Source of the DNA: Intrasporangium chromatireducens Q5-1
Lineage (GTDB): Bacteria; Actinomycetota; Actinomycetes; Actinomycetales; Dermatophilaceae
Assembly (NCBI RefSeq): GCF_000576575.1
Contig: NZ_AWQS01000013.1
Location: forward strand, 1 to 42,764
Direction of reading: 5' to 3'
Length of the DNA stretch: 42,764 nt
The position numbers and the translations under genes were made by a program. The first letter of the stretch is position 1; every line of letters begins with the position of its first letter. A model generated the notes under the pieces. That model saw only the letters and a program-made list of their open reading frames with translations, was not told where the DNA came from and did not search any database. Shown here piece after piece: positions 1 through 42,764 of this stretch.

Positions 1-1
1 C

Positions 2-26
2 GGGTGGTGGGTGGTGGGTGGTGGGG
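2..26 (+). repeat. Heptad G-rich repeat at window edge
   Basis: Three copies of GGGTGGT followed by GGGG give four G-tracts separated by TGGT, a pattern able to form a G-quadruplex on the plus strand. It starts directly after the stop codon of the minus-strand gene at 27-824 and may continue beyond the window edge. Confidence 0.6.
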
Positions 27-824
27 TTAGATGCGGCTGTCCCCGCGGGCCGGCATGAGGTTGAGCTCGGCGAAGGTCAGCGCCTCGATGAGGTCGATCT
101 CGCGCTCGTCCGGCGTCAGCTTGCGGGTGCCGATCTCGACGATGACGTGCCCCTCGTAGTGCGTGTCCGCCAGCAGCTGCAGGACCTCCGAGCACGGCTG
201 CGTCCCGTGGCCCGGCACGAGATGATCGTCCTTGAACGTGTTGAGCCCGTCGGTGAGGTGCAGGTGGGCGAGCCGCGGACCCAGGGCCTTGGCCATCGCC
301 AGGCCGTCGACCCCGGCCGTCGCCGCGTGCGACAGGTCGAGGGTCACGTGCCGGTAGGGCTGGCCCACCGGGTCCCAGTGCGGCAGGTACGCCAGCATCT
401 GCCGCCGCGCCGTGATCCACGGGAACATGTTCTCGACGGCGAGCTTGAGACCCGAGGTGCGCTCGCGGTCAGCGACCCCGTCGACGAACTCAGCGGCATA
501 CTCACGCTGCCAGCGGAACGGCGGGTGCAGCACGACCGTGTCGGCACCGACTTCCTGCGCGAGCTCGATGGAGCGGTCGACCTTGCCCCACGGGTCCGCA
601 CCCCAGACGCGCTGCGTCAGCAGCAGGGTCGGCGCGTGGATGGAGACGATCGGGATGCCGTGCAGCTCGCTCAGCGAGCGCAGGGCGCCGGCCTCCTGCG
701 TGACCGGGTCGGTCCAGACCATGACCTCCATGGCGGTGTAGCCGAGCCGCGCCGCGGTCGCGAAGGCGGTGGCCGCGTTGGCGGGGTACACCGACGCCGT
801 CGACAGGCCGATCCGGATGGTCAT
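27..824 (-). CDS. Sugar phosphate isomerase/epimerase family protein (TIM barrel)
   Basis: 265 aa, full length for the xylose-isomerase-like TIM-barrel family (endonuclease IV/IolE fold). Strand-end motifs carry the expected metal and acid residues: SIHAP near residue 63, VVLHPP near 97, VENMF near 130, LDLSH near 163, HLHLTDG near 187 and VIVEIG near 228. The substrate cannot be told from sequence; members isomerise or epimerise sugars or act on related polyols. The ATG at 824 follows GAGAAT by six bases, so a leaderless start is possible; a GGAG lies slightly too far upstream for a normal ribosome site. It lies 45 bp downstream of the exopolyphosphatase gene on the same strand and is probably co-transcribed with it. 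Confidence 0.85.
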   Translation of the reverse strand: MTIRIGLSTASVYPANAATAFATAARLGYTAMEVMVWTDPVTQEAGALRSLSELHGIPIVSIHAPTLLLTQRVWGADPWGKVDRSIELAQEVGADTVVLHPPFRWQREYAAEFVDGVADRERTSGLKLAVENMFPWITARRQMLAYLPHWDPVGQPYRHVTLDLSHAATAGVDGLAMAKALGPRLAHLHLTDGLNTFKDDHLVPGHGTQPCSEVLQLLADTHYEGHVIVEIGTRKLTPDEREIDLIEALTFAELNLMPARGDSRI

Positions 825-869
825 GGGCCCATTCTCCGGTATGTGCCGTCCACGGGTCGTTCCCGACCC

Positions 870-1799
870 TCAGCCCTCGAGGTGGTCGAGCCGCCGCAGG
901 ATGAGCCCCTCCCGCATCGCCCACGGGCAGATCTCGAGCGACTCGATCGACAGCAGGTCCATCGCGGCCTCGGCGACGAGGGCCCCGGCGAGCAGCTGCG
1001 GCGCGCGGGTGCTCGACACCCCCGGCAGGGTCGAGCGCTCCGCCACGGTCATCGTCCGCAGCCGCGCCACGATGTCGGACGCGTCGGTGCGGGACAGCGC
1101 GCGCGGGACGAACGGGCCCTCGTCCGAGGGGGCCGCCCCGGCGATCCGGGCGAGCGAGCGGAGCGTCTTCGACGTGCCGACGTGTCGGTTCGGCCTGCCC
1201 GAGCGGAGCACCGGGCGCAGCTCCCGGGCCAGCTGGGCGCGGATGTGCTTGCGCAGCGCGGCAACCTGCTCAGCGGACGGTGGGTCGCCGCGCAGGTGGT
1301 CGCGGTGCAGTCGCCCGGCACCGAGCGGCAGGCTGAGCGCGACGTCCGGCTCCTCGTCCAGGCCGGTCGAGATCTCGAGCGACCCGCCACCGATGTCGAC
1401 GACGAGCAGGCGCCCGCTCGACCAGCCGAACCAGCGCCGCACCGCGAGGTAGGTCATCCGGGCCTCGTCGGTCCCCTCGAGCACCTGCAGCCCGAGCCCG
1501 GTGGCCTCAGCAACACCGGCGATGACGTCGTCGCCGTTCGGGGCGTCCCGGATGGCCGACGTCGCGAAGGCCATCAGGTCCTCCACCCCCTGGTCCTCGG
1601 CGACGCCCAGGCACTCCTGCACGAAGCCCTCGAGCCGGGCGGCCGTGTCGGGCGAGACGTTGCCGTCGGGAGTGAGGTTCTCGGCCAGGCGCAGCTCGAT
1701 CTTGTGCGAGAAGGCCGGCAGCGGGTGGGCGCCCACGTGCGCGTCGACGACGAGCAGGTTGACGGTGTTCGAGCCGACGTCGATGACGCCGAGCCTCAT
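870..1799 (-). CDS. ppx: Exopolyphosphatase, Ppx/GppA family
   Basis: 309 aa, the single-module size usual for actinobacterial Ppx proteins, without the C-terminal HD extension of the enterobacterial enzyme. The N terminus has the ASKHA phosphate-1 motif DVGSNT (residues 7-12), and [10 protein letters not shown] near residue 140 is the phosphate-2 motif. Members hydrolyse terminal phosphate from polyphosphate or pppGpp, and actinobacterial members are linked to the stringent response. The ATG at 1799 has GGGAG about nine bases upstream. A hairpin at 1871-1909 separates it from the ABC exporter genes, so it probably has its own promoter. Confidence 0.9.
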
Positions 1800-1870
1800 G
1801 CGCGGGCTCCCGTGGTCACGCTCCGACCCTACAAGCGCCCCGGTCTTCCTGCGTCGGTCGCCCGAGCGGG

Positions 1871-1909
1871 AGGTATGCCGCTCACCGGCCGCAGCTGGGC
1901 GGCATACCT
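1871..1909 (-). terminator. Hairpin built from an inverted GTATGCCG pair
   Basis: AGGTATGCCGC (1871-1881) and GCGGCATACCT (1899-1909) form a perfect 11-bp stem with a 17-base loop. It sits just beyond the stop of the ABC permease gene, which is read leftward, and ahead of ppx. It is therefore a likely terminator of the exporter operon. No clear U-tract follows, as is common in high-GC actinobacteria. Confidence 0.65.
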
Positions 1910-1932
1910 GCCCGGTTGTCGGAGGGCGCGGC

Positions 1933-2667
1933 TCAGCGCGAGCGGCGGCTCAGCGTCAGCGAGGCGAGCGCGAGGGCGAGCACGATGAAGCCGCCGACGA
2001 CCGCGAGGTCGGCGCCGACGGTGCCGTACGGGTCGGTCTCGGTCGTGATCGTCTTCATGGCGTCGACGGCGTAGGACAACGGCAGCACGTTCGAGACCCA
2101 GTGCAGGACGTCCGGCATCTGGTCGCGGGCGATGAACAGGCCGCAGAGCAGGAACTGGGGGAAGATGAACGCCGGCATGAACTGGACGGCCTGGAACTCG
2201 GTGCGGGCGAAGGCGCTCGCGAGCAGGCCGAGGGCGCTGCCGAGGAGGGCATCGACGACGGCGACGACGACGAGCAGCCAGAGCGGACCGGCCACGTCGA
2301 GGCCACACACCCAGACGGCAAACGCCGTTGCGACCAGGGCCTGCAGGGTGCCGAGGACGGCGAAGGCGACCGCATAGCCGAGCATGAAGTCGCCCTTGCC
2401 GAGCGGCGTCGTGAGGAGCCGTTCGAGCGTGCCGGACTGCCGCTCGCGCAGCGTGGCGACGGAGGTGACGACGAACAGGACCGTCATCGGGAAGATCCCG
2501 AGGATCGCCGCACCGGTCCGATCGAAGACCGGGGTGCCGCTGAACATCCACGCGAGCAGCCCGATGAGCACGCACGGGACGACGACGATGAGGGCGATGG
2601 TGCGGCGGTCGGTGCGCACCTGTCGCAGCACGCGGGCGGCGGTCGCGAGGGTGAGGGCCGGGTTCAT
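1933..2667 (-). CDS. ABC-2 type exporter permease
   Basis: 244 aa with about six hydrophobic segments, beginning with [19 protein letters not shown] near residue 24. The [15 protein letters not shown] region near residue 75 is typical of ABC-2 permeases of the daunorubicin/NatB type. The ATG at 2667 overlaps the TGA of the ATPase gene (ATGA), so the two are translationally coupled. The open frame extends further upstream, but that part only shadows the ATPase gene. With the ATPase it should form an inner-membrane exporter for a drug, lipid or other small molecule; the substrate is unknown. Confidence 0.88.
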
Positions 2668-3422
2668 GACGCCGCCTCCTGCGAGCGCTGGGCCGCGTCG
2701 ACGAGCGCGAGGAACGCGGCGTCGGGGTCGGTCGTGTGGGTTCGGGCGAGCAGTTCGTCGGGCGTGAGGTCGGCGAGGACCACGCCTTCGCGGAGCAGGA
2801 CGAGGCGGTCGCAGCGGCTCGCCTCGTCCATGACGTGGCTCGACACGATCAGGGAGTGGCCCGCGTCCGCGAGCCGGCGGAAGAGCGCCCACAGGTCGCG
2901 GCGCAGGACGGGGTCGAGGCCGACGGTCGGCTCGTCGAGGACGAGCAGGGTCGGCCGGCCGACGAGCGCCGCCGCGAGGGAGACCCGTGACTCCTGCCCG
3001 CCGGAGAGGTCCTGCACGAGCTGGTCGGCGTGGCGGGTCAGGTCGACCTCGACCAGGGTCCGGTCGACGGCCTCGGTGAGCGCCGCCCCCGTGAGTCCGA
3101 CGACCCTGCCGAAGTAGCGGATGTTGTCCCGGACGGACAGGTCGCCGTAGACGCTCGGCGACTGGGTGACATAGCCGACCTCGCGTCGCAGGGACGCCGA
3201 CCCCGCCGGGTGCCCGAGCACCGTGACGGTGCCGCCCTCGATGACCTGAACGCCGACGATGGCGCGCATCAGTGTCGTCTTGCCCGACCCGGAGGGGCCG
3301 AGCAGGCCGACGACCTGGCCGGCCGGCAGGTGCAGGGACAGGTCCGGCAGGACGAGGTGCCGGCCCCGGAGCACCCGGAGCCCGGCGATGACGACGGCGG
3401 AGCCCTCCGCGTTATTCATCAT
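2664..3422 (-). CDS. ABC exporter ATP-binding protein
   Basis: 252 aa nucleotide-binding domain. Walker A GPSGSGKTT is at residues 42-50, the Q-loop VTQSPSVYGDL near 90, the signature LSGGQESR near 140, Walker B LLVLDEPTVGLDP near 160, and the switch histidine in VSSHVMDE near 195. It energises the coupled permease. Translation starts at one of two adjacent ATG codons (3422 or 3419). The promoter box TAGATT is only seven bases from the first ATG, and there is no Shine-Dalgarno sequence, so the mRNA is probably leaderless. A 16-bp palindrome covers the start, and the neighbouring TetR gene is the obvious candidate repressor. Confidence 0.92.
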   Translation of the reverse strand: MMNNAEGSAVVIAGLRVLRGRHLVLPDLSLHLPAGQVVGLLGPSGSGKTTLMRAIVGVQVIEGGTVTVLGHPAGSASLRREVGYVTQSPSVYGDLSVRDNIRYFGRVVGLTGAALTEAVDRTLVEVDLTRHADQLVQDLSGGQESRVSLAAALVGRPTLLVLDEPTVGLDPVLRRDLWALFRRLADAGHSLIVSSHVMDEASRCDRLVLLREGVVLADLTPDELLARTHTTDPDAAFLALVDAAQRSQEAAS

Positions 3423-3430
3423 GTGATGAA
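3415..3430. promoter_or_regulatory. Palindromic operator candidate for the TetR regulator
   Basis: TTCATCA-TG-TGATGAA is a perfect 7-bp inverted repeat with a 2-bp centre. It covers the predicted transcription start and the first ATG of the ABC ATPase gene, and its last base is part of the -10 box. A bound TetR dimer here would block transcription initiation. Confidence 0.6.
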
Positions 3431-3458
3431 ATCTAGTCCGGTTCCGGCGCGGTGTCCA
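3430..3458 (-). promoter_or_regulatory. Promoter of the ABC exporter operon
   Basis: Read on the minus strand, TGGACA (3458-3453), a 17-bp spacer and TAGATT (3435-3430) form a good housekeeping-type promoter. It lies inside the 3' end of the tetR gene. The ATG at 3422 begins after seven bases, at the expected transcription start. Confidence 0.6.
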
Positions 3459-4038
3459 CGAGATGGGCCTGCAGGATCGGGCCCAGCCGCTCGACGATGA
3501 GGGCGTTCGGGGCGTCGACGAGGGCCGGCACCTTCAGGACGTAGCGCATCACCGCCATCCCGAGCATCTGCGCCCCGGCGAGCGACCCGCGCAGCTGTGG
3601 GTCCGACGCCCCGGTCGCCAGCGCGATCCGACCGAAGATCTCCCGGTTGAGGAACTCACGCAGGGCCCGAGCCCCCTCGTCACTCGTCATGCTCGACCGG
3701 AGCAGGGCGACGAGGACCTGCCGCCGCTCGGGCGGGTCCCACAGGAGCAGGAAGGTCTCGATGACCCGCCAGCCGAGCCGCGCGGGGTCGCCCTCGAAGA
3801 TCCGGCCGACGACGACGGTGGGGTCCACGGACAGGTCCACGGTCTCGGCGAACAGCTGCGCCTTGCCGGCGAAGTAGTGGTGCACGAGGGCGGGGTCGAC
3901 GCCCGCGTCCCGCGCGATCCCCCGGATCGAGGCCTTGTCGTAGCCCTTGGCAGCGAACTGCCCACGGGCGGCAACGATGATCGCGGCCCGCGTGTCGACC
4001 CCACCGGGACGCCGACCGCGCCCTCGTGCCGTCGTCAT
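3433..4038 (-). CDS. TetR family transcriptional regulator
   Basis: 201 aa from ATG at 4038. The N-terminal HTH includes [20 protein letters not shown], then [19 protein letters not shown], the hallmark TetR recognition helix followed by the YxxFxxK element. The C-terminal ligand domain (about residues 75-201) resembles the TetR_C type in which a leucine-rich helix is followed by [23 protein letters not shown]. The open frame runs further upstream, but TACGGT with a six-base gap precedes this ATG, supporting a leaderless start here. The gene directly precedes the ABC exporter on the same strand, and the palindrome at 3415-3430 is the likely operator. Confidence 0.9.
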
Positions 4039-4044
4039 GCCGTC

Positions 4045-4050
4045 ACCGTA
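4045..4050 (-). promoter_or_regulatory. -10 box for tetR
   Basis: TACGGT on the minus strand, six bases ahead of the ATG at 4038, with no ribosome site between them. This is the leaderless pattern seen repeatedly in the window. Confidence 0.45.
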
Positions 4051-4166
4051 TCCACCCGTGGGCGGTCGCGGAGGCACCGACGCCACCGCGAGCGGGAGGT
4101 CACCAGCGGACGGCAGCCGGCTCAGCGGCATACGGACCGAGCACGGGCGTGCAGCGGGAGGAGGCA

Positions 4167-4172
4167 TACAGT
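4167..4172 (+). promoter_or_regulatory. -10 box for the cysteine-rich protein gene
   Basis: TACAGT, followed after six bases by GTG at 4179. No Shine-Dalgarno sequence is present, so transcription probably starts at the G of the start codon. The identical TACAGT-N6-GTG arrangement is found at 6701-6715. Confidence 0.45.
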
Positions 4173-4178
4173 GTGCCG

Positions 4179-4976
4179 GTGGCCGAAGCACCGCTCGATC
4201 TTCCCCGCGTGTGGGTGGAGTTCACCGACCCGGCGGATACGGGACAGCGGTTCCGCTGCGACCTCACCTGGCTCACGAGCAGCTGGACGTGCATCTTCGG
4301 GGCCGGCTGCCACGGCATCTACGCCGACCGGCCGGACGACGGCTGCTGCACGCTCGGCGCCCACTTCACCGACAAGGACGACCGCAAGCGGGTCGCCGCC
4401 GTCGTCGCCGAGCTCGGCCCGGACGAGTGGCAGTACCACGACGTCGGCACGGCGACGGGCTCGAAGAACGACTGGTCCGAGAAGGAGGACGGCGCGCGCA
4501 AGACCCGGGTCGTCGACGGCGCGTGCATCTTCCTCAACCGGCTGGGGTTCCCCGCGGGCGCTGGCTGCGCGCTGCACCAGCACGCCGTGCTGACCGGCGT
4601 CGCCCCGCACACGACCAAGCCCGACGTCTGCTGGCAGCTGCCGATCCGCCGCACCTATCGCACCGTCGAGCTGCCGGACGAGTCGAGCTACCTCGAGGTG
4701 ACGATCACGGAGTACGACCGGCGCGGCTGGGGGCCGGGCGGACACGACCTCGACTGGTACTGCTCCGGCAACCCCGAGGCGCACGTCGGCCGCGAGCCGG
4801 TCTATCGCAGCTGTGCCGCCGAGCTGGTCGAGCTGATGGGCCGGCCGGCCTACGAGCAGCTCGTGCTGCGCGCCGAGGCCCACCTCGCCCAGGTGAAGGC
4901 TGCCGGGTCGCGCGGTGACCGGGCCCTGCTGCCGCTGCTCGTTCACCCCGCCACGCTGGAGGCCAGGCGCCGATGA
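4179..4976 (+). CDS. Cysteine-rich conserved protein, DUF3109/YkgJ-like metal-chelating type
   Basis: 265 aa from GTG at 4179 (GTG at 4173 is the alternative). Ten cysteines are arranged in blocks: [54 protein letters not shown] and YRSC. The order CIFL...C-A-L-H...KP..CW.LP resembles the DUF3109 and YkgJ zinc/iron-chelating families, so I infer metal or Fe-S binding. No catalytic role is known to me. It has no signal peptide and is probably cytoplasmic. Its TGA overlaps the ATG of the methyltransferase gene (ATGA), so the two are co-translated and may act together. The longer reading frame upstream of the promoter box is rejected as start. Confidence 0.7.
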
Positions 4977-5662
4977 CCGACATCATCCCGTCCCCGAACA
5001 TCTGGGAGACACCCGACGTCTACGAGGTCGAGAACCGGGGCGTCGACCGCGACCACGTCATCGAGTCGGCCATGCGGTCGATCGCGGACTGGGCCGGGCG
5101 CGACGTCGTCGACATCGGCTGCGGGACCGGCTTCCACCTGCCGCTGTTCGCGTCGACCGCACGCTCGGTGGTCGGCGTCGAGCCGCACCCACCGCTCGCT
5201 TCGCTTGCGCGCCAACGCATCTCGGGTATGCCGCAGTGCTCGGTCCTCGAGGACGGCGCGGCCGCGATCGGGGTGCCGGACGCGTCCTTCGACGTGGCGC
5301 ACGCGCGCTGGTCGTACTTCTTCGGGCCCGGTGCCGAGCCGGGGCTGGCCGAGCTGTCGCGGGTGATGCGGCCCGGCGGCACGGCGTTCGTCATCGACAA
5401 CGACGCGACCCGGTCGACGTTCGGCGCGTGGTTCCGGCGGGCGCTGCCGCACTACGACGCCCGGGCGGTCGAGCGGTTCTGGGAGCGGCACGGCTGGCAG
5501 CGCGAGCGCCTCGACATCCGGTGGGACTTCGACTCGAGGGAGGACTTCGAGGCGGTCGTCGGGATCGAGTTCTCGCCGAGTGAGGCCGACCTGATCCTGG
5601 CCGAGCATCCGGACGCGACCGGCGTCGACTACGCCGTGAACCTCTGGTGGCGCCACTACTGA
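4973..5662 (+). CDS. Class I SAM-dependent methyltransferase
   Basis: 229 aa with the Rossmann-type SAM site: motif [13 protein letters not shown] near residue 43, the acidic residue at the end of strand 2 in [10 protein letters not shown] near 66, [12 protein letters not shown] near 104, and [15 protein letters not shown] near 127. The overall shape matches the Methyltransf_11/25 group; the substrate is unknown. The ATG overlaps the stop of the cysteine-rich protein gene, which suggests a shared pathway. The gene ends at a pair of duplicated hairpins that separate it from the convergent DUF2520 gene. Confidence 0.85.
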
Positions 5663-5670
5663 CCACCGGC

Positions 5671-5791
5671 CCTGGTTCGAGGTATTCGGCGGACACCACT
5701 GACCGGTAAATACCTCGAACCCGCGAGCCCCGGACCTGGTTCGAGGTATTCGGCGGACACCACTGACCGGTAAATACCTCGAACCCGCGAG
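5671..5791. repeat. Tandem duplicated hairpin (64-bp period) between convergent genes
   Basis: Two 57-bp copies (5671-5727 and 5735-5791) appear identical. Each holds a perfect 13-bp inverted repeat, GGTTCGAGGTATT paired with AATACCTCGAACC (5674-5686 with 5709-5721; 5738-5750 with 5773-5785). The pair fills the gap between convergent stops at 5662 and 5794 and probably works as a double bidirectional terminator. Confidence 0.8.
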
Positions 5792-5793
5792 GG

Positions 5794-6684
5794 TCAGGAG
5801 TCGTCGGCGAGGGCCTCGAGGACCGGTTCGGCCGCGGCGGCGCTGAGCCGGCCCGACAGCACGGCCCGTTGCGCCGTCGCCCGCGCCATCGCCAGGTAGG
5901 TCGCACGGATGTCGGGAGCCTCGGACCCGAGCAGCTCCACGTGCTCGGCGACCGTCTCGGCGTCTCCGCGGGACACCGGGCCGCCCAGCGCCGCGTCACC
6001 GAGCTGCAGCGCGTTCGCCAGCGACGCCGACAGCAGCGGCTCGAGGACGCGCGCAGGGTCCTCGATCCCCGCCTCGCCGAGCAGCTGCATCGACTGGGCG
6101 ACCAGCGTGACGAGGTGGTCGGCGGCATGCGTGAGCGCGGCGTGGTAGGCCAGCCGTTGAGACTCGGGCACCCACACCGGGTCGCCCCCCATCTCGATGA
6201 CGAGCGCCTCGCCGAGCGGCCGGGCGAGGTCCATCGTCGTCACGGCGAAGCAGCAGTCGGCGAGCCGCTCGACGTCCATCGCCGTGCCGGTGAACGCCAT
6301 CGCGGGATGGATCGCCAGCGGGATGATGTTGCTGTCAGCGGCCGCCTCGAAGACCGAGATCCCGTGCGCCCCCGAGGTGTGCATGACGATCTGCCCGGGC
6401 GTGAAGACCCCGGCCCGGTGCAGCCCCGACACCAGGCCGGACAGCGTGTCGTCCGGCACCGCGAGGATGACGAGGTGCGCGCCGGCGATGACGTCGGGCA
6501 CCGGCTTGACCGGCGCCCCCGGCAACAGGTCGGCGGCGCGCGACAGCGACGCCTCGCTCACGGCCGAGACGCCGGTGACCCGGTGCCCGGCCCGTTCCAG
6601 CGCCGCCCCGAGCACTGCGCCGACGCGCCCGGCGCCGACGACCCCGATCTCGAAGCGCGCCGGTCGCTCGTGCGGAGTACTCAC
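5794..6684 (-). CDS. Rossmann-like and DUF2520 domain oxidoreductase
   Basis: 296 aa. The N-terminal dinucleotide site IGVVGAGRVGAVLGAALERAG (residues 13-33) and VILAVPDDTL near 72 are typical of 3-hydroxyacid/F420-dependent reductases. The C-terminal DUF2520 helices include LAIHPAMAFTG near 123 and LAYHAALTHAADHL near 158. The function of this family is not established; in many actinobacteria it neighbours panC, which is absent here. The start is GTG at 6684 with TAGCGT six bases upstream and no ribosome site, so it is probably leaderless. It is divergent from the MidA-family gene, with only 28 bp between the two start codons. Confidence 0.85.
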   Translation of the reverse strand: MSTPHERPARFEIGVVGAGRVGAVLGAALERAGHRVTGVSAVSEASLSRAADLLPGAPVKPVPDVIAGAHLVILAVPDDTLSGLVSGLHRAGVFTPGQIVMHTSGAHGISVFEAAADSNIIPLAIHPAMAFTGTAMDVERLADCCFAVTTMDLARPLGEALVIEMGGDPVWVPESQRLAYHAALTHAADHLVTLVAQSMQLLGEAGIEDPARVLEPLLSASLANALQLGDAALGGPVSRGDAETVAEHVELLGSEAPDIRATYLAMARATAQRAVLSGRLSAAAAEPVLEALADDS

Positions 6685-6712
6685 CCCGGCACGCTATCGC
6701 TACAGTCCCAGC
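6685..6712. promoter_or_regulatory. 28-bp divergent leaderless promoter region
   Basis: The minus strand carries TAGCGT (6696-6691), six bases before GTG at 6684. The plus strand carries TACAGT (6701-6706), six bases before GTG at 6713. Both -10 boxes fit between the start codons, so each -35 region must lie inside the other gene. The two polymerases could not bind at once. Confidence 0.5.
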
Positions 6713-7813
6713 GTGAGCTCAGTCCCGTGGCGGGTGGCCTGGCAGCGGGCCCTGTATGACGCTGAGCTCGGTTTCTATGTCACGCGCGGCGGTCCCGCCG
6801 CGCACTTCTCGACCGCGGCCCAGGGACCGACCGGCCGGGTCCTGGCCGAGGCTCTGCTCCGCCTCTGGGACCGCTACTGCCCGGACCACCTCCCCTCGGC
6901 CATCGTCGACGTCGGCGCAGGCCGCGGCGAGCTGACCACCCACCTCGCCGCCCTGACCGCCTCCCTCACGCGTATCTCCGACACTCTCGCCCGCCCCACC
7001 ACCCCCGAACGGTCCGTTCGCGGTCGAACTGGACGGTCTACCGGCCAGTTCGACCCCGAACGGTCGGTTCACGGAGAAGGGGGTGGGCGCACGCGGGTCG
7101 TCGGAGTCGACGTCGTGGACCGGCCACCCGGTCTGGACGCCAACATCGACTGGGTCCGGTCGCCCGGCGGACCGGACCTGCCGGACGGCCTGCGCGGCTT
7201 GACGAACGCCCTCGTCGTGGCTCATGAGTGGCTCGACGTCGTCCCGTGCACGATCGCCGAGGTCGACGACGACGGCACCCTGCGCGAGGTGCTCGTCGAC
7301 CCCGCGACCGGCGAGGATAGCGCTGGCTCGGCCGTGGAGCCCGCGGACCGGCTCTGGGCCGAGCAGCACTGGGCCGCAACCGCGCCCGGCGACCGCGTGG
7401 AGGTCGGCCGGAGTCGCGACGCCGCCTGGGCGGACCTCGTCGCCCGCGTCGACACCGGCCTCGTCGTGGGCATCGACTACGGCCACGACGCGAGCGAGCG
7501 GCCGAGCGGCGGGACGCTCGCGGCATACCGGCAAGGACACCTCGTGCACCCCGTGCCCGACGGCACGTGCGACCTCACCGCCCATGTCGCGATGGACACC
7601 CTCGACGCCGACGCGCTGCACCGCCAGCGCGAGCTGCTCGTCGACCTCGGGATCGAGGCCCGACCCCCTGACCATGACAGCGCCCGCGCCGACCCGCTCG
7701 GCTACCTCGGCGCCCTCGAGCGGGTCTCGGCCGAGGCCCGGCTCATCGACCGGGCCGGGTTCGGCGCCTTCTGGTGGGCGGTGAGGCGGGTGCACGGCCC
7801 CGACGTACCCTGA
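6713..7813 (+). CDS. SAM-dependent methyltransferase, COG1565 / NDUFAF7 (MidA) family
   Basis: 366 aa from a leaderless GTG. The N terminus WQRALYDAELGFYVTRG is the family hallmark, SAM motif I VDVGAGRGE is at residues 65-73, and VVGVDVV, IDW and ALVVAHEWLDVVPC follow. The C terminus has GLVVGIDYGHDASERPSGGTLAAYRQGH, also characteristic. The eukaryotic member NDUFAF7 dimethylates an arginine of the complex I 49-kDa subunit, the counterpart of NuoD, and an orphan NuoD homologue lies two genes downstream. Between HLAAL and VVGVDVV there are about 40 extra residues (roughly 84-126), partly encoded by a palindromic repeat at 7003-7074. Activity despite this insert is likely because the flanking motifs are intact. 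Confidence 0.85.
   Translation: MSSVPWRVAWQRALYDAELGFYVTRGGPAAHFSTAAQGPTGRVLAEALLRLWDRYCPDHLPSAIVDVGAGRGELTTHLAALTASLTRISDTLARPTTPERSVRGRTGRSTGQFDPERSVHGEGGGRTRVVGVDVVDRPPGLDANIDWVRSPGGPDLPDGLRGLTNALVVAHEWLDVVPCTIAEVDDDGTLREVLVDPATGEDSAGSAVEPADRLWAEQHWAATAPGDRVEVGRSRDAAWADLVARVDTGLVVGIDYGHDASERPSGGTLAAYRQGHLVHPVPDGTCDLTAHVAMDTLDADALHRQRELLVDLGIEARPPDHDSARADPLGYLGALERVSAEARLIDRAGFGAFWWAVRRVHGPDVP
7003..7074 (+). repeat. Palindromic element inserted in frame in the methyltransferase gene
   Basis: Two 21-bp direct repeats with two mismatches (7003-7023 and 7054-7074) flank an inverted repeat at 7022-7055, with arms GGTCGAACTGG and CCAGTTCGACC plus CGGT/ACCG. Each direct repeat itself holds GAACGGTCCGTTC or a near copy, which is palindromic. 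The 72-bp length is a multiple of three and keeps the frame open. The encoded Arg/Gly/Ser-rich stretch interrupts the methyltransferase fold between strands 1 and 2. Confidence 0.7.
7806..7811 (+). promoter_or_regulatory. -10 box for the copC-like gene
   Basis: TACCCT overlaps the end of the methyltransferase gene and is followed after six bases by ATG at 7818. An internal promoter with leaderless start is likely, in addition to read-through. Confidence 0.4.
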
Positions 7814-7817
7814 GGCC

Positions 7818-8378
7818 ATGCGTCGGTTCCTTGCCCTGGTCCTGCTCGCAGTCGGATTCGTCGTCGTCGGCGCCTCCGCTGCGAGCGCCCACGACGTCCT
7901 CGAGTCGACCTCGCCGGCCGACGGGACGACCGTGGACCGGCTCCCCCAGGCCGTCACGCTGACTTTCTCGGACGACCCCCTCGCCCTCGGGACGCAGATC
8001 CTCGTCAAGGGCCCCAACGGCAGCGTCGCGCAGGGCGAGCCGACGATCGACGGGCGGGCGGTCCACCAGCAGCTCGACCCGCACGCACCGGCCGGCGACT
8101 ACGTCGTCACCTACCGCGTCACCTCGTCCGACGGGCACCCGATCTCCGGCACCTTCTCCTTCCACGCCACCGTGGGGCTCGACGGGTCGACGGCCACGAA
8201 GGGCGCGGCCGTGCCCGTCCCGCAGCACGACACCCCCGAGCAGGCCGCTGCGAAGAACTCCCAGCTCGTCCCGGTCCTGCTCACCATCGCCGCCGTCGTC
8301 ATCATCCTCATCATCGGCACCGCCGTCTGGATCGGGTCACGCCGGCGCGACGCGGCGAACGCCGCGCACCGAGGCTGA
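7818..8378 (+). CDS. CopC domain protein with C-terminal membrane anchor
   Basis: 186 aa. A Sec signal peptide (residues 1-24, ending ASA) leaves an N-terminal His, as in CopC copper ligands: [12 protein letters not shown]. The conserved [13 protein letters not shown] near residue 107 carries the second His of the Cu(II) site. An Ala/Pro linker leads to one transmembrane helix, [18 protein letters not shown] (about 152-169), and a basic cytoplasmic tail. The protein should be membrane-anchored and face the cell exterior, binding or delivering copper. It lies 4 bp after the methyltransferase gene and 16 bp before the NuoD-like gene. Confidence 0.85.
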
Positions 8379-8382
8379 GCGG

Positions 8383-8388
8383 CATACT
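8383..8388 (+). promoter_or_regulatory. Possible -10 box for the nuoD-like gene
   Basis: CATACT lies six bases before ATG at 8395 and is part of a GGCATAC motif at 8381-8387. It fits the leaderless pattern but is weaker than the TANNNT boxes elsewhere. Confidence 0.3.
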
Positions 8389-8394
8389 CGAGCC

Positions 8395-9570
8395 ATGACC
8401 GAGGCGACCACGTCCGCGCGCGAGCTGACCGTCGGGGTCGGCGCCGGCGGGCTCGCGACGGCCGACATGGTGCTCAACATCGGCCCGCAGCACCCCGCGA
8501 CGCACGGCGTCCTGCGCCTCCGGATCGTCGTCGACGGAGAGCGCATCGTCAGCGCGGAGCCGATCATCGGCTACATGCACCGCGGCGCGGAGAAGCTCTT
8601 CGAGGTGCGCGACTATCGGCAGATCATCGTGCTTGCCAACCGGCACGACTGGCTCTCGGCCTTCGCCAACGAGCTCGGCGTGGTGCTCGCGGTCGAGGAC
8701 ATGCTCGGCATGGAGGTCCCCCAGCGGGCCGTCTGGGCGCGCACGCTGCTGGCCGAGCTGAACCGCGTCCTCAACCACCTCATGTTCCTCGGCTCGTATC
8801 CCCTCGAGCTCGGCGCGATCACGCCCGTCTTCTACGCGTTCCGGGAGCGTGAGGAGCTGCAGGCCGTCATGGAGGAGGCGTCGGGCGGCCGGATGCACTA
8901 CATGTTCAACCGGGTCGGCGGCCTCAAGGAGGACCTGCCGGCGGGCTGGCTCGGTCGCGTCACCGAGGCGGTCGCCGCGGTGCGTCGCCGGCTGCCCGAC
9001 CTCGAGCGGCTCCTGGTCGGCAACGAGATCCTCGAGGCCCGCACCCGCGGCGTCGGTGTCCTGTCCCGCGACCTCGCCCTCGGGCACGGCGTGTCCGGGC
9101 CGATCGCCCGGGCCAGCGGCGTCGACGTCGACCTGCGCCGGGACACGCCCTACCTCGGCTACGGCGAGCTGTTCGGCCCCGGCGGGCCCGGCCGGGTCGT
9201 CACCCTCGAGGCCGGCGACTGCCTGGCCCGCCTCGAGGTCCTGCTCGAGCAGACGCGGGTCAGCCTCGACCTCGCCGACGCCTGCGTCGACCGCCTCGCG
9301 GGGCTGCCGCAGGGCCCCATCAACGTCAAGCTGCCGAAGGTCCTCAAGGTCCCCGAGGGCCAGATCTACTGCGCGACCGAGAACCCGCTCGGCTTCAACG
9401 GCTACTACCTCGTCTCCCGCGGCGACAAGACGCCGTGGCGGCTCAAGCTGCGCTCCGCCTCGTTCAACAACGTCTCCGTGCTGGCCGAGATGCTGCCTGG
9501 CCAGCTCATCGCCGACATGGTCGCGATCCTCGGGTCGATGTTCTTCGTCGTGGGCGACATCGACAAATGA
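8395..9570 (+). CDS. Orphan NADH-quinone oxidoreductase subunit D homologue
   Basis: 391 aa, full length for the complex I 49-kDa/NuoD subunit. Family motifs are present: [14 protein letters not shown] (residues 28-41), [10 protein letters not shown] (58-67), [19 protein letters not shown] and a C-terminal GDIDK. No other nuo gene is in the window, so it lies outside any nuo operon. The quinone-site His is kept (His37). The Tyr that follows the R-x-D motif in Thermus and Yarrowia is Trp here (Trp86, codon 8650-8652). Arg63 (codon 8581-8583) matches the arginine that NDUFAF7 dimethylates in mitochondria. It could be a variant subunit exchanged into complex I or part of another complex. Its stop overlaps the lipoprotein start (ATGA). 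Confidence 0.88.
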
Positions 9571-9824
9571 CTGTCCGTATGCCGCTCACCCGGCTTTCGC
9601 GCGCCGGTGCCCTCCGCGCCACAGGGGTCGTCGTGATCACCGCCGTGGTGTCGATCGCCGCCGCGTGCTCCGACGAGGACACCGTCGACACCATCCCGCC
9701 GCCGTGGCCGAACGCGACGAACCAGAGCCTCGACGAGGGGCCACAAGTGCCGACCTCCACGACGACCCAGACAACCCGGACGTCGACCGGGAGTACCGCT
9801 CCCACCAACTCCACGCGCCACTGA
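9567..9824 (+). CDS. Small lipoprotein
   Basis: 85 aa from ATG at 9567, which overlaps the TGA of the nuoD-like gene. A hydrophobic segment [20 protein letters not shown] ends in a lipobox-like AAAC near residue 34. The mature part is short, acidic and then Thr/Ser-rich ([14 protein letters not shown]). I infer an exported, lipid-anchored protein of unknown role, translated with the NuoD homologue. An ATG at 9579 is an alternative start. Confidence 0.6.
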
Positions 9825-9903
9825 GCGGCAGCCGCGCGGGCCGGTGGGACCTCGGACAACCGGACCACGGCCCGATCGTTGGCGGTCGTGCCCGTGACAC
9901 CTC

Positions 9904-9931
9904 CGACTATCGGGCCACGGCCCGATAGTCG
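9904..9931. terminator. Perfect hairpin terminator between convergent genes
   Basis: CGACTATCGGGCC (9904-9916) pairs perfectly with GGCCCGATAGTCG (9919-9931) across a 2-base centre. It lies between the lipoprotein stop (9824) and the DUF3180 stop (9941), so it can end transcription in both directions. A related, imperfect palindrome (GGCCCGATCGTTGGC) lies just to the left, near 9870. Confidence 0.75.
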
Positions 9932-9940
9932 CCAGTGCGG

Positions 9941-10429
9941 TCAGTCGCGGCCCTCGTCGTCCTCGTCGTCGTCCTTGTGCTTGGGCGGCTTGATCCGGCA
10001 CATCGACTGGGTGACCATGCCGGCCACGCAGAGCAGGATCGCGACGCCGAGGTGGGCGAGCAGTGGCCACAGCCGGGCGAGCTGCGAGGCCACGTCGATG
10101 TCGGGCAGCAGGATGAGGGCGTTCGAGGCGTACCAGCCCGTCAGGACCGCGCCCGTCAGGGCCGCCGCCTGACCGAGCACGAGGGTGCGGGCAGCGCGCA
10201 TCGGGCTCATCGCGGTCTGGCCGCGACCGTCGCGGACCTGCTTGACCTGGAAGCCGGCGACCAGCACGCCGCCCCCGAGGAACGCCATCACCGCGAGGCC
10301 GACCCAGCCGGGCTCCGGCACGGCGTGGGCGCCGGAGACCCACCACTTCATCACGACCCAGCCGATGATGAGGGCGACGAGCGCGACGATGACGAGCGTG
10401 GTGACCCGCAATCCCTCGCGTGGCCTCAT
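9941..10429 (-). CDS. DUF3180 membrane protein
   Basis: 162 aa with four hydrophobic segments (TTLVIVALVALIIGWVVMKWW near residue 9, VGLAVMAFLGGGVLVAG near 42, LGQAAALTGAVLTGW near 84, LAHLGVAILLCVAGMV near 121) and an acidic, lysine-containing tail KHKDDDEDDEG. This family commonly follows folK in actinobacteria; its function is unknown. The ATG overlaps the folBK stop (ATGA), and GGGGAGGA lies three bases upstream of the ATG, inside the end of folBK. It is the last gene of the folate run. Confidence 0.85.
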   Translation of the reverse strand: MRPREGLRVTTLVIVALVALIIGWVVMKWWVSGAHAVPEPGWVGLAVMAFLGGGVLVAGFQVKQVRDGRGQTAMSPMRAARTLVLGQAAALTGAVLTGWYASNALILLPDIDVASQLARLWPLLAHLGVAILLCVAGMVTQSMCRIKPPKHKDDDEDDEGRD

Positions 10430-11313
10430 GAGTCCTCCCCTTCGGGCCCGGGCCGGACCCCTGACCGGTCAAGTCCCGCGAGCAGCTCACCGATCGGTCG
10501 GATGCCGTCCCGGCCCTTGGCCACGCGCAGCCGGGCGGCCGGGTCGACGAGGTCCCAGGGAACCAGGACGAATGCCCGCTCGGCGGCCCGGGGGTGCGGC
10601 AGTGTCAACTCCGGTGTCTCGCTGCACACCTCATCAGAAGAGCCGGGGCGGCCATACTGGATCAGGTCGAGGTCGAGCGTCCTTGCGCCCCAACGGATCT
10701 CGCGGGTGCGACCGTGCTCCGCCTCGATCTCGTGCAGCACCCGCAGCAGCGCGTCGGGTGCGAGATCGGTGCGTGCGAGCGCCACGGCGTTGAGGTAGGG
10801 CGGCTGGTCCGCGGGGCCACCGACGGGGTCCGTCTCGACGACGGGTGACACTGCGGCGACAGTGATGTCTGGCCGCGCCGCGAGGACGTCGACGGCGCTG
10901 TGGAGCGTCTCTCCGCGGTCACCGAGGTTGGACCCGAGCGCGAGGACGACGGGGACGCCGCCGCGTCGCACCCGCACCTGCACGTCGGTGAACGGCTGAC
11001 CGACCGGCGCCTCCGGCTTGTGCACGACGACCTCGACGGCATCGACCCGGTCGCGCCGGAGCACGTCGGCTGCGATGACCTCCGCGAGGCGCTCGATCAG
11101 GTCGAACCCCGGGCCGGTGACGCGTCGCACGACGTCGTCCGCGACCTCGGCATAGCTCACCGTCGTCGACAGGTCGTCGCTCCGACCTGCCTCCGACAGG
11201 TCGAGCTCGAGGGTCACGTCGACGACGAACGTCTGGCCCTCGCGCTTCTCGAAGTCGAGCACGCCGTGGAACCCGCGGGCAGAGACGCCCTGCAGGAGGA
11301 TGCGGTCGGTCAC
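10426..11313 (-). CDS. folBK: Bifunctional dihydroneopterin aldolase / HPPK (FolB-FolK fusion)
   Basis: 295 aa. Residues 1-118 are FolB: RILLQGVSARGFHGVLDFEKREGQTFVVD at the start, TVSYAEV near 50, and DLIERLAEVIA near 68. FolK follows at once with VVLALGSNLGDRGETL (about 121), PYLNAVALARTDL, the catalytic RWGARTLDLDLIQYG near 206, and LPHPRAAERAFVLVPW near 240. The two activities convert dihydroneopterin to hydroxymethyl-dihydropterin and then add pyrophosphate, feeding FolP. The reading frame is continuous across the joint, so this is a fusion rather than two overlapping genes. GTG at 11313 overlaps the folP stop (GTGA). Confidence 0.9.
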   Translation of the reverse strand: MTDRILLQGVSARGFHGVLDFEKREGQTFVVDVTLELDLSEAGRSDDLSTTVSYAEVADDVVRRVTGPGFDLIERLAEVIAADVLRRDRVDAVEVVVHKPEAPVGQPFTDVQVRVRRGGVPVVLALGSNLGDRGETLHSAVDVLAARPDITVAAVSPVVETDPVGGPADQPPYLNAVALARTDLAPDALLRVLHEIEAEHGRTREIRWGARTLDLDLIQYGRPGSSDEVCSETPELTLPHPRAAERAFVLVPWDLVDPAARLRVAKGRDGIRPIGELLAGLDRSGVRPGPEGEDS

Positions 11314-12173
11314 CAGGCCCCCTCCTCGACCGGGGCATGGGCCTGGGCGGCCGCGACGACGGCGAGCGCCCGCACCGTGCGGGGCACATCGTGCACCCGC
11401 ACGCACCACAGCCCGGCCATCGCGGCCATCACCGACGTTGCCGCGGTCTCGAGGTCGCGCTCCAGCGGCGGGCGCGGCTCTGCTGCGGCCGGGCGCCCGA
11501 CCCGGCCGAGGAAGCCCTTGCGGGACGCGCCGAGGAGGACGGGCTGGCCCAGGTCGTGCAGCCGCGGCAGCGCCGCCATGAGGGCCCAGTTGTGGTCGGC
11601 GGTCTTGGCGAACCCGAGGCCGGGGTCGAGGACGAGCAGCTCCTCGGCCAGCCCCGCGCCCAACAGCTCGTCGCGGCGGGAGGCCAGCTCGCGGCATACC
11701 TCCTCGACGACGTCGTCGTAGACGGCGCGCGCGTACATGTCGGTGCTGTGACCGCGCCAGTGCATCGCGACGTAGGGCCGCTGGGCGCTGACGACGTAGG
11801 GCACCATGTCGGGATCGGCGTGGCCGCCCGAGACGTCGTTGATGATGGCCGCACCGGCCGCGACGGCCGCCTCAGCGACCTCCGCGCGCATCGTGTCGAC
11901 GGACACCACCGCCCCCTCGGCTGCGAGCGCCTCGACGACGGGCACGACCCGGCGCAGCTCCTCGGCGACGGACGGCCGCTCGGCGCCCGGCCGGGTTGAC
12001 TCGCCGCCGACGTCGATGATGTCGGCGCCCGCCGCGAGGATGTCGCGGCCGTGGTCGATGGCGGCGGCCGGCTCGAACCACACGCCCCCGTCGGAGAACG
12101 AGTCGGGCGTGACGTTCACGACGCCCATCACCAGCGTCCGGTCGCGTTCGGCAAGCAGGTCGGCCGCGGTCAT
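11310..12173 (-). CDS. folP: Dihydropteroate synthase
   Basis: 287 aa TIM barrel. Motifs: MGVVNVTPDSFSDGG near residue 16, DVGGESTRPGA near 56, INDVSGGHAD near 105, MHWRGHS near 138, LDPGLGFAKTADHNW near 185, LLGASRKGFLG near 211 and VRVHDVPRTVRA near 262. It joins p-aminobenzoate to the pterin pyrophosphate made by FolK and is the target of sulfonamides. ATG at 12173 is chosen, with AGGA about 11 bases upstream; ATG at 12182 and GTG at 12203 are in-frame alternatives. GTG at 12203 would overlap the preceding gene. Confidence 0.92.
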   Translation of the reverse strand: MTAADLLAERDRTLVMGVVNVTPDSFSDGGVWFEPAAAIDHGRDILAAGADIIDVGGESTRPGAERPSVAEELRRVVPVVEALAAEGAVVSVDTMRAEVAEAAVAAGAAIINDVSGGHADPDMVPYVVSAQRPYVAMHWRGHSTDMYARAVYDDVVEEVCRELASRRDELLGAGLAEELLVLDPGLGFAKTADHNWALMAALPRLHDLGQPVLLGASRKGFLGRVGRPAAAEPRPPLERDLETAATSVMAAMAGLWCVRVHDVPRTVRALAVVAAAQAHAPVEEGAW

Positions 12174-12195
12174 GGGGACCATCCTGCCACTGGGC

Positions 12196-13935
12196 TCACG
12201 CACGCCGACGGGCGAGCAGGCGGGGCGGCGACGGCCACGACACGAAGGCCTCGGCGCGCAGTGCGGCGAGGGCGACGCGGGGCAGTGTGCCGGCCGGGTA
12301 GACGAGGAACCGGCCGATCCACCGGGGCTGGAACTTGCTGTTGAAGCGGTAGAGCGACTCGAGCTGGAACCAGCGGGAGCCGAGCCCGAGCAGGCGGCGC
12401 ATGCCCCGGGTGATCGGGCCCGCGCCGAGACGCTCGGCCCGCTCGAAGACGCTCCGGAAGGCCGCGAAGTTGAGGGAGACCCGGCGGATGCCGAGGCCCT
12501 GGGCGGCCTCGAGGACCGAGACGATGAGCAGCTCGTTGACGCCGGCTTCGGCCTCGCGGTCCCGACGCATGAGGTCGAGCGAGATGCCGTCGCTCCCCCA
12601 GGGGACGAACTGGAGGAAGCCGCGCACGACGCCCTCGTGCACGGCGAGGACGACGAGCGCGTCGGGATCCCGGGGGTCGGCGACCCGCCCGAGCGCCATG
12701 GAGAAGCCGCGCTCCGTCTCGCTGCCGCGCCAGGCCTCCGCGTCGTGGAGCAGCTCGTCCCGCGCCGTCGCCGACATGTCGCGGACCCGCACGATCCGCG
12801 TCTCGTAGCCGGCGCGCCGGACGCGGGTCACCATCTGGCGCACGTTGCGCATCGCCCGACCGGACAACGAGAAGGCCTCGGTGTCGACGACCGCCTCGTC
12901 GCCGAGCTCGACCGCCGCGAAGTCGGTGAGCCGCTGCCAGGCGCGGCCCGCCCGCTCGGAGCAGCCGAGCGCCGCCGGCACCCAGGCGTGCCGGTCTGCC
13001 TCGAGGAGGAAGTTGGTCATCGCACCGGGCCACGCCTCGGGGTCGCCGATGGGGTCACCGCTCGCCAGCATGACGCCCCCGACGACGCGGTAGGCCACGG
13101 CAGCCTTGTGCGTGTCGGACCACAGCACGCTCTTGTCGCTGCGGAGGTTGAAGTAGCCGAGCGAGTCGGGGGCCTGGGGCAGCATCGTCCGGATCGCCGC
13201 AGCGTCCTCGTCGGACAAATGCGGCAGGGGCCGTGGCGAGCGAAGGGCCAGCACGATCGGGACGAGGACGGTGACGACGCCGAGCCCGAGCAGCACGTCG
13301 GAGATGAAGTCCTCGAAGCGGCCCTGCCGGAAGACGAGGTCGCCGGAGACCCCGACCATGCCGAGCCACACCTGCTGCATCGCCAGCCATACACCGGGCC
13401 AGCCTCCGACGACCTCGCGCTCATACCACGCGAGCATGCCGAGACCGATCAGCGTGCTGCCGACGAAGAGCGCGACCGCGGTCCACAGGGCCCGCCACCT
13501 GGTCGTCGGGTCGCCGGCGGCGTAGAACTCGTCGCGGTGCCGCAGCAGCAGGTAGAGCAGGATCGCCGACGCGGTCGCGATGCCGAGCCGGGCGTGGACC
13601 GCGTCGAGGATGGTGGCCGCCACGGTGAGGGGGACGGCGGCCCGCCAGGCGCGGTGCTTGCGTCGCTTGAGGGCGTGTCCGAGCAGCGCCAGCAGGACGC
13701 CGAACACGACCATGCCGGCGGCCGCGAGGTTGCCGAGGCCCCACGGCAGGAAGCTGCCGAGCCAGTGCGCCCGCCCGCGGAAGCCGTGGGTGAGCCCGCT
13801 CGCGATGTTGAGGGCAGCGACGGCGTAGACAATGGTCCCGACGATGCGGGGCATGTGTGTCGAGACGGCCCGGACCCGGCCCAGCGCGTCGGTGACGGCG
13901 GTCCGGTTGTCGGTGAGCTGCCGGTCCCGGCTCAC
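12196..13935 (-). CDS. Membrane protein with DUF2156 (MprF/LysX-like) domain
   Basis: 579 aa from GTG at 13935, which overlaps the folE stop (GTGA). The first 230 residues contain about six transmembrane segments, for example [41 protein letters not shown] and [17 protein letters not shown]. The remainder is a DUF2156/phosphatidylglycerol lysyltransferase-type domain: [47 protein letters not shown] and [14 protein letters not shown]. Proteins of this type transfer an aminoacyl group from tRNA to phosphatidylglycerol. No lysyl-tRNA synthetase domain is attached, unlike mycobacterial LysX. It sits between folE and folP, so it is co-expressed with folate genes without an obvious metabolic reason. 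Confidence 0.82.
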
Positions 13936-14504
13936 TTGTTGCCCTCGAGCATGAGTGCCATAGCCTCTGCTCGAGTGGCGGGATCGCGCAGCTGGCCCCG
14001 GACGGCGGAGGTGATCGTCGACGCGCCCGGCTTGCGGATCCCCCGCATCGACATGCACAGGTGCTCGGCCTGGATGACGACGATGACGCCCTGCACGCCG
14101 AGGTGCTCGACGAGGGCGTCGGCGATCTGGGAGGTGAGCCGCTCCTGGACCTGGGGCCGGCGGGCGTACACCTCGACGAGCCGGGCCAGCTTGGACAGGC
14201 CGGTGACCCGGCCGTGCTTGTCGGGGATGTAGCCGACGTGGGCGACCCCGTGGAACGGCACGAGGTGGTGCTCGCACGTGGAGTAGAGCTCGATGTCGCG
14301 GACGATGACGAGCTCTTCGTGGTCCATGTTGAACGTCTTGTCCAGGACGTCGGCGGCCTCCATGTCGAGGCCCGCGAAGACCTCGGCGTAGGCGCGGGCC
14401 ACCCGTTCGGGGGTGTCCCGCAGTCCCTCGCGGTCGGGGTCCTCCCCGACCGCGATGAGCAGCTCGCGGACCGCCTTCGCGGCCCGCGCCTGATCGACCG
14501 CCAC
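13932..14504 (-). CDS. folE: GTP cyclohydrolase I
   Basis: 190 aa, full length. The zinc ligands are visible in [12 protein letters not shown] (Cys and His near residues 80-83) and [11 protein letters not shown] (Cys near 151). Substrate-site segments [20 protein letters not shown] and [13 protein letters not shown] are also present. It converts GTP to dihydroneopterin triphosphate, the first step of folate synthesis. The start is GTG at 14504, two bases after the ftsH stop, so it is the second gene of an ftsH-fol operon. Confidence 0.95.
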
Positions 14505-14506
14505 GG

Positions 14507-16597
14507 TCAGCCCTTCTCGTCGGGGTCGACGCGGTGGTCCTCGGGGACCTCGACGACCTCGGCGGGCGGGTGCTCGTCGGCGAGCGGGTGTGCCCCGACC
14601 GACGCGGCCTGGTCGATCTCCTGCTCGAGCCGCTTGTCCGGCGGGACGGGCGGCGGCAGGTGCCCGTTGTGCTGGGCGGCGATCTCGGCCGGCGTCAGCA
14701 CCGGCGGGATGGTGCTCGGCTGGCGGGTCTGGGAGGAGAGCCAGGTGGGGCGCTGCGGCAGCTTGACGACGTTCTTGAACACCTCGGCGAGCTCGGCCTG
14801 GTTGAGCGTCTCCCGCTCGAGCAGCTGGAGCACGAGGTGGTCGAGGACGTCGCGGTTCTGGTTGAGCGCGGTGTAGGCCTCGTCGTGCGCCGACTCGATG
14901 AGCTTCTTGACCTCCTCGTCGACGATCCCCGCGACCTCCTCGGAGTAGTCGCGCTGGTGGCCCATGTCACGGCCGAGGAACACCTCACCGTTGCTCTGCC
15001 CGAGCTTGATCGCGCCGATCCGCTCGGACATGCCGAACTCGGTGATCATCTTGCGGGCCATCCCGGTGGCCTTCTCGATGTCGTTGCTCGCGCCGGTCGT
15101 CGGCTCGTGGAAGACGATCTCCTCCGCGACCCGGCCACCGAGGGCGTAGGCGAGCTGGTCGAGGATCTCGTTGCGGGTCGTCGAGTACTTGTCGTCGACC
15201 GGCATGACCATCGTGTAGCCGAGCGCGCGACCACGCGGCAGGATCGTGATCTTCGTGACCGGGTCGGTGTGGTTGAGCGACGCGGCGACGAGGGCGTGGC
15301 CGCCCTCGTGGTAGGCCGTGATCTTGCGCTCCTTGGCCGACATGATCCTGGTGCGCTTCTGCGGGCCGGCGATGACACGGTCGATCGCCTCGTCGAGTGC
15401 CCGGTTGTCGATGACCCGCTTGTCGCTGCGGGCCGTCAGCAGGGCGGCCTCGTTGAGCACGTTGGCGAGGTCGGCGCCCGTGAAGCCGGGCGTGCGCCGG
15501 GCCACGGCGAGCAGGTCGACGTCAGGCGCCATCGGCTTGCCCTTGGCGTGCACGTCGAGGATCCGGTGCCGGCCGATCATGTCGGGGGCCTCGACGGCGA
15601 TCTGCCGGTCGAAGCGGCCCGGGCGGAGCAGCGCCGGGTCGAGGATGTCGGGTCGGTTCGTCGCGGCGATGAGGATGACGTTGGTCTTGACGTCGAAGCC
15701 ATCCATCTCGACGAGCAGCTGGTTGAGGGTCTGCTCGCGCTCGTCGTGGCCACCGCCGAGACCCGCGCCACGGTGCCGGCCGACCGCGTCGATCTCGTCG
15801 ACGAAGACGATGGCGGGCGCGTTGGCCTTGGCCTGCTCGAACAGGTCGCGGACGCGGCTGGCACCGACACCGACGAACATCTCGACGAAGTCGGAGCCGG
15901 AGATCGAGTAGAACGGCACCCCCGCCTCACCGGCGACGGCGCGGGCGAGCAGGGTCTTGCCGGTGCCGGGCGGCCCGTAGAGCAGGACGCCCTTGGGGAT
16001 CTTCGCGCCGACGGCGAGGAACTTGGCCGGCTCCTGGAGGAACTCCTTGATCTCGTGGAGCTCCTCGATCGCCTCGTCGACACCCGCCACGTCGGCGAAG
16101 GTCACCTTGGGCATGTCCTTGGTGGCCAGCTTGGCCCGGGACTTGCCGAACTGCATGACCCGCGAGCCGCCGCCCTGCATCTGGCCCATCAGGAACCAGA
16201 ACAGACCGAGGATGATGATGATGGGCAGGACCGAGTAGAGCATCGACCCGAGCCAGCTCTGCTGGTCGATCTGGTCGGTGTAGCCCTTCGGCGGGTTGGC
16301 CTTCTCGATCGCGTCGACGACCTGCGCACCGCGGGCGTCGACGTAGTAGGCGTAGACCGTCTTCGCGTCCTTGACCGTGCCGTCCGGCGAGGAGTAGGGC
16401 GTCTTGAGGTCGAGGGTCACCTGCTCGTTGTTGAGCAGCGTCGCCGACTCGACCTGACCGGACGAGATGAGCTTCATCGCCTCGGACGTGTCGATGCGCG
16501 GCGGCCCGGCGTTGGAGAACATCAGGCCGAAGACCAGTGCGCCGATGAGGAGCAGGATCCACACCATCGGGGTGCGAAGAATGCGCTTTGCGTCCAT
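14507..16597 (-). CDS. ftsH: ATP-dependent zinc metalloprotease FtsH
   Basis: 696 aa. Two transmembrane helices (about 11-28 and 116-137) flank a small extracytoplasmic domain. The AAA module has Walker A GPPGTGKT (208-215), Walker B IVFVDEID (263-270) and the second region of homology [18 protein letters not shown] near 314. The protease zinc site HEGGH is at 430-434. It degrades unstable and misassembled membrane proteins. The C terminus beyond residue 610 is Pro/Glu-rich and acidic, as in other actinobacterial FtsH proteins. The Shine-Dalgarno GGAGGA (16626-16621) is 23 bases from the ATG, but a hairpin in the gap may shorten this. Confidence 0.97.
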
Positions 16598-16604
16598 GTA
16601 CGTG

Positions 16605-16626
16605 CGGGGCTGCGCCCCGGTCCTCC
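16605..16626 (-). promoter_or_regulatory. ftsH ribosome site with spacing hairpin
   Basis: On the minus strand GGAGGA (16626-16621) is followed after one base by CGGGGC-GCA-GCCCCG (16619-16605), then CACGTAC and ATG at 16597. In linear form the spacing is far too long. Folding the 6-bp stem leaves about eight unpaired bases, close to ideal. Confidence 0.5.
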
Positions 16627-16774
16627 TGCTCGTCCGGCGATGGTGACTGCTCGATCAACGTCTGGGCAGGCTTCAGTGTTCCGTATCCGCCCCGTCAGTG
16701 CCCAACCAGCGAAGGTCGGATCTGAACCTTCCGGTACCCCTCGGACCAGCCAGTATGCCGCTCACCCCGGTTCC

Positions 16775-16872
16775 GTCGGTTGGTGGCCTCTCGACGTGGT
16801 TGTCGTCGAGAGGCCAGCAACCGACGAAGGGCCAGTAGCCGACGAAGGGCCAGTGACCGACGAAGGGCCCGT
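16775..16872. repeat. Intergenic hairpin plus three 18-bp tandem units (copy 1)
   Basis: Arms at 16775-16796 and 16804-16825 form a 22-bp stem with one mismatch, containing TGGCCTCTCGACG/CGTCGAGAGGCCA. Three 18-bp units of type ACCGACGAAGGGCCAGTR follow (16819-16872), ending at the stop of the DUF1028 gene. A related element in inverted orientation is at 28761-28856. The remaining part of the 274-bp gap upstream of ftsH holds one GTATGCCGCTCACC motif (16753). Confidence 0.75.
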
Positions 16873-17699
16873 CAGTTCGGCGTCGCGGCCCGCAGCGCCT
16901 CGAGGACCCGACCGTCGATGCCCTCCGGGGAGAGCCGGGACTCGTAGTTGACGATGCCGGCCCAGTCGGCGAGCGCCGCCGCGACGTCGTCGTTCGGGTG
17001 ACCGAGCCGGGCGAGCCGGCCACGGACCTCGTCGGCGAGGTCACCCTCGAGCGGCAGGACGTCCTCGGCGTGGCCGAAGACCATCTCCCACTCCCCGAGC
17101 AGGCGGCCGACCTCGCGGACGGGGTCGGCGTGGTCGTCGACGCGAAGGTCGACGAGCACCCCCGAGCTGTCGTAGCCGGCACCCGGCTGAACGGCATACA
17201 GGGCAGCACTCTGCCGACCACGTGCGTCACCGCCGGCGGCGTCACCCGCCCCGAGCGCGGCGAGGAGGCGGCGGGCGAACGGCTCGCCCTCGGAGGCGAG
17301 CCAGGCACGCTCCATCTCCGCGACGACGTCCGGGCCGGTGAGGATGTTGCCCTGGATGGCGTATGCCGCGGTCCCCGAGTCGCGCGCGACCCCGCCGCAC
17401 CAGGGGAGGCAGTTCGCACCCGTGTAGGTCGCGGCGCTCGAGGGGCCGACGAGTCCGAGCTGGCGTTCGTCGCGGCCCTCGTCGGCTGCGGTCGTCGCCG
17501 CGATCGCCGCCTCGGCGTCGTCTCCGGCCTTGAGGCGCTCGAGCAGCTCGTCGATGTAGGCGACGCGGGCGAAGGACTGCGTCGCGACGGCTCCCACACC
17601 GGAGCGCGCCCCGGGCACGACCGCGCCGACGGCGAGGAACTTGCTGGCGACGGCGACGCCGTAGGCGTCACCGACCCGCGCGACGATCGAGAAGGTCAT
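16872..17699 (-). CDS. DUF1028 family protein (Ntn-hydrolase-like)
   Basis: 275 aa. The N terminus TFSIVARVGDAYGVAVASKFLAVGAVVPGARSGVGAVATQ is the DUF1028 signature, which has an Ntn-hydrolase fold. YAIQGNILTGPDVVAEM near residue 120 and GYDSSGVLVDLRVDDH near 185 are also typical. The C-terminal 70 residues (REVGRLLGEWEMVFG to AGIVNYE) resemble a putative peptidoglycan-binding or helical add-on. Its biochemical role is unknown. ATG at 17699 lies 11 bp after the hpt stop. The open frame further upstream shadows hpt. Confidence 0.85.
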   Translation of the reverse strand: MTFSIVARVGDAYGVAVASKFLAVGAVVPGARSGVGAVATQSFARVAYIDELLERLKAGDDAEAAIAATTAADEGRDERQLGLVGPSSAATYTGANCLPWCGGVARDSGTAAYAIQGNILTGPDVVAEMERAWLASEGEPFARRLLAALGAGDAAGGDARGRQSAALYAVQPGAGYDSSGVLVDLRVDDHADPVREVGRLLGEWEMVFGHAEDVLPLEGDLADEVRGRLARLGHPNDDVAAALADWAGIVNYESRLSPEGIDGRVLEALRAATPN

Positions 17700-17710
17700 C
17701 GGCGCGGCCC

Positions 17711-18262
17711 TCAGGCGTAGACGTGCGGGGCGAGGGTGCCGACGCAGCGGAGGTTGCGGTAGCGCTCCGCGTAGTCGAGGCCGTAGCCGACGACGAACTC
17801 GTTGGGGATGTCGAAGCCGACGTACTTGACGGGGATGTCGACCTTGACGACGTCGGGCTTGCGCAGCAGCGTGCAGATCTCGACGGAGGCCGGCTTGCGG
17901 GACTCGAGGTTGGCCCGGATCCACGACAGGGTCAGGCCGGAGTCGATGATGTCCTCGACGATGAGGACGTCCTTGCCGGTGATGTCCGCGTCGAGGTCCT
18001 TGAGGATCCGCACGACCCCGGAGCTCTTCGTGCCCGAGCCGTAGGACGAGACCGCCATCCAGTCCATCGGCGCCGTGCCGGGCAGGGCCCGCATCAGGTC
18101 GGCCATGACGACGACGGCGCCCTTGAGGACGCCGACGAGGAGCAGGTCCTTGCCCTCGTAGTCGTGCCAGATCTGCTCGGCCAGCTCGGAGAGCCGGGCC
18201 TGGATCTGCTCCTCGGTGAGGAGGACCTTGGCCAGGTCGTCTCCCATGTGCTCGCTGTCCAC
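17711..18262 (-). CDS. hpt: Hypoxanthine phosphoribosyltransferase
   Basis: 183 aa. The PRPP-binding motif [14 protein letters not shown] is near residue 100; [27 protein letters not shown] and [23 protein letters not shown] are typical of the family. It salvages hypoxanthine or guanine to IMP or GMP. GTG at 18262 is chosen because GAGGAG lies six bases upstream; the ATG at 18247 is a weaker alternative. It lies downstream of tilS, as in most Gram-positive bacteria. Confidence 0.95.
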
Positions 18263-18343
18263 TAACGGCTCCTCACGTGTCGGGCTGGGCGAACCGACCC
18301 CCATTCAACCGGATCGGCGGCGGGGTCCGGCGGGGCGCTGGGG

Positions 18344-19339
18344 TCAGCGGTCGGCGACGGCGATCGGGCTGAACCGGATGGCGCCGTCGTCGCGGGCCAC
18401 GGCGATGCCGCCGGGCACGTGCAGCGGCCCCTGTCCGTGCCACGAGGTCAGCAGGGCGTCGAGCGACTCGACGTGTGCGGCCGAGACGTCGGCGATCGGC
18501 GCGCCCGCCTCGGAGGCGAGGATCCGCCAGACCCGGGTCCGGATCGCGCGGGGCAGCGCGGCGAGGGCGTCGAGGTCGACCCCCGGCTGGCCCGGCGCGT
18601 TGGGCAGCTCGGCGCGTGCTCGACGGGCGAGCTCCTCGAGGTGGTCGGCGTCCTCACGCAGCAGGTCGGCGGAGCGCGCCAGGGCCGCGCCGAAGCCGGG
18701 GCCGAGCTCCGCCTCGAGGATCTCGAGGACCTTGCGGGCACGGACCCGACGGAACGACTCGTCGCCGTTGTGCGGGTCGTCCCACGGCTCGATGCCGTGC
18801 GCGGCGCACACGGCGCGCGTCGTCGCCCTCGGCAGCGCGAGGAAGGGCCGGACCACCCGGCCCCGGCGCACCGGCATCCCGGAGAGGGAACGCGCCCCGG
18901 ACCCTCGGGCGAGGCCGAGCAGCACCTGCTCGGCCTGGTCGTCGCGCGTGTGGCCGACCAGGATGAGCGCCGCCCCAAGCCGGGTGGCGGCCGCGTCGAG
19001 GACCGCATACCGGGCGGTGCGGGCGTCCGCCTCGGGGCCCGCGCCGGTCGTCGGGACGTCGGCGGTGTCGACCTCGACCGGCGAGAGCCCGAGCTGGCGG
19101 CACGTCGCTGCCGCGCGGTGCGCCACGGTGCTCGACTCGTCCTGCAGCTGGTGGTCGACGATGACGGCCCCGCCGCGCATGCCGGCACGGGGTGCCTCGA
19201 AGGCGAGGGCGGCGGCGAGTGCCATCGAGTCGGTGCCGCCGGAGACGGCGGCGACGACGAGGGAGCCCTCGGGGACGTCCTTGAGGTGCTCGCGCACGGC
19301 GAGGCGCGCCGCGGCGACCGCGGGATCGGGTCCGGTCAC
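18344..19339 (-). CDS. tilS: tRNA(Ile)-lysidine synthase
   Basis: 331 aa. The PP-loop SGGTDSMAL (residues 34-42) binds ATP, and GHTRDDQAEQVLLGLARGSG near 127 is the TilS signature. It adds lysine to cytidine 34 of the CAU-anticodon tRNA-Ile so that it reads AUA. It lacks the long C-terminal domains of the E. coli enzyme, as is usual in actinobacteria. The start is GTG at 19339, nine bases after the metalloprotease stop; 81 bp separate it from hpt. Confidence 0.94.
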   Translation of the reverse strand: MTGPDPAVAAARLAVREHLKDVPEGSLVVAAVSGGTDSMALAAALAFEAPRAGMRGGAVIVDHQLQDESSTVAHRAAATCRQLGLSPVEVDTADVPTTGAGPEADARTARYAVLDAAATRLGAALILVGHTRDDQAEQVLLGLARGSGARSLSGMPVRRGRVVRPFLALPRATTRAVCAAHGIEPWDDPHNGDESFRRVRARKVLEILEAELGPGFGAALARSADLLREDADHLEELARRARAELPNAPGQPGVDLDALAALPRAIRTRVWRILASEAGAPIADVSAAHVESLDALLTSWHGQGPLHVPGGIAVARDDGAIRFSPIAVADR

Positions 19340-19348
19340 GTCGCCGCC

Positions 19349-20425
19349 TCAGCCGTGCACGCGCCGCACCCAGGCGGCGGGGTCGAGAATCTCCGGTGCC
19401 CGTGGGAGCGTCTCGGGCGAGGCCCACACGGCGGCCAGGCCCTCCCGGCCGACGGCGTCCATGACGGCCCGGACGAACCCCGCGCCGTCGCGGTACTGCC
19501 GCAGCTTCGCCTCGAGTCCGAGCAGCTTGCGCAGCAGGCGGTCCACACCGACCGAGCTCATCCGGCGCCGGTCGAACTTGGATCGAATCTCCGCCACGGA
19601 GGGGATGACGCGCGGGCCCACGTCGTCCATGACGACGTCGGCATGCCCCTCGAGGAGCGACATGATCGCCGTGATGTCGGCGATCTTGGCCTTCTGCTCG
19701 GGGGTGGCGAACAGCTGGCCGAGGCCCTCGCCCGAGCGGATCACCTCGGGCAGCCGGTTGGCGAGCTGCTGCAGCCGGTTGCCGATGTCCTCGGGCGTGG
19801 GCGCGAGGTCGACGGCGAGCTGCTGGGACTGGCGGATCATGTGCTCGCGCAGCCATGGCACGGCGGTGAACTGGACCCGGTGGGTCTCCTCGTGCATCGC
19901 GACCCAGCGCCGGAAGTCGTGCGGGTCGACGTCGAGCTGCCGCTCGACCTGGACGATGTTCGGCGCGACGAGGAGCAGCCGCGGTGTCCCGCCGGGCGCG
20001 AGGTCGTACTGGCCGAGGATCTTGCTCGAGAGGAAGGCGAGCAGGCCGCCGATCTCGGCGCCCGTCACCTTGCTGCCGATCGCGGCCGCGGTGGGGCCGA
20101 GGTTGACCTTTCGCTTGGCCGTGAGCTTGTCGATGATCGGGTCGAGCATCGCCTCGAAGGAGTCGACGTTGGCGCCGATCCATCCGGCCCGGTCGACGAC
20201 GAGCGGCGGTGGCGCGGCGTCCGGCGCGCGCATGCCCGACGTCTCGGCGACCGGTTCGACCGCCTCGGCGGCCGCGGCCCGGAGGTCCGCGACGATCTCG
20301 GCCGCCTCCTCGGGGCTGACCTGGGGGCCGGCCTTGGTGATGACCTGCCCGGTCCGCTTGGCGAACTCGTAGTCGACGTATGCCGCTGCCCCGGCTGGCG
20401 CCGGCAGCCTGGTCGATTCGCTCAT
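19349..20425 (-). CDS. Zinc-dependent metalloprotease, DUF2342 family
   Basis: 358 aa. The zinc site MHEETHRVQF (HExxH) is near residue 188, followed by the family segments FTAVPWLREHMI and MSLLEGHADVVMDDVGP near 255. This actinobacterial family is annotated as zinc-dependent metalloprotease or F420-synthesis-associated protein; neither role is proven to my knowledge. It has no signal peptide. Its ATG overlaps the stop of a 23-codon reading frame with a leaderless-type promoter, and the ATG itself has only a weak ribosome site, so translational coupling is likely. It is the first large gene of the tilS-hpt-ftsH-fol run. Confidence 0.85.
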   Translation of the reverse strand: MSESTRLPAPAGAAAYVDYEFAKRTGQVITKAGPQVSPEEAAEIVADLRAAAAEAVEPVAETSGMRAPDAAPPPLVVDRAGWIGANVDSFEAMLDPIIDKLTAKRKVNLGPTAAAIGSKVTGAEIGGLLAFLSSKILGQYDLAPGGTPRLLLVAPNIVQVERQLDVDPHDFRRWVAMHEETHRVQFTAVPWLREHMIRQSQQLAVDLAPTPEDIGNRLQQLANRLPEVIRSGEGLGQLFATPEQKAKIADITAIMSLLEGHADVVMDDVGPRVIPSVAEIRSKFDRRRMSSVGVDRLLRKLLGLEAKLRQYRDGAGFVRAVMDAVGREGLAAVWASPETLPRAPEILDPAAWVRRVHG

Positions 20426-20493
20426 GCTGAGTCTCTCGCCCGTCTGTTCTCGGTCTCGTCCTCGAGGCCACCCCGCTTGCTCGAGGCAGTCAC
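20422..20493 (-). CDS. Putative leaderless 23-aa leader peptide coupled to the metalloprotease
   Basis: A GTG at 20493 begins a 23-codon frame whose product ends ETENRRARDSA. Its TGA overlaps the ATG of the metalloprotease gene. TAGCGT lies seven bases upstream of the GTG, the same leaderless arrangement as other genes here. The peptide is highly charged and hydrophilic, with no recognisable domain. It may serve mainly to carry ribosomes to the downstream start. It is inferred from signals only. Confidence 0.4.
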   Translation of the reverse strand: MTASSKRGGLEDETENRRARDSA

Positions 20494-20500
20494 CGGACCA

Positions 20501-20506
20501 ACGCTA
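20501..20506 (-). promoter_or_regulatory. -10 box upstream of the metalloprotease run
   Basis: TAGCGT on the minus strand, seven bases before GTG at 20493. It matches the -10 box of the DUF2520 gene exactly. No clear -35 hexamer was recognised. Confidence 0.4.
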
Positions 20507-20557
20507 CGCGCCGGTTCTTCGTTCCCGGAGGACCCTACTCGCGAGGGTGGACAGGAC

Positions 20558-20606
20558 CTGCCGGAACGGCAGGAACAGCCCTTGAGGGGGCGGCAGGAAC
20601 CCCCTC
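20558..20606 (-). terminator. Two hairpins downstream of the dac gene
   Basis: CTGCCG-GAA-CGGCAG (20558-20572) and GAGGGGG...CCCCCTC (20584-20606, 7-bp stem) follow the dac stop on the minus strand. They probably end that transcript before the metalloprotease promoter. Confidence 0.55.
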
Positions 20607-20657
20607 GGCAACCGCAGGCCCAGCAGGACCAGCGCGCGCCGCGGTCAGCCCTGGCGC

Positions 20658-22088
20658 TCAGCCGCGGCACCCGCAGGCGGCCAGCTCGGTGACGAGACGG
20701 TCGAGCGCCGCGCGGGCGTCCTCCCGGCCGGCCGAGGGGACGAGACCGGCGAAGACGAGGAGTCGGCCGTCGTCGTCCACGACGCTGCCGGCGAGGGCGT
20801 TCGCGCCCGTCAGGGTGCCGGTCTTGGCCCGGACGCGGCCTGCTGCGGCGTGGCCGGCGCCGGACAGGTACCGGTCCTCGAGGGTGCCGGTCAGACCGGC
20901 GATCGGCATCCCGTCGACGGCCAGCCGGAGGGCTGCGTGCCGGCCGTCGTAGGCCTTGGCGAGCAGGTCGGTGAGGAGGAGCGCGGTGACCCGGTTCTCC
21001 CGGGAGAGGCCACTCGCGTCGCTCAGGGTCACCCCGTCGACACCGATGCCGAGGCTGGCGACCCGCTTGACGATCCAGGCCCCGACACTGGCGAAGTCGG
21101 TCTGGGCGCCGGCGCGGAAGGCGGCCTGGCGGGCCAGGATCTCGATGAGGGCGTTGTCCGACTCGGTCAGCGCGAGGGCGAGCTGGTCGAGGACGGGAGC
21201 GGAGTCCACCGAGCCGAGGACCGGCCCGTCGATGGGTGCGAGTGCCTCCCGCGCCGCGGAGGCGGTCGCGGTGATGCCCCGGCGGCCGAGCTGTTTGACG
21301 AAGAGGTCGAGCGTGGTCGCCACCGGGTCGGCCGGGCCGGGGCTGCCCGGCAGCGCGCGCTGGTCGGCGCGACCGAGCATCGCGACAGCCCCGGTGATGC
21401 CGTCGGGACGGAACGACGAAGCCCACGTCGGCGCGACGAGCGGACCCGGCGCGTAGGACACGTCAACCGCCACGGTGACCTTCTTCGTCCCGCTCTGGCG
21501 CAGCGACGCGGCCACCTGCGTCGCGAGGTCGCCCAGACCCGCGTGCCCGACGACGGAGCGAGGGTCGCCCCGGTCCGGCGCGAGCAGCGAGTCGCCTCCC
21601 GCCACGAGGACGATCGACCCCCCGGTGGTGCCGCGCACCACCTTGGTCGTCAGCACGTCGTCCGGGCCGAACACCTGCCCGACGGCAGCGGCCGACAGCA
21701 GCTTCGTCGTCGAGGCGGGCACCTGCGGCACGGCACCACGCTCGTCGAGCAGCACCGTCCCGGACTGGCCGTCGCGGACCACGAGCGACGCGGACCCGAG
21801 GGCCGGCAGCCGCAGCACCGCATCGAGCCGCGCCCGCAGGGCGGCCGCGCTCGGACCGGCCGCGTCGTCGGCAAGCGAGCCCAGCGGCATACCGACCGAG
21901 GTCGACGGGGTGGGCGGGGGGACCACCGGCAGCGTGCGGATGCCGGGCGTCGCGGTGGGCGCCGGGGGCGGAAGGGGACGGGTCGTGAGCACGCCGGGAG
22001 CCACGTCGACGGCGTCGAGCGCGGCGTAGCCGACGAGCACCGCGAGGACCGAGCCGATGACGACCGAGCGCCGGACCGCGCGCCTCAC
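20658..22088 (-). CDS. dacB: D-alanyl-D-alanine carboxypeptidase/endopeptidase (PBP4 type)
   Basis: 476 aa from GTG at 22088. An N-terminal membrane/signal segment ([19 protein letters not shown]) and a proline-rich linker precede the penicillin-binding domain. Active-site motifs are STTK (SxxK, near residue 140), SDN in ESDNALIE, and KTG in RAKTGTLTG. Peptidase family S13 enzymes trim or cleave peptide bridges of peptidoglycan outside the membrane. It ends in a cysteine-containing AACGCRG. ATG at 22154 would add 22 polar residues before the signal segment and is less likely. It is divergent from ppa. Confidence 0.9.
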
Positions 22089-22201
22089 CCGTCCACCCCC
22101 GTCGTCGTCGTTTTCCCGTCGCGCTGCCGTGTGCGCAAGACTGTCCCGGAACATTCTGTCAGCAGCCGGCCTCGGAGCCGGCGGAGGAGAGAGGCACGAG
22201 G

Positions 22202-22720
22202 GTGGAGTTCGACGTTACGATCGAGGTCCCGCGCGGCCAGCGCAACAAGTACGAGATCGACCACGAGACGGGACGGATCCGCCTCGACCGCTTCCTCTTC
22301 ACGTCGATGGCGTACCCGACGGACTATGGCTACATCGAGTCGACCCTCGGCGAGGACGGCGACCCCCTCGACGCGCTCGTCATCATCCCCGAGCCGCTCT
22401 ATCCCGGTGTCGTCGTCGAGGCCCGCCCGATCGGCGTCTACCGGATGACCGACGAGGCCGGCGGCGACGACAAGGTCGTGTGCGTCCCGACCGACCCCCG
22501 GATGGACGCGATCCAGGATGTTGCCGACCTCGACCACTTCAAGCGCGACGAGATCAAGCACTTCTTCGAGCACTACAAGGACCTCGAGCCGGGCAAGCAC
22601 GTCGAGGGCTCCGACTGGGCCGGTCGCGAGGAGGCCGAGCGGATCGTCGGCGAGGCCCTCGAGCGGGCCAAGCAGCAGGGCCTGTCGACGGCCCGGTGGG
22701 CGCCGCCGGCCGGTCACTGA
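22202..22720 (+). CDS. ppa: Inorganic pyrophosphatase
   Basis: 172 aa family I enzyme. [20 protein letters not shown] at the start, [21 protein letters not shown] near residue 30, the catalytic [11 protein letters not shown] near 54 and the [16 protein letters not shown] segment near 116 are all present. It hydrolyses pyrophosphate released by biosynthesis. GTG at 22202 has the strong ribosome site GGAGGAGAGAGG just upstream. CATTCT at 22152-22157 is a possible -10 box giving a leader of about 38 bases. Confidence 0.96.
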
Positions 22721-22732
22721 GGGGCCGCTCGG

Positions 22733-23665
22733 ATGGTCGAGCTCCGGATCTTCACCGAGCCCCAGCAGGGCGCGACGTACGACGACCTCCTCGCCGTGGC
22801 GCAGGCCGCCGAACGGCTGGGCTTCGGCGGGTTCTTCCGGTCCGACCACTACCTGCACATGGGCGGCGACGGGGGGCCCGGGCCGACCGACGCCTGGGTT
22901 ACCCTCGCCGGGCTCGCGCGCGAGACCTCGACGATCCGGCTCGGCACGCTCGTCACGTCGGCGACGTTCCGGCTCCCGGGACCCTTGGCGGTGGCCGTCG
23001 CCGGCGTCGACCAGATGAGCGGCGGCCGGGTCGAGCTCGGCCTCGGGGCCGGCTGGTTCGAGGAGGAGCACCGCGCCTACGGCATCCCGTTCCCTGCCCT
23101 CGGCGAGCGGTTCGACCGGCTCGAGGAGCAGCTCGAGGTGGTCACCGGGCTGTGGGCGACGCCGCCGGGCTCCCGCTACTCGCACGACGGCGCGCACTAC
23201 CCCATCGTTGACTCCCCCGCGCTCGCGAAGCCGGTCCAGGACGGCGGCGTCCCGATCATCATCGGCGGCGGGGGCCGTCGCCGCACGCCCGCACTCGCAG
23301 CACGGTATGCCGCTGAGTTCAACGCCGCTTTCCGGTCCGCTGACGAGACGGCTGAGTTGTTCAAGGGCGCCCGACAGGCGTGCTCCCGGATCGGGCGCGA
23401 ACCCTCGTCTCTCGCCCTGTCGGCGGCGCAGGTGGTGTGCCTTGGCCGGGACGAGGCGACCGTGCGGCGCCGGGCCGCCGCGATCGGGCGCGAGGTGGAC
23501 GAGCTGCGGGCCAACGGACTGGCGGGGACGCCGGACCAGGTGGCCGACAAGCTCCGGTCCTTCGCCAAGCTCGGCGCGGAGCGGATCTACCTGCAGGTCC
23601 TCGACCTGTCCGACCTCGACCACCTCGTCGACATCGCCGAGACCGTCCTGCCACTCGTCGCCTGA
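22733..23665 (+). CDS. LLM class F420-dependent oxidoreductase
   Basis: 310 aa bacterial luciferase-like TIM barrel. FGGFFRSDHYLHMGG near residue 32, TIRLGTLVTSATFRLPGPLAVAVAGVDQMSGGRVELGLGAGWFEEEH near 65-110 and VPIIIGGGGRRRTPALAARYAAEF near 175 are characteristic of the F420-type subgroup; the substrate is unknown. It begins 12 bp after ppa. A GTATGCCGCTGAG motif lies inside it at 23305. Confidence 0.88.
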   Translation: MVELRIFTEPQQGATYDDLLAVAQAAERLGFGGFFRSDHYLHMGGDGGPGPTDAWVTLAGLARETSTIRLGTLVTSATFRLPGPLAVAVAGVDQMSGGRVELGLGAGWFEEEHRAYGIPFPALGERFDRLEEQLEVVTGLWATPPGSRYSHDGAHYPIVDSPALAKPVQDGGVPIIIGGGGRRRTPALAARYAAEFNAAFRSADETAELFKGARQACSRIGREPSSLALSAAQVVCLGRDEATVRRRAAAIGREVDELRANGLAGTPDQVADKLRSFAKLGAERIYLQVLDLSDLDHLVDIAETVLPLVA

Positions 23666-23739
23666 GAACCAGGCCCCCGGTACGGCCGGGTGTGGTCGAC
23701 CGCGGCTGAGCGCCGCACTCCTCCCCTGCCGCTGATGAC

Positions 23740-24080
23740 CTGCTGCGTGTGAGTAAGCAGGGGGCCCGCTGCTGCGTGTGAGTAAGCAGGGGGCCCGCTG
23801 CTGCGTGTGAGTAAGCAGGGGGCCCGCTGCTGCGTGTGAGTAAGCAGGGGGCCCGCTGCTGCGTGTGAGTAAGCAGGGGGCCCGCTGCTGCGTGTGAGTA
23901 AGCAGGGGGCCCGCTGCTGCGTGTGAGTAAGCAGGGGGCCCGCTGCTGCGTGTGAGTAAGCAGGGGGCCCGCTGCTGCGTGTGAGTAAGCAGGGGGCCCG
24001 CTGCTGCGTGTGAGTAAGCAGGGGGCCCGCTGCTGCGTGTGAGTAAGCAGGGGGCCCGCTGCTGCGTGTGAGTAAGCAGG
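23740..24080 (+). repeat. 29-bp tandem repeat array, about 11.8 copies
   Basis: The unit is CTGCTGCGTGTGAGTAAGCA plus GGGGGCCCG. Eleven full units and one partial unit of 22 bases follow each other without spacers, and all appear identical. Neighbouring units create AGCAG-G-GGGCCC-G-CTGCT, a near-perfect 18-bp palindrome, at every junction. The plus strand has TGA and TAA in each unit. The array fills most of the 503-bp gap between the oxidoreductase and marR; 23666-23739 shows nothing else. Confidence 0.95.
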
Positions 24081-24136
24081 TGCCGAGTGCTGACCACCGG
24101 CAGGGGGTCGGGATGCCAAAAATGAGACGCGGCACA

Positions 24137-24159
24137 TTTACATAGTTTGTCTATGTAAA
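24137..24159. promoter_or_regulatory. MarR operator palindrome
   Basis: TTTACATAG-TTTGT-CTATGTAAA is a perfect 9-bp inverted repeat with a 5-bp centre. It overlaps the -10 box TAAACT (24156-24161). Its AT content stands out sharply from the surroundings. The adjacent MarR gene makes autorepression likely. Confidence 0.75.
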
Positions 24160-24161
24160 CT
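24156..24161 (+). promoter_or_regulatory. -10 box of the marR-MFS operon
   Basis: TAAACT lies seven bases before ATG at 24169, with no ribosome site, so the transcript is probably leaderless. Confidence 0.55.
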
Positions 24162-24168
24162 GTGCGTC

Positions 24169-24618
24169 ATGACCAGCCGGCAGAGTGCAGCGAACGACCT
24201 CCTCAGGGCCGCCGCGCGCCTCAACCGGTGGGCGAGCCAGGCAGCGGCGTTCGACGTCCCCTACGCACAAGCGCGGCTGCTGGCCCTCATCGACGAGATG
24301 CAGCCGGTGCGGATCAGCGCGCTCGCCGAGGCCGACCACAGCAGCCAGCCGACCGTCACCACCCAGGTGCAGCGGATGGAGACCGCCGGGTGGGTGCTGC
24401 GGCAGACCGATCCGGACGATGCGCGGGCCACCCTCGTGAGCCTCTCCCCCGCCGGCGCGCAGGCGCTCGACGAGGTTCGGGCCGCCCGCGCCCAGGTGCT
24501 CGACCCCGCTCTCGACCGGCTGGACGGGCCGGCGCTCGAGCGGGTGCACGCCGCCGTGTCGGTCATGACCGAACTGCTCGAGCTCGCCTCGAGCACCGCT
24601 TCCCGAAAGGACTCCTGA
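24169..24618 (+). CDS. MarR family transcriptional regulator
   Basis: 149 aa winged-helix protein. The recognition helix region RISALAEADHSSQPTVTTQVQRMETAGWVLRQTDPDDARATLVSLSPAG (about residues 45-95) contains the usual wing with D-x-R. It probably represses its own promoter through the palindrome at 24137-24159 and controls the MFS gene six bases downstream, with release by a small molecule. Confidence 0.92.
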   Translation: MTSRQSAANDLLRAAARLNRWASQAAAFDVPYAQARLLALIDEMQPVRISALAEADHSSQPTVTTQVQRMETAGWVLRQTDPDDARATLVSLSPAGAQALDEVRAARAQVLDPALDRLDGPALERVHAAVSVMTELLELASSTASRKDS

Positions 24619-24624
24619 CCCCCT

Positions 24625-25839
24625 ATGTGGCGCCAACCCAAGACCGTCTGGTCCGTCGCCTTCGCCTGCGTGATCTCCTTCATGGGGATCGGGCTCGTCG
24701 ACCCGATCCTCAAGCCGATCGCCGACGAGCTCGGCGCCGGCCCCTCGCAGGTGTCGCTCCTGTTCACCAGCTACATGGCCGTCATGGGCATCGCGATGCT
24801 CGGCACCGGCTGGGTCTCGAGCCGTGTCGGCGCCAAGCGCGCCCTCATGATCGGACTCGTCCTCATCATCGCCGGCTCCGCCTTCGCCGGCATGCAGGAC
24901 ACCGTGGGCGGGATCGTCGCCTTCCGGGCGCTGTGGGGACTCGGCAACGCACTCTTCATCGCGACCGCTCTGTCGACCATCGTGAGCGCCGCGAGCGGCT
25001 CGGTCGGCCAGGCCATCGTCCTCTACGAGGCGGCGCTCGGCGTCGGTATCGCGGCCGGCCCCCTCCTTGGCGGCTGGCTCGGCGGGATGTCGTGGCGGGC
25101 GCCGTTCTTCGGCGTCGCCGTGCTCATGCTCCTCGCCCTCGCCGCGACGGCCGTCACCCTGCCGCCGACGCCTCGGGCCGAGCGCCCGTCGTCGCTCCTC
25201 GCCCCGCTCCGCGCGCTGGGCCATCGGGGGCTGCTCACCGTCGGCATCACCGCGCTGCTCTACAACTTCGGCTTCTTCACCCTGCTCGCCTTCACGCCCT
25301 TCCCACTCGACATGGGAGCGCAGGCCATCGGGTTCATCTTCTTCGGCTGGGGCCTCCTGCTTGCCATCACGTCGGTCTTCGTCGCACCGTGGCTCCAGCG
25401 CCGGATCGGCACTCTGCCGGGCCTCGTCGGCGCCCTCGTCGGCTTCGCGGCCGTGCTCGCCGTCATGGGCTTCGGGGCCCACACCAAGCCGGTCCTCGTC
25501 GTCGGGGTGGTCCTCGCTGGCGCCTTCCTCGGGATCAACAACACCCTCGTCACCGAGACGGTCATGAAGGTCTCCCCCGTCGAGCGGCCGGTCGCGTCAG
25601 CGGCCTACAGCTTCGTCCGGTTCGGCGGCGGCGCCGTCGCCCCGTGGCTGGCCGGCACCCTCGGCGAGCGCTCGATCCAGCTGCCGTTCTGGGTCGGGGC
25701 CGGCGCGGTGCTTCTCGGGGTCGCCGTCCTCCTGACGGCCGCGCCCATCATCCGGCGGATCGACCAGCAGCCCGGCCACGGGGCCGAGGCGGTCAACTCG
25801 GAGATCGAGGCCGAGGCTCTGACGGTCGGCGACGCCTGA
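24625..25839 (+). CDS. MFS transporter under MarR control
   Basis: 404 aa with about 12 transmembrane segments. Motif A-like GTGWVSSRVGAKRALMIG is near residue 60, and RALWGLGNALF near 97 matches motif B. GIAAGPLLGGWLG near 138 resembles motif C of drug/proton antiporters. This supports efflux of a toxic compound or metabolite. It follows marR by six bases and is surely co-transcribed. It ends 12 bp from the stop of the convergent MFS gene, leaving no room for a terminator between them. Confidence 0.88.
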   Translation: MWRQPKTVWSVAFACVISFMGIGLVDPILKPIADELGAGPSQVSLLFTSYMAVMGIAMLGTGWVSSRVGAKRALMIGLVLIIAGSAFAGMQDTVGGIVAFRALWGLGNALFIATALSTIVSAASGSVGQAIVLYEAALGVGIAAGPLLGGWLGGMSWRAPFFGVAVLMLLALAATAVTLPPTPRAERPSSLLAPLRALGHRGLLTVGITALLYNFGFFTLLAFTPFPLDMGAQAIGFIFFGWGLLLAITSVFVAPWLQRRIGTLPGLVGALVGFAAVLAVMGFGAHTKPVLVVGVVLAGAFLGINNTLVTETVMKVSPVERPVASAAYSFVRFGGGAVAPWLAGTLGERSIQLPFWVGAGAVLLGVAVLLTAAPIIRRIDQQPGHGAEAVNSEIEAEALTVGDA

Positions 25840-25851
25840 CCGGTCCGCCCG

Positions 25852-27195
25852 TCAGTGGAAGGTGACCGAGTTGCTGCCGCCACGGAGCGCCTCGTAGCCC
25901 TCCGGGTCCATCGCGAGCGCCGCCCGCCGGGCCTTGCTCCGGTAGCGGAGCACCTGGACGATGCCGAGCCCCCAGACGAGGTACTGCACGGCCATTGCGG
26001 GCCGGAAGGCGTCGATGTTCCACGTCGACGGCCCACCCGGCGCGACGCGGTCGAGCACGATCCCGATCAGCGCCACGGCCGATAGGGTCGCGATGAAGCC
26101 GCCGGTGTTGACGATGCCCGTGGCACTCCCGATCCGGGTCGGCGGGTTGAAGGTGCGGGCCAGGTCGAAGCCGATCATCGAGCCGGGACCGCCCGCCGCG
26201 ATGAGCACGACGAGGACGACCAGCAGACCGACCGGCGCCCGGCCCGGCCAGAGCAGCACCACCGTCCACGCCGCGATCCCGACGACGACGATCCACAGGA
26301 CGAAGGTCGACCGCGAGAAGGGGAAACGGGCGGTCAGCGAGCCGAACACCACGCTGAAGACCATCGTCGCGGCCACCATGATCATGAGGAGCAGGCTCGC
26401 GGCGAAGGGTGAGAGCCCCTCGCCCGAGACGAGGAAGGGGTAGCCCCAGAGCAGCGTGAACAGGTTCGCCGAGAACTGCGAGGTGAAGTGGCTCCACAGC
26501 CCGAGCCGCGTGCCCGGCACCTGCCAGGCCGACTTGAGCGTGCGGGCCAGGGCACGCAGGCGCAGCTCGTCCCGCGCGTGGTCGTCATAGGGGCTGTCCC
26601 GGACGAGGACGACGATGAGGACCCCGGTCAGGGCACCGACCCCGGCCGAGACGGCATACGACGGGGTCCAGCCGAAGTGCGTCAGGGCGGCGGCGAGCGG
26701 GCCCGCCGCGAGGAGCGCGCCGAGCTGCCCGAGCAGGCCCGTCACCTGGGTCACCATCGGTGAGCGTCTCGGGGAGAACCAGAGCGCGACGATCCGCATG
26801 ACGGAGATGAAGACCATCGCGTCGCCCATCCCGAGGAAGACCCGGCACACGAGGGCGGCACCGAGGGTGTCGACGAAGGCAAAGGTGAGCTGGGCGGCGG
26901 TCATGAGCGTCAGGCCGACGCCGAGCAGGCGCTTCGAGCCATAGCGGTCGAGCAGTGCCCCGACCGGCAGCTGCATCGCGGCGTAGACGGCGAGCTGGAC
27001 GATCGTGAAGAGCGACAGCTGCGAGCTGCTGATCTCGAACCGCTCGGCCGCCTTCAGCCCCGCCACCCCCAAGGAGGTGCGGTGGAAGACGGCGAGCACG
27101 TAGACCGCGATCGCACTGACCCAGACGAGCCAGGCGCGACGGCCGTCGATGGCGTACCGCTGGACCCCGGCGAGGCCTCCGCTCACCCGCCCCAC
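25852..27195 (-). CDS. MFS transporter
   Basis: 447 aa, about 12 transmembrane segments. LPVGALLDRYGSKRLLGVG near residue 77 is the motif A loop and CRVFLGMGDAMVF near 117 motif B. The N-terminal VFHRTSLGVAGLKAAERFEIS resembles the sugar-phosphate/anion-cation symporter branch, but the substrate is uncertain. GTG at 27195 has GGAGG five bases upstream; GTG at 27186 is an alternative. It lies 19 bp after the malic enzyme gene and may be co-transcribed, which would fit an organic-acid substrate. Confidence 0.85.
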   Translation of the reverse strand: MGRVSGGLAGVQRYAIDGRRAWLVWVSAIAVYVLAVFHRTSLGVAGLKAAERFEISSSQLSLFTIVQLAVYAAMQLPVGALLDRYGSKRLLGVGLTLMTAAQLTFAFVDTLGAALVCRVFLGMGDAMVFISVMRIVALWFSPRRSPMVTQVTGLLGQLGALLAAGPLAAALTHFGWTPSYAVSAGVGALTGVLIVVLVRDSPYDDHARDELRLRALARTLKSAWQVPGTRLGLWSHFTSQFSANLFTLLWGYPFLVSGEGLSPFAASLLLMIMVAATMVFSVVFGSLTARFPFSRSTFVLWIVVVGIAAWTVVLLWPGRAPVGLLVVLVVLIAAGGPGSMIGFDLARTFNPPTRIGSATGIVNTGGFIATLSAVALIGIVLDRVAPGGPSTWNIDAFRPAMAVQYLVWGLGIVQVLRYRSKARRAALAMDPEGYEALRGGSNSVTFH

Positions 27196-27214
27196 CGCCG
27201 CCTCCGCGTCGCGC

Positions 27215-28648
27215 TCACTGGGTCATCGGGATGGAGGGCTCGGGCGCCTTCGGGACACAGTCGACGATCGCCTTCGCGACGGTCTTGCTCATGTCGGGGT
27301 GGAAGACGCTCGGGATGATGTAGTTCGGGTTGAGCTGCTCGTCGGTGACGACCGAGGCGATCGCCTCGGCGGCCTTGATGAGCATCTCGGTCGTGACGTC
27401 CGTGGCGCGCGCGTCGAGCAGGCCCCGGAAGACGCCGGGAAAGGCGAGCACGTTGTTGATCTGGTTGGGATAGTCGCTGCGGCCGGAGGCGACGACGGTG
27501 GCGCGCTGGGTGGCCTCGAAGATGTCGACCTCGGGGTCGGGGTTGGCGAGGGCGAAGACGACGCGCTCGGGCGCCATCTCGTCGATCCACTCCGGCTTGA
27601 GGATCCGGGGTGCGCTGACGCCGATGAAGACGTCGGCGCCCTGGATGCCGTCGCGCAGGGTGCCGCGGAGCCCGCGCGGGTTGGTCCGCTCGGCGAGCTG
27701 GCGCCAGGCCGGCGTCAGCGACTCGTCGTCCTTGTTGAGCAGACCCGGCCGGTCGAAGACGGTGACGTCGACGGCGCCCGCGGCGAGGAGCAGCTGGACG
27801 ATGGCGGAGCCCGCGGCGCCGCCACCGGAGACGAGGATGCGGGCCTCGGGCAGCGGCTTGTCGATGACGCGCAGGGCGTTCGTCAGCGCGGCGAGCACGA
27901 CGATCGCCGTGCCGTGCTGGTCGTCGTGGAAGACCGGGATGTCGAGCCGCTCGCGCAGCTTGGCCTCGATCTCGAAGCACTTGGGGGCGGCGATGTCCTC
28001 GAGGTTGATCCCGCCGAAGCCGGGCGCGATGAGCTCCACCGCCCGGACGATCTCGTCGGCGTCCGTCGTGTCGAGGCAGATCGGCCACGCGTCGATGTCG
28101 GCGAAGCGCTTGAAGAGGGCCGCCTTGCCCTCCATGACCGGCAGCGCCGCCTGCGGGCCGATGTTGCCCAGACCGAGGACTGCCGTGCCGTCGGTGACCA
28201 CCGCGACAGAGTTGCCCTTGATCGTCAGGCGCGGCACGTCCTCCGGGTGCTCGTAGAGGGCCATGCTGACGCGCCCGACGCCCGGCGTGTAGGCCATGGC
28301 GAGGTCCTGTCGGTTGCGCAGGTTGACCTTCGACTCGACGCTGATCTTGCCGCCGAGGTGCAGCAGGAAGGTGCGGTCCGAGACCTTGTGGACGCGCACG
28401 CCGTCGAGCGTCTCGATCGCCTCGACGATCTCGGCCGCGTGGTCCGCGTCCGATGCCGAGCAGGTCAGGTCGATGACGAGCCGGTCGGGGTGCGAGTCGA
28501 CGATGTCGAGGGCGGTCGTGATCCCTCCGGAGTCGGCCACCTTGATGGCGAGCTGCCCGATGACGGCCGGGTCGGTCCCGGCGTGGATGCGGACGGTGAT
28601 GGAGTAGGAGGCCGTGGTTGCCTTCGCACGCTGGATCGACTCAGTCAC
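27215..28648 (-). CDS. NAD(P)-dependent malic enzyme with N-terminal ACT domain
   Basis: 477 aa. Residues 10-85 form an ACT-like regulatory domain (YSITVRIHAG...). The malic domain starts at AMAYTPGVGRVSMAL near residue 110, with the metal-binding VFHDDQHGTAIV near 235. The cofactor domain has SGGGAAGSAIVQLL near 266 and NQINNVLAFPGVFRG near 398. It decarboxylates malate to pyruvate. The fused ACT domain suggests allosteric control by a small metabolite. GTG at 28648 is chosen since the family begins near here; the frame stays open to 28705. Confidence 0.92.
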   Translation of the reverse strand: MTESIQRAKATTASYSITVRIHAGTDPAVIGQLAIKVADSGGITTALDIVDSHPDRLVIDLTCSASDADHAAEIVEAIETLDGVRVHKVSDRTFLLHLGGKISVESKVNLRNRQDLAMAYTPGVGRVSMALYEHPEDVPRLTIKGNSVAVVTDGTAVLGLGNIGPQAALPVMEGKAALFKRFADIDAWPICLDTTDADEIVRAVELIAPGFGGINLEDIAAPKCFEIEAKLRERLDIPVFHDDQHGTAIVVLAALTNALRVIDKPLPEARILVSGGGAAGSAIVQLLLAAGAVDVTVFDRPGLLNKDDESLTPAWRQLAERTNPRGLRGTLRDGIQGADVFIGVSAPRILKPEWIDEMAPERVVFALANPDPEVDIFEATQRATVVASGRSDYPNQINNVLAFPGVFRGLLDARATDVTTEMLIKAAEAIASVVTDEQLNPNYIIPSVFHPDMSKTVAKAIVDCVPKAPEPSIPMTQ

Positions 28649-28760
28649 GCCGACATGGTCCCACCGCTCGCGATGCGGTCGCCAATCGGTCCGTATGCCG
28701 CTCACTCGCGTCCCGCGCGACCGCGCGGTCCGCGCGTCGCCGGCTCAGCGCCGTACCCGC

Positions 28761-28856
28761 GTCGGTTCGTGGCCCTTCGACGGTTGGTGGCCCTTCGTCG
28801 GTTGGTGGCCCTTCGACGATTGAGACGTCGAGAGGCCAGTAACCGACGAGAGGCCA
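28761..28856. repeat. 18-bp tandem units plus hairpin (copy 2, inverted)
   Basis: Three units of type GTCGGTTGGTGGCCCTTC (28761-28778, 28779-28796, 28797-28814) are followed by arms TGGCCCTTCGACG and CGTCGAGAGGCCA forming an imperfect hairpin. It is the reverse-oriented relative of the element at 16775-16872. It occupies the 284-bp divergent gap between the malic enzyme and the P-type ATPase, together with a GTATGCCGCTCACT motif at 28693. Confidence 0.75.
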
Positions 28857-28920
28857 CTCGTGGCGAGTGAACAGTTCGTCACGAAACGGCGGTCCGGCGT
28901 GACGCCGCCGGCTCCCCCGG

Positions 28921-28926
28921 GACAAT
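28921..28926 (+). promoter_or_regulatory. Possible -10 box of the P-type ATPase gene
   Basis: GACAAT lies six bases before GTG at 28933, with no ribosome site between them. It fits the leaderless pattern, though the first position deviates from TANNNT. Confidence 0.35.
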
Positions 28927-28932
28927 GACGGC

Positions 28933-31365
28933 GTGACGACACGCGGCGAGCAGGTCCGAGTGACCGCCCACCCCCAGCGCGACACCGGCCTGACCCGCGC
29001 CGAGGTGGCCGAGCGGGTCGAGCACGGCCAGACGAACGAGCTGCGCGAGCGGACGTCACGCTCGCTCGGCGAGATCGTCCGCGCCAACGTCCTCACCCGG
29101 TTCAACGCGATCCTCGGCGCGCTGTTCGTCCTCGTCATGACGACGGGTAGCTTCGCCGACGGCCTGTTCGGGATCGTCCTCGTCATCAACTCGGCGATCG
29201 GGATCGTGCAGGAGTACCTCGCCAAGCGGAAGCTCGACCGGCTCGCGCTCCTCAACGCGCCGCGGACCCGGGTGGTGCGCGAGGGCCAGCTCAGCGTCAT
29301 ACCGACCCGCGAGGTCGTCCTCGGCGACCTCATCGAGCTGCGGACCGGTGACCAGGTCCCCGCGGATGGGCAGCTGCTCAGCTCCGTCGGGCTCGAGCTC
29401 GACGAGTCGAACCTCACCGGCGAGGCGGATCCTGTCCATCACGCTCCGGGCGACGAGATCCGTTCGGGGACAACGGTGGTCGCCGGAATGGGCCGGTTCC
29501 ACGCCAGCGCCGTGGGGCCGGACGCCTACGTCAACCGCATCGCCGCGGAGGCGCGGCGCTTCACGCGGACGCACTCGGAGATCCAGGCATCGATCAACAA
29601 GCTGCTCACCTACATCACCTGGGTCATCATCGTGGCGCTGCCGCTGCAGATCTGGTCCCAGTGGCGGGCGGTCGGTGGCGAGGGCTGGCGCTCGGTCGTG
29701 ATCCGCTCCGCGGCGGGCCTCGTCGGGCTCGTCCCCGAGGGGCTGGTCCTGCTGACGTCGATCGCGTTCCTGCTCTCGGCGGTCCAGCTGACCCGCAAAC
29801 AGGTCCTCGTCCAGCAGCTGCCCGCGGTGGAGGGTCTGGCCCGGGTCGACGTCGTCTGCCTCGACAAGACGGGGACCCTCACCGTCGGGGACATCGCGTT
29901 CGAGGACGTGGAGGCGCTCGACGGCCTCTCGGTCGAAGACCTCCGCGACGCCCTGGGGGCGCTCGCCGACGACCCGAACCCGAACGGCACCCTCGCCGCC
30001 GTGGCCGCCTCTCTCCCGGCGCCCGGCGGCTGGGAGCGGACCGGCACGATCCCGTTCACGTCCGAGCGCAAGTGGAGCGCCGGCTGCTTCGGGGAGCGGG
30101 GCACCTGGCTGCTGGGCGCGCCGGAGGTGCTGCTGCCGGACGGCCCCGGACGAGCGCGGGCGGCGGAGCTCGCGGCGACCGGACGCCGTGTCGTCGCCCT
30201 CGCCTGCAGCGACGAGCACCTGACCGAGCCGACCCTGCCGAGCGACCTCCGTCCGGCGGGGCTGGTGCTGCTCACCGAACAGGTGCGCGACGACGCGCAC
30301 GAGACGCTGCGCTACTTCGCCGACCAGGACGTCGCGATCAAGGTCATCTCGGGCGACAACCCGCAGACCGTGGCCGCGGTCGCGCGGCGCGTCGGGCTCG
30401 ACCCCGGCGCACCAGTCGACGCCCGCACCCTCGCCGACGACCCCGAGTCGCTGCGCGAGGTCGCCCGCGCCACGACGGTGTTCGGCCGGGTCACGCCGGA
30501 GCAGAAGCGCGCCCTCGTCCACGCCCTGCAGGCCGACGGACACGTGGTTGCGATGACGGGCGACGGCGTCAACGACGCCCTCGCCCTCAAGGACGCCGAC
30601 ATCGGCGTGGCGATGGGCAACGGCGCGCAGGCGACGAAGGCGGTCGCCGAGCTCGTCCTGCTCGACGGACGTTTCGCGCACCTGCCCACCGCCCTGCACG
30701 AGGGACGCCGCGTCATCGGCAACGTCGAGCGCGTCGCGAACCTCTTCGTCGCCAAGAACGCCATGAGCCTCGTCGCCATCGTCGCCACCGCCCTGATGGC
30801 GACGGCCTTCCCGTTCCTGCCCCGGCACCTGACCCTCGTCTCGTCGGTGACGATCGGCATCCCGGCGTTCTTCCTCGCCCTCGGCCCGAACCGACGCCAC
30901 TACCTGCCGGGGTTCCTCGGCCGGATCCTCCGGTTCGCCGTGCCGGCCGGGGCCGTGGCCGGCCTCGCGGTCATCGCCTCCTACCTCATCGCCGGGAGCC
31001 ACTACGGCGTGCCGAAGGACCAGTTCCTCGCCCAGTGCGCCTTGACGACCGGCCCGGTCTCCCCCGCCTGCTGGGAGCCCGGGACCGGCGCGACGATCAC
31101 CCTCCTCGTCGTCTTCTTCGCGATCCTGTCGGTCCTGTCCCGGCCGTTCCGGCTGTGGAAGGCGCTCCTGCTCGGCGCCATGGTCACCCTCGCCGTGCTC
31201 GCCATCGCGGTCCCGTTCGCGCGGGACTTCTTCACCTTCAACGCGCCGGCCCGGCTGGTGTGGGAGTCGCTGGCCGTCGGTCTCGTCGGCGCGGTCCTCG
31301 TCGAGCTGATCCATCGCGTCGCGGGCCACCACCGAGCGGACGGCGGGGACGCCGGACACCTGTAG
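28933..31365 (+). CDS. ctpE: Cation-translocating P-type ATPase, CtpE-like
   Basis: 810 aa. The phosphorylation site CLDKTGTLT has its Asp at residue 311; LTGEADPV near 158 is the actuator motif; ISGDNPQT near 475 and MTGDGVNDALALKDADIGVAMG near 540 complete the HAD core. From memory, TRAEVAERV...LGEIVRANVLTRFNAILG and LVPEGLVLLTSIAF match mycobacterial CtpE, reported as a calcium transporter. It lacks N-terminal heavy-metal domains. The cation is inferred from this likeness only. GTG at 28933 is used as start. Confidence 0.88.
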   Translation: MTTRGEQVRVTAHPQRDTGLTRAEVAERVEHGQTNELRERTSRSLGEIVRANVLTRFNAILGALFVLVMTTGSFADGLFGIVLVINSAIGIVQEYLAKRKLDRLALLNAPRTRVVREGQLSVIPTREVVLGDLIELRTGDQVPADGQLLSSVGLELDESNLTGEADPVHHAPGDEIRSGTTVVAGMGRFHASAVGPDAYVNRIAAEARRFTRTHSEIQASINKLLTYITWVIIVALPLQIWSQWRAVGGEGWRSVVIRSAAGLVGLVPEGLVLLTSIAFLLSAVQLTRKQVLVQQLPAVEGLARVDVVCLDKTGTLTVGDIAFEDVEALDGLSVEDLRDALGALADDPNPNGTLAAVAASLPAPGGWERTGTIPFTSERKWSAGCFGERGTWLLGAPEVLLPDGPGRARAAELAATGRRVVALACSDEHLTEPTLPSDLRPAGLVLLTEQVRDDAHETLRYFADQDVAIKVISGDNPQTVAAVARRVGLDPGAPVDARTLADDPESLREVARATTVFGRVTPEQKRALVHALQADGHVVAMTGDGVNDALALKDADIGVAMGNGAQATKAVAELVLLDGRFAHLPTALHEGRRVIGNVERVANLFVAKNAMSLVAIVATALMATAFPFLPRHLTLVSSVTIGIPAFFLALGPNRRHYLPGFLGRILRFAVPAGAVAGLAVIASYLIAGSHYGVPKDQFLAQCALTTGPVSPACWEPGTGATITLLVVFFAILSVLSRPFRLWKALLLGAMVTLAVLAIAVPFARDFFTFNAPARLVWESLAVGLVGAVLVELIHRVAGHHRADGGDAGHL

Positions 31366-31445
31366 AATGGACCCGTACAGGGCTCCGGCGTGACCTGATG
31401 GGCGGGAAGGCACGCACTCGATCTGCCCACCCGTCAAGGAGCGCC
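31363..31445 (+). promoter_or_regulatory. Promoter and structured leader of an MFS gene
   Basis: TAGAAT (31363-31368) at the end of the ATPase gene would start an mRNA near 31375. The leader of about 70 bases contains GGGCTCC and GGCGTGACCT, each able to pair with the ribosome-site region AAGGAGCGCC just before the TTG start. TGGGC...GCCCA can form an inner stem. Control by masking the ribosome site is possible but unproven. Confidence 0.35.
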
Positions 31446-32690
31446 TTGTCCCCGCTGCAGTCCTATCGCCGCCTGTTCGGCCTGACCGGCCCGACGTATG
31501 TCGTCGTCGCCTTCCTCGCCCGATTGCCGCTCGCGATGAGCCAGCTCGGCGTCCTGCTCCTCGTCGCGACGGCCACGGGCAGCTACGGCGCCGGCGGGGC
31601 CAGCGCTGGGGCGCTCGCCATCGCGAACGCGATCGGCGCACCCCTGTGGGGAGCGCTCGCCGACCGGGTCGGCCAGCGGCCGGTCGTCCTCGTGCAGTCG
31701 ATCGGCGGCGCGCTCGGCATCGCCGGCCTGCTCGCCACCGTCCACAGCGGCGCGCCGTGGGGCTACGCCGCGGCGACGAGCGCCGTGGCCGGGCTGCTCC
31801 TGCCCCAGATCGGCCCGCTCGCCCGGGTCCGGTGGCGGCCCATCACGGCGGGCACCGGCGAGCACCGCCCCCGCCTCGTGGCCACCGCGTTCTCCTACGA
31901 GGGCGCGGCCGACGAGGCGTCCTTCGTGCTCGGCCCGGCCCTCGTCGGGCTCGGGGTGTCGATCGCCAGCCCGACGGCAGCGCTGGCGGGGGCCGCGGTC
32001 GTGCTCGCCCTCTTCGGTGCGTGGTTCGCGCTCGACCGCACGGCCCGGCTCACCGATGCCGCGCGCAGCGCGGGCAGCGCCGGGGCTGGACGCCTGCTCA
32101 CCCCGGCCCTCGTCCTGCTCTGTGTGTCGCAGCTCGTCATCGGCACGGTGTTCGGGTCGGTCCAGACCGGCACGTCCGTCATCGCGACGGCTGCCGGCCA
32201 GCCGGGGCTGACCGGCTACTTCCACGCCCTCCTGGGCGTCGGCAGCGTCGTCGCAGGGCTCGGCATGGCGGCCGTCCCGGCGCGGTTCGCGCTCGCTGCC
32301 CGGCTGCGCTGGTTCGCCGTGACGCTGCTCGTGCTCGCGGTGCCGCTGCTGCTCGTCGGTTCGCTCGGCACGCTCGCGCCGGTGCTGCTCGTGCTCGGCT
32401 TCAGCGTGGCGCCCTACATGATCACGACGTTCATGCTCGGTGCTCGCGTCACCTCGGCTGCGCGCACGGGCGCGGCGATGACCCTCCTCGCGGCGGCGAC
32501 GGGGCTCGGCTACGCGCTCGGTGCGGCGATCGCCGGGCGTCTGGCCGACTGGGGCGGGCACACGCCGGCCTTCGCGGTGACGGTGGGCGCCGGCGTCCTC
32601 GCCGTGCTCGTCTCGTGGAGTGGCGCAGCCACCCTGACCCGCGCAGACGTGCCGCACCCCGAGCCGGAGCCCCAGCCGGTCACGGCCTGA
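31446..32690 (+). CDS. MFS transporter
   Basis: 414 aa from TTG at 31446, which has AAGGAG four bases upstream; ATG at 31398 is an in-frame alternative. About 12 transmembrane segments, with motif [16 protein letters not shown] near residue 74. The pattern LFGLTGPTYVVVAFLARLPLAMSQLGVLLLV at the start is shared by a group of actinobacterial MFS proteins of unknown substrate. The same frame is open far upstream but only as a shadow of the P-type ATPase. It ends at a perfect 23-bp hairpin. Confidence 0.82.
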   Translation: MSPLQSYRRLFGLTGPTYVVVAFLARLPLAMSQLGVLLLVATATGSYGAGGASAGALAIANAIGAPLWGALADRVGQRPVVLVQSIGGALGIAGLLATVHSGAPWGYAAATSAVAGLLLPQIGPLARVRWRPITAGTGEHRPRLVATAFSYEGAADEASFVLGPALVGLGVSIASPTAALAGAAVVLALFGAWFALDRTARLTDAARSAGSAGAGRLLTPALVLLCVSQLVIGTVFGSVQTGTSVIATAAGQPGLTGYFHALLGVGSVVAGLGMAAVPARFALAARLRWFAVTLLVLAVPLLLVGSLGTLAPVLLVLGFSVAPYMITTFMLGARVTSAARTGAAMTLLAAATGLGYALGAAIAGRLADWGGHTPAFAVTVGAGVLAVLVSWSGAATLTRADVPHPEPEPQPVTA

Positions 32691-32777
32691 CGGGCCAACA
32701 GGCTGGAACGACGAGCGTTCTCTCGCTCTGCTGAGCACGAGTGACGCGGCTCGCTCCGGCCGCTCGACCCACAAGAG

Positions 32778-32830
32778 GTCGTATGCCGCTGAGCTGGCTT
32801 GCGCTGGAAGCCAGCTCAGCGGCATACGAC
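32778..32830. terminator. Perfect 23-bp hairpin, bidirectional terminator
   Basis: Arms 32778-32800 and 32808-32830 pair without mismatch around a 7-base loop. Each arm carries GTATGCCGCTGAGCTGG. It lies between the convergent MFS (stop 32690) and acyl-CoA synthetase (stop 32834) genes. Confidence 0.85.
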
Positions 32831-32833
32831 GTC

Positions 32834-34351
32834 TCAGGCGCCTCGCAACTCGCGCTTGAGGATCTTGCCGGAGGCGTTGCGGGGCAGCTCGTCGACGAAG
32901 GTGATCCGCTTCGGGATCTTGAAGCCGGCCAAGGTGTTGCGGGCGTGGGCGGCGAGTTCGTCCTCGGTGACGTCGCCCTTGCGCACGACGAACGCGGCCA
33001 CGGCCTCGATCCACTTCTCGTCCGGCACGCCGATGACCGCCACCTCAGCCACGGCGGGGTGGGTGTAGAGGGCGTCCTCGATCTCGCGGGAGGCGACCAT
33101 GACCCCACCCGTGTTGATGACGTCCTTGATGCGGTCGACGACGAAGACGTAGCCCTCCTCGTCCATCCGGACGAGGTCGCCGGAGTGGAACCAGCCTCCG
33201 GCGAACGCCTCGTCGGTCGCCTCTGGGTTGTTCCAATAGCCGTCGCAGAGCTGCGGTGAGCGGTAGACGATCTCGCCGGTCTCGCCGACCGGCACGTCGT
33301 TGCCCTCGGCGTCGATGACCCGCGCCTCGACGAAGAGGCAGGGGCGACCGGCGGAGTCGGGGCGGTCGGCGTGCTCCTCGGGGCGCAGGATCGTCGCGAG
33401 GGGGGCGATCTCGGACTGGCCAAAGCAGTTGTAGAAGCCGAGGCCCGGCATCTTCGACTCGAGGCGCTTGATGATCGGCACGGGCATGATCGACGCACCG
33501 TAGTAGGCCTTGCGCAGGCCGGACAGGTCGCGGGTCTCGAAGTCCGGGTGGTTGGTGAGGGCGACCCAGAGCGTCGGCGCCGCGAAGAAGGCCCGGTGCC
33601 CGTCCTGCTCCATCCGGCGGAGGATCTCGGCGGCGTCGGGGACCTCGAGGAGGGTGTTCGTCGCGCCGATCGCGAGCCAGGGCATGAGGAACACGTGCAT
33701 CTGGGCAGAGTGGTACAACGGCATGACGTGCAGGGGCGCGTCCTCGGGCGTGAGGTCGAGGCCGACCAGGCAGGAGAGGTACTCGTGCACGAGGGCCCGG
33801 TGGCTCATCATCGCCGCCTTCGGCCGGGAGGTGGTGCCCGACGTGTAGAGGAACTGGCAGAGGTCGGTGTCGGTGACGTCGGCCTCGATGGCCGCGACGA
33901 CGCCCTCGGTGGCGGTCTCGATGACGGAGCCAGCGTTGTCCCGCAACGGGATCCGGTGCTCGAGCTGCTCACGGACGTCGAGGTCGACGCCGTCGAGGGC
34001 GGCCTCGAGGGCGGGGTCGACGAGGATCGCCCGTGAGCCCGACTGGCCGATCAGGTAGCTGAGCTCGGCACCGGTGAGGTTGTAGTTGAGCGGCACGTGG
34101 ACGAGGCCGGCCCTGGCGCAGGCGAGGAAGCCGATGAGGTAGGCGTCCGAGTTCTTGCCGTAGGCCGCAACGCGGTCGCCCTTGGCGAGCCCGAGACCCA
34201 GCAACCGGCTCGCCGCACGGGTCACGGCGTCGTCGAGAGCGGCATACGTCCACTCCCGCTCGCCGAAGACGACCGCCACCCGGTCGCGGAAGGTGTGGGC
34301 ACTGCGGCGGATGATCCCGTCGACCGTGCTGCTGCGAAGGGCGTGGCTCAT
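32834..34351 (-). CDS. Acyl-CoA synthetase (AMP-forming)
   Basis: 505 aa of the ANL adenylating superfamily. Motif A3 LYTSGTTSRPKAAMMSHRAL is near residue 170, A5-like YNCFGQSEIAP near 308, A7/A8 SGDLVRMDEEGYVFVVDRIKDVINTGG near 395, and the catalytic lysine of A10 in NASGKILKREL at the end. It activates a carboxylic acid, probably a medium- or long-chain fatty acid, as acyl-AMP and then acyl-CoA. ATG at 34351 has AGGAG five bases upstream. A TAGAGT box at 34404-34409 could be its promoter. It stands alone between two terminators or gaps. Confidence 0.9.
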   Translation of the reverse strand: MSHALRSSTVDGIIRRSAHTFRDRVAVVFGEREWTYAALDDAVTRAASRLLGLGLAKGDRVAAYGKNSDAYLIGFLACARAGLVHVPLNYNLTGAELSYLIGQSGSRAILVDPALEAALDGVDLDVREQLEHRIPLRDNAGSVIETATEGVVAAIEADVTDTDLCQFLYTSGTTSRPKAAMMSHRALVHEYLSCLVGLDLTPEDAPLHVMPLYHSAQMHVFLMPWLAIGATNTLLEVPDAAEILRRMEQDGHRAFFAAPTLWVALTNHPDFETRDLSGLRKAYYGASIMPVPIIKRLESKMPGLGFYNCFGQSEIAPLATILRPEEHADRPDSAGRPCLFVEARVIDAEGNDVPVGETGEIVYRSPQLCDGYWNNPEATDEAFAGGWFHSGDLVRMDEEGYVFVVDRIKDVINTGGVMVASREIEDALYTHPAVAEVAVIGVPDEKWIEAVAAFVVRKGDVTEDELAAHARNTLAGFKIPKRITFVDELPRNASGKILKRELRGA

Positions 34352-34451
34352 GGGCACTCCTGGGGATCGGCCCCGTCCGGGGCGTCAGTGTCGCTTGCCC
34401 CCGACTCTATTGCCCGGGTCGGCTCACCGAGCAGGCCTCACCGGCGACGCC

Positions 34452-35972
34452 TCACTCGTCGAGGATCGGGGGCCGCCGACGCTCGGGCCACCGCGTCGCG
34501 GCATCCCAGGTCATGGCGAGGCGCAGGACCGCCGTGTCGGCATGGCTCGGCCCGATGACCTGCAGACCGATCGGCAGGCCGGATGGGCCGAAGCCGGCGG
34601 GCATCGCCAGCGTCGGCGCGCCGAGGAGCGTGCCGACCGTGGTGACCTCCATCCACCGGTGGTAGGACGACATCGTCCGACCGGCGACGGTGCCCGGCCA
34701 GGTGGTGTCGAGGTCGAACGGCATGACCTGCGCCGTCGGCAGCAGCGCGAAGTCGGCGCCCTCGAAGAGCCCGACGAACCCGCGGTAGAGGTCGGAGCGG
34801 CGAACGGAGGCGGCGAACAGCTGGGCGGCCGTGATCGGGCCTGACCCGTCCAACCCGTGCAGCAGCCCCTCGACCTCATAGACCGCCTCGGGCTTGAGCA
34901 TCGCGCGGGTGTCCGGGTCGTCGTAGAGCGGTCGGTTGGATCCCCCGCTCAGGACGTGGCGGTAGGTGCGCCAGAGCTCCCACAGGTCCGCCGTGCCGGT
35001 GAAGCTGCCGTGTTCCGGCAGGTCGTCTCGCACCGTGACGTCGAACCCGAGCCCGCTCAGCTGCTCGACCGCGGCGTCACACACCTCGAGGACCTCCGGC
35101 TCCACCGGCAGGTAGCCGCCGAGGTCGCGGAACCAGACGATGCGGCCGCCGGTGAGGGGACGGCCGAGGGCGGCGAGGTCGACGCCGGGCCCCGGGATCG
35201 ACAGGGGCGCTCGGGCGTCCGCGCCGGCCATCGTGTCGAGGAGGAGGGCGAGATCGAGCGGCGTCCGCGCGATGGGGCCGTCGACGCTGCCCTGGTTGAC
35301 GAAGAGGTCGCCGGTGTCCGACGGGACTCGCCCGAAGGACGGACGCAGGCCATAGACGTTCGTCCAGCCCGGCGGGTTGCGGAGCGACCCCATGAAGTCG
35401 CTGCCGTCCGCGACCGGGAGCATGCGCAGCGACACTGCAACCGCGGCTCCCCCGCTGCTGCCGCCGGCGGTGCGGCCCAGGTCGTACGGGTTGCGGGTCG
35501 TGCCGTGGACCGGGTTGTAGGTGTGCGAGCCGAGGCCGAGCTCGGGGGTGTTCGTCTTGCCGATGAAGATTGCCCCGGCGGCACGGATGCGCTCGACGAA
35601 GATCGCGTCGGCCTGCGCTCGCGGGACCGACTCGAGCGGGCGGAAGAACCCCTTCGTCGTCGGCAGCCCCCGGACGTCGGAGAGGTCCTTGACCGCATGG
35701 GGGAAGCCGTGCATCCAGCCCTGCCGTTCGCCTCGCGCCAGCAGCGCGTCCTTCTCGGCTGCCTCGGCGAGCAGCTCTTCCCGGGGTCGGAGGGAGACGA
35801 TGGCGTTGACGCGTGGGTTGAACCGGTCGATCTGGTCGAGGTAGGCGGTCATGACGTCCACGCAGCTGACGAGCCGCTGCTCGATCGCCGAGGACAGCTC
35901 TCCTGCGGTCCAGTCCACGATCGCTCGCAGGTCGTCCGGTCGCGTGACGCTCGGCAGGTCAAGGCTCGTCAT
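34452..35972 (-). CDS. Amidase (amidase signature family)
   Basis: 506 aa. The catalytic triad is visible: Lys in HAVKDLSDV near residue 90, the cis-Ser in GRTAGGSSGGAAVAVS near 160, and the nucleophilic Ser in GSDFMGSLRNP near 185. The usual consensus GSDTGGSIR is varied to GSDFMGSLR, but the Ser is kept. Members hydrolyse amides, including aryl-acylamides and aminoacyl-tRNA amides; this one does not look like GatA because no gatB or gatC is nearby. ATG at 35972 has a near-ideal GGAGGAG six bases upstream; the longer frame upstream is rejected. Confidence 0.9.
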   Translation of the reverse strand: MTSLDLPSVTRPDDLRAIVDWTAGELSSAIEQRLVSCVDVMTAYLDQIDRFNPRVNAIVSLRPREELLAEAAEKDALLARGERQGWMHGFPHAVKDLSDVRGLPTTKGFFRPLESVPRAQADAIFVERIRAAGAIFIGKTNTPELGLGSHTYNPVHGTTRNPYDLGRTAGGSSGGAAVAVSLRMLPVADGSDFMGSLRNPPGWTNVYGLRPSFGRVPSDTGDLFVNQGSVDGPIARTPLDLALLLDTMAGADARAPLSIPGPGVDLAALGRPLTGGRIVWFRDLGGYLPVEPEVLEVCDAAVEQLSGLGFDVTVRDDLPEHGSFTGTADLWELWRTYRHVLSGGSNRPLYDDPDTRAMLKPEAVYEVEGLLHGLDGSGPITAAQLFAASVRRSDLYRGFVGLFEGADFALLPTAQVMPFDLDTTWPGTVAGRTMSSYHRWMEVTTVGTLLGAPTLAMPAGFGPSGLPIGLQVIGPSHADTAVLRLAMTWDAATRWPERRRPPILDE

Positions 35973-35997
35973 GCCGTCTCCTCCACGTTGGGGCTTC

Positions 35998-36240
35998 TCA
36001 ACTGCAGGGTGCCACCCGGGCGGGGCCGTGGGCATGGGCAGACCACTCCAAGGGGCGGGGTCCGGCTTCGTCACTCGTCTCCTCCGTGGCCGCGGCCGTC
36101 CTCGGGGAAGGACGGCGCTCCTCCCCCGCGCTGGCCAATCTCGACGATGGCGCTGAGCTCGCGGGCATGTCCAGGTAGTCGAGCAGCAGGCCGCGCAGGT
36201 CGTCGGTGGATGCCGGCTCCGGGAACGGGATCAGGGCCAT
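35998..36240 (-). pseudogene. Small ORF, possible remnant of a DinB/DUF664-like gene
   Basis: 80 codons from ATG at 36240, preceded by AGAGG. The first 24 residues (up to DDLRGLLLDYLD) resemble the N terminus of DinB/DUF664 proteins from memory, but the rest is low-complexity and matches nothing I know. It may be the start of a truncated gene or chance. The frame spans an 8-bp hairpin (36095-36116, GCCGTCCT/AGGACGGC). Otherwise the gap of 357 bp between the amidase start and the tRNA holds only the tRNA terminator. Confidence 0.25.
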
Positions 36241-36301
36241 GCCGCATCCTCTCGTGCGGCGAGGCGAACCTCCAGGGCGACCGTCGTGCAGGGAGCAGGA
36301 A

Positions 36302-36325
36302 CGCCCCCGACCGGAGTCGAGGGCG
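36302..36325 (-). terminator. Terminator of tRNA-Thr
   Basis: A 10-bp stem (36302-36311 with 36316-36325, one G-U pair) with a 4-base loop starts four bases after the encoded CCA end of the tRNA. Confidence 0.75.
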
Positions 36326-36329
36326 CTGG

Positions 36330-36406
36330 TGGAGCCGCCTGTCGGAATCGAACCGACGACCTATTCATTACGAGTGAATCGCTCTGGCCGACTGAGCTAA
36401 GGCGGC
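36330..36406 (-). tRNA. tRNA-Thr (anticodon CGU)
   Basis: 77 bases including an encoded CCA. Acceptor arms GCCGCCT and AGGCGGC pair; the D arm is GCTC...GAGC. The anticodon stem ATTCA/TGAAT encloses the loop CTCGTAA, giving anticodon CGT for codon ACG. The T arm is GTCGG-TTCGATT-CCGAC. It stands alone with its own promoter and terminator. Confidence 0.97.
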
Positions 36407-36448
36407 GTGACCGGACCGGTCGACGAGCGACCGGCGGCACGGTGGATG

Positions 36449-36454
36449 AGTATA
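36449..36454 (-). promoter_or_regulatory. -10 box of tRNA-Thr
   Basis: TATACT on the minus strand, 42 bases upstream of the mature 5' end. A weak -35 (TTCCAC) lies about 18 bases further upstream. The rest of 36407-36604 shows nothing recognisable. Confidence 0.55.
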
Positions 36455-36604
36455 CGCAGACGTCGCGGAGTCGTGGAAATCGACAGCCGGGCCCACGAGA
36501 ACGGGAGTCCTCACCCGCCGTCGTGGCGAGAGCGCCGACTCGACCACGACAACCGACCGCGTCGCCAGTTCTCGTGGCGCGCCGCGACGGCGGTGCCGCA
36601 CCGG

Positions 36605-38224
36605 TCACTCGGCCGGACAGCGGGTGTCGTCGGGGGGCGCAATGCCCGACACGAGGTAGGCGCCGACGGCCTGGTCCGCGCATGCGTTGCCCGACCCGTA
36701 GGCGCCGTGCCCGTACGCGTCGACGCGGACCAGCCGGGACCGCACGAGCACCGAGGCGAGGTACTCGGTGCCGCCGATCGAGGTCACCGGATCGTGCTCG
36801 TTGCCGATGACGACGATGGGGGTGGCCGGCTCGGCGCCGACGAGCAGATTCTGCCGCCGCGGCCCCGGCCACCCGGCGCACGGGTCGCCCGAGCGCGGCG
36901 ACAACCGCGCCAGCAGGGGGAACTCGCGCACGACCTGCGAGCTCGGCGCCATCGTGTCCCACCTCGTCGGCGGCCAGTCGGCGCACGTCACCGGCAGATG
37001 GTTCTTGCCGAAGCTCGCGCCCGGATACGTGCCGTCCTCCTCGCGGCCCGTGTCGGCCATCGCGAGCCACGCCAGGTCGGAGCCGTCGCCCTGCTGGGCC
37101 CTCTCCAGCGCCTCGACGAGGTAGGGCCAGACGCCCTCGTCCTCGAGCCCGGCTCGCACCGCAGCTGCGGCCCACCCCCTCGGTCAGCCGCGGCAACGTC
37201 TCGAACTTCGTTGGCAGCGGACGCCGCTCGAGCCCGTCGAGCACTCTGACGATGGTGTCCGACACGGCGGCACCATCGCCGCCGAGGGAGCAGCCACCGC
37301 CACACGCCTCGGCGAAGTCGGCGACCGCTGCCTCCAGCTCCCGCCCCTGCGCGCGGGCGTCGGCGTCGTACTCCGCCTGGGTCACGTCGGGGGTGTCGAA
37401 CCCGTCGGAGACCACCCGGAGTCGAGCACGATGTAGCCGACCCGGGACGTGAAGAAGTCGGCGTACATCGCGCCGATCATCGTCCCGTAGCTCACCCCGA
37501 GGTAGTTGAGCCGCTCGTCGCTGACGGCGGCGCGGAGGATGTCGAGGTCGCGGGCGACGCTCTCGGTGCCCATGTGGAGCGCGAGCGGACCGCCGCGCGC
37601 AAGGCAGCCCCGCAGCCGAGCGCGGTCGGCACGGTCCAGCGCGCGTCGCTCAGCCGTTGTCTCGGGGGTGGGGTCAGCGGCATACAGCTCGTCGAGGTCG
37701 CGGTCGGTGAGGCAGTCGAAGCCGGCCGACTCGCCGATGCCGCGTGGGTCGAAGCCGACGACGTCCCACACGGAGCGGACGTCCTCCCCGAGGTAGCGGT
37801 GGGCCTCCCGCGCGAAGTCGGTCCCCGACCCGCCCGGCCCGCCGGGGTTGATGAACAGGGTGCCCTTGCGCTTCGCGGGCAGGCCCGCCGGCAGCCGGTA
37901 GAGGCTGATCGGGACGGTCGCACCCTCGGGGTCGTCGTGGTCGAGCGGCACCCACACGCTCGCGCAGTCGCCCCAGCCGCGCGCGCACCGACCCCAGGCG
38001 ACCCGCTGGCCGTAGAAGCGCTCCAGCCCGGCCGGGTCTGCAGCGACCGGCTGGGTGAACGAGATGGCGGGCTGGGTCGCCGTGGCGGTATGCCGCACCG
38101 CCGGCTTCGCGGCCACGACCGCCGGCGCGGTGGCGGGCTCTCCCGTCGTGCTGCCGGTGGCCAGGGCGAACAGGACGGCGAGGGCGGCGACGGCCGTCGC
38201 CGGAGCGCGCAGCCGCCTCAGCAC
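36605..38224 (-). pseudogene. Third TAP-type alpha/beta hydrolase, broken by two frameshifts
   Basis: Reading starts at GTG 38224 (VLRRLRAPATAVAALAVLFALA, a signal segment) and runs in one frame to about 37410. It continues in a second frame (VVSDGFDTPDVTQAEYDADA) to about 37170 and ends in a third frame at 36605. All catalytic parts exist: INPGGPGGSG, GFDPRGIGES, nucleophile GVSYGT, NEHDPVTS (Asp) and YGHGAYGSGN (His). Both breaks fall in G runs: one G is missing near 37411 (GGG) and one is extra near 37178 (GGGGG). This is either recent decay or consensus error at homopolymers. It overlaps the stop of the upstream paralog by seven bases. Confidence 0.8.
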
Positions 38225-40020
38225 GCCTTGCCGTTCGGGGGCACCGTGCCGGCCACGAGGTAGCCGTCCACGACGCGGTCGATGCAGCTGTTGCCGGACA
38301 GGTAGGTGCCGTGTCCGTCGTTGTTCGACGTGACGAGGACGCCGGAGGCGAGGTCCTTGGCGAGCTGCCTCGTGCCGCCGATGGGGGTCGCGGGATCGCG
38401 GAGGTTGCCGATGACGAGGATCGGCGCGGCGCCCTTGCCGATCGTCGTGCCGGTCGGCTGTCGGCCGGGGGCCGGCCATGCCTTGCAGTTGTCGTAGAGC
38501 TCACCGGTCATCCGGGCCCAGAGCGGGTGGGCCGCCTGCAGCTTGCGCTGCTCCGCCTGGCGGGCCGGCGTCTCGGGCGTGCGCGGCCAGTCGGCGCAGC
38601 GCACCGGGATCATCGCCTGCAGGTAGGACGAGTCGGCAAAGTTGCCCTTCGCGTCGCGCTCGACGACCTGGCTGGCATAGGTGAGCAGGATGTCGCCCGT
38701 GCCCTTCTCGATCGCCTGCGCCAGACCGCGGTTGAGGGTGGGCCACGACGTGTTCGAGTAGAGGCACATGAAGATCGCGAAGTTGACCCAGCCCTCGCCG
38801 ATGCTGGTCAGGCCGCCCTTCGTGGTGCGGAGCGGGTGCTGGTCGATGTGGTCGATCAGATCGACGATCTTGCCGGCGGCCGCCTTCGGGTCCCGGCCGA
38901 GGGCACAGTCGTCACGCTTGACGCACCAGGCGATGAAGGCATCCATCGAGGACTCGAAGCCCTGGATGTCGTACTGCGTCTGCTGCAGGTCCGTCTGGTT
39001 CGGCGACATGGCCGAGTCGAGGACGAACCGGCCGACGCGCTTGGGGAACAGGTCGGCGTAGAGGCCGCCCAGGAAGGTGCCGTAGGAGACGCCGTAGTAG
39101 TTGAGCTTCTCGTCCCCCACCAGCGCCCGGATGATGTCCATGTCCTTGGCGACCTCGGTCGAGCTCATGTGCCGGGCCCGCTCGCCACCGCTCGTCGCAC
39201 AGCTCTTCGTGATCACGTCGGCGTCGGAGAGCAGCTTGTGCCGCTCGGCCGCCGTGTCGGGGGTGGGGTCGTCCGCGAATAGGAGGTCCATCTGTTGGTT
39301 GGTCAGGCAGGCGACGGCGTCGGACTGCCCGATGCCACGCGGGTCGAAGCCGACGACGTCGTAGGCGGCCCTCAGGTCCTTGCTGAAGACGAACGCCGCG
39401 TACTCGGCGTACTGGACCCCGGAGCCACCGGGCCCGCCGGGGTTGATCAGCAGCGAGCCGATGCGCTTCGACGGGTCGGTGGCGGGCGCCTTGCGCAGGG
39501 CGAGGGTGAAGGTGTCGCCGGCAGGTTTGGCGTAGTCGACGGGGACCTTGATCTTGGCGCACTGCTGTGCCGACGAGTCTCCGCAGGACGACCAGGACAG
39601 GGACTGGGTGTAGAAGCGGTCGAGCACCTTGGGATGGTCGGTGCTCGCCGGGGCGGGCGTCGTCGCCGGCGGCCCCGAGGTCGGCGGGGCCGATCCGGTG
39701 GCCGACGGGCTGCTGGTGGGGACGGCGACCGGTGGCAGGTCGACGGGGCGGAACGCCCAGACCCCGAGGCCGACGACGGCGAGCAGGGCGATCACCGCGA
39801 CGACTGCGACCACGGGGTTGAGCCAGGCCGGACGTGGGCGCGGTGCCGGAACGCCCGCCTGCGTCACCGGTGGCCGCACCGGCTCCGGCACTCCGGCGAG
39901 CGGCTCGTCATGGGACCCGGCCCCCGGCGGAGGGGGGCCGCCAGCGATCCGGCGCACAGCGGCATACGGCTCCTCGGGGGCCTCGGGGAGGTCACCGGGC
40001 TGCGGGTCGTCACTCAGCAC
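38218..40020 (-). CDS. TAP-type alpha/beta hydrolase, membrane-anchored
   Basis: 600 aa from GTG at 40020. About 94 cytoplasmic Pro/Glu-rich residues precede one transmembrane helix (NPVVAVVAVIALLAVVGLGVW) and a Ser/Thr/Pro-rich linker, so the catalytic domain faces outward. Oxyanion motif INPGGPGGSG, GFDPRGIGQSD, nucleophile in YYGVSYGTFLG, Asp in GNLRDPATP and His in NNDGHGTY are present. The family includes Streptomyces tripeptidyl aminopeptidase and the mycobacterial envelope hydrolase Hip1/CaeA. Cysteines in the lid and near the C terminus (ending KAC) suggest disulfides. It overlaps the first paralog by seven bases. Confidence 0.87.
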   Translation of the reverse strand: MLSDDPQPGDLPEAPEEPYAAVRRIAGGPPPPGAGSHDEPLAGVPEPVRPPVTQAGVPAPRPRPAWLNPVVAVVAVIALLAVVGLGVWAFRPVDLPPVAVPTSSPSATGSAPPTSGPPATTPAPASTDHPKVLDRFYTQSLSWSSCGDSSAQQCAKIKVPVDYAKPAGDTFTLALRKAPATDPSKRIGSLLINPGGPGGSGVQYAEYAAFVFSKDLRAAYDVVGFDPRGIGQSDAVACLTNQQMDLLFADDPTPDTAAERHKLLSDADVITKSCATSGGERARHMSSTEVAKDMDIIRALVGDEKLNYYGVSYGTFLGGLYADLFPKRVGRFVLDSAMSPNQTDLQQTQYDIQGFESSMDAFIAWCVKRDDCALGRDPKAAAGKIVDLIDHIDQHPLRTTKGGLTSIGEGWVNFAIFMCLYSNTSWPTLNRGLAQAIEKGTGDILLTYASQVVERDAKGNFADSSYLQAMIPVRCADWPRTPETPARQAEQRKLQAAHPLWARMTGELYDNCKAWPAPGRQPTGTTIGKGAAPILVIGNLRDPATPIGGTRQLAKDLASGVLVTSNNDGHGTYLSGNSCIDRVVDGYLVAGTVPPNGKAC

Positions 40021-41570
40021 TTCAGTCCGTCCTTGGGAACCGTGCCCTGCACGTAGTAGCCGTCGATCGCGTCGTTGACGCAGCTGTTGGAGCGCATGTA
40101 GGCGGTGTGGCCGTCGCCGTTGAAGGTGATGAGGGAGGCGTTGGCGAGCTGGTCGCGCAGCCGGACCGACCATTCGTAGGGCGTGGCGGGGTCGCGAGTG
40201 GTGCCGACGACGACGATCGGGCCGCTGCCCTTGGCCGAGATGGTGCGCGGACCCTCACCGCCCTTGACCGGCCAGACCCCGCAGGGCAGGTTGCCCCAGG
40301 CGAGGAACGGACCCCACGTCGGCGCGACCTTCGAGAAGTCCTTGGCGTACTGCTCGTAGCTGGACAGGTCGGGGCTGTCCGGACGGTCGAGGCAGTTGAC
40401 CGCGTAGATGACCTCCATGATGTTGCCCGTGTAGCGGCCACCGGGGTCGCGGTCGGCGTAGGAGTCGGCGAGCCGCATGAGCTCCGAGCCGTTGCCCTGC
40501 TGCGCCGCGACGATCGCGTCGGTGAGGATGCCCCACGAGCCCTGGTCGTAGAGCGCGGCCGCCATGCCGAGGGAGGCCCACGCCTCGTTGAGCTCCGGCA
40601 CGGCGGGGTCGCCGCTCGGAATCGGATGCGCGTCGAGGCGCCCGAGGAAGTCGCGCAGCCACTGCATGCCGGCGTCGACGGTGTTGCCGAGCGGGCAGCT
40701 GCCCTGGTCGATGCAGTCCTTGACGTAGGTGCGGGTGGCGAGCTCGAAACCCGCGGCCTGGCCCTTGGCCATCTCCTCACCGGTCAGGTCCGGCGCGACG
40801 ACCCCGTCGAGGACGAAGCGGCCGACGCGGGTCGGGAAGTGCTCGGCGTAGGTCGCCCCGAGGAAGGTGCCGTAGGACTTGCCGAGGTAGTTCAGCTGGG
40901 CGTCGCCGAGGGCCGCCCGGAGCACGTCCATGTCCTTGGCGGCGTCGACCGTGGACACGTGCGGCAGGAGCGTCTTGTTGTGGGCCTCGCAGCCGCTCGC
41001 CATGTCCTTGGCCTCGCCGAGCAGCTGCTGCTCCTCGGGCCGGTTGTCCGGAGTCGGGTCGGCGCTGAGGAACTGGTCGAGCTGGTGGTCGGAGAGGCAG
41101 TCGATCGGGGCCGACTGGCCGACGCCGCGGGGGTCGAAGCCGACCACGTCGAAGTACTTGCGGACCGACGGCCCGACGATGTTGTCGGCCGACGCGGCGT
41201 ACTGCACCCCGGAGCCGCCGGGACCGCCCGGGTTGACGACGAGCGAGCCGATTCGGTCCTTCTGGTCGCGGGCCGCGACGCGCAGCACCTTGATCTGGAT
41301 GTCACCCTGGCTCGGCGCGGCATAGTCGATCGGGACGGTGAGGTCGGCGCACTGGAAGGAGCCGTCGCAGGCGCTCCACTCGAGCCGCTGCGCGTAGTAC
41401 TTGGCGAGGGACGCGGTGGGTGCGGCGGTGACGGCTGCGCCATCGGTCGGGGCCGCGGGCCGCACGGGTGAGCCGCCGGGGGTGGTGCAGCCGGCGAGGC
41501 CGACGGCCGCGATCAGTGCGGCGGCACCGACGGCGGCGACCCCCGGGGCGCGGATCCTGCGACGACTCAT
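40014..41570 (-). CDS. TAP-type alpha/beta hydrolase, lipoprotein
   Basis: 518 aa. Signal peptide with lipobox LAGC (Cys at residue 28) marks a lipid-anchored exported enzyme. Catalytic elements: VNPGGPGGSG, GFDPRGVGQSA, nucleophile in YLGKSYGTFLG, Asp in GTTRDPATP and His in FNGDGHTAY. The C-terminal TAP domain is complete. Probable aminopeptidase or esterase acting at the cell envelope. ATG at 41570 has TACGGT seven bases upstream (41583-41578) and no ribosome site, so it is likely leaderless and heads the three-gene tandem. Confidence 0.88.
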   Translation of the reverse strand: MSRRRIRAPGVAAVGAAALIAAVGLAGCTTPGGSPVRPAAPTDGAAVTAAPTASLAKYYAQRLEWSACDGSFQCADLTVPIDYAAPSQGDIQIKVLRVAARDQKDRIGSLVVNPGGPGGSGVQYAASADNIVGPSVRKYFDVVGFDPRGVGQSAPIDCLSDHQLDQFLSADPTPDNRPEEQQLLGEAKDMASGCEAHNKTLLPHVSTVDAAKDMDVLRAALGDAQLNYLGKSYGTFLGATYAEHFPTRVGRFVLDGVVAPDLTGEEMAKGQAAGFELATRTYVKDCIDQGSCPLGNTVDAGMQWLRDFLGRLDAHPIPSGDPAVPELNEAWASLGMAAALYDQGSWGILTDAIVAAQQGNGSELMRLADSYADRDPGGRYTGNIMEVIYAVNCLDRPDSPDLSSYEQYAKDFSKVAPTWGPFLAWGNLPCGVWPVKGGEGPRTISAKGSGPIVVVGTTRDPATPYEWSVRLRDQLANASLITFNGDGHTAYMRSNSCVNDAIDGYYVQGTVPKDGLKC

Positions 41571-41577
41571 GACCGAA

Positions 41578-41583
41578 ACCGTA
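41578..41583 (-). promoter_or_regulatory. -10 box of the hydrolase tandem
   Basis: TACGGT on the minus strand overlaps the last codons of holB and lies seven bases before ATG at 41570. The tandem can therefore be expressed independently of holB. Confidence 0.4.
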
Positions 41584-41588
41584 ACCGC

Positions 41589-42740
41589 TCAGATGCCGAG
41601 GTTCCGCGGCACGCGCAGCTGCAGGGCCATCGCCTCGAGGGCGAGCAGCGGCGGCACGTTGGCGTTGATCCGCTCGCGCGCCTCGGAGATCGCGTCGAGG
41701 TGCCCGAGCAGCTGCTCGGCGGAGGAGAGAGTCGCGAGGCCGCGCACCTTGTCGATCGCGTCGGGGTTGACCAGCTCGACGTCGGACCCGATGCGCAGCA
41801 CGAGCGCGTCGCGGTAGATCGAGGCGAGGTCGATGAGCGACCGGTCGATGACGTCGCGGATGTGGCGCTTGGCACGGGCCTTCTGGTCCCTCTCGAGGGC
41901 GGCGAGCTGCGAGCGGATGTGCGGGGGCTGGGTGCGGGCGCCCGGGTCGGCGCCGAGCGTCTCGAGCAGCCGCGCCTTGTCGGCGGCGTCGCGCTCGGCC
42001 GAGGCGGCGACCGACTCCTCCTCGGCGATCTTGTTGAGGTTGTCGGCAGCCAGCACCGCCTCGCCGACGCCGGTGATGCGGGTCGCCAGCGAGATGGTGT
42101 CGTGGCGCCGGTTGCGCGCCTTGTCGTCCCGGGCGAGCCGGCGCGCGAGCCCGATGTGCGACTGCGCGGCGCGGGCGGCATAAAGGGCCATCGGCCCGTC
42201 GATGCCGTCGCGGCGCTGGAGCAGCTCGGCGACCGCGGCGACAGGCGGCGTGCGCAGCCGCACGTGCCGGGAGCGGGAGCGGATCGTGATGATGACGTCC
42301 TCGAGGCTCGGCGCGCAGAGCAGCCAGACGGTCCTGGGGGTCGGCTCCTCGAGGGCCTTGAGGAGCGCGTCGGCGGCCCGCTCGGTGAGCCGGTCGACGT
42401 CCTCGACGATGATGACCCGCCAGGCGCCGACCGAGGGTCGCAGGCCGGCTTCCTGCACGAGGGCGCGGGTGTCCTCGACCTTGATCGACAGCCCCTCGGT
42501 CGCGACGACCTTGACGTCGGCGTGGGTGCCGTCGAGCGCCGTGCGGCACTCGCGGCACTGGCCGCAGCCGCCCTCGGCGCACTGCAGCGCCGCCGCGAAC
42601 GCCCGGGCCGCGTTGGAGCGCCCCGACCCGGGCGGCCCGGTGAAGAGCCACGCGTGGGTCATCGACGCCTCGTCGCGCACGGCGCGCGAGAGGGTCTCGA
42701 TCGTGGGCTCCTGCCCGACGAGGTCGTCCCAGACGCTCAC
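41589..42740 (-). CDS. holB: DNA polymerase III subunit delta prime
   Basis: 383 aa AAA+ clamp-loader subunit. WDDLVGQEPTIETL begins the protein; the P-loop GPPGSGRS (residues 35-42) has Arg in place of the usual Lys. The four-cysteine zinc module CAEGGCGQCREC follows near 54. VIIVEDVDRLTERAADALLKALEEP near 110 is the delta-prime/gamma signature, and TIRSRSRHVRLR follows. It helps load the sliding clamp at replication forks. GTG at 42740 has AAGGAAGG upstream. The next gene upstream, outside the window, is probably tmk, as in other actinobacteria. Confidence 0.93.
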   Translation of the reverse strand: MSVWDDLVGQEPTIETLSRAVRDEASMTHAWLFTGPPGSGRSNAARAFAAALQCAEGGCGQCRECRTALDGTHADVKVVATEGLSIKVEDTRALVQEAGLRPSVGAWRVIIVEDVDRLTERAADALLKALEEPTPRTVWLLCAPSLEDVIITIRSRSRHVRLRTPPVAAVAELLQRRDGIDGPMALYAARAAQSHIGLARRLARDDKARNRRHDTISLATRITGVGEAVLAADNLNKIAEEESVAASAERDAADKARLLETLGADPGARTQPPHIRSQLAALERDQKARAKRHIRDVIDRSLIDLASIYRDALVLRIGSDVELVNPDAIDKVRGLATLSSAEQLLGHLDAISEARERINANVPPLLALEAMALQLRVPRNLGI

Positions 42741-42764
42741 TGGTCTACCTTCCTTGTGTCGGCG

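Follow-up and report, generated by a model that had tools for sequence, protein, structure and literature searches.

Tandem arrays of stem-loop units between genes in Intrasporangium chromatireducens Q5-1

Bacterial minisatellites (VNTRs), such as the mycobacterial MIRUs, are tandem, near-perfect repeats in intergenic regions at several loci per genome. CRISPR arrays consist of repeats separated by unique spacers of ~25–40 nt, and in type III toxin–antitoxin systems, the RNA repeats are directly followed by the toxin gene. REPs, according to the excerpted passages of PMC3733652, are mostly intergenic hairpins that are located 3' of genes and are often joined into larger foldable structures, GTAG-23 being one of the REP families named there. 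Like the arrays described here, the families of stem-loop sequences in PMC2267715 and PMC1590033 are defined by a common hairpin; the passages of PMC2267715 are not about tandem arrays, and the word 'tandem' is absent from its main text.

The window analysed here is a stretch of 42,764 nt that represents an entire contig (C13) of the 4.8-Mb draft genome of strain Q5-1 (G000; 660 contigs). It contains a 29-bp tandem array, which is a member of a small intergenic stem-loop repeat family comprising six arrays in this genome. These arrays resemble REPs and BIMEs, as portrayed in the same passages of PMC3733652, in being short palindromic intergenic hairpins that lie 3' of genes and differ in their loops, and the hairpins are within the 20–40 bp range of REPs. 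However, in place of numerous dispersed units, 31 full hairpins are present at six sites with no convincing single copies; in place of an unpaired GTAG/CGTC end tag, the hairpins are bordered by CTGATGAC-like flanks or GGGGCCCG linkers; and the units are arranged head-to-tail in tandem with a fixed 8-bp palindromic linker. The gene for RAYT (Y1_Tnp, PF01797), the partner of GTAG-REPs, was detected in neither of two draft genomes of the genus, whereas the control genomes were positive. Because the tag, the high copy number, and the RAYT gene are missing, the arrays were not filed as REPs. They share tandem near-identical units with VNTRs, but the unit is self-complementary and palindrome-linked, which distinguishes them from the MIRU type. 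Assignment to CRISPR arrays was rejected because the loops are 9–11 nt in length and identical in the window array, and assignment to type III toxin–antitoxin repeats was rejected because the genes downstream of the arrays (all but that on contig C91) encode MarR, HTH_3 (two arrays), LysE, and Thiamine_BP proteins. As far as the sequence evidence goes, the arrays are real and local intergenic stem-loop repeats and not an efflux switch.

Structure and immediate context of the window array

The features of the array region are as follows (window coordinates, with strand where assigned).
22733..23665, + strand: luciferase-like monooxygenase gene (PF00296), upstream and co-directional, whose stop codon precedes the array by 74 nt
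23732..23739: flank at the left end, CTGATGAC (sequence reading)
23740..24080: 29-bp tandem array of hairpins CTGCTGCGTGTGAGTAAGCAG (x12) and linkers GGGGCCCG (x11) (TRF and direct reading)
24081..24088: flank at the right end, GTGCCGAG, which is CTCGGCAC on the other strand (sequence reading)
24137..24159: operator-like palindrome TTTACATAG-TTTGT-CTATGTAAA before marR, with a similar palindrome in relatives
24169..24618, + strand: MarR family regulator (PF01047), outside the array system
24625..25839, + strand: MFS transporter (PF07690), outside the array system

TRF reported a period of 29, 11.8 copies, 100% matches, 0 indels, and a score of 682, and direct reading resolved the array into 12 identical 21-nt hairpins of the form CTGCT-N11-AGCAG separated by 11 identical 8-nt linkers, bearing out the perfect array of ~11.8 copies that had been proposed in the first-pass annotation. 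The exact copy number could be an assembly estimate, since the genome is a 660-contig draft and two other arrays of the family are located at contig ends (that on C91 runs off the end, and that on C338 ends 7 nt short of one). The array was rejected as coding DNA because its period is not a multiple of three and the unit contains stop codons on the plus strand; the open minus-strand frames that cross it were regarded as a by-product and not as genes. The monooxygenase, marR, and MFS genes are all co-directional; 56 nt separate the right end of the array from the operator palindrome, and 88 nt separate it from marR.

A six-array family and its distribution

A BLAST search with the array region identified sister stretches on two further contigs of the same genome, and a search for the junction AGCAGNGGGCCCNCTGCT with 0–1 mismatch identified 26 sites at six places. 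This threshold is selective (26 sites versus two for the reversed control), whereas that of up to two mismatches is not (27 versus 28). A covariance model derived from 15 pairs of units recovered the identical six places. Thus, the check for the unit elsewhere, which the first-pass annotation had advised, yielded five sister arrays (C17, C86, C91, C116, and C338), all with the 29-bp pitch of the window array. The arrays are listed below with the distance from the stop codon of the upstream gene to the first hairpin.
C13 (window): 11 junction sites, 12 full hairpins; 74 nt, luciferase-like monooxygenase
C17: 2 junction sites, 3 full hairpins; 72 nt, LytR_C
C86: 3 junction sites, 4 full hairpins; 73 nt, BKACE
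C91: 2 junction sites, 2 full hairpins and a cut third; 28 nt, PfkB
C116: 4 junction sites, 5 full hairpins; 23 nt, aminotransferase class III (by sequence probably hemL)
C338: 4 junction sites, 5 full hairpins; upstream gene off the contig

All five arrays with a known upstream gene thus follow closely behind a stop codon, the position expected of an intrinsic terminator (C338 is excluded from this count). The neighbours on C17 and C86 were taken from ORF lists and Pfam, the crude gene calling being wrong on one side. Both neighbours are known for four arrays; these all have co-directional genes on either side, and none lies between divergent genes, a number too small for statistics. The genes beside the six arrays have no common function.

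Across the six arrays, the TGCT/AGCA arms and GGGCCC are invariant and the 9-nt centre varies; this invariance is partly a matter of ascertainment, as the junction itself served as the search pattern. The readable array ends are formed by a hairpin without the GGGCCC linker. Read toward the hairpin, the 8-base flank starts with CTG or CTC in all 10 readable ends and finishes with AC in eight of them, with a consensus near CTGATGAC; the cut right end of the C338 array reads TGATGAC. The flank motif TGATGACCTGCTG with up to one mismatch occurs 12+25 times in G000 (control 0+2) and 18+22 times in the sister genome G001 (control 4+3), and it is not specific on its own because it is similarly common in this genome, which has no array.

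For dispersed single copies in G000, the pattern CCTGCTGN{7,12}CAGCAGG gave five matches versus four in the control; three are in arrays, and the two others (C28 and C111) were rejected as coding DNA by eye. Weak matches on C150, C28, and C280 were taken as chance. The covariance search scored the best 150 of ~7,100 first-look candidates in each of the two genus genomes, so weak single hairpins may be missed. Its strongest non-array match in these genomes (E 5e-5) and a second match (E 0.0025), the best in G001, were likewise taken as chance, being coding DNA by eye.

Arrays of this type were recognised in neither 185 further genomes from the family nor 395 from the order (overlapping samples). 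The junction with up to one mismatch matched in 20 of 186 family genomes, the 19 besides G000 having one or two sites each versus 26. The tandem pattern with up to three mismatches matched in 60 of 396 order genomes: G000 has 21 sites versus one for the reversed control, and the other 59 have one to three sites each, 51 of them with no more sites than in their own reversed-pattern control, eight with one site versus none. Among the tandem-pattern matches listed outside G000, all carry two or three mismatches. Phages and plasmids gave no match to the array; a lone 20-mer on one contig in the junction scan of viral contigs was discarded, and a single match in an exact 19-mer scan of genome contigs, in Hoylesella, was taken as chance. 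The sole match in Rfam (E 0.23) was far under its gathering score. Neither the unit and junction sequences nor those of two further repeats were found in the literature searched, and no description of such arrays was recognised there (titles and abstract starts, with subscription papers largely outside).

The efflux operon adjacent to the window array has a wider distribution. MarR-like matches, many of them distant, are present in all 59 family genomes searched (own included), and at 10 of the 19 relatives' loci compared, the marR–MFS stretch gives a single alignment with the window. A CATAG...CTATG-like palindrome precedes marR in all seven relatives inspected in marR orientation, whose genomes lack the array (L017 in G001, L018 with TATAG, L019, L022, the less perfect L023, L024, and L027). 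Since regulator, palindrome, and transporter are kept without the array, the array is not needed for marR regulation. The first-pass annotation had suggested that copy number could alter expression of the efflux gene and give phase-like variation, and such a contingency locus, with the marR–efflux operon tuned by the number of units, could be argued from the 56-nt distance to the operator palindrome and from the fact that the number of perfect repeats can change. However, the array family adjoins unrelated genes, the operon persists elsewhere without it, and the array lies outside both operator and coding region; we therefore consider this reading highly improbable. The operon appears to be a bystander, an efflux switch not being supported by the sequences compared, and a misleading reading of the locus in terms of efflux regulation is thereby removed. 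The monooxygenase gene that precedes marR seems truncated in G001 (L017), the match stopping at about window position 23158; this truncation precluded an empty-site comparison with G001.

Turnover, folding, and competing explanations

Any two loops of one array differ, on average, at 0.46 of nine bases (96 pairs; excluding the window array, 1.47 with n = 30), compared with 3.56 for loops from different arrays (369 pairs, using whichever orientation matched better). The end units carry the most deviant loops in C116, C17, and C86, and changes of the outermost arm base also occur internally in C116, C338, and C86. The much smaller difference within arrays, together with the deviant end units, is the pattern expected from slippage or unequal exchange, although it is not proof of either. 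The arrays have apparently been amplified or homogenised locally, and recently in the case of the window array, in line with the recent expansion or homogenisation suggested in the first-pass annotation. One unit in C116 combines a perfect stem of 9 bp with a 3-nt loop and may be near the ancestral form.

Compensatory stem changes were not found: none of 18 pairs changes on both sides, and eight never vary. Paired cells amount to 79.3%, exceeding every slid version (maximum 65.3%) but falling below the shuffle mean of 81.9%, and all 500 shuffles reach 79.3%; together with the lack of compensatory pairs, this means that selection on a folded RNA form is not supported. Inner stem pairing exceeds the level in shuffled loops if every distinct loop is included (23/39, P 0.006) but not if each array is represented by one loop (9/18, P 0.18).

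In predicted folding, 146 nt of the window array folds better than dinucleotide shuffles on either strand (z −4.9), the whole intergenic region that holds it gives z −6.9, and the four other arrays folded (all but C91) are stable, with z −3.6 to −8.5. A hairpin at each junction around GGGCCC had been proposed. The hairpin potential is supported by these comparisons and by the predicted −25.1 kcal/mol for GGGCCC paired with the next GGGCCC around a CTGCT/AGCAG stem; GGGCCC cannot, however, close on itself, and the bare junction folds at just −7.3 kcal/mol. The near self-complementarity of both unit and linker would allow an array either to fold back on itself in its entirety, as a long nested hairpin, or to form a series of individual hairpins. 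A search of window 23600–24300 for a hairpin with a T-run behind it found none, so a terminator role would need a T-poor type.

We consider it probable that the arrays constitute a REP-like stem-loop family, which was amplified and homogenised in place at six intergenic sites at the 3' ends of transcripts, with the efflux operon as a bystander. The ancestor would have been a short palindromic hairpin near CTGCTGCGT-NNN-ACGCAGCAG with a palindromic GGGCCC linker, which came to occupy the six sites by a dispersal route that we can only infer. Slippage or unequal exchange would then have amplified and homogenised it at each site, the outcome being two to 12 similar units per site with site-specific loops, and identical units in the window array. 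Given their location just behind coding regions, transcripts of the upstream gene would carry the arrays as long nested hairpins at their 3' ends. There, the arrays might prevent read-through, cap the transcript or make its end more stable, or merely be tolerated.

Plain functionless intergenic minisatellites (VNTRs), produced by replication slippage of palindromic DNA at sites that tolerate it, would account for the perfect identity of the window array, the array-specific loops, the absence of compensatory changes, and the lack of recognised arrays in the 185 relatives searched. We regard this explanation as possible but rather unlikely, since local slippage alone would not give common arms and linker at six sites with an unchanging 29-bp pitch, for which dispersal or a constraint is also required, and the location shortly after a stop codon of all five arrays with a known upstream gene also argues against it. 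Alternatively, AGCAG-S-GGGCCC-S-CTGCT every 29 bp could be a DNA-level protein site (an operator or a nucleoid-protein, gyrase, or partition site) with the 9–11 bp between as spacer; constant spacing and the stronger conservation of the GGGCCC palindrome and inner arms relative to the loops would fit such sites. However, the readable ends consist of the hairpin and not of the GGGCCC palindrome, the six sites are small and private, and their neighbours share no function, which makes this reading improbable. The family offers a nucleotide-level view of a hairpin repeat that seems to expand and homogenise separately at each site.

A parallel array and other repeats

In a member of another genus of the same family (G016; 20 stretches totalling 400 kb, examined with TRF and a generic scan), L167:3920-4004 contains three CACTGA...TCAGTG hairpins with a 30-bp pitch and a GGTACC junction, an architecture similar to that of the G000 arrays in unrelated letters. 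Related hairpins occur at L172:16528, L173:952, and from L183:2171 onward, the last set comprising three hairpins with longer spacers and an altered middle one. No CACTGA-N(6-18)-TCAGTG hairpin was present in 480 kb of G000. The generic scan identified four clusters in G016 (versus none simulated), one of which is the L167 array, and eight in the 480 kb of G000 (versus one in one simulated copy), a sample that includes arrays chosen on purpose; five of the eight belong to the array family, the window array being missed because its perfect arms are just 5 bp. Tentatively, tandem arrays of self-complementary units with a palindromic linker (GGGCCC, or GGTACC in the other genus) might be a recurrent, separately evolved intergenic class in the family, arising from dispersed stem-loops by in-place amplification, concerted within a site, and forming long nested hairpins at transcript ends, although we find this doubtful at present. 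The six natural loci and the parallel case with other letters make slippage, palindrome instability, and transcript-end effects measurable.

Several other repeats were observed alongside. The motif GCGGCATAC (GTATGCCGC; in the window, for example, at 1872, 21883, and 23304) is hugely over-represented in G000 (685+680 versus 28+22 for the reversed string). Across 53 genera, it is strongly raised in many and at control level in others, and it varies within one genus (916+934 in G107, 0+2 in G106). In 400 kb of G016, its longer consensus is near GAGCGAGCCCAGCGGCATACGG; 77 of 121 copies are outside gene calls in one crude calling, looser calling places 47 between genes and 49 inside, and close inverted pairs show a 21-nt offset in five of 13 cases. 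The exact palindrome-plus-tail CTGAGCCGGCTCAGCGGCATAC occurs six times in the G000 sample and four times in G016. The motif may be REP-like or uptake-sequence-like; no Y1 transposase was found in G000 or G001. Three of the six arrays have a copy of GTATGCCGC within ~65 nt (L053:3155-3163, L101:5702-5710, and L102:1558-1566), an association that is hard to tell from chance given the enrichment of the motif between genes.

A second family of hairpin repeats, with an 18-bp unit like GTCGGTTGGTGGCCCTTC and inverted partners, is present in the window (16778-16873 and 28755-28860) and at L195:5742-5850 and L197:17513-18590, the L197 copy residing within an array of six 164-bp units in which GCGGCATAC is also present. 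A 63–64 bp unit, TTCGAGGTATT...AATACCTCGAA, is found in two tandem copies each at window 5666-5791 and L185:15435-15561, 3 and 35 nt past the end of a crude gene call. Finally, near-perfect tandem arrays with 78–83 bp units occur in two genera (L054:1272-1687, L199:13962-14368, and L204:12924-13107; L174:14452 and L180:15565 in G016), several of which have, by eye, a common one-strand core like GAGGACACGAGCGAGGAACGAGCGAGGCCCGGAG.
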